A program made the position numbers and the translations under genes. DNA of 64,000 nt from an uncultured Spirochaetales bacterium (GTDB lineage: Bacteria; Spirochaetota; Spirochaetia; Sphaerochaetales; Sphaerochaetaceae): the NCBI GenBank assembly GCA_944390025.1, contig CALXOK010000001.1:62001-126000 (forward strand), given 5' to 3'. A model generated the notes under the pieces. That model was not told where the DNA came from, did no database searches, and saw only the letters and a program-made list of their open reading frames with translations. Positions 1 to 64,000 of this stretch are shown here, one piece after another (within the stretch, counting starts at the first letter, position 1; the number at the start of each line of letters is the position of its first letter).

Positions 1-180
1 GATAAGAGAAAAGCGGAATTCAGTGTTTTTCGAATGCAGTGAGAAAAGGACTGGTCCCATGCCGATTCCGAAAATCTCAACACGCACGCCAAGGGCTCTG
101 GCTGCAAGGAAGTGTCCTGTCTCATGGACAAGCACGACAAGTCCGATGCCGATGAATCCAATCAGAAACTGAATAAGCAT
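1..180 (-). CDS. rseP: Site-2 protease RseP-type, N-terminal fragment cut by window edge
   Basis: First 60 codons of an inner-membrane M50 metalloprotease of the RseP/site-2 protease family, which cuts transmembrane anti-sigma factors and signal-peptide remnants inside the bilayer. I translated this from the minus strand: a hydrophobic first segment carries VLVHETGHFLAA, the HExxH zinc-binding and catalytic motif near residue 20, followed by the usual GVRVEIFGIGMGP stretch. The ATG at 180 overlaps the dxr stop (TAATG), so it is the last visible gene of the rpsB-to-rseP operon. The remainder, including the PDZ domain and the second metal motif, lies outside the window. Confidence 0.9.
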   Translation of the reverse strand, partial: MLIQFLIGFIGIGLVVLVHETGHFLAARALGVRVEIFGIGMGPVLFSLHSKNTEFRFSLI

Positions 181-1262
181 TATAAAGAGAGCAGACATTC
201 ACAAGCCACCTTGCGCGCAAGTGCATCCGCTTCCATTATCTCATTGTAGGAGGTGCAGGTCTTTGTCCAGAGACAGGTGTCAATTACTGCTTTGACAACA
301 ATGGCAATGTCTGTGTACTTTATCTTTCCATCAATAAAAGCCTGAACCGCGACCTCATCCGCCGCATTGTAGGCAATAGGGAATGATGCCTTCTTTCTAA
401 GCACTGTGTATGCAAGTGAAAGAAGGGGGAATTCCTCTTCAGACCACTTCTGGAACGTGAGCGTGAGGTTGGAAAAAGAAAGAGGGGAGACAACATCATG
501 AAGTTCATGATTGCCGTCATTCACCGCACTTACAATCGGAAGCGTCATGTCAGGAGGTGAGAGCTGGGCATATACTGAACCGTCAGTCAGCCTGATCATT
601 GAGTGGACGACAGACTGCCTGTGAACAGTGACCTCAATCCTGTCTGCACTGATATCGAAAAGGAAGCCTGCCTCAATGACCTCCAGTCCCTTGTTGGCAA
701 GCGTGCTGCTGTCAATGGAAATCTTGCGCCCCATTTTCCATGTCGGATGGTTTGCCGCTTCTTCCGGTGTGATTGAGTCCAGGTCTTTTCTTCCGAAAAA
801 TGGCCCCCCTGAGGCTGTGATTACAAGGCTGCTGACATCACTGTGATCCTGGATCAGATGGTAAATCGCACTGTGCTCGCTGTCGACAGGGATTATCTTC
901 CTTCCCATGCGTTCAGCCTCGCTGAAAAGGAATTTGCCGCCCATTACGACGGATTCCTTGTTTGCAAGAGCCAGATCCATGCCTGCATACAGACAAAGCA
1001 GACTTGCCTCAAGACCAGATGCACCGGCAATGCCGTTAAGTGCTATGTCAGCAGGATGAGAGAATATGAAGTCCTTGAGGATCTCACTTGATGTGTTGAG
1101 GATATAAGGACAGTTGAATTCGTTTGAAAGTTCTCTGAGTTTGTTTTCATTGTGAAAGGCGACAAGACCTGTTACCTTTGCCTTGAGCTTGCCGGCCCTG
1201 ATTGCATTGAGTGCTGTTGTGCCGATTGAGCCAGTTGCTCCGAGTATCAGAACCTTTCTCAT
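180..1262 (-). CDS. dxr: 1-deoxy-D-xylulose 5-phosphate reductoisomerase
   Basis: Second enzyme of the non-mevalonate (MEP) isoprenoid pathway; it converts DXP to MEP with NADPH and a divalent metal in the cytosol. The 360 residues are slightly short for the family (about 380-400). Visible motifs are the NADPH loop GATGSIG at residues 8-14, LANKES, the metal-binding VDSEHSAI, SGGPF and ISIDSSTLANKGLE. The ATG overlaps the cdsA stop by 4 bp (ATGA type) and the stop touches the rseP start, so it is translationally coupled on both sides. ispG, a later enzyme of the same pathway, lies at 45230. Confidence 0.96.
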   Translation of the reverse strand: MRKVLILGATGSIGTTALNAIRAGKLKAKVTGLVAFHNENKLRELSNEFNCPYILNTSSEILKDFIFSHPADIALNGIAGASGLEASLLCLYAGMDLALANKESVVMGGKFLFSEAERMGRKIIPVDSEHSAIYHLIQDHSDVSSLVITASGGPFFGRKDLDSITPEEAANHPTWKMGRKISIDSSTLANKGLEVIEAGFLFDISADRIEVTVHRQSVVHSMIRLTDGSVYAQLSPPDMTLPIVSAVNDGNHELHDVVSPLSFSNLTLTFQKWSEEEFPLLSLAYTVLRKKASFPIAYNAADEVAVQAFIDGKIKYTDIAIVVKAVIDTCLWTKTCTSYNEIMEADALARKVACECLLSL

Positions 1263-2104
1263 ACAATAATGAAAACATGGAGGAGGGCAATGTAGATTGG
1301 AGCGGCAATAAGCAGTGAGTCGACAGAATCAAGTATTCCGCCTCTTCCTGGAACAAACCTTCCGCTGTCCTTAATCTCGCTTGAACGCTTGAATGCTGAC
1401 TCAATCAGGTCTCCGCAGATTCCTCCTAAGGCTGTACATAGTCCGACAATGAAGCCCTGCCACCAGATAAGGTCATATTTCTTAAAGAAAAATGAGAGCA
1501 GTGCAAGAATAACTGCTGGAATGATGGCACCAGCTATGAAGCCGGCAAGGCTTTTGTTAGGGCTTACCTTGACAATTCCCCTGTTGTTTTTACCGAACCA
1601 GCGACCGAAGAAATAGGCAAATGTGTCGCAGGAGAAAACAAGAAGGAAGAATGTAAGCAGCCACATCCAAGCTGTATCCATGAAACAGAGCCTGATGAAG
1701 AAAATAGCGAAAAGATTCGGATAAACAAGCTGTATTACGCCATATGCGGCTCTGTCACGTGTGCCGTGGAAGTTATCTCTGTGTCCTGTGATTGTCTCTA
1801 TGAAGAAAACAAGGGACAGAAGAATTATAAGGGTGTAAAGAGTAAGAGTGATGTCTGGAAAGAACGCGTTCTCAAGGTATGATGCAAGAGGAATGAGCAC
1901 TCCTGCATAGTAGGGAAGCGGAAGCTTCATATCCTCTTTGTCATGAAGAAGAATCGAGTGCATTTCCTGCGAGCCGAGAATGCTGACTGCCATGACAATC
2001 AGACAGAAGGCAAGATAATGACAGTGAGGTAAGAAAAGGATAATTAGGAGCAGTGCAGGTACTGCAATGAAACCTGTTAGAATCCTTTGCCCGTTTGATG
2101 TCAC
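1259..2104 (-). CDS. cdsA: Phosphatidate cytidylyltransferase (CDP-diglyceride synthase)
   Basis: Integral membrane enzyme making CDP-diacylglycerol from phosphatidic acid and CTP, the branch point to all phospholipids. The protein has 281 residues with about 7-8 hydrophobic segments. Near the C-terminus the family signature is recognisable as FKRSSEIKDSGRF followed by PGRGGILDSVDSLL. Two positions differ from the classical HGGxxDRxD form: His is Arg and the Arg of DRxD is Ser. It overlaps uppS and dxr by 4 bp each. PlsC, which supplies its substrate, is at 9953. Confidence 0.93.
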   Translation of the reverse strand: MTSNGQRILTGFIAVPALLLIILFLPHCHYLAFCLIVMAVSILGSQEMHSILLHDKEDMKLPLPYYAGVLIPLASYLENAFFPDITLTLYTLIILLSLVFFIETITGHRDNFHGTRDRAAYGVIQLVYPNLFAIFFIRLCFMDTAWMWLLTFFLLVFSCDTFAYFFGRWFGKNNRGIVKVSPNKSLAGFIAGAIIPAVILALLSFFFKKYDLIWWQGFIVGLCTALGGICGDLIESAFKRSSEIKDSGRFVPGRGGILDSVDSLLIAAPIYIALLHVFIIV

Positions 2105-2790
2105 TGTTTTAAACCTCCAAATTTTCTGACTCTGCCGTTATATTCATCAATGACCGCAGTAACGTCCTCTTCAGACCATTCAGGCCATAGTTTATCACAA
2201 AAAACAAATTCAGAATAGGCACTGTCAAACAAAAGGAAGTTAGAAATGCGTTTTTCACCAGCTGACCGGGCGATGAGATCGGCAGGAGGAACCTCAGGAT
2301 TGTCGAAATGTGCCCTGATTACCTCAGGCGTGATTTCCATGATTCCTTCACTGATGGCTCTATTGACAGCCTGGCATATCTCTCTCTGTCCACCGTAATT
2401 TATTGCAAGCTGGACAGTTATTGTGTTGTTTGCAGAAGTGGCTTCGACCGCTTCCACAAGAGCCTTCCTTGCGTCTTCAGGAAGGACGCTGATGTCTCCG
2501 AGGGTCAGGAGCCTGATGCCGTTTTCATTGTAAAATGGCAGCTCTCCCATAATTTTTTCGCTGAAAAGCCCCATGAGGTAGTTGACCTCATCCTGCGGCC
2601 TTGACCAGTTTTCTGTGGAGAAGCAGTAAAGCGTGACATAGCGCACGCCTTCCTTTATGCATCCGAGGATGACCTTTTTCAAAGCCTTCAGTCCTGCAAG
2701 GTGTCCGGCTGTGCGGGGAAGGAAACGTTTCTTGGCCCAGCGTCCATTGCCGTCCATGATAAATCCGATATGACAGGGAATCTCTCTCAT
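2101..2790 (-). CDS. uppS: Isoprenyl (undecaprenyl) diphosphate synthase, cis type
   Basis: Adds isopentenyl units in cis to make the C55 lipid carrier for peptidoglycan and other envelope glycans. Motifs: GFIMDGNGRWAKKR near the N-terminus (substrate Asp and the NGRW loop), LYCFSTENW, INYGGQREI, and the C-terminal IARSAGEKRISNFLLF / WPEW region. I choose ATG at 2790 (229 aa), preceded by GGTGA at good spacing. The upstream in-frame GTG at 2811 would encode a Phe-Phe stretch out of the T-run of the frr terminator and is unlikely. The 3' end overlaps cdsA by 4 bp. Confidence 0.95.
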   Translation of the reverse strand: MREIPCHIGFIMDGNGRWAKKRFLPRTAGHLAGLKALKKVILGCIKEGVRYVTLYCFSTENWSRPQDEVNYLMGLFSEKIMGELPFYNENGIRLLTLGDISVLPEDARKALVEAVEATSANNTITVQLAINYGGQREICQAVNRAISEGIMEITPEVIRAHFDNPEVPPADLIARSAGEKRISNFLLFDSAYSEFVFCDKLWPEWSEEDVTAVIDEYNGRVRKFGGLKQ

Positions 2791-2801
2791 CTCATCACCA
2801 G

Positions 2802-2834
2802 AAAAAAACACAGGCAGGACTTGCGCCCTGCCTG
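2802..2834 (-). terminator. Intrinsic terminator inside the operon, between frr and uppS
   Basis: On the minus strand CAGGCAGG, an 8-nt loop, CCTGCCTG and then TGTTTTTTT: a perfect 8-bp GC-rich stem with a T-run. It begins just after the frr stop and its T-run ends about 11 nt before the uppS ATG. It probably reduces read-through from the abundant rpsB-tsf-frr message into the isoprenoid and lipid genes. Confidence 0.8.
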
Positions 2835-2840
2835 AGCGAT

Positions 2841-3395
2841 TCAGATTTCCATAATCTCTTTTTCTTTTGTCTCAGCGGTCTTTGCAATCTGCTCGATGGC
2901 TTTGTCCGTCATTTTCTGGACCTTTGTCTCACCATCTTTCTGCTCGTCCTCGCTGATTTCGCCAGCCTTCTGCAGTTTCTTAAGCTCTTCCATTGCATCG
3001 CGGCGTACGTTGCGGACTGCAACACGTGCGTTCTCTGCAAGAGCCTTTGCGCTTTTGGCAAGCTCCTTTCTTCTTTCCTCTGTAAGAGGGGGGAAGCTGA
3101 CTCTGATAAGCTTTCCGTCGTTGTTCGGGTTCAGACCGAGCTCACTTTTCTGGATTGCCTTCTCAATAGCAGGAAGGACGCTCTTGTCCCATGGCTGGAT
3201 GACAATGAGTCTGGCTTCCGGTGTCGAGATAGATGCAACCTGGTTAAGAGGTGTCTCTGTGCCGTAGTAATCGACCTTGAGCTTGTCAAAGAGCGCAGCG
3301 GAAGCCCTTCCGGTGCGCATTGACAGGTATTCTCCCTCAAGAGAGGAAATGCATTTGTTCATTCTGCTTTCGCAATTGTCAAGAACACTCTGCAT
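2841..3395 (-). CDS. frr: Ribosome recycling factor
   Basis: Cytosolic factor that, with EF-G, splits the post-termination ribosome. At 184 residues it is full length. The N-terminal helix includes EGEYLSMRTGRASAALFDKLKVDYYG, followed by NQVASISTPEARLIVIQPWDKS, NDGKLIRVSFPPLTEERRKEL and the long C-terminal helices of the three-helix bundle. It starts 11 nt after tsf. In many bacteria pyrH sits between tsf and frr; here there is no room for it. Confidence 0.97.
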   Translation of the reverse strand: MQSVLDNCESRMNKCISSLEGEYLSMRTGRASAALFDKLKVDYYGTETPLNQVASISTPEARLIVIQPWDKSVLPAIEKAIQKSELGLNPNNDGKLIRVSFPPLTEERRKELAKSAKALAENARVAVRNVRRDAMEELKKLQKAGEISEDEQKDGETKVQKMTDKAIEQIAKTAETKEKEIMEI

Positions 3396-3406
3396 GGCAA
3401 TCCTCC

Positions 3407-4249
3407 TCAGGCATCAACTCCAGCCTGATAGTATTTGAAGGAAACAATCTCAAGCTTGGCTCCAGCTGCCTTTGCGACTTCAGCCATCTTCTTCTCAACA
3501 GACATTGAATCATCCTTGACAAAGGGCTGGCTGAGGAAGCAGATCTCGCTGTAAAGCTTGTTGAGCTTTCCGCGTACGATTCCTTCCTTGACTTTCTCCG
3601 GCTTGTCCATTGAGGCAACCTGGGCACGGAAGATTGAAAGCTGCTCTTCCTCATACTCCTTTGTGACAGAAGCTGCGTTGAGGAACTGCGGCTTGAATGC
3701 AGCGACATGAAGTGCACAGTCATGTGTGAACTCCTTGACTGCCTCGTTCTCGAAAACTGCAGGATTGTCGCTTGAGAAGATGACATCAACTGCGACAGAG
3801 CCTTCGCCATGGATGTATGTTGCGACATAACCGCCGGCAGGAACATCAATGACTGTGAATCTCTTGAGAGTCATGTTCTCCTTGATTGTGGCGATAAGAG
3901 CATCAACCATTGACTTCAGCTCATCGTTCGGCTCTGTATATCCCTTTGCGAGGACTTCCTCACAAAGGCTCTCGCCAAGTGCCTTGAACTTCTCGTTGCT
4001 GGCAACGAAGTCTGTCTCGCAGCTCAGCTCGAGAAGAACAGCCTTGTCACCCTTCACGAGAGTGAAGACACGGCCGTTCTCTGTGGCTCTGTCCTGTCTC
4101 TTCGCAACAGCTGCAAGACCCATCTCCTTGAGAATCTTCTCAGCCTGAGCCATGTCGCCGTCAGCTTCTGCAAGAGCCTTCTTGCAGTCCATCATACCAG
4201 CTCCTGTGATGTCACGGAGCTTCTTTACATCTGCTGCTGTGATAGCCAT
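3407..4249 (-). CDS. tsf: Elongation factor Ts
   Basis: Guanine-nucleotide exchange factor that regenerates EF-Tu-GTP. 280 residues: the N-terminal UBA-like domain with VKKLRDITGAGMMDCKKALAEADGDM, then the core with KGDKAVLLELSCETDFVASNEKF, the segment that inserts into EF-Tu. The ATG at 4249 lies 11 nt downstream of rpsB and is preceded by an AAGGAG Shine-Dalgarno. The classic rpsB-tsf pair. Confidence 0.97.
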   Translation of the reverse strand: MAITAADVKKLRDITGAGMMDCKKALAEADGDMAQAEKILKEMGLAAVAKRQDRATENGRVFTLVKGDKAVLLELSCETDFVASNEKFKALGESLCEEVLAKGYTEPNDELKSMVDALIATIKENMTLKRFTVIDVPAGGYVATYIHGEGSVAVDVIFSSDNPAVFENEAVKEFTHDCALHVAAFKPQFLNAASVTKEYEEEQLSIFRAQVASMDKPEKVKEGIVRGKLNKLYSEICFLSQPFVKDDSMSVEKKMAEVAKAAGAKLEIVSFKYYQAGVDA

Positions 4250-4260
4250 GGTTATTCTCC

Positions 4261-5124
4261 TTATTTTGTGTAGAGTTCCTCTTCTTCCTCTGCCTGTGCA
4301 TCATCCTGGACGCCTTCAGCAGCCTCATCACCCTTGTAGTTGGCGTAATCAGCCTCGTCAATCTCCTCATCCTTGTCAGGAGCTGCTGTGCTGTTGACTG
4401 CCTCTTCTTCCTCATCAAGACTCTCGATAATCTGGAGGCCTGCCTCATTGTCAGCATCGATGACTGCATTTGCGAAAATCTCGACGAAAAGGGAAATTGC
4501 CCTGATTGCATCATCGTTACCGGGAATCGGGTAGGTGATGTTTGTCGGATCGCAGTTCGTATCGACAACAGCGATAACAGGAATGCCAAGTCTCTTTGCC
4601 TCTGCGACAGCGAGTGCTTCCTTCTTTGTGTCGATGATGAAGAGTGCTCCCGGCAGTTCCTTCATATCCTTGATACCGCCAAGGTTCTTCTCAAGCTTTG
4701 CCTTCTCTTTCTGGAGAAGAGAAACTTCTTTCTTTGTAAGTGAGTTGATTGTTCCGTCTGCTTCCATCTTCTCAATCTTCTTGAGTTTAGCGATGCTCTT
4801 CTTGATTGTTGAGAAGTTTGTGAGCATACCGCCAAGCCAGCGGTTGTTGACATAAGGCATGCCGCAGCGCTTTGCTTCATTCTCGATTGTCTGCTGTGCC
4901 TGTTTCTTTGTACCGACAAACAGAATCTGCTTGCCGTTCTTGACCTGTGCCCTTACTGCTTCATAAGCCTCAACGATGCAGGCTGAAGTCTTCTGCAGGT
5001 CGATAATGTGAATTCCGTTTCTCTCTGTGAAGATGAAACGGGCCATTTTCGGATTCCATCTCTTTGTCTGATGTCCGAAATGAACGCCTGACTCAAGCAG
5101 GCTTTTCATGGTTACTACTGCCAT
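4261..5124 (-). CDS. rpsB: 30S ribosomal protein S2
   Basis: Small-subunit protein S2. The N-terminus carries [22 protein letters not shown], followed by the typical [30 protein letters not shown] and [36 protein letters not shown] blocks. At 287 residues it is longer than the E. coli protein because of a strongly acidic C-terminal tail of about 45 residues (EDEEEEA-like). First gene of the minus-strand cluster; a GGGAGG Shine-Dalgarno precedes the ATG at 5124. Confidence 0.97.
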
Positions 5125-5229
5125 AGTAATCCTCCCTGATATCGCCCGGTATAACCACCAGGCCCCTGACTCTACGTCACAGCCGAATGCTCGGCCGGAA
5201 ATTCTGGTTCAACGAACGCAGTGGTTCTG
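5125..5229 (-). promoter_or_regulatory. rpsB 5' leader with hairpins
   Basis: About 100 nt between the predicted start site and the rpsB ATG, with several short inverted repeats. The clearest is GCCGA-GCAT-TCGGC at 5182-5195; a CAGG/CCTG repeat lies closer to the gene. Leaders of rpsB operons are often bound by S2 for autoregulation. Whether this one works that way is inference; I do not recognise a known leader family. Confidence 0.35.
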
Positions 5230-5258
5230 ATTATTTAATATTTTTGAAAAACAGGCAA
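5230..5258 (-). promoter_or_regulatory. Promoter of the rpsB cluster
   Basis: Minus strand TTGCCT (5253-5258), 17-bp spacer, AATAAT (5230-5235), with A/T-rich sequence around the -10. This is the only good match between the GyrI-like gene and rpsB and would drive rpsB-tsf-frr. Confidence 0.5.
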
Positions 5259-5262
5259 GTGG

Positions 5263-5853
5263 TCAGCTGACAGGAAGACGTAGAATGGTTTTGGGCCAGT
5301 CTTTTCCCCTCTGGGGAAGGAAAATCTCATGCAATGATCGCTTAGCTGAGACATCCGGGCGGACACCGAAGGAGAGGGCATATTCTTCCATTTTTCCATA
5401 AGCTGATGTCTTTCCTGTCTTCTTGCAGTGTCCCATCTGTATGCACATCCCGTCACTGTGAGTCAGAATTACAATCTTTTCCGTGCTGTTGCCTGTTTTC
5501 TTCTCATACAACTGTCTCATTGTATTGATGTCTTCCTTCATGAAGAAGTCAGGAATGCGTCTTAGAAGAGTCCACAATGTTTTCTTCTCCTCATTTCTGA
5601 AATACATCAGCTCAAGGGGCGGAAGAGTGTAATTATAAGAGTCTGAAATCTCGACAGGAAGCCTGCTGAATCCTCTCAGGAAACAGGAGAAGTCATACAG
5701 GAGAGAATCCGCCTGAATGTATGACGGGTTGCTATCGTCCGGTTTGCCGCTTCCGCATATCGCGGCAAACCGCATGCTCGGAATGATCATGAGTTGAGGC
5801 TTTTCCAGAGGAGAATAATATTCCTTTTCTGCTTTTCTGAAGTCGAATGGCAT
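5263..5853 (-). CDS. GyrI-like small-molecule-binding domain protein
   Basis: Stand-alone protein (196 aa) of the GyrI-like / AraC effector-binding fold (COG4832 type). Recognisable blocks: FDFRKAEKEYYSPLEKPQLMIIPSMRFAAICGSG at the N-terminus (family pattern kkeYkelYxPkkkPxlvxVPxmnyiaidGxG), LPPLELMYF, IPDFFMKEDI, MCIQMGHCKKTG and the C-terminal LHEIFLPQ..WPKTILRLPV. There is no helix-turn-helix, so it is not a full transcription regulator; ligand unknown. 20 nt follow the GNAT gene. No Shine-Dalgarno; a TGC-TACTCT -10-like element lies 7 nt before the ATG, so it may have its own leaderless transcript (weak). Confidence 0.75.
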   Translation of the reverse strand: MPFDFRKAEKEYYSPLEKPQLMIIPSMRFAAICGSGKPDDSNPSYIQADSLLYDFSCFLRGFSRLPVEISDSYNYTLPPLELMYFRNEEKKTLWTLLRRIPDFFMKEDINTMRQLYEKKTGNSTEKIVILTHSDGMCIQMGHCKKTGKTSAYGKMEEYALSFGVRPDVSAKRSLHEIFLPQRGKDWPKTILRLPVS

Positions 5854-5873
5854 ACTGGAGAGAGTAGCATGAA

Positions 5874-6413
5874 TCAGGCACCCTGACTACGCCTGACGCT
5901 GTAGCAGATATGTTTCATATCCATTCCGTGATAATGCTTGACAATCTCACAGCGAGGTTCCATGCCAAGTCGAATTGCAACGGCCTGGCTTGAAAGGTTT
6001 GTGTCACGGATGATGCTCCAGACCTCAGTGAAGCCCAGACAGGTGAAAGCATAGTCACGCACTGCAGAGGCTGCCTCCGTCGCATAGCCCTGATGCCAGT
6101 ATTTCTTTTTCAGCAGATACCCGATTTCAGGAACGGCACGTCCGCTGACATTCTGGTAGGTCAGTCCGCACTGTCCTATGAAGGCTCCATCTTCAAGTCT
6201 TGTCACAGCCAGAAGTCCCAGTCCGTCATCCTTCTCATAACGCACAAGCTGTCTGTCAAGCCAGGCTGAGACCTCGTCATCTGAAAACGCATGTTCATAG
6301 GCGTACATGACATCAGCATCCTGAAGCATGGTTGCCAGATCTTTCCAGTCTGCAGCGCTGAGACGCCGGAGCCTGAGACGAGGTGTGAGAATGTCTTCAG
6401 TGAAAGCTTTCAT
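5874..6413 (-). CDS. GNAT N-acetyltransferase, RimJ/RimL-like
   Basis: 179-residue acetyl-CoA-dependent transferase of the Acetyltransf_3 type. LTPRLRLRRLSAADW opens the fold, EIGYLLKKKYWHQGYATEAASAVRDYAF holds the acetyl-CoA pyrophosphate loop (Q-x-x-G-x-A variant), and WSIIRDTNLSSQAVAIRLGM is the conserved NxxSxxvaxklGm block. Substrate not predictable. No Shine-Dalgarno precedes the ATG; TAATAT ends 6 nt upstream, preceded by TGT. Confidence 0.85.
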   Translation of the reverse strand: MKAFTEDILTPRLRLRRLSAADWKDLATMLQDADVMYAYEHAFSDDEVSAWLDRQLVRYEKDDGLGLLAVTRLEDGAFIGQCGLTYQNVSGRAVPEIGYLLKKKYWHQGYATEAASAVRDYAFTCLGFTEVWSIIRDTNLSSQAVAIRLGMEPRCEIVKHYHGMDMKHICYSVRRSQGA

Positions 6414-6419
6414 ATGAAT

Positions 6420-6428
6420 ATATTAACA
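6420..6428 (-). promoter_or_regulatory. Extended -10 promoter of the GNAT gene, leaderless-type spacing
   Basis: Minus strand TGT-TAATAT; the -10 (6420-6425) ends 6 nt before the ATG at 6413. No good -35. It sits directly downstream of the argG terminator, consistent with a separate transcription unit. Confidence 0.45.
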
Positions 6429-6429
6429 C

Positions 6430-6460
6430 ATAAGAAAAGCGGCAGACTGCCTGCCGCTTT
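6430..6460 (-). terminator. Intrinsic terminator downstream of argG
   Basis: Minus strand AAAGCGGCAG, 5-nt loop, CTGCCGCTTT (perfect 10 bp, 6436-6460), followed by TCTTATG. The tail is a moderate U-run. It starts about 18 nt after the argG stop. Confidence 0.7.
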
Positions 6461-6477
6461 GCAATTGCTGTTTTTTT

Positions 6478-7716
6478 TCAGGAAAGACTTGCCGCTTTAG
6501 CCTCACGCTCAGCATTTGCCATGAGCCTGATGGCATTGATGTTGATGAAGCCTTTGCAGTCAACCGGATGATAGCCGCCGGCCTTGTCCATTGAACCAAG
6601 GTCCTCATTGTACAGCGACAGCGGGCTTGAGATTCCTGCGTTTATTACATTGCCCTTGTACAGTGCGACAACTGCCTTGCCTGTGACATACTTCTGGCTC
6701 TCATCAAAAAGGGCTGTGAGCATGTTGAACTCAGGTGCACCCCAATAGCCGTTGTAAATGAGGTCCGCATACATCGGGCTGAGCATGTCTCTGAGGTGCA
6801 TTGCCTCCTTGTCCATGCACAGGCCTTCAAGATTGTGGTGGGCCTTCCACAGGATTTCACATCCCGGAGTCTCATAGACGCCGCGGCTCTTGATGCCGAT
6901 GAATCTGTTCTCGACCATGTCGACCCTTCCGATTCCGTTGTCATGACCCATCTTATTGAGGTAGAGAATCATCTCGAGAGGATCACTTACTGATTCGCCT
7001 GTCTCAAGATTCTTCACACAGACCGGAACACCGGCCTTGAACTCGATTTCAAGCACAGTCTCCTTGTCTGGAGCGGCAGCAGGAGAGACTGTAAGGGAGT
7101 AGACATCTTCCGGGCATCTCTTTGACGGATCCTCAAGCATGCCTGCCTCATGAGAGATGTGAATCAGGTTCTCATCCTCGCTGTACGGTTTCTTGAGACT
7201 TGCCTTAACAGGAATGCCGTGCTTTTCCGCATAGGCCAGCATATCGCTTCTGCCTTCAAACTGTCCAAGCCACTCGGGATCCTTCCAGGGGGAGATAATC
7301 TTGACATCGCTCATGTTCATGTAATAGCCGAACTCGAAGCGGACCTGGTCGTTTCCCTTTCCTGTTGCACCGTGGGCAACGTATTTTGTTCCCTCTTTCT
7401 TTGCAATCTCGATATGGCGCTTTGCTATGATAGGGCGTGCAAGGCTTGTACCGAGCATGTATGTGCCTTCATAGATTGTATTTGCCTTGAGGGCAGGGAA
7501 GATGTAGTCAGTGACGAGAGGCTTCTTGAGATCCTCTACATAGACCTTGCTCGCACCTGTCGCATAGGCTTTTTCCTCAATGGCCTTGAAGTCTTCCTTC
7601 TGTCCGACATCCGCAACATACGCAATCACATCAAAACCCTTGTTGCTTAGCCACTTGAGAATGACTGAGGTGTCAAGTCCGCCTGAATATGCGAGAATAA
7701 TCTTTTCTTTAGACAT
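6478..7716 (-). CDS. argG: Argininosuccinate synthase
   Basis: Joins citrulline and aspartate with ATP to give argininosuccinate, the penultimate step of arginine synthesis. 412 residues, full length. Signature [12 protein letters not shown] (PP-loop ATP site, residues 7-18), [25 protein letters not shown] and the C-terminal [12 protein letters not shown]. No argH or other arginine gene is in the window. GGGAG precedes the ATG. Upstream lies an array of ArgR-like boxes, which points to arginine repression. Confidence 0.97.
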
Positions 7717-7752
7717 TTTGTATCCGCTCCCTGTTTGTTTATGTTTAAGATA

Positions 7753-7829
7753 GCATTATTTATGCATTTTAATTGAAAAGAATCAAGTGGTTTTTAAATA
7801 TTTATGCAAAAATTAAAGAAATTTATGTA
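7753..7829 (-). promoter_or_regulatory. Array of ArgR-box-like sites upstream of argG
   Basis: Four A/T-rich 14-bp elements read on the minus strand: TGCATAAATAATGC (7753-7766), TTGATTCTTTTCAA (7773-7786), TGCATAAATATTTA (7795-7808) and TACATAAATTTCTT (7816-7829). Centres are 20, 22 and 21 bp apart, so the sites face the same side of the helix. The third matches the TGnATnnnnATnCA ARG-box core except one base. ArgR hexamers bind paired 18-bp boxes separated by about 3 bp, the same pitch. The two sites nearest argG would overlap its promoter. Confidence 0.5.
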
Positions 7830-7851
7830 AGAATATTCCATACGTTCCATG

Positions 7852-7880
7852 TTGATTATTTGATATCACTCGGCTAAATT
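7852..7880 (+). promoter_or_regulatory. Promoter of the 7888 membrane-protein gene, leaderless-type spacing
   Basis: TTGATT (7852-7857), 17-bp spacer, TAAATT (7875-7880), then 7 nt to the ATG at 7888. No Shine-Dalgarno fits in the remaining AATCCAT, so the predicted start site coincides with the start codon. Confidence 0.55.
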
Positions 7881-7887
7881 AATCCAT

Positions 7888-8661
7888 ATGAAAGGATTCT
7901 TCATAAAAAAGGCTTTTTTTGACGGCTGGGACAATCTTATCGGCATGGTTGTCATGAACATAATCTATCTTGCACTGTTCTTTCTGGGCGTGAGCGCGAC
8001 TTACCTCACACAGGCTGGACCGCTCTGGTTCTTTCTGGCTGTTATTGCCATTCTCTTTGTCAGCGCGCTCTACAGCGGTGCAGTAAGTGGTGCGGTATAC
8101 GGCTATTCCTCGTACAAGGCAGATACATGGGCTGACCTGAAGGCAGGTTTCAGCCGCTATTTCAGGCATTCTCTTGTCATGTTCGGACTTTATGTCTTCA
8201 TCATCGCTCTTGTGCTTTTCATCATTCCTTTCTATATGATTAATCTAGGTATTGCGGGGAAGGTCATCAGCTGTATTCTTATCTGGCTCGTGATTTTTTC
8301 AATCCTCTGCCTTCCTTATTATTTCGCTCTCTCTTCCTATCTTCCCGGAGACAGGCCTCTGAAGACGCTGAGAAAGTGTTTCATCATTGCCGGGGACAAC
8401 ATGGGATTCACTCTTTTCTTCTTCCTTTACAACATCGTGTGCATCGTGCTGACACTTTTCACTGTCGGACTTGTCCCCGGTGTTGCCGGAATGAATCTTG
8501 CAAGCCATGATGCGGTACGCCTGCTGATGCTCAAGTATGACTATCTTGAGGAGAATCCTGAGGCCGACAGGAAGCATATTCCCTGGGCTGAGATTATCTA
8601 TGATGAAGAGGACAAGATCGGGCCACGCTCATTCAAGAGCATGATTTTCCCATGGAAGTGA
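7888..8661 (+). CDS. Multi-pass membrane protein of unknown function
   Basis: 257 residues with about six hydrophobic segments: roughly 20-45, 48-72, 95-125, 130-155, 172-200 and a weaker one. A short basic N-terminus carries FFDGWDNLIGMVVMN and a charged cytosolic tail (DYLEENPEADRKHIPWAEIIYDEED) ends the protein. The layout recalls YesL/DUF624-like proteins, but I cannot assign a family. The gene is divergent from argG and is followed after 4 nt by the CYTH gene, so they probably form one transcript. Confidence 0.75.
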   Translation: MKGFFIKKAFFDGWDNLIGMVVMNIIYLALFFLGVSATYLTQAGPLWFFLAVIAILFVSALYSGAVSGAVYGYSSYKADTWADLKAGFSRYFRHSLVMFGLYVFIIALVLFIIPFYMINLGIAGKVISCILIWLVIFSILCLPYYFALSSYLPGDRPLKTLRKCFIIAGDNMGFTLFFFLYNIVCIVLTLFTVGLVPGVAGMNLASHDAVRLLMLKYDYLEENPEADRKHIPWAEIIYDEEDKIGPRSFKSMIFPWK

Positions 8662-8665
8662 GATT

Positions 8666-9229
8666 ATGGGTTACGAAATCGAGATAAAGGCTCATTGTGA
8701 CGCCACAATCAAGGAAAGAATCGACAGCTATTGCGGAAGTGAAGGGCAGTATGTCGTTAAAGAAGACACATATTATGCCTTCAGTCAGGATACGCTGCCT
8801 CGCTTCAGAATCAGGAGGGAGAATGATGGCATCCTTGTCAGTGCCAAGGTCAACAACCGTCAGGGTGGTCTTGAGTGCAACAGGGAGCTTGAATTCTTCC
8901 ACGAGAACGTTTCTGATCTTGATGTGATGAAGGAAATGGCGAAGATGCTTGGCTATGAGGTCTTCATCCACAAATACAAGAAAGGCTGGTCATGGCATGC
9001 CAATGATGTTCATATCGAGCTGCTTGATGTGAAGCATCTGGGCTGGTTTCTGGAAATGGAAATCATCTCCCTGACAGATGGATTTGAAAGCAACAGGGAG
9101 AATTATGAAAAGCTTTTCAAGGTGCTTCATGATCTCGGCCTTGATGATAAAAGCGTTGAGACCAGAAGCTATCAGGAGCTGCTCAGGCCGTTTGAGCCAA
9201 GACAAGCTGCAGCCAGCCAGACACAGTGA
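8666..9229 (+). CDS. CYTH-domain protein (class IV adenylate cyclase / triphosphatase family)
   Basis: 187-residue member of the CYTH superfamily, which acts on triphosphate groups (adenylate cyclase CyaB or thiamine triphosphatase activities). The diagnostic ExExK motif is EIEIK at residues 4-8. Further acidic and basic tunnel residues are visible: TYYAF, RFRIRRE, CNRELEFF, WHANDVHIELLDVKHLGWFLEMEI. The exact substrate cannot be told. Its 3' end overlaps the convergent HlyIII-like gene by 47 bp. Confidence 0.88.
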   Translation: MGYEIEIKAHCDATIKERIDSYCGSEGQYVVKEDTYYAFSQDTLPRFRIRRENDGILVSAKVNNRQGGLECNRELEFFHENVSDLDVMKEMAKMLGYEVFIHKYKKGWSWHANDVHIELLDVKHLGWFLEMEIISLTDGFESNRENYEKLFKVLHDLGLDDKSVETRSYQELLRPFEPRQAAASQTQ

Positions 9230-9947
9230 CAAGGTAGAAGATTCCGAGACTCCGTGTCTTCGTCCAGGATGACGGAAGCACGGCAGGCAGGGCTGTGCTG
9301 AATGCCAGAAAGGCAAGAGGCAGAATGTTTTCAGCCTTCATTCCTGAGATGACAAGGCTGACAAAGGCCATCAGCGTGAGAGTCAGTCCTGAAGCCCTGA
9401 AGCCAGTTTTCGTCCCGAGAGATGAGAAGAATACAGAAAGAGCCGCAAAAAGAAGAAGAACCGGAAGTGTCATCATCATAGGAAGACCTGCAGACGATAA
9501 AGTTACGCAAAAGCACATCAGTGCCGATGATATAGCAAGCAGCGTGTTCCTGATCTGGAAAAGCACATGCAGGGTTCTTTTTCTTCCTTCATCAAACAGG
9601 TGGTATACTGCGCTGACACAGAAAAAGAGGAAGAAAGAGACAAAGCTCACTGTGACGGCTGCAACCATCGCATTTGATGATTTTCCCTTTGACAGGAATA
9701 CAATCATGAAAACAATCATCATGATGCCTGCGATGATGTCGACGACTGCATTGAACACGCTCACAGGATGAAGCTTTCTTTTTTCAGTATTCTCATCTTT
9801 GCTGAAACGGTCGCTGTCGTAGTCGAAGCTGAAGCGGGTGCCATTCTTCAGCCTGGCATTGAACCGCAGGTCCTGAATCTCATCGCTGTGAACGAGAAGT
9901 TCATTCACACGCCTGGAAAAATCCTCAAACATCTCTTTTCTTTCCAT
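9183..9947 (-). CDS. Multi-pass membrane protein, diverged HlyIII/PAQR-like
   Basis: 254 residues. A soluble N-terminal part of about 75 residues is followed by about six or seven hydrophobic segments. HPVSVFNAVVDIIAG and SAVYHLFDEGRKRTLHVLFQIRNTLLAISSA resemble the first blocks of HlyIII proteins (HPxSAxTH and SxxYHxx..LDHxxIyxxIAG). The LDH block and the C-terminal HxxxH metal ligands are missing, so any relation is distant and metal chemistry is doubtful. It follows plsC by 5 nt with GGAG upstream, so it is the second gene of a plsC operon. It overlaps the CYTH gene tail to tail. Confidence 0.5.
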   Translation of the reverse strand: MERKEMFEDFSRRVNELLVHSDEIQDLRFNARLKNGTRFSFDYDSDRFSKDENTEKRKLHPVSVFNAVVDIIAGIMMIVFMIVFLSKGKSSNAMVAAVTVSFVSFFLFFCVSAVYHLFDEGRKRTLHVLFQIRNTLLAISSALMCFCVTLSSAGLPMMMTLPVLLLFAALSVFFSSLGTKTGFRASGLTLTLMAFVSLVISGMKAENILPLAFLAFSTALPAVLPSSWTKTRSLGIFYLVTVSGWLQLVLAQTA

Positions 9948-9952
9948 AACTC

Positions 9953-10624
9953 TCAGCTCCAGAATCGGTTCTCCTTGATGTCATCAATGAGAAACTGTAC
10001 TTTTTCCTTTATTTTTTCCGTGATTATCTCTTCTGCCTTCTGCCTGTCAGTCAGGGCCAGAATCCTTTCCTCTTCAAATGTCATGGCCTTACCGATGTTC
10101 GCATAATAGTTCTTTGACACAACTGTCATGGCATGTCCGGTTATGTTCTTCTTCTTGACATGCATCCTTCTCATCGGAGCGATAAGCCCGACTGGGATGA
10201 CAGGGCATCCCGTTTCCAGATAGATGCGGGCAGCGCCTTTTCTGAATTCCAGCATTTCAGTTCCTGTGTTCAGCCTTCCTTCCGGGAAGATGTATACGCT
10301 GTCTCCGGCTTCAAGATAATCCCGTGCCCTGCTGACTACCATGGCTCTTGTCTCTTTCGTGTTTGCTGGAATCTGCTGCGTCCATTTCAGGTATGGACGG
10401 ATGAATCTGACGTTGAAGCCGGGACCTATGACCATGTGAAGAGGATCCTTCATCAGTGTTGTGACAAAGTGAGCATCAGACGAAGAGAAGTGGTTCGAGA
10501 CAAAAATCTTAGGACCGGCAGGAAGCTCTTCCTCCTTCCAGACACAGAAATCACAGCTTGTGGAGAGAAAAATCCTCACGGCGATGCGGTAGATTCCATG
10601 TAGAAAACGTGGGAGGGCTTTCAT
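9953..10624 (-). CDS. plsC: 1-acyl-sn-glycerol-3-phosphate acyltransferase
   Basis: Transfers an acyl chain to the sn-2 position of lysophosphatidic acid, giving phosphatidic acid for CdsA. 223 residues. Acyltransferase motif I is VSNHFSSSDAHF (H-x4-D), motif III is FPEGRLNTGTEMLEFRKGA, and GCPVIPVGL is motif IV. The N-terminus (RFLHGIYRIAVRIF) looks membrane-associated. No Shine-Dalgarno; its -10 ends 8 nt before the ATG and its promoter is interlocked with that of the divergent parvulin gene. Confidence 0.93.
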   Translation of the reverse strand: MKALPRFLHGIYRIAVRIFLSTSCDFCVWKEEELPAGPKIFVSNHFSSSDAHFVTTLMKDPLHMVIGPGFNVRFIRPYLKWTQQIPANTKETRAMVVSRARDYLEAGDSVYIFPEGRLNTGTEMLEFRKGAARIYLETGCPVIPVGLIAPMRRMHVKKKNITGHAMTVVSKNYYANIGKAMTFEEERILALTDRQKAEEIITEKIKEKVQFLIDDIKENRFWS

Positions 10625-10632
10625 GGAAACAG

Positions 10633-10661
10633 AATTTAATGCATGTTGCGAGAAATGTAAA
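10633..10661 (-). promoter_or_regulatory. plsC promoter, leaderless-type spacing
   Basis: Minus strand TTTACA (10656-10661), 17-bp spacer, TAAATT (10633-10638), then 8 nt to the ATG at 10624. It shares its DNA with the ppiC promoter: each promoter's -35 lies inside the other's spacer. Confidence 0.55.
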
Positions 10662-10674
10662 TTAAAAGTAGAGT
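10646..10674 (+). promoter_or_regulatory. Parvulin gene promoter, leaderless-type spacing
   Basis: TTGCGA (10646-10651), 17-bp spacer, TAGAGT (10669-10674), then 6 nt to the ATG at 10681. Fully overlapping with the opposing plsC promoter, so simultaneous occupancy by two RNA polymerases looks impossible. Confidence 0.45.
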
Positions 10675-10680
10675 GATGCC

Positions 10681-10959
10681 ATGCAGGTTAGAGCATCACA
10701 CATACTTGTCAGGGACAAGGCCCTGGCTGACAGGATATATGAAGAGCTGAAGAAGGGTGCTTCTTTCAGTGAAATGGCACGCCGCTATTCAACCTGTCCT
10801 TCAAAAAGCAAGGGCGGGGATCTGGGCTTTTTCTCTGAAGGCCAGATGGTCAGGGAATTCGAGCGTGAGGCATTCCGTATGTCATCGGGCTCCATCAGCC
10901 GTCCGGTACATACACAGTTTGGCTGGCATATAATCAAGAAGACAGGAGTTAAGCAGTGA
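10681..10959 (+). CDS. Small parvulin-type peptidyl-prolyl isomerase
   Basis: 92 residues, a single parvulin domain without signal peptide, like E. coli PpiC and therefore cytosolic. Visible: [63 protein letters not shown] and the closing [13 protein letters not shown]. The ASHIL and GWHII histidines typical of the active site are present. It overlaps the rnhA start (GTGA), so the two are co-translated. Confidence 0.94.
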
Positions 10960-11396
10960 CTGCTGTGGATATCTACACGGATGGAGCATGCTCAGGAAAT
11001 CCCGGACCGGGTGGCTGGGCGGCCATTCTGAAAGCAGGTGCCCTGGAGAAGGAAATCAGCGGCGGAGAAGAGCTGACAACCAATAACCGCATGGAGCTCA
11101 CTGCGGCGATTGAGGCCTTGAAGGCTCTGAAAAAACCGTGCGATGTGACTCTTTACTCCGACAGCCGCTATCTTGTTGATTCTCTGACAAAAGGCTGGGT
11201 GTATTCCTGGAAACAGAAAAACTGGAAGAAACAGGGAAAGCCGGTTCCAAATACGGATCTCTGGCTCAGTCTTCTTGATTTGATGAGTGTGCACAGCATA
11301 AAATTCATCTGGGTCAAGGGGCATGCTTCAAATCCGTACAACAACCGCTGTGACGAACTAGCAGTCAGCGAGTGGAAGAAGTTCAAGAAGGATTAA
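10956..11396 (+). CDS. rnhA: Ribonuclease HI
   Basis: Removes RNA from RNA-DNA hybrids. 146 residues. [20 protein letters not shown] contains the first catalytic Asp; [14 protein letters not shown] the Glu; [11 protein letters not shown] the second Asp; [17 protein letters not shown] the His loop and fourth carboxylate. The start is GTG at 10956, with AGGAG 7 nt upstream and a 4-bp overlap with the parvulin gene. Its 3' end overlaps the convergent TPR lipoprotein gene by 39 bp. Confidence 0.96.
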
Positions 11397-12125
11397 CCGT
11401 TCTTCAAAGGAGAAGGGGGGAAGAGTGCTCTTCATCATTTTCCCGTCTCTGAGGCCGAATGGGTCAGGATTCTTCATCGGGATGAAATAATTATTTTTCC
11501 TGCCGGATGCGAAAACCTTCAATGCATTGTTCATGTCAGGCGGAGGAAGCTCAGCCTCTTTTTCCCACATGCTGCTGTACTCATTCTCGATGACCGGATC
11601 TGCGATGCTTGAGAAAAAGCCGTCATACGAAGCAAGAGCTGAAAGGATGTCAGTATCCTGGGGACTGTAGCTGAGGGCTTTCAGGAAATACTCTTTTGCC
11701 AGATCCTCTTTGAAATGCTTCTGATAATATTCTCCAAGACGCATGAGCACATCAGTGTTGGCCCTGTCAAAGTCAAGAACAGATTCAAGCTCCTTGATCC
11801 ATGACTGATGCCTGCCTGTGGAATACAGGATGTCAGCCTTCAGATAATGAAAGCGCAGGGACTGGGGAAAAAGCAGAAGCGCCTCGTCTGTGACAGAAAG
11901 AGCCTTGTCCATATCTCCTGTTGATGCAAGAATATATGCCCAGTTATAAAGCACCCTTCCATCTTCAGGGTATTTTCTGTATGCTCTCTCGACGCTTTCC
12001 GCTGTCTCCTCTCTGGTCGGCCTGACTTCAAGCATGCGCCTGATTTCAGCATCTTTCATGGCCCGGGTCGAACATGAGCTCAGAAGCACAATCACAGCAA
12101 GGCTAAGAAAGAACAGTCTCTTCAA
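11358..12125 (-). CDS. TPR-repeat lipoprotein
   Basis: 255 residues. A signal peptide with lipobox LLSSC (Cys near residue 18) predicts a lipid-anchored periplasmic or outer-membrane protein. From about residue 45 to 170 several tetratricopeptide repeats are visible ([69 protein letters not shown]). The C-terminal third has no recognised domain. Its start overlaps the end of the uracil phosphoribosyltransferase-like gene by 23 bp, so they are co-expressed. Role unknown; TPR lipoproteins often scaffold envelope complexes. Confidence 0.85.
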
Positions 12126-13146
12126 TTTTCCTCACCTGGTTGCGGTACAGATTTACGATGTTCTGTCCATAGTCAGCAATCAGCTGGATGATATTGCGCG
12201 GCTGTTCACCGTCAGTACCATTCAGCCTGTCTCCGGCATCTCCAAGTCCCGGCAGGATATAGGCTCTTTCATTGAGTACAGGATCCATCCAGAGGGTGTG
12301 TATCTCGGCCTGAGGAAGGGCCCTGGCGATGCGCATTGCACCTTTGAGTGCAGAAATTACATTTATGAACTTTATGCTTCTGATTCTTATTCCGGTGCTC
12401 TCAAGGTATTTCACGATAGTGACAAGACTTCCGCCTGTTGCGTTCATCGGATCTGCGAATATAAGATCCTTACCGTCAAGCTCATCAAGATTGAAGAAAG
12501 ACTTGTCCAGATCAAGTACATAGCGCATGCTGCTTTCAGTACAGCTTTCATCTCTTTTAATTCTGAAAAGCGCGAAAGGTGTGAGGTAGGCATCACTGGA
12601 ATAGTCCTGTATTTCCTTGCTTATTATCATGCTGGGAAGAAGGGCACCACGGAGCATGACGCACATGACACTGTCGTGAATCAGGCTGTCGATGTCTGGA
12701 ATCATGTGTACAGCATAGTTGGTGCACGGGTCAGTGACAGGAGTTTTCTGAATAAGCGGGCGCTTGTCTTTCAGCCTTCCCGCGGCATAGACATGGCTGA
12801 ACAGCAGCTCATATGCCCTCTGAATATAGTAGATGAACTCTTCATGGCTTGTGCGCGGATCTCTCAGACGGGCGATGATACGTCCGGCTTCAATATGCTG
12901 CTCTGATGGTGTCTCGAAGGAATATACATGAATCCGCTCCCGCTGTGCTGTTATTCTCTCCAGAAGTTTTCCGCACTGGCGGGAAAGAAGGGCAAGCGTA
13001 TTTCCGTTTTCCCCGTTTTTATCATAGAGCCTGCATTCATCAAGATAGCGGCTGTACAGCTGGTGTATTCCATCCAGCTCTTTCATATCATCTTCTGTGA
13101 GGTAGCCGTCAAGGTCACAGGATGTGAGTGTAATCAAATTGCTCAT
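12103..13146 (-). CDS. Uracil phosphoribosyltransferase-like protein with long N-terminal extension
   Basis: The C-terminal ~200 residues are a uracil phosphoribosyltransferase domain: MLRGALLPSMIISKEI, the PRPP loop LIFADPMNATGGSLVTIVKYL (family VDPMLATGGS) and the uracil-binding NERAYILPGLGDAGDRLNGT. It would salvage uracil to UMP with PRPP. About 130 residues precede it; ordinary Upp proteins are about 210 aa in total, this one 347. The extension is helical-looking and I recognise no domain. I place the start at ATG 13146 (MSNLITLTS); an upstream in-frame ATG at 13224 would add 26 poor residues. TATGAT ends 6 nt before this ATG and there is no Shine-Dalgarno. Confidence 0.82.
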   Translation of the reverse strand: MSNLITLTSCDLDGYLTEDDMKELDGIHQLYSRYLDECRLYDKNGENGNTLALLSRQCGKLLERITAQRERIHVYSFETPSEQHIEAGRIIARLRDPRTSHEEFIYYIQRAYELLFSHVYAAGRLKDKRPLIQKTPVTDPCTNYAVHMIPDIDSLIHDSVMCVMLRGALLPSMIISKEIQDYSSDAYLTPFALFRIKRDESCTESSMRYVLDLDKSFFNLDELDGKDLIFADPMNATGGSLVTIVKYLESTGIRIRSIKFINVISALKGAMRIARALPQAEIHTLWMDPVLNERAYILPGLGDAGDRLNGTDGEQPRNIIQLIADYGQNIVNLYRNQVRKIEETVLS

Positions 13147-13152
13147 GGATAA

Positions 13153-13158
13153 ATCATA
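13153..13158 (-). promoter_or_regulatory. -10 element of the uracil phosphoribosyltransferase-like gene
   Basis: TATGAT on the minus strand, 6 nt before the chosen ATG; upstream only a T-rich -35 candidate. Consistent with a leaderless mRNA. Confidence 0.35.
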
Positions 13159-13253
13159 GCGCAATATCGCAGGAGAAAAAACCATATGCTCTTTAAGAAA
13201 AGCCTGAAAGTGTGCAATAATCATCTCATCTGAGAATTAAAGGTGGAAACTTT

Positions 13254-13880
13254 ATGAAACTAGTTTTTTTGGGTCCTCCGGGAGCAGGAAAGGGAACGAT
13301 TGCCGTAAAGGCGAAGGATGTCTATTCCATTCCTCACATCTCCACAGGTGACCTTTTCAGGGAGAACATCAGGAAGGAGACTGAGCTGGGAAAGAAAGTC
13401 AAGGCTATTCTTGCTTCTGGCGATCTTGTTCCGGATGAAGTCACAATCGCAATGGTTGACAACAGGCTCAAGGAAGATGATGCCTCAGCAGGTTTTATCC
13501 TTGACGGCTTTCCGAGGACAATCGCTCAGGCTGACGCCTTGATGGAAATGACAGCTCTTGACAGAGTCGTCAACTTCGTCCTCGACAAGGAGGAGATTGT
13601 CAAGCGCCTTTCAGGAAGGCGTGTGTGCAAGTCCACAGGCAGAACCTATCACATAATCTACAACCCGCCTAAGGTTGAAGGAATCGATGATGAGACAGGC
13701 GAGCCCCTTATCCAGAGGGATGACGACAAGGAAGAGGCCATCAGGAACCGTCTTGAAGTCTATGAAGCCTCTACTGCGCCTCTTATCGACTATTACAGAC
13801 AGAAGGGCCTTCTTGTTGATATCGATGCATCAAAGAGCCCGGATGAAGTGCTTTCAAGCATGGTTGAAGCACTCAGATGA
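13254..13880 (+). CDS. adk: Adenylate kinase
   Basis: Balances ATP, ADP and AMP in the cytosol. 208 residues. P-loop FLGPPGAGKGT, AMP-binding ISTGDLFRENI, signature GFILDGFPRTIAQA, and the LID region GRRVCKSTGRTYHIIYNPP..LIQRDDDKEEAIRNRLEVY. The LID is the long form but lacks the four-Cys zinc set; only one Cys is present. AAAGGTGG precedes the ATG. Followed by a strong terminator. Confidence 0.97.
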   Translation: MKLVFLGPPGAGKGTIAVKAKDVYSIPHISTGDLFRENIRKETELGKKVKAILASGDLVPDEVTIAMVDNRLKEDDASAGFILDGFPRTIAQADALMEMTALDRVVNFVLDKEEIVKRLSGRRVCKSTGRTYHIIYNPPKVEGIDDETGEPLIQRDDDKEEAIRNRLEVYEASTAPLIDYYRQKGLLVDIDASKSPDEVLSSMVEALR

Positions 13881-13886
13881 GTCATG

Positions 13887-13911
13887 AGCCTGCCGCCTGG
13901 CAGGCTTTCTT
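13887..13911 (+). terminator. Intrinsic terminator after adk
   Basis: AGCCTGCC, GCCT loop, GGCAGGCT (perfect 8 bp) then TTCTT. It begins just after the adk stop. Confidence 0.75.
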
Positions 13912-13998
13912 GTCCATAAATAACAAAACACTGTCGCTGGAAGAAAACCCGACATTTCCTGTTTTCTGCTATCATTGTCCGCAAAGGAGTTATGCAAA

Positions 13999-15831
13999 AT
14001 GCTTGAAGACAAAGTGTACAGTCAGGTTTCCAGCGAATTCGTATCTCCACTTTTCCCTTCATGCGGTCAGAGTGTCGAGACATCAATAGTATTCAGTCCT
14101 GAACTTGAGATAGGGGAAATTTACTGTGTCACGAACCATAACGGTGTGCAGTGGCGCTATCCTTCTTGCCGCCGGAATGGAAACCGTTTCTTCTTCACTG
14201 TGGACGGCGCATACAGGCCTGAAGTGCTTCGCTATTATTTTGTCTTCAGCATTCATGGCCGTTTCTATTACTATTCAAAAAGCAAGGTTACCGTTTTCCC
14301 GCCTCAGGCGAAGAACCATTTCACAATTGTCCCGGACTTTGAGAGCCCCAGATGGATTGCTTCCTCTTTCTGCTATCAGATTTTTCCTGACCGTTTTGAC
14401 AACGGCGACAGAACCAATGATGTGAAGAGCGGGGAATATGTTTATGATGGATTTCCAGTAACTGCACATGAGTTTGACCAGAAGCCTGAAGGTTATGAGA
14501 AAGCTCATTGCCTCGATTTCTTCAACGGCGACTTGAAAGGAATAGAGAACCGCCTTGATTACCTTGATAGCCTTGGCGTGAGCTGCCTGTACATCAATCC
14601 GATATGCTCCAGCAGGACTGTCCACCGCTTTGATGCAATAGACTATTTCCATGTCGACGAGAAGCTTGGCGGAGATGAGGCCCTTGTCAGCCTCATTGAG
14701 AAATGTCATGCCAGAGGCATCCGTGTCGTTGTCGATATATCAATAAATCATACTTCTCCTGAGAATGAATGGTTCAGGAAAGCCCTTGAGGACCGGACAT
14801 CTCCTGAGGCCGGATTCTACTATCTGAATGAGGACGGAAGCTATTCAAGCTGGGCTGGAATCAGCACAATGCCTCAGCTGAACTTCAACAGTCAGATGCT
14901 CCGCGACAGGCTTTACAGAAAAGAGGACTCTGCAATGCAGAAATTTCTCCGTCCTCCTTTCAATCAGGACGGATGGCGGCTGGATGTGGCGCCGGAGCTC
15001 GCTCGCCATGGAAGCGACCAGCTTTGCAAGGAAGTCTGGAGGGAGGTGCACAGCTGCCTCAAGGCGGTTAACAGGGATATTTATCTAGTCGGAGAGGACT
15101 GGGGCGATGCAAGCGAGTATCTTGAAGGCGATATGTGGGATGCCACTATGAACTACTATGGTTCAGGCCGGCCTCTGCGCTCATGGCTTGGAGAGCGCGA
15201 CCGCTTCCTCACAGGAGGGTGGGGACACAGCCCGCAGACTGATAACGAATACAATGCCTTTGATCTGGCTGAGGCTCTGGAAAGTGCTGCTGACAGCTCG
15301 AGCGACCTTTCCCGTTATTTCAGGATGAATCTGTACGACTCTCACGACACTCCGCGTCTGCATAATAACAGCGCAGTATTCCGCCAGAAACGCTATGAAG
15401 GGGTTGTCATGGCTCTTTGCCTGCTTCCCGGCATGCCTAATATCTACTATGGCGATGAGATTCTGCTGGACGGCGAGATGGGAAGTGTCGAGGCATCCCG
15501 CTATCCGATGTGCTGGGATGAAAGCAGGTGGAACAGGGATGTGCTGAATGTGCACACTCTCATGGGCCAGCTCAGAAAGGATGAAAGCCTTGCTTTCGCT
15601 TCCTCTTATTACATCCCGCTTGATGAGGATGCCCTCCTGATTCTCCGAAAGAGTGAAGAAAAGGCATGGGCTTTAGTTCTAAACAAGGGAAAAAGAAGAA
15701 AGCTTTCATTCAGCTCTTTCCTGCTTGACGGCTTTTCCTTCTCACAGTGTCTGTATGGAGAAGTGCAGAAGAATCTGTCTTCATTTGAGGTGAATGACGA
15801 CGAGAGCCTTCTCGTCATCATGTCAAAGTAA
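13999..15831 (+). CDS. Glycoside hydrolase family 13 enzyme (neopullulanase/maltogenic-type)
   Basis: Hydrolyses alpha-1,4 and possibly alpha-1,6 glucans or maltodextrins. 610 residues. An N-terminal beta-sandwich of about 120 residues precedes the (beta/alpha)8 barrel, as in neopullulanase and cyclomaltodextrinase. Barrel motifs: QIFPDRFDNGD, VVVDISINH (region I), GWRLDVAPE (nucleophile Asp329), GEDWGD (acid/base Glu366) and DSHDTPR (Asp450). There is no signal peptide, so it is cytosolic and acts on imported dextrins. The start is ATG 13999 with AAAGGAG 9 nt upstream; the further in-frame TTG is not needed. Its tail overlaps the convergent GNAT gene by 9 bp. Confidence 0.92.
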   Translation: MLEDKVYSQVSSEFVSPLFPSCGQSVETSIVFSPELEIGEIYCVTNHNGVQWRYPSCRRNGNRFFFTVDGAYRPEVLRYYFVFSIHGRFYYYSKSKVTVFPPQAKNHFTIVPDFESPRWIASSFCYQIFPDRFDNGDRTNDVKSGEYVYDGFPVTAHEFDQKPEGYEKAHCLDFFNGDLKGIENRLDYLDSLGVSCLYINPICSSRTVHRFDAIDYFHVDEKLGGDEALVSLIEKCHARGIRVVVDISINHTSPENEWFRKALEDRTSPEAGFYYLNEDGSYSSWAGISTMPQLNFNSQMLRDRLYRKEDSAMQKFLRPPFNQDGWRLDVAPELARHGSDQLCKEVWREVHSCLKAVNRDIYLVGEDWGDASEYLEGDMWDATMNYYGSGRPLRSWLGERDRFLTGGWGHSPQTDNEYNAFDLAEALESAADSSSDLSRYFRMNLYDSHDTPRLHNNSAVFRQKRYEGVVMALCLLPGMPNIYYGDEILLDGEMGSVEASRYPMCWDESRWNRDVLNVHTLMGQLRKDESLAFASSYYIPLDEDALLILRKSEEKAWALVLNKGKRRKLSFSSFLLDGFSFSQCLYGEVQKNLSSFEVNDDESLLVIMSK

Positions 15832-16377
15832 AATTCCTTCTTCTTTCAGCACTTCATGAATGCTTCTGATCTCAGCAGGCGGGTTGGTTTTCATATTAAG
15901 AGTCTTTGCAAGCCAGATGACGCTTATCCATCTGCCATTCTTGTACCCTGTGTCTGGAAAGAAAGCGAATTCCCTGAAACCTGCTTTCTGATGGAAGTAG
16001 ACTGACATCCTGTTGGGCTCGGTGACAAGCGCATAGGCATTTACGATGTTCATCTTCTGAAGATAGCCAAGCAGTTTTGAGTAAAGCTTCATTCCTGTCC
16101 CAGTGTGCTGGGCTTCTTTATCAAGATAGATGGATGTCTCGACATCAAAGCGGTAGGCTGAGCGTGTGAAAGCCTTGTGGGAATAGGCATAGCCCGTAAT
16201 CCTTCCGTTTTCCTCACTTACCAGATATGGATAGAACTCTGAGAAAACTCTGATTCTTCTTCTGAATTCCTCTTCATCCGGCAACTCTGTCTCAAAGGTG
16301 ATTGGTGAGTCTATGTACTGGGCGTAAATGGCACGTATGCCGGACGCATCATCTTCTTTCGCAAATCTTATGACCAT
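15823..16377 (-). CDS. GNAT acetyltransferase, Pat/MnaT-like
   Basis: 184 residues resembling phosphinothricin/methionine-sulfoximine acetyltransferases (YncA/MnaT family). The typical opening VIRFAKEDDASGIRAIYAQYIDSPITFETELP, acetyl-CoA motif VETSIYLDKEAQHTGTGMKLYSKLL and ALVTEPNRMSVYFHQKAGF are present. The Q-x-x-G-x-G loop is changed to HTGTGM. The last ~25 residues extend past the usual end. A promoter TTAACA-17-TAATAT ends 6 nt before the ATG and no Shine-Dalgarno exists. Confidence 0.86.
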   Translation of the reverse strand: MVIRFAKEDDASGIRAIYAQYIDSPITFETELPDEEEFRRRIRVFSEFYPYLVSEENGRITGYAYSHKAFTRSAYRFDVETSIYLDKEAQHTGTGMKLYSKLLGYLQKMNIVNAYALVTEPNRMSVYFHQKAGFREFAFFPDTGYKNGRWISVIWLAKTLNMKTNPPAEIRSIHEVLKEEGILL

Positions 16378-16383
16378 AAAGTG

Positions 16384-16412
16384 ATATTATCCTCAGATTT
16401 ATGATTTGTTAA
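16384..16412 (-). promoter_or_regulatory. GNAT gene promoter, leaderless-type spacing
   Basis: Minus strand TTAACA (16407-16412), exact 17-bp spacer, TAATAT (16384-16389), 6 nt to the ATG at 16377. One of the best promoter matches in the window. Confidence 0.6.
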
Positions 16413-16494
16413 TACCGGAAAACGGAATCCGGAAGAAATACTGTCTGCTTTACATTGTGTATCAGCAAAAGAGAAACTCTGACTTAAATATGGT

Positions 16495-17409
16495 TCAAAT
16501 ACTTGCGCATGCGGGGGCAGGTAAAGCATCTGAATCGATAATCCATTTATTGCTGACTTGAGTTTTGAGATAATCAGCCATTTCTTCTGGAGTTGCTGTA
16601 TAATTTCTTGGATATTGATAATAAGAACCATCTTTAGCATAAAGCACTTTGATATCAATCATGGTTTTATCATTCAATTCCTCTTTAGGAAATGTTTCCT
16701 TCTTATTTTCCATCTTGGTTATGAGCTCTTTCCCTGTTTCAAGATTAGCCGTAGGATTCGTCTTGAACATATTATTTTTATTGCTATCGTTCATGCCATC
16801 AAAATTTATAAATTCAGTTGTTAGTACTCCTGTGGCATTATCATCCGAATGGGCAAAGCCTTCGCCAAGAGAAATAAAGTAGTATTCATCAGATTCATTT
16901 TCTGCACCTGCTAAATACGCCTTATATTTCCCATCAAGTGTCTTGTTCTTATTGTCATATTCTATGCCAGTACCTTTGAACACTACAAAGTAATTTACTG
17001 AATATGCTGATCCTTTTGAAACCAGCATTATGTCAACAGATCCATTCACAGTATCATATTTGAGTTCAATGGCAATATCATCTCCTTTGCCGATGTATGT
17101 GTAAACACCGTTTTTCTCTGTCCATGAGAAGGTGACATTTGAACCGAGGACGTTGATATCGCTTATCTCTTTTTCTGAAGTCTCTCCTTCAAAAACCAGA
17201 AGAGAGAATCCTCCTGCAAAGTATCTGTAGAAGTCCTGACTAATTTCTGAAGGTTCATTTTCTGCCAAAACTACTTCTTTACTTTTAATTACGTCAAGGA
17301 ACTCAGGAACAGGTGCACTTGTTTTACTGCTTGCATCCGGCGTGGCTCCGTTACAGGAAATGATGAGCAGAATGAATGCCACCAGACAGAGTGAGATTAT
17401 TTTCTTCAT
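16495..17409 (-). CDS. Lipoprotein of unknown function, AT-rich gene
   Basis: 304 residues. Signal peptide with lipobox LIISC (Cys about residue 19), then a low-complexity Ser/Thr/Ala linker and a beta-rich body without recognised domain. Its DNA is visibly more AT-rich than its neighbours and it uses codons rare around it (TTA, ATA, AAT), suggesting a recent arrival or relaxed selection. Monocistronic, with its own promoter and no Shine-Dalgarno. Probably surface or periplasmic; I do not recognise the family. Confidence 0.7.
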   Translation of the reverse strand: MKKIISLCLVAFILLIISCNGATPDASSKTSAPVPEFLDVIKSKEVVLAENEPSEISQDFYRYFAGGFSLLVFEGETSEKEISDINVLGSNVTFSWTEKNGVYTYIGKGDDIAIELKYDTVNGSVDIMLVSKGSAYSVNYFVVFKGTGIEYDNKNKTLDGKYKAYLAGAENESDEYYFISLGEGFAHSDDNATGVLTTEFINFDGMNDSNKNNMFKTNPTANLETGKELITKMENKKETFPKEELNDKTMIDIKVLYAKDGSYYQYPRNYTATPEEMADYLKTQVSNKWIIDSDALPAPACASI

Positions 17410-17417
17410 ACAGGCTG

Positions 17418-17447
17418 GAATTATCCAATCTGCTGGAAAAAGGTCAA
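17418..17447 (-). promoter_or_regulatory. Promoter of the AT-rich lipoprotein gene
   Basis: Minus strand TTGACC (17442-17447), 18-bp spacer, TAATTC (17418-17423), then 8 nt to the ATG at 17409; no Shine-Dalgarno. Confidence 0.5.
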
Positions 17448-17580
17448 GCAGCAGGATTTGTTTAATGTCAGATTCATTTATTCGTGTATAGATGTTTATG
17501 AATCTATTGGTTCTTCAGTGAGAATTCAATAATTCAGCATGAAAAAGAAAAAAACATTTCAATTCCCTGCTTCATGTCTG

Positions 17581-17610
17581 TTGCATAAAAGGGTGCGTAC
17601 TCTCAATAAT
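17581..17610 (+). promoter_or_regulatory. guaB promoter
   Basis: TTGCAT (17581-17586), 18-bp spacer, AATAAT (17605-17610), giving a short 5' UTR with an AAGGAG Shine-Dalgarno 8 nt before the ATG at 17630. I see no room for a purine riboswitch. Confidence 0.45.
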
Positions 17611-17629
17611 CGGTCAAGGAGTTTTTTTC

Positions 17630-19141
17630 ATGGCTTATTATTACGACGAACTGAGCAGGACTTTTTCTGAATACCTGCTTATTCCCGGTTATTCATCATC
17701 CAGTTGCATTCCTCAGAACGTTTCACTGAGAACCCCGCTTGTTAAATACAGAAAGGGGCAGGAGGAATGTCCAATCACACTGAATATTCCTATGGTGAGT
17801 GCAATCATGCAGGCTGTTTCCGGAGAGAAGATGGGGCAGGCACTGGCCCGCGAAGGCGGACTGGCCTTCATCTACGGCTCTCAGAGCGTGGAAGACGAGG
17901 CGAGGATGGTCAGGCGTGTAAAAAGCTATAAAGCCGGTTTCGTTGTCTCAGATTCGAATATAAAGCCTGATGCGACGCTGAATGATGTTCTCGCCCTTAC
18001 AAAAGAGACAGGGCACTCAACCATTGCAGTAACTGACAGTGGCGAGTGTGACGGGAAGCTTCTTGGTGTTGTGACCAGCAGGGATTACAGAATTTCCAGA
18101 ATGACAGGGGATGAGAAGGTTGAGTCGTTCATGACACCATTCAGCAAGCTCATAATAGGAAAGGAAGGAATCACTCTTTCTCAGGCCAATGACATGATCT
18201 GGGAGCATAAGCTGAACCAGCTTCCGATAGTCAGTGAGGATGGAAATCTTGTTGCTTTCGTTTTCAGGAAGGACTATTCAATCCACAAGGAAAACCCTAA
18301 TGAGCTGCTTGACCAGTATAAGCGGTATATCATTGGCGCCGGTATAAACACCAGAGATTATGAGCAGAGGGTTCCTTCCCTTGTTGAAGCAGGGGCGGAT
18401 GTACTGTGCATCGATTCCTCAGAAGGTTTCTCCCAGTGGCAGCAGAAGACACTTTCCTGGATCCGGGAAAAATACGGAAACAGCGTGAAGGTCGGAGCCG
18501 GAAACGTTGTTGATGCTGATGGCTTCAGATTCCTTGCTGAGTGCGGAGCCGATTTCGTGAAAGTCGGTATCGGAGGCGGATCAATATGCATAACAAGAGA
18601 GACAAAGGGAATCGGGCGCGGACAGGCAAGCGCTCTTATCGATGTTGTCAGGGCACGTGATGAGTATTTCCGTGAAACAGGAATTTACATTCCTGTCTGC
18701 TCTGATGGCGGAATCGTCTATGACTATCATATGACGCTTGCACTTGCCATGGGTGCTGACTTCCTGATGCTCGGCCGCTATTTCGCACGCTTTGACGAAT
18801 CTCCTTCGAATCTTGTTTCAATCAACGGCAACTACATGAAGGAATACTGGGGAGAAGGTTCGGCACGTGCCCGTAACTGGCAGCGTTATGATTTAGGTGG
18901 GGAGAAGAAACTCAGTTTCGTTGAAGGTGTTGATTCCTATGTGCCTTATGCCGGAAGCCTGAAGGAGAATGTGGCTCTTACCATACTTAAGATAAAGTCA
19001 ACAATGTGCAATTGCGGAGCCCTCGATCTTGATGAGTTCAAGGCCAAGGCTAAGCTGACAATAGTCAGTCCGACATCAATTGTCGAGGGCGGTGCCCACG
19101 ATGTTGTTCTCAAGGACCATCAGAAATTCGAGATTAAATGA
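17630..19141 (+). CDS. guaB: Inosine-5'-monophosphate dehydrogenase
   Basis: NAD-dependent oxidation of IMP to XMP, the committed step to guanine nucleotides. 503 residues. A TIM barrel is interrupted by two CBS modules (about 110-235: [24 protein letters not shown] and [22 protein letters not shown]). The catalytic Cys320 is in [21 protein letters not shown], a variant of the common GIGPGSICTTR loop; [29 protein letters not shown] binds the IMP phosphate. The flap/finger has [24 protein letters not shown]. The variant loop suggests a subgroup distinct from E. coli GuaB, but the residues needed for catalysis are there. Confidence 0.95.
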
Positions 19142-19181
19142 GACAGAAGCTGATTTTCTGAGAATGCTGGTCCTTCGAAAA

Positions 19182-19239
19182 CAAAAATACAGCCCGGTCA
19201 CTCAGTCTTACTTTTTTGTGTAAACTGAAGAGCCGGGCT
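19182..19239 (-). terminator. Terminator-like hairpin oriented to the minus strand
   Basis: Arms AGCCCGG (about 19191) and CCGGGCT (about 19233) with inner pairs TCAGT/ACTGA and TTAC/GTAA around an 8-nt loop. Only in minus-strand orientation is the stem followed by a T-rich tail (GTATTTTTGTTTT); in plus orientation CTCATCTG follows. It therefore does not serve guaB and implies a minus-strand transcript. Confidence 0.5.
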
Positions 19240-19479
19240 CTCATCTGTACTGGAGGCATCTGGTTCTTTCTGAATTCTTTATCTGTTCTTTTTTTTCAGA
19301 GAGGGAAGTCTCGTCATGGCCGCCTTTGTGTGTCTGTATGCATCTGGCTGCCTGTGAGGTTTACTCTCCTCATCCGGGCCACGGATGCTTTCCTTCTGGC
19401 TGCTGGAGTCTTCTTCTCTCCTGCCTCTTTCCACCTGTATTTTCCCCACAGGTTTCAGAATCTGTCAAGAAAAAATTCA

Positions 19480-19488
19480 TGTTATAAT
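19480..19488 (+). promoter_or_regulatory. Extended -10 promoter of pdxA, leaderless-type spacing
   Basis: TGT-TATAAT, a perfect consensus -10 (19483-19488) with TG extension, ending 6 nt before the ATG at 19495. No Shine-Dalgarno and no good -35. Confidence 0.6.
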
Positions 19489-19494
19489 TCATCT

Positions 19495-20454
19495 ATGATT
19501 GCAGTCACAGCAGGGGATCCGGCAGGAATCGGTCCCGAAATAACACTTAAAGCACTCCAGTCTTTCGATACAGAGTCTTTTGCTGTCTATTGCTCCAGAG
19601 ATGTGATAGAGAAGGCAATGGACATACCGGGCGTCACACGCCGGCGTGTGAATGTTCTTAATGAGGATATGAGCAATGCTGTTGCGGGGGATATCAACAT
19701 TGTCGATGTCGGCAGCCTGAAAGCTGATTCTTTCGTTCCCGGCCAGTGCAGTGCTGAATGTGCTTCTGCCGCTTACTCCTGGGTCGAAATGGCAGTCAGG
19801 GACTCACAGCGGGGTCTTGTCAGCGTGATTGCGACGGCTCCTGTCAACAAGGTCTCATTGCGCATGGCAGGCATCCCTTATACAGGGCACACGGAGATGT
19901 TCGCCTATCTGACAGGAGTGAATGATCCTCTCACGATGTTCCAGGTTGATAATATGAGAGTATTCTTCCTCTCACGTCATGTCAGCCTGCTTGAGGCAAT
20001 CAGGATGGTCACTTATGAGCGGCTCATGGATTACATTCCCAGATGCATCAGAGAGCTTGACAGGCTTGGCATTGAAGGGACATTAGCAGTTGCCGCACTC
20101 AATCCTCATGCCGGAGACGGAGGTCAGTTCGGCACAGAGGAAAGGATTATAGAACGTGCTGTGTGCGACTCAAGGAAGGCAGGTCTGGATGTGGCCGGTC
20201 CAATCGGAGCCGATTCGGTTTTCCACCAGGCCCTGTGCGGAAAGTACAGCGCAGTGCTCAGTCTTTATCATGACCAGGGACACATAGCTGCAAAAACCTA
20301 TGATTTCAACAGAACAGTGAGCTTAACGCTTTCCATGAATGTCCTGAGGGTGTCTGTAGACCATGGAACTGCTTTCGATATTGCCTGGAAAGGCCTTGCC
20401 GATGAAACCGGAATGAAGGAAACACTCCGTCTTGCCCTTGTTCATTCCTCCTGA
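19495..20454 (+). CDS. pdxA: 4-hydroxythreonine-4-phosphate dehydrogenase-family protein
   Basis: NAD-dependent metal enzyme of pyridoxal-phosphate synthesis; PdxA2-type relatives act on other 4-phospho acids. 319 residues. Motifs: VTAGDPAGIGPEI at the N-terminus, ATAPVNKVSLRMAGIPYTGHTEMFA (substrate and metal His), LNPHAGDGGQFGTEE and YHDQGHIAAKTYDF. The start is MIAVTAGDPAG at 19495; the 93 in-frame codons upstream are not coding. No pdxJ nearby, so the exact substrate is not certain. YggS (PLP homeostasis) is at 22621. Confidence 0.9.
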   Translation: MIAVTAGDPAGIGPEITLKALQSFDTESFAVYCSRDVIEKAMDIPGVTRRRVNVLNEDMSNAVAGDINIVDVGSLKADSFVPGQCSAECASAAYSWVEMAVRDSQRGLVSVIATAPVNKVSLRMAGIPYTGHTEMFAYLTGVNDPLTMFQVDNMRVFFLSRHVSLLEAIRMVTYERLMDYIPRCIRELDRLGIEGTLAVAALNPHAGDGGQFGTEERIIERAVCDSRKAGLDVAGPIGADSVFHQALCGKYSAVLSLYHDQGHIAAKTYDFNRTVSLTLSMNVLRVSVDHGTAFDIAWKGLADETGMKETLRLALVHSS

Positions 20455-20486
20455 CAGGTTTATCTTTTCATCATAGAGGTGAATTT

Positions 20487-21584
20487 ATGAAGAAATTGCT
20501 AATCTTGCTGCTTTCAGCACTTATGCTTGCATCCTGTGCATCCACCAGTGTCCCTCTTCAGGAGGTTCCTGCTGCTGAAGTACAGGCTTTTGTAAGCGGA
20601 AGCGTTGTCGAGGTCTCGAAATACGGGAATGTCTATCTTGATGTGACGGTCCCTGAATTCCTTTCAGTCTTCACAGAAGGAGATCTTGTCACCATAGCGG
20701 CAGGCGGACAGGAAATAATTGCCCCTGTTGTGACAGCTTACTCGGATGTTGACACTGCTCAGCCTCTTGTGAAGGTTGACGGAACTAATGTCGAGGTGGC
20801 TCTTTCCTATGCGGATTTTGCCGGAACATATGGCACGGCCCTTGGCAGTGTGATTGATATCACAATGGCAGAGAAGGGCGGCTATCTGACTGAGTATGAG
20901 ATCCGTCATCTCGTAAAAAGCGAGGACAGGACTGACTATTCTTCTGATGTGCAGTTTGCCAACTTCAGAAGCCTTTCAGGAGGGAATATCATAAAGAATC
21001 TGGTATACCGCTCTTCAAGTCCGAGCCTCGGTGATGAGAGAAGCGCTTATGCAGACAGGCTTGCCAAGGATGCTGGAATCAGGACTGTCGTCAATCTTGC
21101 AGACAGTGAGGAATCACTTCTTGAAGGTCTTGATCCTGACAGCTACTATGCTTCGCTGAATGATGAAGGACGTGTAATCTGTCTCAACATGGGTATCGAT
21201 TACCGCAGTGAGGACTTTGCTGCGAAACTCGCACAGGGTATCCGCTTCGTGCTTGCAGATCCTCAGGCCCCGGTTCTCATTCACTGCAATGAGGGAAAGG
21301 ACAGGGCCGGACTTGTCAGTGCTCTTCTTGAGGCCCTTGCAGGTGCCACCATTGATGAGATTGTCAGCGATTACATGACAACCTATGAAAACTACTATGG
21401 TGTGGAGAAAGGCAGCCAGCAGTATGAAGCCATAAGCGGAATCATCAGGGAATTTTTCAATGAAATCAACGGTCGTCCGTTCCCCGAGAGCATGCTCAAG
21501 GCTGTAAGCGAGACCTATCTTACAAGCCGCTGCGGTCTCAGTGAGGCTGAAGTCGCCTCTCTTGAGGCTCTGATTACAAAGTAG
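20487..21584 (+). CDS. Tyrosine-phosphatase-like lipoprotein
   Basis: 365 residues. Signal peptide with lipobox LASC (Cys about 17), so anchored outside the cytoplasm. The C-terminal half is a Y_phosphatase3 / dual-specificity phosphatase domain: FRSLSGG, VYRSSSP, AGIRTVVNLADSEE and the catalytic P-loop HCNEGKDRAG with nucleophile Cys267 and Arg273. The N-terminal ~130 residues form a separate beta-rich module (VSGSVVEVSKYGNVYLDVTVPEF...GDLVTI) of unknown role, reminiscent of SAM-hydrolase C-terminal domains. GAGGTGA precedes the ATG. It may dephosphorylate lipids, sugars or proteins at the cell surface. Confidence 0.85.
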   Translation: MKKLLILLLSALMLASCASTSVPLQEVPAAEVQAFVSGSVVEVSKYGNVYLDVTVPEFLSVFTEGDLVTIAAGGQEIIAPVVTAYSDVDTAQPLVKVDGTNVEVALSYADFAGTYGTALGSVIDITMAEKGGYLTEYEIRHLVKSEDRTDYSSDVQFANFRSLSGGNIIKNLVYRSSSPSLGDERSAYADRLAKDAGIRTVVNLADSEESLLEGLDPDSYYASLNDEGRVICLNMGIDYRSEDFAAKLAQGIRFVLADPQAPVLIHCNEGKDRAGLVSALLEALAGATIDEIVSDYMTTYENYYGVEKGSQQYEAISGIIREFFNEINGRPFPESMLKAVSETYLTSRCGLSEAEVASLEALITK

Positions 21585-21600
21585 AGAGTGAAAACATTGT

Positions 21601-21647
21601 GCAGAGACTGTGCTTGACTAACCGGCTCAGTCTCTGCTATTTTGGTT
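21601..21647 (+). terminator. Terminator of the phosphatase lipoprotein gene
   Basis: GCAGAGACTG (21601-21610), 17-nt loop, CAGTCTCTGC (21628-21637), then TATTTTGGTTT. Perfect 10-bp stem. The tRNA promoter is written in the same DNA. Confidence 0.65.
21614..21643 (+). promoter_or_regulatory. tRNA-Val promoter embedded in the terminator hairpin
   Basis: TTGACT (21614-21619) lies in the hairpin loop; 18 bp on, TATTTT (21638-21643) preceded by TGC directly follows the stem. Transcription would start about 14 nt before the mature tRNA. Confidence 0.5.
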
Positions 21648-21663
21648 TCCGTCATTTCAGACT

Positions 21664-21735
21664 GGAGGATTAGCTCAGCGGGAGAGCGCCTGCCTTACAA
21701 GCAGGATGTCACAAGTTCAATCCTTGTATCCTCCA
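21664..21735 (+). tRNA. tRNA-Val (anticodon TAC)
   Basis: 72 nt cloverleaf. Acceptor GGAGGAT pairs with ATCCTCC (7 bp); D-arm AGCTCAGCGGGAGAGC; anticodon stem CCTGC/GCAGG with loop CTTACAA giving anticodon TAC (reads GUA); T-arm CAAGG-TTCAATC-like loop (ACAAGTTCAATCCTTGT). Discriminator A; the CCA end is not encoded (ACTA follows). Confidence 0.96.
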
Positions 21736-21748
21736 CTAGAAGCACAGG

Positions 21749-21782
21749 GAGCCATGAGAGATTCATATGGCTCTTTTTTTTT
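21749..21782 (+). terminator. Intrinsic terminator after tRNA-Val
   Basis: GAGCCAT (21749-21755), 11-nt loop, ATGGCTC (21767-21773), then nine T. Strong rho-independent terminator ending just before the next gene. Confidence 0.88.
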
Positions 21783-21797
21783 GATAAGAGGTGATAC

Positions 21798-22628
21798 ATG
21801 TACAGTGTTGATACGATTGTCCTGAGTTTTTTCATCTATTCGGTTCTTGGCTGGATCTGTGAGGTCGTCTACTGTTCTGTGCCCAAGAAAAAGTTCATAA
21901 ACAGAGGATTCCTGTATGGTCCGTACCTTCCTGTCTACGGCTTCGGTGCAACCTTTGTCGTTGTCCTTCTGCAGGATTTCACATCACACTGGTACCTTGT
22001 CTTCATATTCGGCGTGCTGATTACATCCGTACTTGAATACTTCACGAGTTTTGCTCTTGAGAAACTTTTCAAGGTGAAACTTTGGGATTATTCGACTTAT
22101 CCTCTCAACATCAACGGAAGGGTCTGCGCCCTTAACTCAACGCTGTTCGGAATCCTCTCCCTGATTCTTGTCTATGGCATAAACAGACCAGTCTATTCAT
22201 TCCTCAGCTCAATGAACACGACACTTGTGAATATCCTTTCCCTTGTTGTTGTCGCGCTCATGTCTGCTGATACTGCCTTCTCCGTAGCCAAAATGGCACA
22301 GTTCAGGAAGGTTGTCGAAGAGATTGCAGCCACGAGAAACGAGATTGAGAGACGGCTCAAGGTTGTCCTTGAGAATCTTTCCGGTGAGGCCCTTGCTGAG
22401 AACAGGGCGCGTCTTGCCGCTGAACGGGAGGCAAAAAAGCAGGAGTACTATCAGAAGGTCAGACGTTTCTTCTTCACGAACCCGGGGCTTGTGCCTGATG
22501 AGAGCATGAAGGCCCAGTTCGAGCTTGCGCGTTCTCTTGTAAATGAGCAGTACAGAAAGAGAATTGAAGAGAAAAAGGCCGCAAGGCTTGCAAAGAAACA
22601 GCAGAAAAAAGGAAGGAAGAATGGCTGA
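21798..22628 (+). CDS. Putative ABC-transporter permease-like membrane protein (PF06541 type)
   Basis: 276 residues. About five transmembrane segments in the first 155 residues, with the family hallmark FFIYSVLGWICEVVYCS...KFINRGFLYGPYLPVYGFG. The last ~120 residues are a highly charged, probably coiled-coil cytosolic tail rich in Glu, Lys and Arg. The family is often labelled ABC permease, but no ATPase is nearby and its function is unclear. AGAGGTGAT precedes the ATG. It overlaps yggS by 8 bp and heads a four-gene operon. Confidence 0.8.
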   Translation: MYSVDTIVLSFFIYSVLGWICEVVYCSVPKKKFINRGFLYGPYLPVYGFGATFVVVLLQDFTSHWYLVFIFGVLITSVLEYFTSFALEKLFKVKLWDYSTYPLNINGRVCALNSTLFGILSLILVYGINRPVYSFLSSMNTTLVNILSLVVVALMSADTAFSVAKMAQFRKVVEEIAATRNEIERRLKVVLENLSGEALAENRARLAAEREAKKQEYYQKVRRFFFTNPGLVPDESMKAQFELARSLVNEQYRKRIEEKKAARLAKKQQKKGRKNG

Positions 22629-23307
22629 CATCACTCATGTCCTTGAAGCCGTGAGAAAGGCTTCTCTTGTTTCTCGTGGGCCGCATGATGTCACACTGAT
22701 GGCTGTGAGCAAAATGCATCCCTATGAGGAGGTGCTTGATGCTTACAGTCAGGGACAGCGGCTTTTCGGCGAGAACCGTGTTCAGGAAATCGAGAGCAAG
22801 TATCCTCCGCTTGACCAGCGTCCTGATGGCATGGTGCTCTGCCTTATCGGACATCTCCAGCGCAACAAGGTCAAAAAGGCAGTCAGGCTTGTAAACCGCA
22901 TCGACAGCGTTGATTCAATACCCTTGATGGATGAGCTTGAGAAAGTGCTTTCCGCATCCGCTTCGACAATGGACATACTTTTTGAAGTCAACTCGTCAGG
23001 GGAGGAGCAGAAGTCAGGCTTCAAGACAGAATCTGAACTTATGGATGCAGTTGCCCATCTTACAAGCTGTCCGCATCTCAGGCTTTGTGGTCTGATGACA
23101 GTCGGCCCGCTTGGCGATGATGAAGAAAAGAACAGGAAGGCTTTTTCCTATGTAAGAAGTCTATATGACAGGCTGAATGAGTCAGGACTGAATCTCGAAG
23201 TCCTTAGCATGGGCATGAGCGGAGACTATATTCAGGCTATTGACGAGGGAAGCAACGAAGTGCGCATCGGAACTGCTATTTTCGGTCAGAGGAACTACAA
23301 TGCTTAA
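22621..23307 (+). CDS. yggS: YggS-family pyridoxal-phosphate homeostasis protein
   Basis: PLP-binding TIM-barrel protein (PLPBP) that buffers free PLP and affects amino-acid metabolism. 228 residues. VTLMAVSKMHPYEEV contains the PLP lysine; FGENRVQEIESK, LIGHLQRNKVKKAV, LEVLSMGMSGDYIQAI and GSNEVRIGTAIFG are family blocks. The start is ATG 22621, directly after AGGAAGGAAG and overlapping the permease stop by 8 bp; a longer in-frame version lies inside the permease tail and is rejected. It also overlaps the next gene by 8 bp. Confidence 0.94.
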   Translation: MADITHVLEAVRKASLVSRGPHDVTLMAVSKMHPYEEVLDAYSQGQRLFGENRVQEIESKYPPLDQRPDGMVLCLIGHLQRNKVKKAVRLVNRIDSVDSIPLMDELEKVLSASASTMDILFEVNSSGEEQKSGFKTESELMDAVAHLTSCPHLRLCGLMTVGPLGDDEEKNRKAFSYVRSLYDRLNESGLNLEVLSMGMSGDYIQAIDEGSNEVRIGTAIFGQRNYNA

Positions 23308-23626
23308 GAAGCTTACCGCATTTATCATTATAATCAGCATTGTGCTGACTCCGCTTTTCAGCGAGGCAGAGCTTTCTTATGAGCCTTACGGAGAGGATGA
23401 GTTTCCAATCTGGACGATGAAGCTCAGGAGGGCGGAAAGTCTTTTCTTCGGCTCCCTTGTGCTCACGTTCCCCATTGCGATGCTCACCTGGAACATTCTT
23501 GAGCATCAGGACATCGTTCATGCAAGCCAGCCGATACAGGCTTTCGGATGGCAGATGCTCATTGCCGGCTCTCTTTCCCTTACAATCGCGACAGCAGACT
23601 GGATAATAGGCGAGGTGAGTGAGTGA
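23300..23626 (+). CDS. Small exported or membrane protein of unknown function
   Basis: 108 residues. An N-terminal hydrophobic segment with possible signal-peptide cleavage (PLFSEAELS) is followed by PYGEDEFPIWTMKLRRAES and two further hydrophobic stretches (about 48-70 and 83-103). The ATG overlaps the yggS stop by 8 bp, and the stop abuts the pseudouridine synthase start (TGATG), so it is an embedded operon member. The tight coupling is the main evidence that it is real. Family not recognised. Confidence 0.7.
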   Translation: MLKKLTAFIIIISIVLTPLFSEAELSYEPYGEDEFPIWTMKLRRAESLFFGSLVLTFPIAMLTWNILEHQDIVHASQPIQAFGWQMLIAGSLSLTIATADWIIGEVSE

Positions 23627-24561
23627 TGATCCAGAAAAAGGAAAAGAGCATCATCTGTGAAGAATCAGGCCGCGTAGACAAGGTCCTTTCCGCATTCATT
23701 CCTCGCTCAGTTTTTTCCCTTGAGGGAACGTCTATAACTGTAAACGGAAAGCCTGTCAAGAAAAGCTTTCAAGTCAGACCGAATGATGAAGTGACTGTCA
23801 CCTATACGCAGGAGACCTTTGAAGGACTTGAGGCAGAAGACATTCCGCTTGATGTCATCTATGAGGATGAGAGCATACTTGTGATTGACAAAAAGGCCGG
23901 TATGGTCGTGCATCCCGGTGCGGGCAACTGGAGCGGAACCCTTGTAAACGCTCTTATCCACCGTTACGGTCAGGATTTCTCGACTTCTCAGGAAGAAGAC
24001 GATGAAGATGAGACATCAGCTCTCAGGCCCGGTATCGTTCACCGGCTGGACAAGGATACTTCCGGTGTCATGATTGTCGCCAAGACAGCTCAGGCACACA
24101 GCAGTCTTGTATCCCAGTTCCAGAGCCACAGCAATGAGAAAGTCTATATTGCAGTTGTGAAGCGTCCGTTCATAAAAAAGAGAGGAACTGTTGATGCTAA
24201 TATCGTGAGGGCTGCTCAGGACAGGAAGAAGTTCACAGTCTCATCAGACCCCCGTAAAGGAAAGAGCGCAGTGACGCATTACACTGTCCTTCGTCAGAAT
24301 GCTGAGTACGCATTCATCCGGGTGAGGATTGAGACAGGACGCACCCATCAGATCCGCGTGCACATGAAGTCAATCGGACACCCTGTTCTCGGAGATCCGA
24401 TTTACAGCAGGCCTGAAGGCCGTTTTGAGTCTTCCGGACTCTGCCTGCACGCACTGAAGCTATCAATAGACCATCCGCTTACTGGTGAGAGGATGACTTT
24501 CTATGCAAGGATGCCTGAGCGTATCAGAAATGTCGTGAAGGATCTGATCATGACATCGTGA
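23626..24561 (+). CDS. RluA/RluD-family pseudouridine synthase
   Basis: Converts uridine to pseudouridine in rRNA. 311 residues. An N-terminal S4 RNA-binding domain (RVDKVLSAFIPRSVFSLEGTSITVNGKPVKKSF) is followed by the catalytic domain with PGIVHRLDKDTSGVMIVAKT; Asp142 is the catalytic residue. RIETGRTHQIRVHMKSIGHPVLGD closes the family pattern. RluD-like by architecture; the target site is not certain. ATG 23626 has GAGGTGA 7 nt upstream and is preferred over the GTG one codon earlier. Convergent 14-bp overlap with the MBL gene. Confidence 0.93.
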   Translation: MIQKKEKSIICEESGRVDKVLSAFIPRSVFSLEGTSITVNGKPVKKSFQVRPNDEVTVTYTQETFEGLEAEDIPLDVIYEDESILVIDKKAGMVVHPGAGNWSGTLVNALIHRYGQDFSTSQEEDDEDETSALRPGIVHRLDKDTSGVMIVAKTAQAHSSLVSQFQSHSNEKVYIAVVKRPFIKKRGTVDANIVRAAQDRKKFTVSSDPRKGKSAVTHYTVLRQNAEYAFIRVRIETGRTHQIRVHMKSIGHPVLGDPIYSRPEGRFESSGLCLHALKLSIDHPLTGERMTFYARMPERIRNVVKDLIMTS

Positions 24562-25132
24562 CTTCTGATTCCAGAAGGTCATGATTGAACATGCGCTCTA
24601 TCCTTATCTTTGTCGGGCAGCCGTGCGAAGGAAAGACAAGGTAGTTGTCATCGTATTCCATTATCTTCGAGATTATGTTGCGCACCAGCAGATGTCTCTG
24701 ACTCATCGATGATGTTGATGAGATTCTGCCAGCGGCAAGGGTGTCGCCTGTGAAAATCGCATTGCCGATGACATAGACAAGGCTGTCCGGACTGTGTCCC
24801 GCAACATGCAGGATGTCGATGCTGAATGAAGCTATTTCATGATTTCTTGTCTCTTTCAGCTGGATGCACTCATAACCCATGACAGACTTTCTGTATGCAT
24901 ATACAGGGCAGGGATATATCTTCTTGTATGTACCGATGCCCCTGACATGCTGCTCATGGTCATGAGTCACAAGAAGTCCCTTTATGTGATAGCGGTTTGT
25001 CTCGATTATGCTGATCAGGCCATTATCAAGGTCAGCCGGGTCTATGATGAGTGCATCACAGTCGTATTCGCCTGCGGTGACAAGGTAGGTGTTGACCTGT
25101 CCGCTGTCGCAGAAGTGGCAGTAAATCCTCAT
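24548..25132 (-). CDS. Metallo-beta-lactamase-fold hydrolase with altered zinc motif
   Basis: 194 residues, glyoxalase-II-like size and layout. LLVTHDHEQHVRG stands where the family has THxHxDH, so the Asp that binds the second metal is Gln. Other ligands are present: GHSPDSLVYVI (His), FTGDTLAAG (Asp) and FPSHG (His). It could be a single-metal enzyme or have drifted. The ATG overlaps the end of the pentapeptide gene by 4 bp, so the two are co-translated; substrate unknown. Confidence 0.85.
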   Translation of the reverse strand: MRIYCHFCDSGQVNTYLVTAGEYDCDALIIDPADLDNGLISIIETNRYHIKGLLVTHDHEQHVRGIGTYKKIYPCPVYAYRKSVMGYECIQLKETRNHEIASFSIDILHVAGHSPDSLVYVIGNAIFTGDTLAAGRISSTSSMSQRHLLVRNIISKIMEYDDNYLVFPSHGCPTKIRIERMFNHDLLESEVTMS

Positions 25133-25728
25133 AGCTCCTCCTTGTGGAAGAAAGCCTCTTCCGGATTAGAGTAGCGGAAGGATACGTCCCTGATTGCGCT
25201 TGCACGGAAGTTGACCCGCTTCAGGTTGCAGTCCTCGAAACTGGTCCTGATGATTCTCGACATGCTGAAATTTGAGAAATAAAGATCGGATCCGGAAAAG
25301 TCATTGTCTATGCTGTCAATTCCCATGAAGTTGCAGTTGACCATCGTGCTTCCGGTGAAAGCGCATTTCTGAATGTTCGAACCGGAGAAGACCGTATAGC
25401 GGGCATGAAGGTCATCAAAGGAGCAGTTGATGAATATGCACATGTCGAAAAAGCTTGTCGATACCCTGCTGGATGAGAAATTGCAGTTACGGAAAGTAGA
25501 GAACGAGAAGTTCGATGCCCTGATATGAGTGCCGGAGATGTCGAGATTCTCAAAGTCTCCACCGACAATCGTCACATCCTTGACGATTGTCCTTTCGCTG
25601 AGAATTTTTTTCAGATGCTCGAGAATCAGGGCCTTGTCCTTCTGGTCAGAATGGTGAAAGCAGGTGCTGAAAGGCTTTGACACATAAGTCCTGCATCCCG
25701 GATATGAGCATATTCTTGCATCAAACAT
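25129..25728 (-). CDS. Pentapeptide-repeat protein with N-terminal Cys/His motif
   Basis: 199 residues. From about residue 50 to 190 the sequence runs in five-residue steps with central Phe or Leu (FENLDISGTHIRASNFSFSTFRNCNFSSS...), the pattern of a right-handed quadrilateral beta-helix. The first 26 residues hold C7-x4-C12-x10-C23-x-H25-H26, a plausible zinc knuckle. Such proteins may mimic DNA and bind gyrase or act as scaffolds; no function is claimed. Paired with the MBL hydrolase by 4-bp overlap, and divergent from rsgA with a shared -35 region. Confidence 0.85.
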   Translation of the reverse strand: MFDARICSYPGCRTYVSKPFSTCFHHSDQKDKALILEHLKKILSERTIVKDVTIVGGDFENLDISGTHIRASNFSFSTFRNCNFSSSRVSTSFFDMCIFINCSFDDLHARYTVFSGSNIQKCAFTGSTMVNCNFMGIDSIDNDFSGSDLYFSNFSMSRIIRTSFEDCNLKRVNFRASAIRDVSFRYSNPEEAFFHKEEL

Positions 25729-25734
25729 GATTAA

Positions 25735-25763
25735 AGAATCCCATCAGGCCGGACCTTTGTCAA
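25735..25763 (-). promoter_or_regulatory. Promoter of the pentapeptide/MBL operon, leaderless-type spacing
   Basis: Perfect TTGACA on the minus strand (25758-25763), 17-bp spacer, GATTCT (25735-25740), 6 nt to the ATG at 25728. Its -35 coincides, one base shifted, with the -35 of rsgA. Confidence 0.5.
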
Positions 25764-25769
25764 CAAAGG
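25754..25769. repeat. Inverted repeat over the shared -35 of two divergent promoters
   Basis: CCTTTGTCAACAAAGG: 7-bp perfect arms (CCTTTGT/ACAAAGG) around CA. Both the rsgA and the pentapeptide -35 hexamers lie within it. It could be an operator or only the by-product of back-to-back -35 elements. Confidence 0.5.
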
Positions 25770-25785
25770 CCTCTTGTGCTAGACT
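25757..25785 (+). promoter_or_regulatory. rsgA promoter, leaderless-type spacing
   Basis: TTGTCA (25757-25762), 17-bp spacer ending TGTGC, TAGACT (25780-25785), then 8 nt to the GTG at 25794. The only earlier in-frame start (GTG 25776) is upstream of the -10 and could not be on this transcript. Confidence 0.55.
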
Positions 25786-25793
25786 TTCTGGCT

Positions 25794-26738
25794 GTGACAG
25801 CAGAAATCAGAAGGGCGATAAACAATCTTTATGATGCCTGGTGTGAAAGCGAAGCCAGGTTGTATACCCTGAGAATCAAGGGCAAGGTGCTTAAGACTGA
25901 AGTCTATGAGTACAATCCTCTTGCAGTCGGCGATCTTGTTGAGTTCACTCCTTACAGCGAGACAGAGGGCCTGATTACAGCACGTCTTGAGAGGAAAAGC
26001 TCATTCATGCGCTGGAACGTGAAACTCGAAAAAAATCAGACCATTGCGGCCAATATCGATCAGGTCGCGATAATAACCTCTGCTTTCGAGCCTCCATTCA
26101 GACCCCGCTTCATTGACCGTGCAATCACCTGTGCCCGTGGTTGTGATGTGATTATCATCATGAATAAATGTGACTATCTCCTTACAGAGGAAGAAGCCGA
26201 GCGATGGGCTCTTTACAGGCGTCTTGGTTATGAGACCCTTGCTGTCAGCGCCCTTACCGGAGAGGGAATTGATGATTTCAGACGTCTGCTGGCCGGAAAG
26301 CTGACAGCTTTCGCAGGACAGAGCGGTGTCGGAAAGAGCACTCTTGTGAATCTTATAATCGACCCTGAGAAAAAGCAGACAACCAATGAGATAAGCAGCA
26401 AATACCATCGAGGAAGGCATACGACCAATCATGCCCTGTATCTGGAAAGGGATGACATCAGGATAATAGACACTCCGGGTGTAAGGGAGCTACTGGTTCC
26501 GTATGAGGAGAAAAGGGAGCTTGCAGAAAGCTTTGTCGAGTTCAGCAGGTTCTCCCCTGAGTGCGCATATCAGGATGACTGCACGCATTCAGGAGAGCCT
26601 GAGTGTGCTGTCATAAAGGCAGTTGAGGAAGGTCAGATTGATTCTGACCGCTATATGAGCTATCTCGGGCTGCTGGAAAGCCTTGTCTCCCGTAAGCCTG
26701 CTTATCTCAGAACCCGTTTCAGGAAGAACAAGCAATGA
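25794..26738 (+). CDS. rsgA: Ribosome small-subunit-dependent GTPase RsgA
   Basis: Circularly permuted GTPase that checks 30S maturation. 314 residues. OB-fold N-terminus (YTLRIKGKVLKTEVYEYNPLAVGDLVEF), then G4 MNKCD, G1 FAGQSGVGKSTLVN, G3 IDTPGVREL and the C-terminal zinc knuckle FSPECAYQDDCTHSGEPECAV. I set the start at GTG 25794 because it matches the family N-terminus and lies just downstream of the -10. Its stop overlaps the mutS2 ATG (ATGA). Confidence 0.94.
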   Translation: MTAEIRRAINNLYDAWCESEARLYTLRIKGKVLKTEVYEYNPLAVGDLVEFTPYSETEGLITARLERKSSFMRWNVKLEKNQTIAANIDQVAIITSAFEPPFRPRFIDRAITCARGCDVIIIMNKCDYLLTEEEAERWALYRRLGYETLAVSALTGEGIDDFRRLLAGKLTAFAGQSGVGKSTLVNLIIDPEKKQTTNEISSKYHRGRHTTNHALYLERDDIRIIDTPGVRELLVPYEEKRELAESFVEFSRFSPECAYQDDCTHSGEPECAVIKAVEEGQIDSDRYMSYLGLLESLVSRKPAYLRTRFRKNKQ

Positions 26739-29023
26739 CAGAGCGATGTGCAAGGGATCTTGAACTGGACAAGGTGCTTTCCATGGTGAAAGCCTTCAGC
26801 CTTTCTGATAACGGAAAGAAAGCAATCAGCGGTGGGCTTTTCACTTCTGATATTGAGACAATAAACAGGAGAGCAGAGCGAATTGAAAGCATCATTGAGC
26901 GCCTTGTCAGAGACGAGGTTCATCTTTCGTCATTTGTCTCAATCCAGCCGCTTTTTGATGATTACGAGGCAGGTGTACCTGATTTCGACGGACAGGATAT
27001 ATACAGCCTGTCAGACTATGTCTCATCCCTGAAGACTCTTGCCCGTTTCGAGATGGATGAAAACCTCTGTGACCAGCCACTTTCAGATCTCGGAGCTGAA
27101 ATCGGCACAGCACTCAATCCGGATGGAAGCGTCAAGGAGACACACCCTCTCTTAAGACCGCTTTTCATGGCGCTTGATAACGAGAGAAGCAACCGTCACA
27201 GCTATACAGTCTCATTAATGGGAGAAAAGAGTGCTCTCTTTCAGTCTCATGAGGCTGTTTTCAGGAATCATCGTGTGGTGCTTCCTGTTAAAAGGGAAAA
27301 GAGAAGTGAGCTTGCCGGGTATGTCCAGGGATCTTCTGCAAGCGGAGGGACGCTTTTCATTGAGCCATTTGAGCTTGTGGAACTGAATAACAGGGTAAGT
27401 CTTGCTGAAGACGAGATAGTGAAGATGAAGAGGAAAATCCTTTCCGATTTCTCAATGCGCATCAGAAGGATCATTCCTCAGCTGAGACAGTCAGTTGATT
27501 ATGTGACAGACTTCGACATTCACTATTCCTTTGCCTGCTTCATAAGAAAGACTAAAAGCTCAAGGACAGTTTTTTCTTCCTCAATTGACATAAAGGATGC
27601 GCGTCACCCTCTGCTTGGAGAATCTGCAGTGCCGGTCTCTCTTCATGTTGATGAGAATGTAAGGGTGGTTGTGCTTTCCGGTGCGAATGCCGGCGGAAAG
27701 ACTGTTACAATGAAGACTGTCGCTCTTTTCGTCATTCTCAGCCAGATATGCGGCTTTGCTCCTTTCAGTGAAGGTTCTTCACTCATTCTATTCAACAATG
27801 TCTTCACTGATATCGGGGACGGCCAGTCAATCACAGAAAACTATTCGACCTTCTCGTCTCATATGGCGAATATCGCTTCGATATGCAGGCAGTCTGATGA
27901 GAGGTCTCTTGTGCTTCTTGATGAGATTGGAAGCGGTACAGACCCCAGTGAAGGTGCAGCCCTCACAGACAGCCTGCTTGACTATTTCAAGAAAAAGGGA
28001 AGCCTTCTTTTCATCACAAGCCATTATGCCCAGGTCAAGATGCATGCATACAGCGACAGCGGGATGATGAATGCCTCTATGGAATTCGATGAGTCAACTG
28101 ACATGCCTACCTTCCGTGTCATCCAGGGACTTCCAGGGGAAAGCCATGCGATTTCCACTGCAAGAAAGATGGGCTTGCCTGCAGAAGTGATAAAAAACGC
28201 CCGCTCGAATATTGACTCATCTTCTTCTGTCAGCCAGCTCATCGCATCACTGAACGGAAAGTCCCGTTCTCTTGACAGGAAAATCACCGAGCTTGCCCTT
28301 GAGAAAAAGCATTATGAGAAGCTCTCTGCCTGCCTTGAAGAAGAGCGCGACCGGCTTGAGAAGGAAATCCTCCGTTACAGGAAAACGGAAGGCACCGAGC
28401 TTGACAGGTGGCTTAAGGATGCCAGAAAGAGACTGGAAAAACTGGTCATGGATGTGAGCACCGGGCACCTAACTAAGGAAAAGACCCGCGCCGTCAAGGA
28501 ATTCATCAAGGAAGCGGAAACGAAGAAGAAGGAAAATGACAGGTCGGTATCTGTCATTGAGGAAAAGCGCCGCTCTGCAGTCAGGTGCGGCTACAGGCCG
28601 GGTGATGAGGTTCTTTGCGGAACATTCTCAAGACGCGGTGTGATTCTCTCAGACCTTGGAAAGGGCAGGTACCAGGTGTCAATCGATGCAATGAGAATAA
28701 CGCTGAATGCCGAAGACCTGATGCCGGCTCCTTCAGAGAAAAAGGCGGCAGTCTCCTCCTTCCAGGGCGCAGCAAAGCGCCCTGAGCTGACACTTGATTT
28801 GAGAGGAAAGACGCTGGAGGAGGCAGTGAAGGCTGTGGATGATGAAATCGAGGCCTGTCTTCTTCATTCCCTGTCTTCTTTCTCAATCATCCACGGCTAC
28901 GGCAATGGAGTGCTGTCACAGGGACTTCATGCCCACCTTAAAACGGTTGCCGCAGTGAAGGATTATTATTTCGCTAATCCGGATGATGGTGGAATGGGAA
29001 AGACCTATGTCCTTCTCGGCTGA
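26735..29023 (+). CDS. mutS2: Endonuclease MutS2
   Basis: MutS paralogue that resolves branched DNA or acts on stalled ribosomes, depending on the organism. 762 residues. MutS core with Walker A LSGANAGGKTVTMKT and Walker B RSLVLLDEIGSGTDPSEGAAL, then a long coiled-coil, a KOW-like segment (YRPGDEVLCGTFSRRGVIL) and the C-terminal Smr nuclease domain (LTLDLRGKTLEEAVKAVD..IIHGYGNGVLSQGLHAHL). It lacks the mismatch-recognition domain of MutS. Coupled to rsgA by 4-bp overlap. An RsgA-MutS2 pairing would fit a joint ribosome-quality role (inference). Confidence 0.95.
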   Translation: MTERCARDLELDKVLSMVKAFSLSDNGKKAISGGLFTSDIETINRRAERIESIIERLVRDEVHLSSFVSIQPLFDDYEAGVPDFDGQDIYSLSDYVSSLKTLARFEMDENLCDQPLSDLGAEIGTALNPDGSVKETHPLLRPLFMALDNERSNRHSYTVSLMGEKSALFQSHEAVFRNHRVVLPVKREKRSELAGYVQGSSASGGTLFIEPFELVELNNRVSLAEDEIVKMKRKILSDFSMRIRRIIPQLRQSVDYVTDFDIHYSFACFIRKTKSSRTVFSSSIDIKDARHPLLGESAVPVSLHVDENVRVVVLSGANAGGKTVTMKTVALFVILSQICGFAPFSEGSSLILFNNVFTDIGDGQSITENYSTFSSHMANIASICRQSDERSLVLLDEIGSGTDPSEGAALTDSLLDYFKKKGSLLFITSHYAQVKMHAYSDSGMMNASMEFDESTDMPTFRVIQGLPGESHAISTARKMGLPAEVIKNARSNIDSSSSVSQLIASLNGKSRSLDRKITELALEKKHYEKLSACLEEERDRLEKEILRYRKTEGTELDRWLKDARKRLEKLVMDVSTGHLTKEKTRAVKEFIKEAETKKKENDRSVSVIEEKRRSAVRCGYRPGDEVLCGTFSRRGVILSDLGKGRYQVSIDAMRITLNAEDLMPAPSEKKAAVSSFQGAAKRPELTLDLRGKTLEEAVKAVDDEIEACLLHSLSSFSIIHGYGNGVLSQGLHAHLKTVAAVKDYYFANPDDGGMGKTYVLLG

Positions 29024-29422
29024 GGAAATATTGTCATCTCTCAGGCCTTTCGCTATTTATAGTGGGTAGATAACAGAAAACAGATAGAGTTTGGTATACT
29101 CATCTGCATGAATACAGCAGACATCATGGAAAAGCGTTGAGATAGTTTGTTTTGAAAAGAATCTGAGTGAAGAGAATGTTTCAATGATTTCGGATTTCTC
29201 AACTTGAAAGCTTCATCAGGCCGTGCGGACTTGCGAAATCAGAAGCAAGGACAATCAGGAATCTGACGAAATGTTTCATATCATTCTGGATTTCAGCATC
29301 ATTATCTGCAGGGAAAATCATGTTTGCAGGAACTGTGTGTTCAGAAACTGCATTCACAGAGGGGAATCTGTGCTAGAATAAGAATCTCTCTGCAAGAGAA
29401 ACTATCATTCAGGAGTTAATTT
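29024..29422. other. 399-nt gap between mutS2 and udp
   Basis: No clear gene and no strong terminator for mutS2. The minus strand holds an open frame of 40 codons from ATG 29321 (53 from GTG 29357) ending at 29199, with plausible amino-acid composition but no ribosome-binding site; it may be a remnant. The right end contains the udp promoter. The rest shows nothing I recognise. Confidence 0.4.
29371..29379 (+). promoter_or_regulatory. Extended -10 promoter of udp
   Basis: TGC-TAGAAT in the context CTGTGCTAGAAT, about 44 nt before the ATG at 29423; the -35 is poor. The 5' UTR would carry CAGGAG as Shine-Dalgarno. Confidence 0.5.
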
Positions 29423-30199
29423 ATGACAGATTACATGGAAGGAACAGGAATTCAGTACCATCTGCATATAAAGAAGGGGGATGTGGGACGTTATGTGATT
29501 CTCCCCGGAGACCCCAAGCGTGTACCTCTTATCGCAGAGCATCTTGATGATGCCCGCCCTGTCGCAGACTCCCGCGAGTTTGTGACTTATACAGGGTACC
29601 TGGAGGGTGAGAAGGTAAGTGTCACCAGCACAGGTATCGGTGGCCCGAGCGCATCAATCGCAATGGAAGAGCTTTTCAAGTGCGGAGCTGACACCTTTGT
29701 CAGGATGGGAACCTGTGGTGGAATCGCGCTTCCTGTGATGGGTGGAGACGTCGTCGTCGCGACAGGTGCTGTCAGGATGGAAGGCACCAGCCGTGAATAC
29801 GCCCCGATTGAGTTTCCTGCGGTTGCTGATTTCAATGTCGCATTTGCGCTCAGGAATGCATGTGAGAAGCTCGGCTACAGATATCATATGGGTGTCGTAC
29901 AGTGCAAGGACAGCTTCTACGGCCAGCATGAGCCTGAAATCATGCCGGTAAGCTATGAGCTGCTTGAGAAATGGGAGGCCTGGAAGAGGCTTGGGGTTCT
30001 GGCAAGCGAGATGGAAAGCGCTGCTCTTTTCACTGTTGCCAGTCATCTTGGTGCAAGAGCAGGCTCATGCTTCTTTGTAGTCGGCAATCAGGAAAGGGAG
30101 AAAGCCGGCATGGACAACCCGAAGTTCCATGACACCAGTGCCGCTATCAAAGTCGCGGTGGAAGGTGTGAGGCAGATTATCCTTCAGGATAGAAGCTGA
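29423..30199 (+). CDS. udp: Uridine phosphorylase
   Basis: Phosphorolysis of uridine to uracil and ribose 1-phosphate. 258 residues, nucleoside phosphorylase I family. [18 protein letters not shown] at the N-terminus, [17 protein letters not shown] (family signature), RMGTCGG, FYGQHEP, and [13 protein letters not shown] with the ribose-binding MES residues. The uracil product could feed the phosphoribosyltransferase-like gene at 12103. CAGGAG precedes the ATG. Tail-to-tail overlap of 23 bp with the GIY-YIG-like gene. Confidence 0.93.
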
Positions 30200-30452
30200 T
30201 TCCTTTTTCTTCGTATTCCTTTTTTATTTTCTCGAAAGCTGTGCCCAGTTCTTCATGGGCACATTCTTTTATGATTTCGATGACAAAAAGTTCAAGTCCT
30301 GTTTCTGTATAGTCTTTCTGGAGAGATGAGCAGGCATGCATTCCAAGGTCCAGTCTGAAACGCTCTGATGCGCAGATTCCTTCACTGTCATCAGTCTTTC
30401 CCAGATATGTCATGTCTGTTTTCAAATTGTAAATCCTGTATATTGCACTCAT
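30177..30452 (-). CDS. Small GIY-YIG-like domain protein, diverged
   Basis: 91 residues when started at ATG 30452, which has GAGG at good spacing. The sequence fits a GIY-YIG nuclease scaffold: AIYRIYN then TYLGKT (both tyrosines kept, Tyr5 and Tyr16; first Gly is Ala, Ile is Leu), a short insert, [32 protein letters not shown], and a final helix with AFEKIKKEY. Part of the active-site pattern is changed, so nuclease activity is uncertain. An upstream ATG at 30503 would add 17 unlikely residues. Confidence 0.55.
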
Positions 30453-30496
30453 GTCTTTTTCCTCAGGCAAATCGGATTCTAGCAGAATAATCAATA

Positions 30497-30526
30497 TTGG
30501 CACAGACAGCCATGATTGTTTATCAT
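30497..30526 (+). promoter_or_regulatory. lacL promoter
   Basis: TTGGCA (30497-30502), 18-bp spacer, TATCAT (30521-30526). It faces away from the TGC-TAGAAT element (30476-30484, minus) of the GIY-YIG-like gene, so this is a divergent promoter region. No clear operator seen. Confidence 0.45.
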
Positions 30527-30553
30527 TATCGCTGAAAGGGGGAAGATCCAGAT

Positions 30554-32398
30554 TTGAAAGCAGACCTGTCTTTTCTTGAAGACCTCAGTGTCGTTTCTGC
30601 CGGAAGACGACCGGCTCATTCGGACCATATCCATTACAGGAATGAAAAGGAAGCTGAAGAGTTTTCCTCTGGTTTTTACACTTCTCTGAATGGAGAATGG
30701 GAATTCATTTACAGCTCATCACCTGAAGAGAGGGAGAAGGATTTTCACAAGAAGAACTTCTCGAGTTCAAGAATAACGAAGATAAACGTTCCCTCTCATA
30801 TCGAACTGCAGGGCTACGGTCAGATTCAGTACATCAATACGATGTATCCCTGGGAAGGCCATGAGATGCTGCGTCCGCCTATGGTCAGCCGCGACAATCC
30901 TGTCGGCCAGTACATCAGGACATTTGACATACCTGAACAGATGAAAGGGGAGAGAATCATTCTGCGTTTTGACGGTGTGGAGAATGCTTTTTACGTCTGG
31001 GTCAACGGCAGATTCGCCGGTTTCAGCTGCGACAGTTTCTCAATCAGTGAGTTTGATATCACAAAAATGGTGAAGCAGAAGGATAACAGACTGTGTGTCG
31101 AGGTTTACAAACGTTCCAAGACGAGCTGGATTGAGGATCAGGACTTCTTCCGCTTCAGCGGAATCTTCCGTCCTGTCTATCTGTATTCGCTTCCTGTCTG
31201 TCACATCGATGACATGTGGGCAAACGGCGATTTGCAGCGAGATGAGAGCGGAATCTTCTCGCTGAGACTTAAACTCAGTTTTGCTTCAGAGTTCAAAGGA
31301 AAGATTGAATACTCTTTAGGAAGTTTTTTCAAAAGGGTGAAGGAGATAACGGAAAAAGACACAGAAATTGTCTTTGACGAGGAACATATTCCATTTGTGA
31401 AGCAATACCACTACAGGACTCCGTTTCTCTATGATCTTTCAATAAAGATTTATGATAATAAGAAAAATCTTGTTGAATACGTCCCTTACCGCATTGGTTT
31501 CAACCATATCGAAGTTGAAAACGAAATGGTGATGTACAACTACCACCGTCTCATGATTTGCGGAGTCAACAGGCATGAATGGTCTCCTTCTGGCGGCAGG
31601 TGCATAAGTCTCGATGACATGAAAAAGGATATCGCCATTCTGAAGGATGCAAAGGTGAATGCGGTAAGGACCTGCCATTACCCGGACCGTTTTGAATGGT
31701 ACTACATGTGTGACGAGGCCGGTATATACATGATGGCCGAGACAAATATGGAAAGCCACGGTTCATGGCAGAAAGACAGCCGAATCGAGCCAAGCTGGAA
31801 CGTCCCCGGTGACAATCAGGAATGGGCTATGCTTCTGCTTGACAGATGCCGCTCGAACTTTGAGACGTACAAGAACCATACTTCGATTCTTTTCTGGTCT
31901 CTTGGCAATGAGTCTTATTGCGGAGATGTCATCAGGCAGATGAATGAATTCTACAAAAAAGCGGACAAAACCAGGCTCGTGCATTATGAAGGGGTCTTCC
32001 ACCGGCCTGACATGAAGCCATGCGTGAGCGATGTCGAGAGCCGGATGTATGCATCTCCCGCTCAGGTAAAAGAATATATTCAAAAAGATGGCAGAAAGCC
32101 GTTCCTCCTGTGTGAGTACATGCACTCAATGGGAAACAGCCTTGGCGGTTTCAAGGATTATGATGACCTTTTCGACGAGTATCTTACTTACGCCGGCGGT
32201 TTCATATGGGACTACATCGACCAGGCCCTTTACAAAAAGGATGAGGTGACGGGAGAAACTTATCTTGCCTATGGTGGTGATTTTGGCGAGAAGAGAAGTG
32301 ACTATGAATTCAGCTGCAACGGTATCGTTAACGCTGAGAGAAAGGAAAAGCCTGCAATGCAGGAAGTGAGGGCTGTTTATGGAAATCGTCTTTGGTGA
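30554..32398 (+). CDS. lacL: Beta-galactosidase large subunit (LacL type, GH2)
   Basis: Catalytic subunit hydrolysing lactose-type beta-galactosides. 614 residues: sugar-binding domain, Ig-like domain and TIM barrel of family GH2. Acid/base Glu453 in FWSLGNESYCG and nucleophile Glu521 in LLCEYMHSMGNSLGGF. The TTG start at 30554 gives MKADLSFLEDLSVVSAGRRPAHSDH, which aligns with the LacL/LacZ N-terminus. The gene stops where the LacL subunit of the lactobacillus LacLM enzyme stops, and overlaps lacM by 20 bp. There is no signal peptide, so it is cytosolic, and no lactose transporter is adjacent. Confidence 0.92.
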   Translation: MKADLSFLEDLSVVSAGRRPAHSDHIHYRNEKEAEEFSSGFYTSLNGEWEFIYSSSPEEREKDFHKKNFSSSRITKINVPSHIELQGYGQIQYINTMYPWEGHEMLRPPMVSRDNPVGQYIRTFDIPEQMKGERIILRFDGVENAFYVWVNGRFAGFSCDSFSISEFDITKMVKQKDNRLCVEVYKRSKTSWIEDQDFFRFSGIFRPVYLYSLPVCHIDDMWANGDLQRDESGIFSLRLKLSFASEFKGKIEYSLGSFFKRVKEITEKDTEIVFDEEHIPFVKQYHYRTPFLYDLSIKIYDNKKNLVEYVPYRIGFNHIEVENEMVMYNYHRLMICGVNRHEWSPSGGRCISLDDMKKDIAILKDAKVNAVRTCHYPDRFEWYYMCDEAGIYMMAETNMESHGSWQKDSRIEPSWNVPGDNQEWAMLLLDRCRSNFETYKNHTSILFWSLGNESYCGDVIRQMNEFYKKADKTRLVHYEGVFHRPDMKPCVSDVESRMYASPAQVKEYIQKDGRKPFLLCEYMHSMGNSLGGFKDYDDLFDEYLTYAGGFIWDYIDQALYKKDEVTGETYLAYGGDFGEKRSDYEFSCNGIVNAERKEKPAMQEVRAVYGNRLW

Positions 32399-33296
32399 TC
32401 TTTCCCTTGGAGTGCTGAATGGATCGGGTGAATACATTTTCGCGTATAACACAGGCGGTCTTGAAAGCCTGAAAACAGAGGGGCGCGAACATCTTTACCG
32501 TACTCCCGCTCTTGCTTTCTGGAGAGCATCCACAGACAATGACAGAGGATCCGGCTTCTCAAAGGCCTCAAGCCTCTGGATGGGTGCTGACCTGTTTTAC
32601 AATGTCGAGAACTTCTCTGTCACTGCTGACGGAACTCTTCTCAGATGGGACGATCTCATTCCTCCTCAGAACAACAGTCTTTTAGACTCCCCTTTGAGAA
32701 AGGCAGATGACATAAGCATCCGCTTCCTTTATTCAACAGTCACGTCTCCTCAGGCGGAAGTCGAGGTTACGTATTCCGTCAGTTCTGACACTGAAGGGCT
32801 CAGTGTTGATTACGTCTACCGGGGCAGTGAGGGGCTTCCTTCATTTCCTCTTTGCGGAATGAGGTTCATCCTTCCTTACAGAATCACATCTTTTGCCTGG
32901 GACGGACTGTCCGGTGAGACTTATCCGGACAGGCTCTATGGAGCCAGGGAGGGTCATTTCGAAAAAAAAGGCATTGAAAGATGCCCTTATGCGAAGACTC
33001 AGGATTACGGGATGCATATGCATACCTCATCTCTTGAAATCATGGCTGAAGACAGGAGTCTCAGGCTTGTCTCGTGCACTGATGAAGGCTTCAATTTTTC
33101 TCTTCTGCCGGCATCGGCTCAGGAGATGGAAATGGCATACCATCCAGTAGATCTTCCAGCATACAGAAGAACCTACCTTACGGTTGCTGCAGCAGTCAGG
33201 GGAGTAGGGGGAATCGACAGCTGGATGAGCCCTCCTGATTCACGTTATGTGCTCGATGCCTCGGCTGAATACAGGACATCATTCAGAATTATCTAG
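32379..33296 (+). CDS. lacM: Beta-galactosidase small subunit (LacM type)
   Basis: 305 residues corresponding to the C-terminal Bgal_small_N domain of GH2 enzymes, here a separate polypeptide. EIVFGDLSLGV..YIFAYNTGGLESLKTEG and ALAFWRASTDNDRGSGF match the start of LacM. GAGGG lies 6-7 nt before the ATG, inside lacL. The domain completes the active site and holds the enzyme together, so both genes are needed. The split matches the known LacL/LacM boundary, which argues against a recent frameshift in a lacZ. Confidence 0.92.
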   Translation: MEIVFGDLSLGVLNGSGEYIFAYNTGGLESLKTEGREHLYRTPALAFWRASTDNDRGSGFSKASSLWMGADLFYNVENFSVTADGTLLRWDDLIPPQNNSLLDSPLRKADDISIRFLYSTVTSPQAEVEVTYSVSSDTEGLSVDYVYRGSEGLPSFPLCGMRFILPYRITSFAWDGLSGETYPDRLYGAREGHFEKKGIERCPYAKTQDYGMHMHTSSLEIMAEDRSLRLVSCTDEGFNFSLLPASAQEMEMAYHPVDLPAYRRTYLTVAAAVRGVGGIDSWMSPPDSRYVLDASAEYRTSFRII

Positions 33297-33401
33297 TTTC
33301 AGAAAAGAAATGTTTAATCTTTTTTGAGATTTGTCTATTATTATTGATGTATTCGGTCATGAAGCTCTCAGGACTGCATATAGCTTAAAGGAAAGGATTA
33401 T

Positions 33402-33986
33402 ATGGAACAGCAGATTCAGGATTTGATTGATTCTATCAGAAAAGAGGGGCTTGAAGAGGCTTCAAAGGAAAGGAATGGAATCATCAGTGATGCAAAGAAA
33501 GAGGCAGAGAGAATCATCGCTGAGGCGAAGGAAAATGCTTCGAAGATGATTGAAGATGCGACCAAGGAGTGCGAGCTCAGAGCCCAGAGCACGAAGGCAA
33601 GTCTTGAACAGGCAAGCCGTGATGCGGCTCTTTCTCTCAAGAAAGAGATTGAAAGGCAGCTTTCACTTGTTCTTGCTGACAGCATCCGGACTTCCCTTGA
33701 CAAGGATCTGGTTTCCAGAATCGTTCTTGCCGTTGTGGATGCAGGACTGAAGGACGTCAGTGTTGAGCTTTCAGGAAAAGATGCCCAGGCTCTTGTAAAG
33801 GGACTGAAGAGTGAACTTGCGTCAAGGCTGAAGGACGGACTCGAACTCAAGGCCGGAGCAGGACCTGATGGTCTGCGTCTGGTTTCAAAGGACGGCTCTG
33901 GATACGTCGATTTAAGCGCAGAGGAGCTCGCTTCTGCTCTTAAACCATATTTATCTGATGCAGTGAAGGCAGCAGTATTCAGCTGA
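33402..33986 (+). CDS. atpE: V-type ATPase subunit E
   Basis: Peripheral stalk subunit of the V/A-type ATPase. 194 residues. The first ~110 residues form a long charged helix (EEASKERNGIISDAKKEAERIIAEAKENASKMIEDA); a compact C-terminal domain follows. First gene of the seven-gene operon, with AAAGGAAAGGA before the ATG at 33402. I found no confident promoter in the preceding 105 nt. Confidence 0.88.
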   Translation: MEQQIQDLIDSIRKEGLEEASKERNGIISDAKKEAERIIAEAKENASKMIEDATKECELRAQSTKASLEQASRDAALSLKKEIERQLSLVLADSIRTSLDKDLVSRIVLAVVDAGLKDVSVELSGKDAQALVKGLKSELASRLKDGLELKAGAGPDGLRLVSKDGSGYVDLSAEELASALKPYLSDAVKAAVFS

Positions 33987-33994
33987 GGAAGGCA

Positions 33995-34534
33995 ATGACG
34001 AACTATTACTACTTCGTGCCATCCTTACCTGCCTTGAAATCTGACAGCTCATCATTCATGTCAGTTGATGACTTTCTTGCACTGTGCAGCACTCATATCA
34101 GCAAAAAGGATTACTGCATGCTTGAGCGTGTGGCACACAGCAATGATGTCGTGCGGGGCAACTCCTTCACTGAAGGTTATACCCGTTTCCGCAGGCAGGT
34201 TGAAGATGAGCTTGCATGGCAGCGCAGCAAGGCCCTCAGGCTTGATGAAAGCAAGTATAAACCTGAGGAAGAGAGCAGCGAGAGCGTGAGGCAGGCGGTT
34301 CACAAGGCGGTATTTCAGGCAGATCCGCTTGAGGGTGAGAAAATCCTGCTTTCGCTTTATTTCGATTATCTGGACAGGAATATCAGTTTCGGTCATGAGT
34401 ATGACATTACATTCCTGATCAGTTATGCACTGAAGCTTGACCTGCTTGCAAGACGCAATTCATTCAGGCAGGACAAGGGCAGAAAGGTCTTTGAAGGCCT
34501 TGCTGATGAGATAAGAAAGGAAATTTTCAAATAA
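33995..34534 (+). CDS. DUF2764 protein of the V-ATPase operon
   Basis: 179 residues. NYYYFVPSLPALK at the N-terminus is typical of DUF2764 proteins, which occur in V-ATPase operons of Bacteroidetes, Chlamydiae and spirochaetes at this position. All-helical, cytosolic, no catalytic motif. Subunits C and F are absent from the operon, so this protein may replace part of the central stalk or its link to the membrane ring (inference). 8 and 10 nt from its neighbours. Confidence 0.82.
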   Translation: MTNYYYFVPSLPALKSDSSSFMSVDDFLALCSTHISKKDYCMLERVAHSNDVVRGNSFTEGYTRFRRQVEDELAWQRSKALRLDESKYKPEEESSESVRQAVHKAVFQADPLEGEKILLSLYFDYLDRNISFGHEYDITFLISYALKLDLLARRNSFRQDKGRKVFEGLADEIRKEIFK

Positions 34535-34544
34535 GAGGACTTTT

Positions 34545-36272
34545 ATGGCAAATAAAACTGGTCATGTCGTTTCCGTTAACGGCAACATGGTGAATGTCGA
34601 GTTTGACACCAGTATCACCAAGAATGAGGTGGCATATATAATTGTCGGAGGGACCCGGCTGAAGAGTGAAGTTATCAGAATCAATGGAAACGTCGCATCC
34701 CTTCAGGTTTATGAGATGACAACCGGAGTTGCTGTCGGAGACGAGGTTGAGTTCACAGGTGAGCTTCTTTCTGTCGAGCTCGGTCCCGGACTGCTGAGCC
34801 AGATATATGATGGACTTCAGAATCCGCTTCCGGAACTTGCCCAGCAGTGCGGCTACTTCCTGCAAAGAGGTGTTTATCTTGACGCCATTCCTGATAAGGA
34901 CTGGGATTTCACGGCCATAAAGAAGGAAGGTGACACAGTTGAGGCCGGCGACACGCTGGGAACTGTTCCAGAGGGTGCCTTCACTCACCATATCATGGTT
35001 CCTTTCAATCTTGAAGGTCAGTGGAGAATAGAGAAGATTGTTCCATCCGGAACATATAATGTCCACAGTGAGATTGCTGTAATTTCAAATGAGAAGGGAG
35101 AGAAGAAATCCCTGTCAATGATCTTCGACTGGCCTGTCAAGAAAGCCATAAAGTGCTATCAGGAACGTCTGATGCCGGATGAGCCGATGGTCACGAAAAT
35201 CAGGATTATCGACACCTTCCTTCCTGTAGCAAAGGGAGGAACATACTGCACTCCTGGTCCTTTCGGTGCCGGAAAGACTGTCCTCCAGCATCTGACGAGC
35301 CGTAATGCTGAAGTTGACATCGTAATCATAGCCGCATGCGGAGAGAGAGCTGGTGAGGTTGTTGAGGTTCTAAAGGAATTCCCTGAGCTCATCGACCCGA
35401 AGACAGGCCGGAGCCTCATGGAAAGAACCATCATCATCTGCAACACCTCATCCATGCCTGTTGCCGCACGTGAGGCCTCTGTCTATACTGCGGCGACCCT
35501 TGCTGAATACTACAGGAACATGGGTCTCAATGTTCTCCTGCTTGCTGATTCCACATCACGCTGGGCTCAGGCAATGAGAGAGATGAGCGGAAGACTTGAG
35601 GAGATTCCGGGTGAGGAGGCATTCCCTGCATATCTTGAATCAAGGATTTCTGAATTCTATGAGCGTGCCGGTAAAGTACGCCTGAAGGATGGAACTGTCG
35701 CTTCCGTCACAATCGGAGGTACGGTCTCTCCTGCCGGAGGCAACTTCGAGGAGCCTGTCACCCAGGCGACACTTAAGGTCGTCGGCGCCTTTCACGGACT
35801 GTCGAGAGAGCGCTCAGATGCCAGAAAATATCCGGCAATCGATCCTCTTGACTCCTGGTCAAAATATTCAGGCATCATCGACAAGAACCGTGTGAACAGG
35901 GCATACAGCATCCTTTCAAGGGGAAATGAGGTCAGTCAGATGATGAAGGTTGTCGGTGAGGAAGGTACAAGTCTGGAAGACTACATCATCTATCAGAAAG
36001 GAGAGCTCCTTGATGCTGTCTATCTCCAGCAGAACTCATTCGATCCTGTCGATTTCGCAGTCATACCTGAACGCCAGAAGGAAACATTTGATGTTCTCTA
36101 TGACATTCTGACAAGCGATTACACGATGGAGAGCAAGGCCGATGTCCGTGTGTTCTTCAATGCAGTCAGACAGGCATTCCTCGACTGGAACGGTATTGCT
36201 CTGGATGATGAGAAGTATCAGCAGTACAAGACCAGGCTTGTCGATACTTATAAAGAGAAGGTGAGGGCATAA
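34545..36272 (+). CDS. atpA: V-type ATPase catalytic subunit A
   Basis: Nucleotide-hydrolysing subunit. 575 residues. N-terminal barrel, the A-subunit-specific bulge domain (about 110-200), Walker [13 protein letters not shown], Walker B-type [35 protein letters not shown], and the C-terminal helical domain. The catalytic Glu is in the conserved CGERAGEV. It is followed 4 nt later by subunit B. Confidence 0.97.
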
Positions 36273-36276
36273 GACG

Positions 36277-37572
36277 ATGCAGAAGGTATATACAAAGATT
36301 GAGAGTATAGTTGGAAACGTCATCACTGTAAGGGCCACTGGTGTCAAGAACTCCGATTTGGCAGAAGTCAGCGGTGCGAATGGAAAGAGCTATGCCAACG
36401 TCATCAAGCTTGACAGGGATCTTGTTTCCCTGCAGGTCTTCTCCGGAACGCAGGGCATAAGCACTGGTGACAGCGTCCGCTTCCTCGGCCATCCTCTTCG
36501 TGTCAGCTATACAGACGCTCTTCTTGGCCGTGTCTTCGACGGTTCAGGAAAGCCCCGTGACAATGGTCCGGACCTGAATGAGAACATGATTGAGATTGCC
36601 GGTTCGTCCGTCAATCCCTCAAAGAGAATCATACCCCGCAAGATGGTCAGAACCGGTATCCCGATGATTGATATGTTCAACACTCTTGTCGAGTCTCAGA
36701 AACTGCCTATTTTCTCCGTTTCCGGTGAGCCTTATAACCAGCTTCTTGCGAGAATCGCAATGCAGGCAGAGGTCGACTTGATTGTCCTCGGGGGAATGGG
36801 ACTGAAGTATGATGACTACCTCTTTTTCAGGAACACTCTTGAAAAAAGCGGTGCGATGTCCAGAACAATTATGTTCATCCATACTGCAAGCGACCCGACA
36901 GTTGAATGCACTCTTGTTCCTGACCTTGCCCTTGCTGTCGCAGAGAGGTTCGCGCTTGACGGCAAGAGGGTTCTCTGCCTGCTTACGGACATGACAAACT
37001 ACTGTGATGCCCAGAAAGAAATGGCAATCACAATGGATCAGGTTCCGTCCAACAGAGGTTACCCCGGCGATCTTTATTCCACACTTGCCTCCCGTTATGA
37101 GAAGGCAGTCGATTTTGATGATGCCGGTTCTCTCACAATCCTTGCTGTCACGACAATGCCGGGAGATGATGTCACGCATCCGGTTCCTGACAACACGGGT
37201 TACATCACCGAAGGACAGTTCTACCTCAAGAACGGTCATATCGAGCCATTCGGATCTCTTTCAAGACTCAAGCAGCAGGTCAACGGAAAGACACGTGATG
37301 ACCACAGGGCTCTCATGGATGCCATGATCAAGCTTTATGCCGCTTATAACGACACGCTTGAGAAGAAGTCCATGGGCTTCATGATGACAGACTGGGATGA
37401 CAAACTGCTCAAGTATGGACAGAGATTCGAGCATGAGCTGATGGACCTTTCTGTGAACATCCCGCTTGAGAGTGCCCTTGATCTTGGCTGGAAGATTCTT
37501 GCCTCCTGCTTTGACAGGAATGAGACTGGTCTGAAGACAGACCTGATTGAGCGCTACTGGCCCCAGGAGTGA
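36277..37572 (+). CDS. atpB: V-type ATPase subunit B
   Basis: Non-catalytic nucleotide-binding partner of subunit A. 431 residues. [37 protein letters not shown] in place of a true P-loop, and [46 protein letters not shown] are the B-subunit blocks. Seven nucleotides separate it from subunit D. Confidence 0.97.
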
Positions 37573-37579
37573 GAAGCCT

Positions 37580-38188
37580 ATGGCTGTTAAGCTGACGAAG
37601 AACGAGCAGAAAAAACAGAAGGATGCTCTCAAGCAGTTCAACCGCTATCTGCCTACGCTGCAGTTGAAAAAGCAGCAGCTCCAGATTTGTATCAGGCAGA
37701 TAGAGAACGAAATCGAGGCCTGCAGGAAGGAACAGCAGAAGCTTATTGCAAGTCTTGATTCCTGGATTGCTGTCTATGGAGAGAATTCCATTCTGAAGGA
37801 GAACGGAATCCTGTCGCTCGTCGCTGTCGATTCTATCGTGAAGGGCCGCGGGAACATTGCCGGTGTGGAGATTCCTGTTTTCAAGGATCTCACATTCAAG
37901 GATATCCCGTATGACCTGTATGAATGGCCTTTGTGGGTGGACAAGGGAATCTCAACCCTGAAGAACTGTTCCAGATACGATGCGATGATCAAGACACTTG
38001 GTGAGCAGATAGAGCTTTTGTCTAAGGAACTGAGGGTGACAAGCCAGAGGGTCAATCTCTTTGAGAAGGTCAAGATTCCAGAGGCAAAGGAGAATATAAG
38101 GAAGATTGCCATTTATCTTGGCGATCAGGATACAAGCGCTGTCGTGCGTGGAAAGATTGCTAAAAAGAAGCTGGTGAAGGAGGCCTGA
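37580..38188 (+). CDS. atpD: V-type ATPase subunit D
   Basis: Central rotor stalk, a long antiparallel coiled coil. 203 residues. MAVKLTKNEQKKQKDALKQFNRYLPTLQLKKQQLQ at the N-terminus and the matching C-terminal helix (VTSQRVNLFEKVKIPEAKENIRKIAIYL) are typical. The ATG at 37580 with AGGAGTGAG upstream is chosen over an earlier in-frame codon inside subunit B. Confidence 0.93.
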   Translation: MAVKLTKNEQKKQKDALKQFNRYLPTLQLKKQQLQICIRQIENEIEACRKEQQKLIASLDSWIAVYGENSILKENGILSLVAVDSIVKGRGNIAGVEIPVFKDLTFKDIPYDLYEWPLWVDKGISTLKNCSRYDAMIKTLGEQIELLSKELRVTSQRVNLFEKVKIPEAKENIRKIAIYLGDQDTSAVVRGKIAKKKLVKEA

Positions 38189-38189
38189 G

Positions 38190-40055
38190 ATGATTGAGAC
38201 AATGAAAAGCATCACAATAGCGGCTCCTTTCAGCGCCCGTGAGCAGATGCTTCTTTCCTTGCGCGATGCAGGAATTGTCCAGATAAAGGAGATGAGGCAG
38301 AGCTGCGAGGCAAGCAGCCGCATCACCCAGAAAATCCATGCGCTGATGCTGAACATGAATGCAATCAGCGATGAAGCCGGCAAGAGCGCGGCGAAGATGA
38401 AACAGGAGAAGCTCGGAAAGAAGGATTTTGATGAGCTTGATGAGCGCATTACCTCTGTCTGTGCTGAGAAAAAGGCACTTGAAGCTGAACGCCTGTCAGT
38501 AAGCGCTGAAATAGGAAGAGTCGAGCCCTGGGGTGATTTCAATCCTGATGAGGTCAGATGCCTTGAGAAGCAGGGTTTCTCATTCAGCTTCTATACACTT
38601 GATGAACGTGTCCTGGAGCAGCTCAGAGAGGATGAGTCAGTGAAGTTCATTGAGCTGAAGGATGTGAGCAGGATGAAGGCAGTCGCGCTGGTCAATTCCT
38701 CTCTGCCTCATGACGTGAGTGCACGTGAGTTCACTCTTCCTGCAAAGTCACTCTCAGCACTGAGACTCCGCCTTGGAGAGATTGAGAAGAACATCACAGG
38801 ATGTTCATCTGAAATCAGAAGTGCTGCGGCTTATCTTGATGAGTACCGCCTTAGGATAAAGGAACTTGAGCAGGATGCAGAGTTTGAATGCGCACGCGCC
38901 ACAAGTCAGGAAGCGGATGGAAAAATCTGCTACATCTCCGGTTTCATGCCGGAAGAGAGCACCGATGACTTCCGTTCTCTTTGTAAGGAAAACAGATGGG
39001 CCTATCTGATTGCTGATGTCAGCGATGATGAGAATCCGCCGACAAAGCTGAAATACAAAGGGCTTATAAGAATCATCCAGCCTATTTACGACATCCTTGG
39101 CACTGTTCCAGGCTACCGTGAATACGACATCTCATCCTGGTTCCTGCTGTTCTTCTCCATATTCTTCGCAATGATTATCGGGGATGCCGGCTATGGCCTG
39201 ATTTTCCTCATTGCCGCGATTGTGATGAATGTCAGGGCGAAAAAGTGCTCAGATACCAATATCCTGCTGTATGTACTGAGTGCCACGACAATAATATACG
39301 GTGCACTCACAGGAACCTGGTTCGGCTCCCTGAGTGTGCTTGAGAAGCTTCCGTTCCTGCAGGTTTTCATCATTCCTTCAATCTGCAACTATTCGATGGA
39401 GCTTTATGGCATTGAGTCTGTATATGCTCAGAACAAGGTCATGCAGCTGTGTTTCATTCTCGGGGCAGCTCAGCTCGGACTTGCCTGTGTGATCAATGTC
39501 ATACACAAGGCGAAGGACAAGGACCTTTCCCTTTTCGGGGATATCGGCTGGTTCATCGATGTCATCGTCCTTTATATGATGGCTCTATATCTTGTCATAG
39601 GCTCTGAGGTGAACTTCACGATTGTCATTGCAGGTGTTGCTGCCGGCTTCGCGCTTGTTGTCATCTTCGGCTCGCAGAGTCCGTCAGAGAGCTTTGCAAA
39701 GGGGCTTAAAGCAGGTCTTGGAGGCTTTTTCACTAGCTTCCTGGATACAGTCAGCTGCTTCAGCAATATCATGAGCTACATAAGGCTCTTTGCCGTAGGA
39801 ATGGCATCACTTGCAATCGCACAGTCTTTCAACAATATGGCGACAATGGCAGGTCCTGTTTTCGGAGCCCTCATTGTCATACTCGGAACTGTGCTCAATA
39901 TTGTCATGGGTCTTCTGTCTGTCGTCGTGCATGGCGTAAGACTCAATCTGCTTGAATTCTCCGGTCAGCTCGGAATGGAGTGGACAGGATACAAATACGA
40001 ACCGTTCAGGAAAACGGTTCAGACTGAAGAAACAAAGGAAGGAGTTACAAAATGA
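38190..40055 (+). CDS. atpI: V-type ATPase subunit I (a-subunit)
   Basis: Membrane stator that forms the ion half-channels beside the K ring. 621 residues. The N-terminal ~310 residues are soluble and coiled-coil rich; about seven transmembrane helices follow (SSWFLLFFSIFFAMIIGDAGYGLIFLIAAI onward). SNIMSYIRLFAVGMASLAIAQSF carries the essential Arg of the penultimate helix. Overlaps subunit K by 4 bp. Confidence 0.95.
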   Translation: MIETMKSITIAAPFSAREQMLLSLRDAGIVQIKEMRQSCEASSRITQKIHALMLNMNAISDEAGKSAAKMKQEKLGKKDFDELDERITSVCAEKKALEAERLSVSAEIGRVEPWGDFNPDEVRCLEKQGFSFSFYTLDERVLEQLREDESVKFIELKDVSRMKAVALVNSSLPHDVSAREFTLPAKSLSALRLRLGEIEKNITGCSSEIRSAAAYLDEYRLRIKELEQDAEFECARATSQEADGKICYISGFMPEESTDDFRSLCKENRWAYLIADVSDDENPPTKLKYKGLIRIIQPIYDILGTVPGYREYDISSWFLLFFSIFFAMIIGDAGYGLIFLIAAIVMNVRAKKCSDTNILLYVLSATTIIYGALTGTWFGSLSVLEKLPFLQVFIIPSICNYSMELYGIESVYAQNKVMQLCFILGAAQLGLACVINVIHKAKDKDLSLFGDIGWFIDVIVLYMMALYLVIGSEVNFTIVIAGVAAGFALVVIFGSQSPSESFAKGLKAGLGGFFTSFLDTVSCFSNIMSYIRLFAVGMASLAIAQSFNNMATMAGPVFGALIVILGTVLNIVMGLLSVVVHGVRLNLLEFSGQLGMEWTGYKYEPFRKTVQTEETKEGVTK

Positions 40056-40489
40056 CTAATCTTGCTTATCTTGGAATGGCCTGTGCTCTCTGTCTTGCTG
40101 CACTTGGCTCTGGAATCGGAACAGGAATTGCCTCTCAGGCAGCTGTCGGAGGATGGAAGAAGTGCTATGCGGAAGGCCGTCCTGCAAGCTTCATCATGGT
40201 CGCTTTCGCCGGTGCACCTCTTACACAGACGATTTATGGCTTCCTGCTGATGAACTTCATCCGTTCAGCATTCGAGGAGACAGGCAACTGGCTCATGGCA
40301 CTTTGTGTCGGCGTCTTCGGCGGTGCTGCCATCGGCTTCTCAGCATTCATGCAGGGTAAGGTTGCAGTGGCAAGCTGTGATGCTCTTGCCCAGACTGGAA
40401 AGGGTACAGCGAACTACTTCATCGTCATCGGTATCGTTGAAACCGTTGCACTGTTCTCCCTTGTCTTCTGCATGCTGCTTCTCAACTGA
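40052..40489 (+). CDS. atpK: V-type ATPase rotor-ring subunit K
   Basis: Proteolipid of the membrane rotor. 145 residues, two tandem hairpins (four helices). The second hairpin keeps the ion-carrying Glu130 in VETVALF; the first has Gln59 at the equivalent place, as in V-type K subunits. Thr58, Gln59, Gln101 and Glu130 line up with the Na+ ligands of Enterococcus hirae NtpK (Thr64, Gln65, Gln110, Glu139), which suggests sodium as the coupling ion. Last gene of the operon, before a strong terminator. Confidence 0.95.
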   Translation: MTNLAYLGMACALCLAALGSGIGTGIASQAAVGGWKKCYAEGRPASFIMVAFAGAPLTQTIYGFLLMNFIRSAFEETGNWLMALCVGVFGGAAIGFSAFMQGKVAVASCDALAQTGKGTANYFIVIGIVETVALFSLVFCMLLLN

Positions 40490-40520
40490 TTTTTCTGCAG
40501 ATTTCCTGCAATTATATTTG

Positions 40521-40566
40521 AATGCCGGTCCAGGCTGACTGCTGACCGGCATTTTAAATTTTTTCG
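40521..40566 (+). terminator. Intrinsic terminator of the V-ATPase operon
   Basis: AATGCCGGTC (40521-40530), 13-nt loop, GACCGGCATT (40544-40553), then TTAAATTTTTT. Perfect 10-bp stem. Confidence 0.88.
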
Positions 40567-40595
40567 CCTTGTCTCATATTGCATCAGATTGACTG

Positions 40596-40605
40596 TGCTA
40601 ATAAT
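40596..40605 (+). promoter_or_regulatory. Extended -10 promoter of the first MATE gene
   Basis: TGTGC followed by TAATAAT, about 24-30 nt before the ATG at 40629; GGGAGAG serves as ribosome-binding site. -35 unclear. Confidence 0.4.
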
Positions 40606-40628
40606 ATACAGCTTGTTCGGGAGAGAAA

Positions 40629-41972
40629 ATGAGAAACAGCATTGACATGATAAACGGAAGCTTTGGAAAGAGCATATTCCGTTTCGCTCTTCCTCTTGTC
40701 CTGATGTCAATGCTTCAAATTCTTTTCGCCGCCTGCGATGATATGGTCATCCTCGGCCTTTTCGTGTCAACTGATGCTCTTGCAGCTGTTGGCGCAACGA
40801 CATATATCGTTAATCTCTTCATAAACGGATTCGCAGGTCTTGCAGTCGGAGTGAATGTCACAGTCGCACAGCAGAGCGGTGCAGGGGACAGGGAAGGCGT
40901 GAGCAAAGCTGTGCACACGGCAGTCGCTTCAAGCCTGCTTCTCGGCTTTGCCCTGATAATCCTTGGGCAGATGTTTTCCGGATGGGCGCTTTCTGCTATC
41001 GGGACTCCCGAAAACATTTTTGAAGATGCGGTTCTTTATATAAGAATCTATTTTCTTTCAGCTCCTGCTTCTCTTCTTTTCAATAATGCATCTGCTGTAA
41101 TGAGGGCAAGGGGAGATTCGCGCCATCCTTTCATTTTCATGACACTTTCAGGTATTGCGGATATTTTCCTGTGCTCCTTCTTTGTCCTTGCATTCAATCT
41201 CGGGGTTGCAGGTGTCGCAATCGGAACAGTCTCAAGCCAGTACATCGCCGCATTTCTTTCAGTGCTTTATTTAAGGCGTCAGAGTGATGAATGCCGCCTT
41301 TCTCTAAGAAAGCTCAGACTCCACATGAGGATATTCCTGAAGATCCTGAAAATCGGCATACCGACAGGACTGAACAATATGGCCTTCTCATTGTCAAACA
41401 TGATGCTTCAGGGTGCAATCAACTCGTTCGGTTCTGCAGCTGTGGCAGGCTGTTCTGTCTCAACAACGATGGAGCACTTCATCTATGCTGCCACGAATTC
41501 ATTCATGCAGGCGGTAATCAGCTTCACGGGGCAGAATGCAGGAGCTGGCAGGAATGACAATATCAGGAAGTCAGTACGCTGGTGTCTGCTGTATTCTGTC
41601 CTTGCGGGTACACTTCTGGGAGCTTTTGTATGGCTGGCTGGCTATCCTCTTCTGCCTCTGTTCATCGATGAAGAATCCATAGCTTATGCGATGCAGAGGA
41701 ATCTCATTGTAATGCTTCCTTACGGCCTGTGCGGAATAATGGAAGTCTATGCAGGCGCGCAGAGAGGACTGGGAAGGGGAACCGGTCCGACCGTGATTAC
41801 GCTTCTCGGGGTCTGTGCCTTCCGCATACTCTGGATAAACACTGCGTTCCAGGCTGTACCCACAATCACAATGCTCTTTTTAAGTTATCCTGTTTCATGG
41901 ACAATAACGGCTGTGGCGCATTATATCTGCTACAGACGCAGTCTTGCACATTTCCAGAAAATTACAACCTGA
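40629..41972 (+). CDS. MATE-family multidrug/cation antiporter
   Basis: 447 residues with 12 predicted transmembrane helices in two similar halves. MINGSFGKSIFRFALPLVLMSMLQILFAACDDMVILGLFVSTDALAAVGATTYIVNL is the typical N-half start (P-L-hxxxxLhxxh..D). Expels drugs or metabolites using Na+ or H+; an Na+-linked V-ATPase would fit Na+ coupling (inference). Monocistronic. A second member of the family is at 62622. Confidence 0.93.
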   Translation: MRNSIDMINGSFGKSIFRFALPLVLMSMLQILFAACDDMVILGLFVSTDALAAVGATTYIVNLFINGFAGLAVGVNVTVAQQSGAGDREGVSKAVHTAVASSLLLGFALIILGQMFSGWALSAIGTPENIFEDAVLYIRIYFLSAPASLLFNNASAVMRARGDSRHPFIFMTLSGIADIFLCSFFVLAFNLGVAGVAIGTVSSQYIAAFLSVLYLRRQSDECRLSLRKLRLHMRIFLKILKIGIPTGLNNMAFSLSNMMLQGAINSFGSAAVAGCSVSTTMEHFIYAATNSFMQAVISFTGQNAGAGRNDNIRKSVRWCLLYSVLAGTLLGAFVWLAGYPLLPLFIDEESIAYAMQRNLIVMLPYGLCGIMEVYAGAQRGLGRGTGPTVITLLGVCAFRILWINTAFQAVPTITMLFLSYPVSWTITAVAHYICYRRSLAHFQKITT

Positions 41973-42054
41973 TGCAGGATTCTGCTTTCATTGCAGAACG
42001 ATGCACATTCAGCGCCTTGAGTTAAGATGTCATGAGAAAGAATTCCTCTGATGA

Positions 42055-42086
42055 GAAAAAAATGGCGGAAGCACAGCCTCCGCCAT
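42055..42086 (-). terminator. Intrinsic terminator of the P-type ATPase gene
   Basis: Minus strand ATGGCGGA, 9-nt loop, TCCGCCAT, then seven T. It begins 20 nt after the stop codon. Confidence 0.87.
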
Positions 42087-42105
42087 ATGTGAACATAAGA
42101 ATTAA

Positions 42106-44772
42106 TCAGTTCTTTCTGTTCTTTGCGATTTTCCTCTGAATGAACTTCTGTATCTCGACAACCGGGATGATGAGGAATGCCATGAGGAGTGCTACGGCAA
42201 ACTCGAAAAGCGAGATGTGCTCGAAGCTGAATGCATCTCTCAGGAACGGGATGTAGAGAACGCAGATTGTCAGGACAAAAGAACCAAGCATTGAGTACAG
42301 CAGGTACTTGTTGTGACCCTTCAGAGAGAAGAGCGACTTGTCAAGGCTTCTCATGTTGAAAGAGTGGAAGAGCTCTGCCATGGACAGTGTGAGGAAGGCC
42401 ATTGTCATTCCGTCAGTACTGTCTACGATATGGAAGGCTCCGTTCTGGATGTACTCACCGATGAAGTAGCTGATCAGGGTGATGAGTGCCACTGCGAATC
42501 CCTGGATGAAACAGTTGACTCCAACGCCGCCTGCAAAGATGCCTTCGTTCTTGCTTCTCGGCTGACGGGTCATGATGTCGGATTCTCCCTTCTCCATGCC
42601 AAGTCCGATTGCAGGGAAGCAGTCTGTGATGAGATTGATCCACAGAAGGTGGGATGGCTTGAGAATGGTGAAACCGAGAATGGAGGATACGAAAATCGCA
42701 ATGACTTCAGCCATGTTGCTTCCAAGCAGGAACTGGATTGCTTTACGGATGTTGTCGTAAATCTTCCTTCCTTCTGCGACTGCCTGAACGATTGTTGCGA
42801 AGTTGTCATCAGCAAGAACCATGTCTGCGACATTCTTTGTGACATCAGTTCCTGTGATACCCATTCCGACTCCGATATCTGCATTCTTGATGGATGGAGC
42901 ATCATTGACACCGTCGCCTGTCATGGCAGTGACACGGCCCTTGCGTTTCCATGCCTGCACGATTCTGACTTTGTGCTCAGGCTGGACACGGGCATAGACA
43001 GAGTAGTGCTCAATCATCTTGTCAAGCTCCTCATCGCTCATGCCGTCAAGAGTGCTGCCTGTTGTTGCCTCATCAGCGCCGGAAATGATTCCAAGCTCCT
43101 TCGCGATTGCGACTGCAGTGTCCTTGTGGTCACCAGTGATCATGACAACGTGGATTCCTGCACTCTTGCATTCCTCAACCGCGACTTTGACCTCCGGTCT
43201 GATCGGGTCGATCATGCCGACAAGACCGATGAATGTGAGGTTCTCCTCAACGTACTTTGCATCATAGTTGACAGGCTCAGCCTCCCAGTCCCTGAAGCTG
43301 GCTGCAAGAACTCTAAGAGCCCTGTCAGCGAATTCCTTGTTCTTTGCAAGAATCTCATCCTTGTCCCTGTCAGTAAGCGGAACAATCTTTCCGTCTCTGA
43401 GGATAGAAGTGCACTTCTTGAGAATCTCATCAGGAGCACCCTTTGTGTACTGGACAAAGTCTTCCTGACCGTTGTCAGTATGGACAGTGCTCATCATCTT
43501 CCTTGATGAGTCAAACGGTGCTTCACCGACTCTCCTGTAAGGTCCGGCCTCAAGTTCGTTTTTGTTGATTCCGAGCTTGAAGGCATAGTTGACCAGAGCA
43601 CATTCAGTCGGCTCACCGATGGCGTTGTTGCTGTCATCAAGCTTGCTGTCAGAACAAAGTGCCATGGCTCTTGCAAGTAGCTCCTCATTGTCCGACCAGC
43701 TGTCAACGACTGTCATCTTGTTCTGGGTGAGGGTTCCTGTCTTGTCCGAGCAGATGACCTGGGTGCATCCGAGAGTCTCAACAGCAGTGAGCTTGCGGAT
43801 GATTGCATTATTCTTGCTCATCTTCGTCACACCGATTGAAAGGACAATCGTGACAACTGCGGCAAGTCCTTCCGGAATTGCTGCAACAGCAAGGGAAATG
43901 GCAACCATGAATGTATCAAGAAGACTTGAGAATGCAAGCGTTCCAGTTGTGAAATAGATTCTGATTATGTCAATTGCGAAAATGACGACACAGATTCCAA
44001 GGACAAGATATGTGAGAATCTTTGAAAGCTGGTTGAGCTTGATCTGGAGAGGAGTGAGTTCCTCCTTGGCTTCAGAGATTGCGGATGCAATCTTGCCCAT
44101 CTCTGTATTCATTCCGGTTCCTGTGATTACGGCCTTTCCTCTTCCGTATACGACAGTTGAACCCATATAAACCATGTTCTTTCTGTCTCCAAGCGGAACA
44201 TCCTTGTCTTCATCCGAATAGAGCTTCTCTGTCTGCTTGTCAACAGGCACCGATTCTCCTGTGAGTGCTGCTTCCTCAATCTTCATTGATGCGCATTCGA
44301 TGATTCTTCCGTCTGCTGGAACAGCATCTCCGGCTTCAAGCACGACAATGTCTCCGGCAACAAGGTCCTCAGAGTGGACAGTGAGCTGTTTGCCGTCACG
44401 TATGACCTTGCTGGTGGCCGCGCTCATCTGCTGAAGTGCCTCAATGGCCTTTTCAGCCTTGCTTTCCTGCAGGACGCCGAGAATGGCATTGAGCAGAACG
44501 ACAACAAGAATGATGATTGCGTCAGTGAACTCAACTTCGCCGCTTGCGGCGCTCGTGATGACTGAAAGGACAGCCGCAACCATCAGGATGATGAGCATCG
44601 GCTCCTTCAGTTCGTCAAAGAATTTCTTGAGAAGAGAATCCTTTTTCGCTTCAGCAAGCTTGTTCTTTCCGTCCCTTTCAAGACGTGAAGCCGCCTCAGC
44701 TGCACTCAGTCCGCTTTCACCAGATTTCTGGCTTTTAAGGACCTCCTGTGCTGTTAAGAGGTAATCTTTCAT
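42106..44772 (-). CDS. P-type Ca2+-transporting ATPase (SERCA-like, P2A)
   Basis: Pumps Ca2+ out of the cytosol. 888 residues: N-terminal cation-ATPase domain, actuator with [11 protein letters not shown], phosphorylation site [12 protein letters not shown] (Asp343), hinge [22 protein letters not shown] and ten transmembrane helices. The Ca2+ ligands of SERCA have counterparts: VAAIPEGL in M4, GSNMAEV in M5, NLITDCF in M6 and [10 protein letters not shown] in M8. GGAGG lies 8 nt before the ATG. Monocistronic, own terminator. Confidence 0.93.
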
Positions 44773-44879
44773 TTATCCCAATCCTCCGGTTACAAATTAA
44801 AATAAGAATATAGCCTATGGTGCCTTTTGAAAAGCTCACCAAGACGTACACTTTTGGGAAAATGAGAAGTTTTTTGTCA

Positions 44880-44909
44880 TTTACTAACAATTGGCAAAAA
44901 CAATATAAT
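44880..44909 (+). promoter_or_regulatory. Promoter of the yhcH-like/ispG/uvrA operon
   Basis: TTTACT (44880-44885), 18-bp spacer, perfect TATAAT (44904-44909), 8 nt to the ATG at 44918, no Shine-Dalgarno. Drives a run of seven closely packed genes. Confidence 0.6.
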
Positions 44910-44917
44910 TCCTGAGT

Positions 44918-45226
44918 ATGATTTACGGGGATTCTGAAAGCCTTTCAAGATACAGCGCGCTGGTACCTTCTTTGGACAAGATTGACAAAATCCTGTTCTC
45001 GTATGCACAGGAAATGAACAGCTTTGAATGTGATGAGAAGCTCTGCACGCTTTTCATCGCGCTTGAGGACGGAGGCCGCCTCGCCTGCGGCTGGAGGGAA
45101 AACGGTATGAGTAATGACATACTGGGAGCCGTCACACTCTCAAAAGGAGATTTCGCGCTCTTCCTCCCAGGTGAGAGATTCGCCTTTACCGGTCAGGCAA
45201 GAGTCCGCCGTTACAGTTTGGAGTAG
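44918..45226 (+). CDS. Short YhcH/YjgK-like protein lacking the central motif
   Basis: 102 residues. The start MIYGDSESLSRYSALVPSLDKIDKIL and end LSKGDFALFLPGERFAFTGQARVRRYSLE match both ends of the YhcH/YjgK/YiaL (DUF386) family, cupin-like proteins of about 150 residues linked to sugar-acid metabolism. The middle of ~45 residues with the metal-binding E-x-H and DIQ motif is missing, and the PGDxH histidine is replaced (PGERF). It is therefore probably not an enzyme of that type. It is the first gene of a long operon, 3 nt before ispG. Confidence 0.6.
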   Translation: MIYGDSESLSRYSALVPSLDKIDKILFSYAQEMNSFECDEKLCTLFIALEDGGRLACGWRENGMSNDILGAVTLSKGDFALFLPGERFAFTGQARVRRYSLE

Positions 45227-45229
45227 GCC

Positions 45230-46270
45230 ATGTTCAGCAGAAAAGTCGCAAGAGTGGGTAATGTGCTTGTCGGAGGGGACAATCCTGTCGCCATCCAGAC
45301 GATGTATGACAGTCAGATTGCTGACTGTGACACAGACCAGATCATTCACAGGATGAAGGTCCTCAAGGCCATGGGCTGTGATATCATCAGGTTTTCCTAT
45401 GTGTCCAGCCGGGACCGTGACAACTTCAGGAAAATCTGCGAAGCGCGTGTGATGCCTGTTGTCGCTGACATCCATTTTGACTACAGGATGGCTCTTGAGG
45501 CGATTGAGGCCGGCTGCAGCAAAGTGAGAATCAATCCGGGAAACATCGGACCTAAATGGAAGACAGAGGAGGTCGTCAGGGCGGCAAAGGACAATGATGT
45601 CGCAATCAGGATCGGCCTCAACTGCGGCTCTCTTCCTCGTACAGGTGAGGGTAACAGCAAGGCTGATGTCATGGTAGACAGCGCCCTTGAGTATCTTTCC
45701 TGGTTTGAAGGATGGAACTTTGACAACACTGTCGTCTCTCTCAAATCGTCTGACATTCAGACAACCATTGACGCGAACGTGAAATTCGCATCTCAGGCTG
45801 ATGTTCCTCTTCATCTGGGTGTCACGGAAGCCGGCGGCGTCATTGCCTCGTCAATCCGCTCCACATATGCGTTCACCCGTCTTTTTGACAAAAAGATCGG
45901 AGATACCATGCGTGTTTCCATCACAGGAAGCATCGAGGATGAGATTCATGCGGCTGTTGAGATTCTCCGTGCCGCCGGGCTGAGAAAGTCCGGTGTGAGG
46001 ATTGTCTCATGCCCGCGCTGCGGAAGACACACCTTTGACAGCCAGGGCTTTTTGAAGCAGGTGGAGAACAGGCTGCTGACAGTGGACAAGGATATCACGG
46101 TTGCCATCATGGGCTGTCAGGTGAACGGTCCTGGAGAAGCAAAGAACGCTGATGTCGCGATTACGGGAATCGGGCGTAAGGTCTTTCTCTACTATCAGGG
46201 ACAGCTTTACAAGGATGTTGAGCTTGAGAATGCTGAAGAGAGCCTGTTTGAGCTGATTGACAGACTCTGA
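45230..46270 (+). CDS. ispG: 4-hydroxy-3-methylbut-2-enyl diphosphate synthase
   Basis: [4Fe-4S] enzyme of the MEP isoprenoid pathway, turning MEcPP into HMBPP. 346 residues. [25 protein letters not shown] at the N-terminus; cluster cysteines in VSCPRCGR and [20 protein letters not shown]. Works in the same pathway as Dxr at 180. Three nucleotides after the YhcH-like gene and eight before uvrA. Confidence 0.96.
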
Positions 46271-46278
46271 GATTGGAA

Positions 46279-49104
46279 ATGAACGACAGTATTGTGATAA
46301 AGGGTGCCAGAGAGCACAACCTCAAGAATATAGATGTAACAATACCCAAGAACAGTCTTGTGGTAATTTCAGGACTTTCCGGTTCAGGAAAGTCCTCTCT
46401 TGCCTTTGATACGGTTTTTGCTGAAGGTCAGAGACGGTATGTCGAATCGCTTTCTGCCTATGCACGGCAGTTTTTAGGTCGTCTTGAGAAGCCTGATGTC
46501 GATTCCATTGAAGGACTTTCTCCTGCAATTGCCATTGAGCAGAGGACAAGTCAGAGAAATCCGCGCTCGACGGTGGGAACCGTCACTGAGATTTACGATT
46601 ACTACCGTCTCCTTTTCGCACGCACCGGACATGTCCACTGTCCTCAGTGCGGCCGCGAGATCTCAGAGATGTCTGTCGACCAGATCATCGATGCAATCTA
46701 CACTCACGAGGAAGGAGGCCGTCTTGTTATCCTGTCTCCTGTGGCAATGGGAAGAAAAGGGGAGTTCAAGAAGGTTTTCACTGATGCTCTCTCCAGCGGC
46801 TATACGAGGGTGATTGCTGACGGAAAGACTTATATGCTTGAAGAGGAGATGCCTGTGCTTGACAAGCAGTACAAGCATGACATCTCCATCGTCATTGACA
46901 GGCTTATCATAAGGAAATCAGACAGGGCACGCCTTGCTGACAGCATTGAGCGTGCAACAGGCCTGAGTGACGGTCTTGTCGAAGTAGAGTATGTCAGCGA
47001 GGGAAAGAAGGAATTCTTCAGTGAGCGTAACAGCTGTCCCTTCTGCGGTATAACAGTTCCTGATCTTGAGCCGAGACTCTTCTCGTTCAACAATCCTTTC
47101 GGGGCCTGTCCTGACTGCAACGGACTTGGGATTAAGAGTGAGTTTGACCTGAGGAAAATCATCCCCGATCCGTCAAAGAGCTACAACGAAGGTGCGATTG
47201 TTACTCACAGCCCTGATGCGAAGGTCTCTCATGCCTGGATTGTCGCATTGAGCCAGGCTTATGGCTTCTCTCTTGACCAGCCTCTTTCTGACTGGCCTGC
47301 TGAGGCCAAGAAGGTGCTCCTTTACGGAGGTGGAAAGCTTCTCGAGGTGCGCTATGAGAATAAGAAAGGCAGTGCATCATTCAAGAAAAGGGAACAGTAC
47401 CCTGGAATCCTCGTCGAGCTTGAAAGACGTTACATGGAAACTCAGTCCTTTGCCATGAGGTGGATGTATGACCAGCTCAGGGTTTCACATGAATGTCCCA
47501 CCTGTCATGGCATGAGACTCAGGAAGGAGGCACTTGCCGTCACAGTCGGCGGCCTGAACATCTGGCAGCTGACTAACAAGAGTGTCAGGGATTCCGTGAA
47601 GTTTTTCGAAGAGCTTGAACTCAGCGAGACGGAAAAGGAAATCAGTTTCCAGATTCTCAAGGAAATAAGAAGCCGTCTGAACTTCCTGATGAATGTCGGA
47701 CTTGGCTATCTCACGCTGAGCCGTGCCAGCAGCACACTCTCTGGAGGAGAGGCGCAGCGCATAAGGCTGGCAACCCAGATAGGAAGTGCTCTTTCTGGCG
47801 TGCTGTATGTTCTGGACGAGCCTTCCATCGGCCTTCATCAGAGGGATAACTCAAAACTGATTGACACTCTTGTGAATCTCAGGAACCTGGGCAACACGGT
47901 CATAGTGGTCGAACATGATGAAGACACGATAAGAAGCGCTGACTATGTGATTGACCTAGGACCGGGAGCCGGAGAAAAGGGAGGGTATATCACAGCAGAA
48001 GGAACGCCTGAGGAGATTGAGAAAAACCCCGACTCAATCACCGGAGCCTTCCTTTCCGGCCGGCTGAAAATCGATGTGCCGTCCATAAGAAGAGAGGGTA
48101 ACGGGAAATTCATAGAGCTTAAAGGCTGCACTAAGAACAATCTGAAGGACATCGATGTCAGGATTCCTCTTGGAAAGCTTGTGACAATCACAGGTGTTTC
48201 CGGAAGCGGAAAGTCGACCCTGCTCAATGAGATTCTTATTCCTGCTGTTGAGAATGAGATCAGCCGCAAGAAGAAGGTTGATGTCACTGGCTATAAGAGC
48301 ATTTCAGGCATTGAGAACATCGACAAGCTTCTCAACATCGACCAGAGCCCGATTGGACGCACTCCGCGCTCGAATCCTGCGACTTATGTCGGCTTCTTCA
48401 CTCCGATAAGGGAGCTTTTCGCAAAGCTTCCTGAAGCAAAGGCAAAGGGTTTCACTGCAAGCCGGTTCTCATTCAATGTACCGGGTGGAAGATGTGAGAA
48501 CTGTCAGGGAGACGGAACGCTGAAAATTGAAATGCACTTCCTTCCTGATGTCTTCGTGACCTGTGATGTCTGTCATGGAAAGCGTTTCAACAAGGAGACG
48601 CTGCAGGTTGAATATAAAGGAAAGAACATCGCTGACGTGCTTGACATGACAGTCGCAGAGGCCGCTGAGTTCTTCGCTCCTGTCGCCGCTATTAGAAACA
48701 AGCTTGAGACATTGAAGAGCGTCGGCCTTGACTATCTCAGGCTCGGGCAGAGCGCGCTGACTCTCTCAGGAGGGGAGGCCCAGAGAATAAAGCTGTCTTA
48801 TGAACTCAGCCGTAAATCAACTGGCAAGACGCTTTATGTGCTTGACGAGCCGACTACCGGTCTGCACTTTGCTGATGTGAAAAAACTGCTTGAAGTGCTT
48901 AACCGTCTTGTGGACCAGGGTAACAGTGTCCTTCTGATTGAGCACAATCTCGATGTCATCAAGGCATCGGACTATCTTATTGACCTCGGACCTGAGGGAG
49001 GGGATGAGGGCGGATCAATCGTTGCAACCGGCACTCCTGAGGAAGTAAGCCGTGTTGAGAGAAGCTATACGGGACAGTATCTGAGGAAGTATCTTGGCCA
49101 GTGA
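46279..49104 (+). CDS. uvrA: Excinuclease ABC subunit A
   Basis: DNA damage sensor of nucleotide excision repair. 941 residues: two ABC ATPase halves (Walker [16 protein letters not shown] and [13 protein letters not shown]; signatures [18 protein letters not shown] and [17 protein letters not shown]), zinc modules with CPxC pairs, and the UvrB-interaction region. The ATG at 46279 gives [19 protein letters not shown], the standard start; TTG two codons upstream is possible. Overlaps the next gene by 11 bp. Confidence 0.97.
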
Positions 49105-52100
49105 CCTGAAAAGAACCTTCGTCATAACAATTCTTTTCCTTCTTTGCCTGTTTTCTGCAAAAGCGGCACAGAGCACTGTTCTCATCACACAGGCTGATGA
49201 TACTGCCATTGTGAACATCGCCCGTCTCAGAGGCCTTGACACATCTCTTCCTGTTAGCACATTGCGTTCTCAGCTGCTTTCAATGGAGGAAGACGGAAAC
49301 ATAAGCGTCGAGAGCATAGAGTCTGAAGAGGAATCCTATTCACTTGAGATTCTTTCCGCTGACAGCATGTCTGTGACTGATGACGGTCTTGTGCTTCTCA
49401 GTGGCAATGTCCAGGTGGCCTTCACGCTTTCAGACGGAAGTCCTCAGAAAAAGCTTTCGGCAGACAGGATGCTTCTTGATCCTGATTCATCGCGTCTGAG
49501 TGCTTATTCCAATGTTGTTTATGAGGACAGCAGTGAGGATGCCGGCATCGAATACATTGAGGCAGATGTCGTCACTTTCCTTTATGACACTGCAGATCTT
49601 CTTGTAAGCGGCGGAATGACAAGTACGACCAGAACCAACAATGAGGATGAGGAAGTCACATTCTACACTTCGGGTGATCTTCTGAATTACAGGAGTGCGG
49701 ATGACGGACTTTTTTTCAGCGGCGGCTATCTGACGAGCAATCCTGATACTGCCTATTCATCCATAACTGCAGAAAGTCTTGCCCTGCTTGAAGGCGGGGA
49801 CATGTTCCTGTCAGATGCCTACCTTTCAATCGGAAGGGTCCCTGTACTTTACCTTCCATTCTTTTTCTTTCCCGGCAGCAGGCTGAGTTTCAATCCGGCA
49901 TTCGGTTTCAACTCCGACAGGGGCATGTTCCTTTCCACAACAACGGAAATATTCGGGACCTATCCAGGCTTCAGCCGGGGAGAAGAGAGCTCATTCTCTG
50001 CCCTGCTGAGAAGCGAGAGTGATGCCGAGATGGTTTCAAACGGACTATACTATGAAGAAGGTGAGGCCACAGGTGCGCTTGCGCAGTGGGCAAAGGAGAG
50101 CGAGAGCTATCTTGCACTTCTTGCCGATGTGTATCAGTACAGCGGTTTCATGCTCGGTTTCGACACTCTCATAAAGCCTGTTGATGAGCTCACGCTGTTT
50201 TCCCAGACTTCTTTTATCGTATCTCCTGACAACATGAATCTTGACAGGAGACTGCGTTACTATTCAGTGAATGAGGCCGAGCTGTCATCGTCGTTCGGTT
50301 CAATTGAGTTCTCTTTCCCCGTATACTCTGATCCGTATGTTCTCAGACAGTACAGCAACAGGCTCACAAGCTTCTCCATTGATTCCATTTTCGGTGCCTG
50401 GCAGACCTTCCCGTCAAACGCAAACTCAGATATCACGAGCTATGAAGCCAGGCTGTCCGGCTCACTCTATCTGCCGGGAAAATACACAAACGACTATGTC
50501 TCGTCGATGCGGCTTTCCTCAATCAGGGCCTATGCTTCCTTTGACTGGGACAGGACGGAAAAACGCTACATTGTAAGCGATATAACCCTTCCTGCATTCA
50601 ACTTCACGATGTCAGGGCATCTCTTCAACCTTTCAAGTGAGAATGATAAAACCCAGAGTGATGAGGATACCAGGCCTGACATCTCAACGATGTTCGTCCT
50701 TTCAGCTCCTCTGCTTTACGACATGTATGTCACTGGCGAGCGCGATGAAAGACGGAGGGAGAATGAAGAGTATTCCCTCTCTCTCTCCTACAACATCAGC
50801 GAGAGGTTCTCTCATGAGTTTGAGATTGACAGCAAGACAGAGGAAACTGAGGATGTCAGCCTGACTTCTGACTCATCGGTGAAATTCACACTTGAAAGCG
50901 AGCTTGCCTCCTGGCTTGCCATTGAGCAGACCCTGACTCCTTCATACAGCTATGACTATGATGAGAGCGATGATGAGGAGAGAACTGGTGCCTTCAGCCT
51001 GCTTTCCGGCACTGAAGTCTCTCTTCCTTTCGCAGGACTGACTTATGAGCTGAGCACATATCTTTACCGTCACAACACAAGAGAAGATCTGAATGAAAAG
51101 ACAGTGGAGGAGATTTTCTGGTCCTTTGACAGCAGCAATGTCAGAAGTCACAGCCTCACTTACTCACACACTTTCGGAAACAGGGAATCGACAGGGGAGT
51201 TCACTCCATCATTGAAATATGTGCTTCCGCCGCTTAAGAGCTCCATCATACCTCGGCTCGGCTACCGCATTGGTGCGTTCACCTCAGCCCTGTCCTGGAC
51301 ATTCACTGAAAAAGAGAACGGAAGCATGGACTACAGGAGTGAGGACATCACTCTTTCACTTGGCCTCATTCTTGACAACCTGACTTTCAGCTTCTCCTCG
51401 ACGTATGAGAGCGAGGACTTCTCGTCATCTCAGCCCTTGTCTCCGCTGAGTTTCACATCTTCTTTGTCCCTGAGATCGGATGAGGGCAGGTATTCTGTGA
51501 CTGAAAGCATCAGTTATGATGCCTATGATGAGGGACAGTGGCATGTCATAAAGCGGCTAATGACTGTTGTCAGAGTGCCTTATCTTGATTTCACCTTGAA
51601 TTTCAAGACGGCGGAGGGCAGGCTCCAGGCTGACTATTTCCAGATTGACACGGATGTGGATGATTTCACACTGTATGCCTGGAAGAACAGAATCTCGCTC
51701 AGCCTTTCTCTTGACGGCCGCCTCAGATATGATTTCCTTAATCCTTATGCATCCTCTCTGAGACTTGAGGCCGGATTCGGTTTCTCCATAGCGGAATTCA
51801 TTGATGTGAATCTCTCAATAGTCACTGCAAACAACGGTTTCTACCGTTATATGGAAGACGGGAAGTTCTCTTTTTCTCTCATGTGGGAGGACCTGCTCAG
51901 AAGCTTCGACTTCACTGGAGACGGCAGGAGAAACACGCAGTTCAACATGCAGTCCTTCAATATTGAGCTTGTGCATTACATGAAGGACTGGGACCTTCAT
52001 TTCATGTATTCGGCAAGTCTCAAGAGCGTCGGAAACGACTACACCTGGCTGCCCTCCTTTTCAATATATCTGAGATGGAATACAATTCCTGACCTGAAGG

Positions 52101-52165
52101 TGGATCAGACCTGGGAGAAGGGGCTGAGCTCATGGAGCAGGGGGGACAGCTGGTACAGCGACTGA
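49094..52165 (+). CDS. lptD: LptD-like outer-membrane protein
   Basis: 1023 residues. Signal peptide (FVITILFLLCLFSAKA), an OstA/LptA-like N-terminal domain (ILSADSMSVTDDGLVLLSGNVQVAF..KKLSADRMLLDPDSSRLSAYSNVVYED) and a very large beta-rich C-terminal region with alternating strands ending in aromatic residues, as in LptD barrels. LYLPFFFFPGSRLSFNPAFGFNSDRGMFL matches the LptD barrel entry. LptD inserts LPS in Gram-negative bacteria; many spirochaetes keep such a gene without classical LPS, so the cargo is uncertain. TTG start, AGGA 6 nt upstream, within the uvrA end. Confidence 0.85.
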   Translation: MASDLKRTFVITILFLLCLFSAKAAQSTVLITQADDTAIVNIARLRGLDTSLPVSTLRSQLLSMEEDGNISVESIESEEESYSLEILSADSMSVTDDGLVLLSGNVQVAFTLSDGSPQKKLSADRMLLDPDSSRLSAYSNVVYEDSSEDAGIEYIEADVVTFLYDTADLLVSGGMTSTTRTNNEDEEVTFYTSGDLLNYRSADDGLFFSGGYLTSNPDTAYSSITAESLALLEGGDMFLSDAYLSIGRVPVLYLPFFFFPGSRLSFNPAFGFNSDRGMFLSTTTEIFGTYPGFSRGEESSFSALLRSESDAEMVSNGLYYEEGEATGALAQWAKESESYLALLADVYQYSGFMLGFDTLIKPVDELTLFSQTSFIVSPDNMNLDRRLRYYSVNEAELSSSFGSIEFSFPVYSDPYVLRQYSNRLTSFSIDSIFGAWQTFPSNANSDITSYEARLSGSLYLPGKYTNDYVSSMRLSSIRAYASFDWDRTEKRYIVSDITLPAFNFTMSGHLFNLSSENDKTQSDEDTRPDISTMFVLSAPLLYDMYVTGERDERRRENEEYSLSLSYNISERFSHEFEIDSKTEETEDVSLTSDSSVKFTLESELASWLAIEQTLTPSYSYDYDESDDEERTGAFSLLSGTEVSLPFAGLTYELSTYLYRHNTREDLNEKTVEEIFWSFDSSNVRSHSLTYSHTFGNRESTGEFTPSLKYVLPPLKSSIIPRLGYRIGAFTSALSWTFTEKENGSMDYRSEDITLSLGLILDNLTFSFSSTYESEDFSSSQPLSPLSFTSSLSLRSDEGRYSVTESISYDAYDEGQWHVIKRLMTVVRVPYLDFTLNFKTAEGRLQADYFQIDTDVDDFTLYAWKNRISLSLSLDGRLRYDFLNPYASSLRLEAGFGFSIAEFIDVNLSIVTANNGFYRYMEDGKFSFSLMWEDLLRSFDFTGDGRRNTQFNMQSFNIELVHYMKDWDLHFMYSASLKSVGNDYTWLPSFSIYLRWNTIPDLKVDQTWEKGLSSWSRGDSWYSD

Positions 52166-52168
52166 AAA

Positions 52169-53101
52169 ATGACAGTATATTTCAATGATTCACAGCAAAT
52201 GGAGAAGGTCCTCGGCATCAACGACTGCAATCTGGACTATCTGGAACATCTCTTCGGACAGAGGATATCGATAAGGGGCAACCAGCTGACTGTCAGTTCT
52301 GACAATCCTGTGCTTCCTTCCTTTTTTGAGCATCTGATAAAGCTTTCCAGCCAGCGTGACGAGAGTTTTGTTGAAAACGAGCTTTACATGGAATGGAAGA
52401 GTTTCAATGAAGAGGAAGGACAGAGTGCGGCTTTATATGAGCTTATTGTCAATTCACGTTCCGTATGGCCCAAGAGCAGGAAGCAGAAGGAATACATTGC
52501 AAGCCTGAACGAGAATCAGGTGATATTCGCGACCGGTCCTGCCGGTACGGGAAAGACATTCCTTGCAATTGCCTATGCTCTCTCGCAGGTCCTGTGTGGA
52601 AAGAAACAGAAAATCGTGCTCACACGTCCTGTCGTAGAGGCAGGAGAGAGCCTTGGTTTCCTTCCCGGTGACCTTTCACAGAAGCTCAATCCCTATCTCA
52701 AGCCTCTTTATGATGCTATGGAATATTTCATCTCACCGTTCCAGATAAAGAAGATGGAAGAGGCCGGACAGATTGAGATAAGCCCGCTTGCATACATGAG
52801 AGGCCGCTCGCTGAACCGCAGCATCGTCATCCTTGATGAGGCTCAGAATACGACGAAAGGTCAGATGAAGATGTTCCTGACCCGTCTTGGCGAGGACAGC
52901 AAGGCAATCATTACAGGCGACCTCACACAGATTGACCTTCCGCCAAAGACTGAAAGCGGACTTGTCCATGTCCTTTCAATCATCCATGACATTGAAGGAC
53001 TGTCTGTGATACAATTCAGGTCAGCAGATATCATCCGCTCCCGGCTTGTGAGACAGATTATCAGCTGCTATCTTGAAGAGGAAGGCAATGAGATTCAGTA
53101 G
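52169..53101 (+). CDS. phoH: PhoH-family ATPase
   Basis: 310 residues, YbeZ/PhoH type: N-terminal KH-like part, then the P-loop VIFATGPAGTGKTFLAIAYAL, TRPVVEAGESLGFLPGDLSQKLNPYLKPLYDAM and Walker B SIVILDEAQNTTKGQMKMFLTRLG. Thought to work with YbeY in rRNA maturation; ybeY is two genes downstream in the same operon, which supports that link. Overlaps the next gene by 14 bp. Confidence 0.95.
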   Translation: MTVYFNDSQQMEKVLGINDCNLDYLEHLFGQRISIRGNQLTVSSDNPVLPSFFEHLIKLSSQRDESFVENELYMEWKSFNEEEGQSAALYELIVNSRSVWPKSRKQKEYIASLNENQVIFATGPAGTGKTFLAIAYALSQVLCGKKQKIVLTRPVVEAGESLGFLPGDLSQKLNPYLKPLYDAMEYFISPFQIKKMEEAGQIEISPLAYMRGRSLNRSIVILDEAQNTTKGQMKMFLTRLGEDSKAIITGDLTQIDLPPKTESGLVHVLSIIHDIEGLSVIQFRSADIIRSRLVRQIISCYLEEEGNEIQ

Positions 53102-55313
53102 TCCATTTCTTACAGATGGTGTTGACAGGTATCCGGCAAAGACTGTCGTGATGCTTGTCCTTCTGTTCCTCTTCATCGTCATTCTCGGAATCGCACTCCC
53201 GATTCTCAGCGAGTCCAATGCCCTGTATACGGTGGAACTGCTTTATGACTACCAGCCAGGACAGCTTGCCAATGAGGATGTCATTGCACCATATGACTTC
53301 TCATTTGATGATGAAATAGCAACCGAACATCTCAGGCAGGAGAACGCGGCGAATGTATTGCCCCGTTTTTCCTATTCAATGGTCGAGACTCAGCACATGC
53401 ATTCCCTCACACAGAATCTGAGAGAGATTCTTGAAAGTGAGAGTGAGGACGATTTAGCATCTTTTCTGTCGCAGAACGGATATGAAGACAGCGTACCTCT
53501 TGCGAAGATGTGGTCATTACTTCCTTCTGAGGAAAAGGACTCAATCCGGCTTCTGGTCCATGACTGCATTGATTACCTGCTTTTTTTCGGTGTTTTCTCA
53601 GCAAAGGAGATAAACGACATAACAGATCAGGGTTACAGCTCTGTTTTCGCCAATCTTCCTTCAACATATGATTACCGGCTCGTCGAGTCGATGAACTATA
53701 CATCCAATCTGATAACGGATGACAATCTTGGCCAGCGTCTGATTGAGTTTCTTGAAAACTACAGCATAGCGCTGACTGCAAAAGGTTTTTCTGTCCTTTC
53801 TGACCTTATTGACAGCATCATTTCCCCGAATGTCCATTACGATGCACTGACAACGGAAAACCTCCGAGAGCAGGCACGTCTTGAGACGCCTGTCGTGAAA
53901 GCCGAGATACACAAGGGTGATTACATCCTCCGCTATGACACAATCGTAACGGAACAGGACCTGCAGACTATCAGGATGATAAACGGAATCACTGTTCCGC
54001 TGAGCGTGACACAGATTGCCGGACAGATAATTTTCCTTGTAACAATCCTCTATGTCGCTCTTTATTTCATAAACTCTTTCATTGAGAGAAAGTACAGAGT
54101 TCTCATTTATACGAGAATCTTCCTGATCACTCTTCTGATTGTTCTCATCCTGAGCTATCTGTGCAGCTTCCTGTCTTCCCTCAGGAATTATACGGCAGTG
54201 AATCAGTACATGCCTTATCTCTTCCTGCCTCTGCTCATGTGCCAGCTGACAAGCAAGAAGAGAATCGGTTTTGTTGCGGGTGCGGTCTTCTCCTGCTTTG
54301 TGATATTCATGCCGGGCACGAACATCATCACATTCTTCTACCTGATATTCAGCATTGAGATATCGCTGCTTTTCGTGCGTTTCAGCGTCACCCGTCTTGA
54401 TATGATCTATCAGGGATTTTACACGGCACTGGCAAATGTTTTCATAACAGTTGTCTTCCATATCATTGACGGCCGTGAGCTTATCTACCTTTTCGAGGAG
54501 ATATTCGCCATCTGTCTTAATGTGGCAATCACATATGTTGTCATATCTCTCGTACTGCCTCTTCTGGAACATTTCCTGAATATTCCTACAGTATTCCGCC
54601 TTCATGAGCTGAACAACACTGACAGTCCTGTGCTTGTGAGGCTGAGAAACCAGGCAATCGGAACCTATAACCATGCGGTCAATGTCTCAGACATGGCATA
54701 TAACGCTGCAAAGGAAATCGGGGCAAATGCTGAGCTTGCAAAAGTCGGCGGGCTTTATCATGACATCGGAAAGGCGGACCATCCTGAATACTTCATCGAG
54801 AATCAGGGAGGCGGTCCGAATGTCCATGATGAGATGAAGTACACGCTCTCTGCAGCTGTAATCAAGAGCCATGTCAAGCTTGGCGTCGAGAAAGGCAAGG
54901 AGGTCGGTCTTCCTCAGGAGGTTCTCGACATCATAGAGCAGCATCATGGAAATGATATCGTCTCCTATTTCTATAACAAGGCGGTAGAGGAGGCTAAGGC
55001 CTCAAAGACCCCGATGACGGTCAATGAGGATGATTTCAGGTATAATGCTGAGATTCCGCAGACAAAGGAAGCCGCAATCGTCATGCTGGCAGACTGTTTC
55101 GAGGCCGCTTCTAGAACTCTCAAGAAGCCAACGACCCTGCGCTATGAGAAGCTGTTCACTTCAATACTTGTCGGAAAGATGAACGGAAACCAGCTTGACG
55201 AGTGCAAACTCTCCATGGCTGAGATTTATAAAATCAGAAGGGTATTCGTCCATCAGGCTTTCGGACGTGACCATATGAGAATTCAGTATTCAAAGGATGC
55301 CGGTGATGAGTGA
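53088..55313 (+). CDS. pgpH: 7TM-HD (PgpH-like) membrane phosphodiesterase
   Basis: 741 residues. One N-terminal transmembrane helix, an extracytoplasmic 7TMR-HDED domain (about 50-310), seven transmembrane helices (about 310-480) and a cytosolic HD domain with TYNHAVNVSDMAYNAA, GLYHDIGKADHPEYF and QHHGND metal ligands. PgpH proteins hydrolyse cyclic di-AMP; I infer the same here. Start ATG 53088 preceded by GAGGAAGG. It sits between phoH and ybeY, a conserved arrangement. Confidence 0.93.
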   Translation: MRFSSPFLTDGVDRYPAKTVVMLVLLFLFIVILGIALPILSESNALYTVELLYDYQPGQLANEDVIAPYDFSFDDEIATEHLRQENAANVLPRFSYSMVETQHMHSLTQNLREILESESEDDLASFLSQNGYEDSVPLAKMWSLLPSEEKDSIRLLVHDCIDYLLFFGVFSAKEINDITDQGYSSVFANLPSTYDYRLVESMNYTSNLITDDNLGQRLIEFLENYSIALTAKGFSVLSDLIDSIISPNVHYDALTTENLREQARLETPVVKAEIHKGDYILRYDTIVTEQDLQTIRMINGITVPLSVTQIAGQIIFLVTILYVALYFINSFIERKYRVLIYTRIFLITLLIVLILSYLCSFLSSLRNYTAVNQYMPYLFLPLLMCQLTSKKRIGFVAGAVFSCFVIFMPGTNIITFFYLIFSIEISLLFVRFSVTRLDMIYQGFYTALANVFITVVFHIIDGRELIYLFEEIFAICLNVAITYVVISLVLPLLEHFLNIPTVFRLHELNNTDSPVLVRLRNQAIGTYNHAVNVSDMAYNAAKEIGANAELAKVGGLYHDIGKADHPEYFIENQGGGPNVHDEMKYTLSAAVIKSHVKLGVEKGKEVGLPQEVLDIIEQHHGNDIVSYFYNKAVEEAKASKTPMTVNEDDFRYNAEIPQTKEAAIVMLADCFEAASRTLKKPTTLRYEKLFTSILVGKMNGNQLDECKLSMAEIYKIRRVFVHQAFGRDHMRIQYSKDAGDE

Positions 55314-55773
55314 TTATGACTTGATTTATGAAAAAGAGGAATTCAGGTCTTCTGCGGATGAAGCCTATGTGAGAAAAGTCCTTGATTATGTCTGCCCGAT
55401 GGTGCTTGATGGCGGCATTTTTTCCGTGAGCTTCGTAAGCGAGGACACAATCCATCAGGAAAACCTTGAATACAGAAACATTGACAGCCCGACAGACATA
55501 CTCACATTCGCTCTTGAGGACAGTGCCGCAGATGAGCCTTTTTTCATCCCGCAGGAAGAGGCTAAGGAGTGGGGTGATATCCTCATCTGCCTTGATAAAA
55601 TGAAGGAGAATGCCGAACGCTTCAATCAGAGCGAGAGTGATGAGCTTGCCCGTCTTCTGATTCATGGCCTGCTTCACCTGTCTGGAATGGATCATGAGAC
55701 AAACGATTTTGACAGGGAGGAAATGCTCATAAAGCAGGAGGAAATCCTCAGGAAACTGAAGGAAAGCCTCTGA
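55306..55773 (+). CDS. ybeY: Endoribonuclease YbeY
   Basis: Zinc endoribonuclease for 16S rRNA 3' processing and ribosome quality control. 155 residues. FVSEDTIHQENLEYRNIDSPTDILTFALED and the metal motif LLIHGLLHLSGMDHE (H-x3-H-x5-H). ATG 55306 overlaps the pgpH stop by 8 bp and has AGGA 8 nt upstream; an in-frame ATG at 55297 is also possible. Last gene of the operon; no clear terminator follows. Confidence 0.94.
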   Translation: MSDYDLIYEKEEFRSSADEAYVRKVLDYVCPMVLDGGIFSVSFVSEDTIHQENLEYRNIDSPTDILTFALEDSAADEPFFIPQEEAKEWGDILICLDKMKENAERFNQSESDELARLLIHGLLHLSGMDHETNDFDREEMLIKQEEILRKLKESL

Positions 55774-55931
55774 TTATCCTGGTTCTCTTATTACATTTTT
55801 CTTTCTGTTCACTGGAAGGCTGATGTGTTCATGATGAGAAACCATGAAGCATGTAATTTCTCTCAAAGTCAAATAATATCCGTCACGGTATTACAATGAT
55901 TCCATTATTCACAGAAATGATGCAGTGTTCG

Positions 55932-57012
<1,081 letters not shown>

Positions 57013-57053
57013 TTCAAGTCAGACTGATTCCGGCATTATGCCCGGGTTTTATC

Positions 57054-57083
57054 AGGGCCTGCCGATTTCTGGCGGGCTCTTTT
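57054..57083 (+). terminator. Attenuator-like hairpin between gap and pgk
   Basis: AGGGCCTGCC, 7-nt loop, GGCGGGCTCT (10 bp with two G-U pairs) followed by TTTAG. Short U-tail suggests partial termination, giving more gap than pgk mRNA. Confidence 0.55.
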
Positions 57084-57099
57084 AGTAAAGAGGTGAATT

Positions 57100-58278
57100 A
57101 TGCAGCTTAATACAATCAAGGAAGCCGATCTTAAAGGAAAGCGCGTTGTCATCCGTGTTGATTTCAACGTTCCTCTCAAGAACGGTGTCGTCACAGACAA
57201 TACAAGAATCAAGGCAGCTCTTCCGACAGTGAAGTATATCCTCGAGCAGGGTGCTTCTCTTGTTGTCATGAGCCACTTCGGACGTCCTAAGGGACAGAAG
57301 AATCCTGATTTCTCAATGGCTCCTATTGCAAAGGAGTTCGAGGCTCTTCTCGGAAAGCCAGTCAAGCTTGCACCGGACGTGATTGGTGATGAGGTTGAGG
57401 CAGAAGTCAAGGCTCTCAAGCCAGGTGAAGTCCTTCTTCTTGAGAATGTCAGATTCTACAAGGAAGAAGAGGCAAACGATCCGGAGTTTGCAAAGAAGCT
57501 TGCCAGCTATGGTGATATCTACTGCAACGATGCATTCGGAACAGCTCACAGGGCACATGCCTCAACTGAGGGTGTCTCCCACTATCTTCCCAGCTATGCC
57601 GGTTTCCTCATTGAGAAGGAAGTCAAGTTCATGGCTCCTCTTCTTGAGAATCCTGACAAGCCTTTCGTTGCAATCATCGGCGGTTCAAAGGTTTCCAGCA
57701 AGATTACTGTCCTTGAGTCTCTCGTGAAGACATGTGACACAATCGTCATCGGCGGCGGAATGGCTTACACCTTCCTCAACGTTCTCGGACACAAGATTGG
57801 GAAGTCCCTTTTCGAGCCGGATTACGTTGAAACAGCAAAGGCCTTCCTCGACAAGGCAGCAGAGAAGGGTGTCAAGGTCATTCTCCCAGTTGACAATGTC
57901 TGTGCAAAGGAATTCAGCGAGACTGCTGAGCCGGTTCTTGTCAACAGTGACAACATCAGTGATGATCTGATGGGTATGGATATCGGACCGAAGACAGTCA
58001 AGCTCATCGTAGATGCAATCAAGGATGCAAAGTCTGTCGTATGGAACGGCCCGATGGGAGTGTTCGAGTTTGACGCATTCGCAAAGGGTACAGAGGAAGT
58101 CGCAAAAGCTCTTGCTGACAGCAATGCAACAACAGTTGTCGGTGGTGGAGACTCAGTGGCTGCCATCAACAAGTTCCACCTTGCTGACAAGATTTCACAC
58201 GTCTCAACAGGCGGTGGTGCATCACTCGAGTTCCTTGAAGGAAAGGTTCTGCCTGGAATCAAGGCTCTTGAGAAATAA
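57100..58278 (+). CDS. pgk: Phosphoglycerate kinase
   Basis: Makes ATP from 1,3-bisphosphoglycerate. 392 residues. [45 protein letters not shown], the ATP-site [27 protein letters not shown] and [21 protein letters not shown] precedes the ATG. Same biased codon use as gap. Confidence 0.98.
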
Positions 58279-58302
58279 AACCTGATTCTGATTAAGTGAA
58301 TT

Positions 58303-58328
58303 CTGGCAGGGTCTGAAAACCCTGCCAG
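58303..58328 (+). other. Perfect hairpin between pgk and tpiA
   Basis: CTGGCAGGG, TCTGAAAA loop, CCCTGCCAG (9-bp perfect stem) with no T-run after it. More likely an mRNA-stabilising or processing structure than a terminator. Confidence 0.55.
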
Positions 58329-58348
58329 CATGTTAAGGAAGTAAGAAA

Positions 58349-59107
58349 ATGAGAAAACCATATATTGCAGGAAACTGGAAGATGAACATGACTCCTTCTG
58401 CAGGAGCTGCGTTCGCACATGATCTGGCAGAGGCTGCAAAGAAGGCAGGAGCCGATGTGAAGATGATGGTCGCTCCGCCTTTTGTCACGATTCCGGCTGT
58501 TGTCGAAGCCCTCAAGGGCACAGGTATCATCGTCGCGGCACAGAACATGAACGATCACAAGAGCGGTGCCTACACAGGTGAAGTCGCTCCTGACATGCTC
58601 AAGGATCTCGGTGTCAACACAGTCATCCTTGGTCACAGCGAGAGAAGAAGCTACTACAAGGAAAGTGATGAATTCATCAACAAGAAGGTTCTTCTTGCCA
58701 TTGAAGAGGGCATGGATGTCGTTCTCTGTGTCGGTGAGACACTTGAGGAAAGGGAGTCAGGCAAGCTTGAGGAAGTCCTTTCCACACAGCTTTCCGGCGA
58801 TCTCAAGGATGTGAAGGCAGAGGATATGTGCCATATCACAATCGCATATGAACCGGTCTGGGCAATCGGAACAGGAAAGACAGCCACACCTGAAGATGCT
58901 GACAGCGCACATGCATTCATCCGCTCATTTGTTGCAAAAATGTATTCAGCTGATATTGCAGAAAACCTGATTATACAGTATGGTGGTTCTGTTAATGCCT
59001 CCAATGTAAAGGCATTGATGGCAAAGGAAAATATCGACGGAGCCCTCGTTGGCGGAGCTTCCCTTTCCGTTGAGAAATTCCTGCCGATAATCACTTTTGA
59101 CAAGTAA
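58349..59107 (+). CDS. tpiA: Triosephosphate isomerase
   Basis: Interconverts dihydroxyacetone phosphate and glyceraldehyde 3-phosphate. 252 residues. N-terminal AGNWKMNMT (catalytic Lys), VILGHSERRSYYKESDEF (catalytic His), YEPVWAIGTGKTATPEDA (catalytic Glu and mobile loop) and the phosphate site YGGSVNASN. Eighteen nucleotides before secG. Confidence 0.98.
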   Translation: MRKPYIAGNWKMNMTPSAGAAFAHDLAEAAKKAGADVKMMVAPPFVTIPAVVEALKGTGIIVAAQNMNDHKSGAYTGEVAPDMLKDLGVNTVILGHSERRSYYKESDEFINKKVLLAIEEGMDVVLCVGETLEERESGKLEEVLSTQLSGDLKDVKAEDMCHITIAYEPVWAIGTGKTATPEDADSAHAFIRSFVAKMYSADIAENLIIQYGGSVNASNVKALMAKENIDGALVGGASLSVEKFLPIITFDK

Positions 59108-59125
59108 GGCGGTTAAACAGATAAA

Positions 59126-59455
59126 ATGGGTGTTTTAAGTATTATCCTTCTGGTGCTTTTCGTTATTTCCGCACTGGCTCTAATCTTCCTGGTCGCAATT
59201 CAGGATGAGAAGTCTCAGGGACTCGGCGGTATCTTCGGAGGTTCTTCAGATTCAGCTTTCGGAAGCGGATCATCAAAGTTCCTCACAAGACTCACCACTT
59301 ATATGGCAATTGCCTTTGTTGTCCTTGCTCTTCTGGTCGGTGTGACAACCAAGTCCAGTTCTTCCACTCTGCTTGAAACAGCTGCAAGCGTTCAGTCAAC
59401 CGATGCCGCATGGTATTCTGCTGACAGTTCTGCTGATACTGCAGTGACAGAGTAA
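59126..59455 (+). CDS. secG: Protein translocase subunit SecG
   Basis: Small membrane subunit of the Sec channel. 109 residues: two transmembrane helices joined by the conserved loop SQGLGGIFGGSSDSAFGSGSSKFLTRLTTY. The C-terminal Ser/Thr/Ala-rich tail is longer than usual. tpiA-secG adjacency is widespread in bacteria. Confidence 0.92.
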   Translation: MGVLSIILLVLFVISALALIFLVAIQDEKSQGLGGIFGGSSDSAFGSGSSKFLTRLTTYMAIAFVVLALLVGVTTKSSSSTLLETAASVQSTDAAWYSADSSADTAVTE

Positions 59456-59475
59456 GGGTAAGATACATCATTCAA

Positions 59476-59503
59476 GCCGACTCGTTCAGGGTCGGCATTT
59501 CTG
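59476..59503 (+). terminator. Weak terminator after secG
   Basis: GCCGAC, 9-nt loop, GTCGGC followed by ATTTCTGT. Six-bp GC-rich stem with a poor U-tail; probably a partial stop between the glycolytic genes and the next operon. Confidence 0.45.
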
Positions 59504-59522
59504 TATAAAAAGGAGGTGGATT

Positions 59523-59948
59523 ATGCAGGTTTGCATCATATATGCAGGAAAGGACAGGGCTGACACATCTCTTGAAAGCATTTCAAAAGAGCTGGCACGT
59601 GGACTTGAGAGTCAGGGACACAGTGCTGATGTCTTCAACATGTATGTTGATACGGACAGGAAGCTTTCCTTTTACGACTATATCATAGTCGGCACCAATG
59701 CGACCGGATTCTTTGGAGGCAGGATTCCGGATGTTATCAGGACCTATCTGTCCCGTGCCGGACAGATAAGCGGCAAGAGATGCCTTGCTTTTGTATCTAA
59801 GGGTGGTCTAAGAAGCCAGAAAACATTATCTTTACTCATGAAGGTGATGGAAGGTGAAGGAATGTATCTCAAGCTTTCAGAGATCATCAAGAAACCAGAC
59901 ATTGCATTCGCACTGGGCAAAAGATTAAACGTGGAAAGGAATTTTTAA
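59523..59948 (+). CDS. Flavodoxin-like protein
   Basis: 141 residues with the flavodoxin fold: MQVCIIYAGKDRADTSLESISKELARGLESQGHSADVFNM then YDYIIVGTNATGFFGGRIPDVIRTYLSRAG and KRCLAFVSKGG. The FMN phosphate loop (normally SxTGNT) is changed to AGKDRADTS, so FMN binding is not assured. A very strong Shine-Dalgarno AAAAGGAGGTGG precedes the ATG. One nucleotide before the next gene. Confidence 0.75.
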   Translation: MQVCIIYAGKDRADTSLESISKELARGLESQGHSADVFNMYVDTDRKLSFYDYIIVGTNATGFFGGRIPDVIRTYLSRAGQISGKRCLAFVSKGGLRSQKTLSLLMKVMEGEGMYLKLSEIIKKPDIAFALGKRLNVERNF

Positions 59949-59949
59949 A

Positions 59950-60978
59950 ATGAAGAAAATTATCTCATTGATACTTGTAATCTCTCTCGTTCTCTGTTCA
60001 GCCTTTGCTGTTCCAAACAACAGGAATGCAGCTGCTACAGTCAATCTGATCCGCAATACTGTAATCACAAATGCTGATCTTGCAAATCAGATGAGTGCTC
60101 TTGGAGCCACCAGCGATGATCAGGCACTCAGTGTCCTGAATATCATGATTAACGACGAAGTCTTCCTTCAGGGAGCAGAGCGTGACGGAATCACAGTCAC
60201 AGACGCGCAGCTTGATGCACTGTATGCCCAGCAGAAGTCTTCTTATGAATCCCAGGCTGGAGCATCCCTTACTGATGAGCAGTTTGAGCAGGTCGTTATT
60301 AATGCCTATGGTTCTGTTGATGCTTACAAGGAATCAATCAAGAACCAGTACATCCTCCAGACATACCTGCTTCAGGAGAAGGGAGAGGAACTCAACAGCC
60401 GTGATTACACACCGGCATCCGCTGATGTTGAGAACTTCTACAGAAGAAATGCAACCAATTTCACTCAGGCTGAGAACGTGAAGTTCGCACAGATTTACAT
60501 GTCCAAGACAGGTGACAGTGCAACAGATTCTTCAAAGAAGGCCACAATGGAGCAGATTGCTTCTGATATCCACAGCGGAAAGCTCACTTTCGAGGCTGCT
60601 GTCAACCAGTATACAGAAGATGAGGAAAGCAAGGCAGACGGCGGTGTCATGGGATGGCTTTCAAGCGACAACACTACAGTCCGTCAGCTTTGGGGAAGCA
60701 ACTTTGTCGACACTGTTCTTTCTCTTCCTCTTGGCACAGTCAGTGATGTTCTTGAGTCAGGAACAGGTTACCATATAGTCAAGGTCACAGTGCACAATGA
60801 TGCCCGTATCCTCGGAATCGATGACAGGATCCAGCCGGATGTCGATTACACAGTCAGGGATTACATCTCCAGCTATCTTGCTCAGGTGAACATGCAGAGT
60901 GCAATGAACGAAGCTCTTAACGAGATGGTTGAAGAACTTAAGTCTGAAGCCCGTATCAGAATCATATACGGCAACTGA
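59950..60978 (+). CDS. SurA/PrsA-like exported peptidyl-prolyl isomerase
   Basis: 342 residues. Signal peptide (LILVISLVLCSAFA), an N-terminal SurA-N-like helical chaperone domain (about 30-165) and a parvulin domain (about 175-290: VKFAQIYMSKTGD..TFEAAVNQYTEDEESKADGGVMGWLSSD..GTGYHIVKVTVH). A C-terminal helix returns to the chaperone domain. Likely folds outer-membrane proteins such as the LptD-like barrel (inference). No lipobox, so soluble periplasmic. Confidence 0.9.
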   Translation: MKKIISLILVISLVLCSAFAVPNNRNAAATVNLIRNTVITNADLANQMSALGATSDDQALSVLNIMINDEVFLQGAERDGITVTDAQLDALYAQQKSSYESQAGASLTDEQFEQVVINAYGSVDAYKESIKNQYILQTYLLQEKGEELNSRDYTPASADVENFYRRNATNFTQAENVKFAQIYMSKTGDSATDSSKKATMEQIASDIHSGKLTFEAAVNQYTEDEESKADGGVMGWLSSDNTTVRQLWGSNFVDTVLSLPLGTVSDVLESGTGYHIVKVTVHNDARILGIDDRIQPDVDYTVRDYISSYLAQVNMQSAMNEALNEMVEELKSEARIRIIYGN

Positions 60979-60979
60979 T

Positions 60980-61423
60980 ATGAGCGAGAAATATTACTCC
61001 AAACATGAGGCGAGGGTGCTTGCAGTCGAAACGCTGTACGCCCTCGACTTCAACAATCAGCTTGATGATGAACCGGATCTGACTCTTTTTCCTGGAAAGA
61101 GTGAGGCAGAGATGAAAGCTCTGAATGAGGAGACGCTTTTCTATGCGCGCTATCTCATTCACGGAGTTCTTGAAAACCGTCAGGAAATCGACCAGATCAT
61201 TTCAAAGTATTCGATAAACAGACCGCTTGAGAGAATCAATCTTGTTGACAGGAACATACTGCGTATAAGCGTGTTCTGTCTGCTTCATTCTTCAGATCTT
61301 CATCCTTCAATCATAATTGATGAAGGCGTGAAGCTTTCTCAGGAAATGTCGACAAACGTGACATACAAGTTCATCAACGGTCTTCTTGATGCTCTTAGCA
61401 GAAATCTGAGGAAAGAGGGATGA
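60980..61423 (+). CDS. nusB: Transcription antitermination factor NusB
   Basis: All-helical RNA-binding protein for rRNA antitermination. 147 residues. SKHEARVLAVETLYALDF at the N-terminus, RYLIHGVLENRQEIDQIISKYSINRPLERINLVDRNILRISVFCLL, and IIDEGVKLSQEMSTNVTYKFINGLLDAL (the conserved E-x-VxLA..a.tsxxFVNGVLd block). ATG 60980, one nt after the PPIase stop; overlaps map by 4 bp. Confidence 0.95.
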   Translation: MSEKYYSKHEARVLAVETLYALDFNNQLDDEPDLTLFPGKSEAEMKALNEETLFYARYLIHGVLENRQEIDQIISKYSINRPLERINLVDRNILRISVFCLLHSSDLHPSIIIDEGVKLSQEMSTNVTYKFINGLLDALSRNLRKEG

Positions 61424-62181
61424 TTCAGCTTAAAAACGCAGAGGAAATCGCGAAGATAAAAAAAAGCGGCAGGATTCTTTATGACTGTCTGATGTCACTT
61501 GAGGATGTCATCAAGCCCGGAGTCTCAACCTGGGATATTGACCGTCATGCTCATGAGTTCATCGTCCGTCATCATGCATATCCTTCCTGCCTCGGCTATT
61601 GCGGATACCCAAATGCGACATGCACATCAGTCAATGATGTTGTAATTCACGGTATTCCTTCTAAGCATCAGATTCTCAAAGAAGGGGATATCATCTCTGT
61701 TGATATCTGTGTCACGCTTGATGGCTTTGTCAGTGATTCCACAAGAACCTATGAAGTCGGCAAGGTAAGCGATGAAGTGCACAGGCTCAATGTCGTGACA
61801 CGCGAGAGTCTCTATCTTGGCATTGAAGCGGCAAAAAAGAAGAATGCACGTATCAGTGATATCGCTTCCGCTGTTTTCAAACACTGCTTTTCTGAGAATG
61901 GATACGGTGTCATCAGGGATTACACAGGTCACGGAGTCGGTTTCGATCTTCATGAAGAGCCTGAAGTTCCGAACTATGTCAGTCCCATGATTCCGAATCC
62001 AAGACTAAAGCCCGGAATGGTCATTGCAATTGAACCGATGGTTGCTCTTGGAACCTGGAAAATAAAGGAATCAAAGACTGATGGCTGGACTGTGCGTACA
62101 GCTGACGGCAAAAGTGCCTGTCACTGGGAGCATACAATAGCGATTACCGATAACGGTGTGGAAATACTCACCGAGTTCTGA
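61420..62181 (+). CDS. map: Methionine aminopeptidase, type I
   Basis: Removes the initiator methionine from new proteins. 253 residues. Metal ligands are visible in SVDICVTLDGFVSDSTRTY (two Asp), GHGVGFDLHEEPEVPNY (His), GMVIAIEPM (Glu) and WEHTIAITDNG (Glu). Near its start it has VIHGIP with the catalytic His. Starts inside the last codons of nusB (ATGA). Confidence 0.97.
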   Translation: MIQLKNAEEIAKIKKSGRILYDCLMSLEDVIKPGVSTWDIDRHAHEFIVRHHAYPSCLGYCGYPNATCTSVNDVVIHGIPSKHQILKEGDIISVDICVTLDGFVSDSTRTYEVGKVSDEVHRLNVVTRESLYLGIEAAKKKNARISDIASAVFKHCFSENGYGVIRDYTGHGVGFDLHEEPEVPNYVSPMIPNPRLKPGMVIAIEPMVALGTWKIKESKTDGWTVRTADGKSACHWEHTIAITDNGVEILTEF

Positions 62182-62190
62182 TATTGAAAA

Positions 62191-62214
62191 AAGGGAGGCT
62201 CAGGCCTCCTTTTC
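62191..62214. terminator. Terminator between convergent map and the DUF4190-like gene
   Basis: GGAGGC, TCAG, GCCTCC, then TTTTC on the plus strand and CTTTTTTC on the minus strand (from GAAAAAAGGG). Works for both genes. Confidence 0.75.
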
Positions 62215-62526
62215 TCATATAAGCCTCATATGAGCGCGGGAATGAGTGAACAGATCGAAAACCGTATTGATGAAAGGTCTCAGACCGGCAAGAATCATCA
62301 AGGACTCAATCACCATCAGGATTCCTAAACACAAACCTATAATCCCGCAGACAAATCCAGCGACTGAACCTCCTGCCTTCCTGCATCTGTTTCCGAAAAT
62401 GACGGCAACGATTCCAAGAATCAGCGCAATGAAGCCGGATGAGAAGAAATAGAATATGATTGAGAGTATGCCGCAGACAAGAGAAGCTGTTTCTTCCTGC
62501 TTCAGTTTTCTTTCTTCATCAGCCAT
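62215..62526 (-). CDS. Small DUF4190-like membrane protein
   Basis: 103 residues. Charged N-terminus (MADEERKLKQEE) then three Gly-rich hydrophobic segments (TASLVCGILSIIFYFFSSGFIALILGIVAVIFGNRCRKAGGSVAGFVCGIIGLCLGILMVI), the pattern of DUF4190 proteins. AAGGAGGAAG precedes the ATG at 62526. Function unknown. Confidence 0.75.
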   Translation of the reverse strand: MADEERKLKQEETASLVCGILSIIFYFFSSGFIALILGIVAVIFGNRCRKAGGSVAGFVCGIIGLCLGILMVIESLMILAGLRPFINTVFDLFTHSRAHMRLI

Positions 62527-62584
62527 TTTTCTTCCTCCTTCTGTTTATAGAATATAATGATTTTCTGTCAGACAGAAACATAAT

Positions 62585-62613
62585 TTGTTAAAAAATCCTC
62601 ACTGTGCTATAAC
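62585..62613 (+). promoter_or_regulatory. Promoter of the second MATE gene, leaderless-type spacing
   Basis: TTGTTA (62585-62590), 17-bp spacer ending TGTGC, TATAAC (62608-62613), 8 nt to the ATG at 62622. The GGA in between is too close to the predicted start site to act as Shine-Dalgarno. Confidence 0.55.
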
Positions 62614-62621
62614 GGATAATC

Positions 62622-63992
62622 ATGCTGTTACATCAGACAGATTTCTCAAAACAGTCCGTATTGAAATCCATAATGCTATCTTCCTTTCCTCTGATAATAG
62701 CAGAGCTTGTGAACCTGCTGTACAGTCAGGTGGACAGGATTTACATTTCAAGGATTGAGGGAATCGGCTCTGTCGCTCTGACAGGTGTCGGACTGTGTCT
62801 GCCCATCATCAGTCTGATATCAGCATTCGCCCGGCTTTACGGCTCAAACGGAGGAGGGCCGCTTTGCGCTATCGAGCTTGGCAGGAACAACCATGAAGAA
62901 GCAGAAAGATTGTTATCGACGTCATTCAGTCTAACGATTATAACAGGGGCTGTAATCACGGTGATTGTCCTCCTTTTCAACCGCCAGATACTCTATCTGT
63001 TTGGTGCAAGTGATCAGACATTCCCTTATGCCCGGGATTACATTGTCATCTATGTAATTGGTTCCATACCGGTTCTGATTACACTGACACTCACACCATT
63101 CATCAATGCCCTAGGATACTCTTCAGTCGGTATGATTGCCGTGATAATCGGAGCTGTCTCAAATATCATTCTTGATCCGCTTTTCATCTTTGTATTCTCG
63201 ATGGGTGTGAAGGGTGCTGCTGTCGCGACAGTAATCAGCCAGATAATCTCATCAGTCTTCGTGATATGCTTCCTCAGAAGCCGTAATCTTCCTATCAGGC
63301 TGAGGTTTAAGAGAATTGAATCTCACAGGGCCGGAAAGATATGCATGCTCGGTATAAGCGGCTTCACAATGGGTGCGACTAACTCTGCTGTACAGCTTGT
63401 ATGTAACAAATGTGCAGCAATCTGGGGCGGTGATCTGTATGTCGGGGTTATGACAATCCTCAATTCTGTCAGGGAAATATACTCAACTCCTATTAATGGA
63501 ATCTCAGGAGGCGCAAGTCCTGTCATGAGCTATAACTACGGACGGCAGGATTACAGAAGAGTCATGAAAGCAAGCAACATCCTTCTTTACATGATGCTTG
63601 TCTACACAGGGTTTATATGGGCTCTTCTTTATATCTTCCCGGATCCCTTCATCATGCTCTTTGCAAGTGACGAAGCTCTCATCAATGCAACCCACCATGC
63701 CCTGCAGATTTATTTCTTCGGTTTCATTTTCATGTCCCTTCATATGACAGGGCAGCAGACCTTCGTCGCTTTAGGATATGCAAAACAGGCTGTGTTCTTC
63801 TCTCTCTTCAGAAAAGTCATAATAGTCGTACCTCTGACTATAATCCTCCCTTATGCATTCGGTGTTGACGGTGTGGTCCTTGCTGAACCTATCAGCAATG
63901 TCATTGGAGGGTTTGCAACTTATACTGCAATGAGGCTTGTTGCTTTCCGTCATCTGAAGAAACAGCTTGCAAATGACAGGGCCTTAAACTAA
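62622..63992 (+). CDS. MATE-family multidrug/cation antiporter (second copy)
   Basis: 456 residues, 12 transmembrane helices. N-half SIMLSSFPLIIAELVNLLYSQVDRIYISRIEGIGSVALTGVGLCLPIISLISAFARLYGSNGGGPL; C-half QLVCNKCAAIWGGDLYVGVMTILNSVREIYSTPINGISGGASPVMSYNYG. It differs clearly from the protein at 40629, so it is a separate subfamily and not a recent duplicate. Full length within the window. Confidence 0.93.
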   Translation: MLLHQTDFSKQSVLKSIMLSSFPLIIAELVNLLYSQVDRIYISRIEGIGSVALTGVGLCLPIISLISAFARLYGSNGGGPLCAIELGRNNHEEAERLLSTSFSLTIITGAVITVIVLLFNRQILYLFGASDQTFPYARDYIVIYVIGSIPVLITLTLTPFINALGYSSVGMIAVIIGAVSNIILDPLFIFVFSMGVKGAAVATVISQIISSVFVICFLRSRNLPIRLRFKRIESHRAGKICMLGISGFTMGATNSAVQLVCNKCAAIWGGDLYVGVMTILNSVREIYSTPINGISGGASPVMSYNYGRQDYRRVMKASNILLYMMLVYTGFIWALLYIFPDPFIMLFASDEALINATHHALQIYFFGFIFMSLHMTGQQTFVALGYAKQAVFFSLFRKVIIVVPLTIILPYAFGVDGVVLAEPISNVIGGFATYTAMRLVAFRHLKKQLANDRALN

Positions 63993-64000
63993 TATTTTTC

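Follow-up and report, generated by a model that had tools for sequence, protein, structure and literature searches.

Bidirectional promoters in bacteria have been described as an outcome of −10 symmetry. In the Warman/Grainger promoters (PMC12825309; PMC10268837), two orientations of one short pseudo-symmetrical core element, a common −10, are bound exclusively, and the start sites usually lie 18 bp apart (also 10 or 23 bp). Five such E. coli promoters were too weakly active at basal level to show competition, and it emerged only under strong activation of one direction (Warman et al. 2026, PMC12825309). In pLS20, the divergent sigma-A promoters Pc and Pr overlap within one polymerase footprint; the favoured model has one promoter's −10 sitting on the other's −35 and involves DNA looping and a dedicated regulator, Rco (PMC4207663). 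Zheng et al. (2011, PMC3160421) reported "TA-led" genes, which lack a leader and carry TAnnnT about 12 bp before the start, from 6 of the 18 spirochaete genomes, with an average of 3.9% of genes.

The spirochaete locus analysed here resembles each of these systems in part. As in the Warman/Grainger promoters, a short pseudo-symmetrical element would be bound in one of two orientations at a time, but the common element is a −35 rather than a −10, and the predicted start sites lie back to back about 64 bp apart rather than at 10, 18 or 23 bp. As in pLS20, divergent promoters overlap within one footprint, but at this locus the two −35s coincide, and no site for a regulator was found. Compared with TA-led genes, both divergent members are predicted to be leaderless and to have a −35 in common. 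The features in the window (the whole 64,000-nucleotide stretch of DNA that was analysed, in whose positions coordinates are given) are as follows.

24548–25132, minus strand: metallo-beta-lactamase-fold (MBL) hydrolase gene (PF00753), overlapping the pentapeptide gene by four bases
25129–25728, minus strand: pentapeptide-repeat protein gene, ATG at 25728, predicted leaderless, with invariant C7, C12, C23 and H26
25735–25740, minus strand: predicted −10 box of the pentapeptide promoter, GATTCT, 17-bp spacer, weak, TG before the box, position conserved
25754–25769: inverted repeat CCTTTGT-CA-ACAAAGG, probably a chance feature, with arms that relatives do not keep
25757–25763, both strands: TTGTCAA, putative shared −35 heptamer, called from sequence and kept in relatives (TTGTCA on plus, TTGACA on minus)
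25780–25785, plus strand: predicted −10 box of the rsgA promoter, TAGACT, 17-bp spacer, extended by TGC
25794–26738, plus strand: rsgA, GTG start (probably leaderless), ribosome small-subunit GTPase of 314 aa (TIGR00157, PF03193)
26735–29023, plus strand: mutS2 (TIGR01069), 3′ of rsgA with a four-base overlap

On the plus strand, a 17-bp spacer separates TTGTCA (25757–25762) from TAGACT (25780–25785), and the rsgA GTG at 25794 comes 8 nt later; on the minus strand, TTGACA (25763–25758) has GATTCT (25740–25735) 17 bp further on and the pentapeptide ATG at 25728 after another 6 nt. The two hexamers overlap by five bases (offset −1) within the inverted repeat, and about 40 bp separates the −10 boxes (25740 to 25780). 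Both strands thus carry sigma70-type pairs, hexamers near TTGACA and TATAAT 16–18 bp apart, each scoring 9/12. TTGACA is a perfect −35 and TTGTCA matches the consensus at 5/6 positions; the rsgA −10 is extended (TGCTAGACT), and GATTCT, at 3/6 and preceded by TG, is weak in this species. A second in-frame GTG of rsgA lies upstream at 25776, inside the promoter, and RsgA proteins of relatives align from codon 1–2 of the 25794 start. Re-reading the sequence bore out the coordinates and geometry that the first-pass annotation gave for 25728–25796, and profile matches agreed with its naming of RsgA, MutS2, pentapeptide repeats and a metallo-beta-lactamase fold. The 16-bp inverted repeat it described is present, not as a perfect 16-mer palindrome but as two 7-base arms around CA.

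The genes concerned form a widespread block. The pentapeptide protein was present in 102 of the 112 Spirochaetia genera sampled, with C7, C12, C23 and H26 (C-x4-C-x10-C-x2-H) invariant at the N terminus, ahead of the repeats, an arrangement resembling a zinc site. Among about 80 spirochaete species compared, the rluD / MBL-pentapeptide / rsgA-mutS2 block (window 23623–29023) was found in 65/80, and the MBL gene lay directly behind the pentapeptide gene in 79/80. The pentapeptide gene is truncated in one congener (L015, genome G003), and two others (L014, L016) have no full homologue. The pentapeptide coding region in the window also contains an inverted repeat with perfect 11-base arms around a 6-base loop (25564–25591).

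Comparison of the intergenic region in relatives, the test set in advance, upheld the heptamer and the −10 boxes; the palindrome was lost. The named congener of the window's genome is Candidatus Aphodenecus (family Sphaerochaetaceae). Most congeners retain the divergent gene order, with 60–70 bp between the genes and TTGTCAA or TGTCAA plus −10 boxes, without the palindrome arms. TTGTCAA in the same register (offset −1) with both −10 boxes recurred in five Sphaerochaetaceae genera (g1, g3, g5, g18, g22) and, outside that family, in f3, f4 and f17 (two genera each) and L128; on the rsgA side these groups read TTGTCA-17/18-TAnnnT. In f2 and f25 a different divergent partner replaces rsgA and uses the same heptamer. 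When one sequence per genus was aligned (14 rows), the −10 columns on both sides were nearly invariant and the spacers variable; as rows were picked for TTGTCAA, the information content of the heptamer there reflects selection, and only the −10 columns are independent evidence. This cross-genus and cross-family comparison backs the shared −35, the 17-bp spacers and the leaderless-type starts originally proposed for the locus. Separately, in family f24 (L216, L217, L220, L221, L225) the pentapeptide gene has a different divergent partner, one beginning MCWKC, whose −10 box lies directly before the ATG, so that the two promoters overlap even more.

We also compared the base preceding TGTCAA, among loci with this motif at the expected place, according to whether rsgA was adjacent. 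It was T in 48/58 loci with rsgA and 10/25 without, so this T, which only rsgA needs, varies more freely where rsgA is not adjacent, in a comparison with small numbers that mixes related species; several of the ten T-bearing loci without rsgA have another divergent partner. Reduced by hand to one row per genus, the counts were 14/1 v 1/7 (P = 2.5 × 10−4, Fisher test), which is only indicative since genera were hand-assigned. The rsgA −35 reads TTGACT or TTGAAT in the two congeners without a full pentapeptide homologue (L014, L016); as these are alike upstream, the change may be a single event. Some congeners carry GTGTCAA or CTGTCAA, two of these with a 19-bp rsgA-side spacer (L065, L066; also L007); there, the extended −10 may be what rsgA depends on. 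Several species of genus g16 have the plus hexamer two bases off (TTGTGTCAA). Four genera (g2, g15, g17, g21), with intergenic regions of 78–87 bp or more, have separate, non-overlapping promoters, in which the pentapeptide gene has TTTACA as its −35 and rsgA has TTGCAC. Thus, sharing is not essential.

The distance from −10 box to start codon pointed to leaderless transcripts. TAnnnT stood 5–8 nt before the pentapeptide ATG in 57/70 genera, most often at exactly 6, compared with 6/70 at a control distance; hence the gene is probably leaderless throughout the class. A promoter scoring at least 9/12 lay upstream of it in 35/70 genera (2.0 in shuffles), and TTGACA lay 16–17 bp beyond the TAnnnT in many genera, this minus-strand TTGACA being the most constant part class-wide. 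Class-wide its box starts 12 bp ahead of the ATG, the spacing of TA-led genes; here it reads GATTCT rather than TAnnnT. The TAGACT of rsgA begins 14 bp upstream of its start; rsgA is probably leaderless here and in many relatives, and in some Sphaerochaeta it has a leader with a Shine-Dalgarno-like GGGAG. In 449 kb sampled from the window's own genome, TAnnnT peaked at 6 nt (24 genes) and 7 nt (19 genes) ahead of the first ATG, over a baseline of about 5, and a full promoter stood at the leaderless distance in 29/319 genes v 0/320 internal controls. About 9% of genes in this sample look leaderless, with TAnnnT 6–7 nt before the start codon. Counts summed by hand across 37 genomes gave 163 occurrences of the pattern TTGTCAA-N15-17-TAnnnT-N4-9-ATG and 41 of its reversed control. 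A start-site map for Sphaerochaeta or this group was not found in the literature, where our coverage of subscription journals was poor.

The same genome holds a second such pair, an FGE-sulfatase-type (sulfatase-modifying-factor-like) gene and lepB, which diverge across 67 bp with TTGTCAA in mid-gap.

L238 10020–10240 (G000:C1, about 136,020–136,240): lepB pair region, starts at L238 10087 (minus strand) and 10155 (plus strand)

The heptamer was present in all 15 species examined within the genus, this one included. Across genera, TTGTCAA was found in 16/16, the minus-side −10 box in 16 and the plus-side −10 box in 14; nearly every side had a TAnnnT-type box at 17 bp, and in both directions the ATG mostly lay 28–31 nt from the heptamer. 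Protein homology, not the heptamer, decided which loci entered this set. The lepB pair is the cleanest evidence for a putative shared −35 as a conserved architecture.

Consensus matching by itself gave no support. A simple promoter scan returned 18 promoter-like sites in 16 kb v 15.7 expected from shuffles, so plain scanning was discarded as uninformative. A genome-wide scan for overlapping divergent promoters with loose −10 criteria gave 13 matches v 7–9 in Markov sequence, and weak matches are therefore mostly noise; only the rsgA/pentapeptide and lepB pairs had TTGTCAA and, on each side, an open frame at leaderless distance. The signal above chance is the conservation of TTGTCAA and both predicted −10 boxes in relatives, not the consensus score.

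From the sequence, its geometry and its conservation we infer that both promoters are used, and we think it likely that the locus is a compact bidirectional sigma70 promoter, in which back-to-back core promoters with one common −35, TTGTCAA, would drive both operons as leaderless mRNAs. TTGACAA on one strand is TTGTCAA on the other, and its first six bases there match the −35 consensus at 5/6. The perfect −35 of the pentapeptide/MBL operon, with a T before it on the other strand, would therefore supply TTGTCA to rsgA-mutS2, and one heptamer with a TAnnnT box 16–18 bp off each side could serve both operons. With only 6–8 nt between the end of each −10 box and a start codon, transcription of both should start at that codon or beside it, and both mRNAs would be translated without leaders. 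Sigma region 4 would dock on the heptamer in either orientation, one at a time, so that the two genes would depend on a single binding site. A strong −35 with an A after it would also be a ready-made −35 for any gene about 30 bp away in the opposite direction, which would account for the capture of varied partners (rsgA, the f2 and f25 genes, lepB) without invoking a regulator. The promoter is probably constitutive, and its predicted output is low, concurrent expression, with competition only if one side is very active. The broader proposition, that the −35 is latently symmetrical and that spirochaetes repeatedly build back-to-back promoters of about 65 bp, leaderless on both sides and preserved over family-level divergence, seems to us evenly balanced.

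It was further suggested at first that a repressor dimer could silence both operons by binding the repeat, and the clean 7+7 arms centred on both −35 sites make CCTTTGT-CA-ACAAAGG look like such an operator; the lepB pair, too, carries TTGTCAACAAA, kept in most congeners. Beyond the genus, the lepB site no longer has its ACAAA extension. At the rsgA locus, congeners with the same gene order keep TTGTCAA or TGTCAA and lose the arms, of which only 1–5 of 7 pairs remain in the 13 other congener sequences; the palindrome is thus not kept where gene order is kept, an outcome that the first-pass annotation had set out as a refutation. Nor does the genome hold the further copies of a regulon: the exact 16-mer occurs once, and near copies (at most two mismatches) were rarer than for the reversed control (12 v 18 per strand). 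Repeats of this size are also expected by chance, since those with arms of at least 7 and loops of 0–8 numbered 69 in the 64-kb window v 48 ± 8 in Markov sequence, or about 0.07 per 65 bp. With conservation, copy number and chance expectation all against it, we rejected the palindrome as an operator, and control of both operons by a dimeric repressor there is very improbable. As such repeats are common by chance, the exact copy is unique and near copies fall below the control, the repeat needs no explanation and is probably a chance feature of one species.

Two other readings keep the −35 and differ over its use. Only the pentapeptide promoter might really use the heptamer, with rsgA transcribed via its extended −10 or from another promoter and the TTGTCA register partly incidental. 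This would suit the 5/6 match of TTGTCA, the extension of the rsgA −10, the GTGTCAA with a 19-bp spacer in two congeners and the greater constancy of the minus-strand TTGACA across the class, yet the leading T and the 17–18 bp plus spacer recur across families, with different partners in f2 and f25, and the lepB pair has the same heptamer in 16/16 genera; we consider it unlikely. Alternatively, the common −35 could be a true either/or switch between ribosome maintenance (rsgA-mutS2) and the pentapeptide/MBL operon, in line with the mutually exclusive expression claimed for them in the first-pass annotation. From the −35 overlap a single bound polymerase is indeed physically expected, since both orientations should not be occupied simultaneously; polymerase competition can repress a divergent gene under strong one-sided activation (PMC12825309), and the whole block is syntenic in 65/80 species. 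Mutually exclusive expression is nevertheless too strong a claim, because in E. coli competition arose only at high activity and was negligible at basal levels at the five bidirectional promoters tested (PMC12825309); moreover, no activator or operator sequence was identified, and the promoters are separated in several genera (g2, g15, g17, g21). A switch is, in our judgement, slightly less likely still than one-sided use. With the compact bidirectional promoter that we favour, low concurrent expression is expected rather than mutual exclusion, given the basal behaviour of the E. coli promoters.

If true, this arrangement would parallel, for the −35, the bidirectional promoters known to share a −10, and a conserved −35-sharing class would extend the idea beyond −10 symmetry. 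Such a class would give a natural set of promoters of about 65 bp for tests of polymerase competition and would show how two leaderless genes pack back to back. In these spirochaetes, a ribosome-assembly GTPase would be tied to a spirochaete-wide pentapeptide protein via one predicted binding site.
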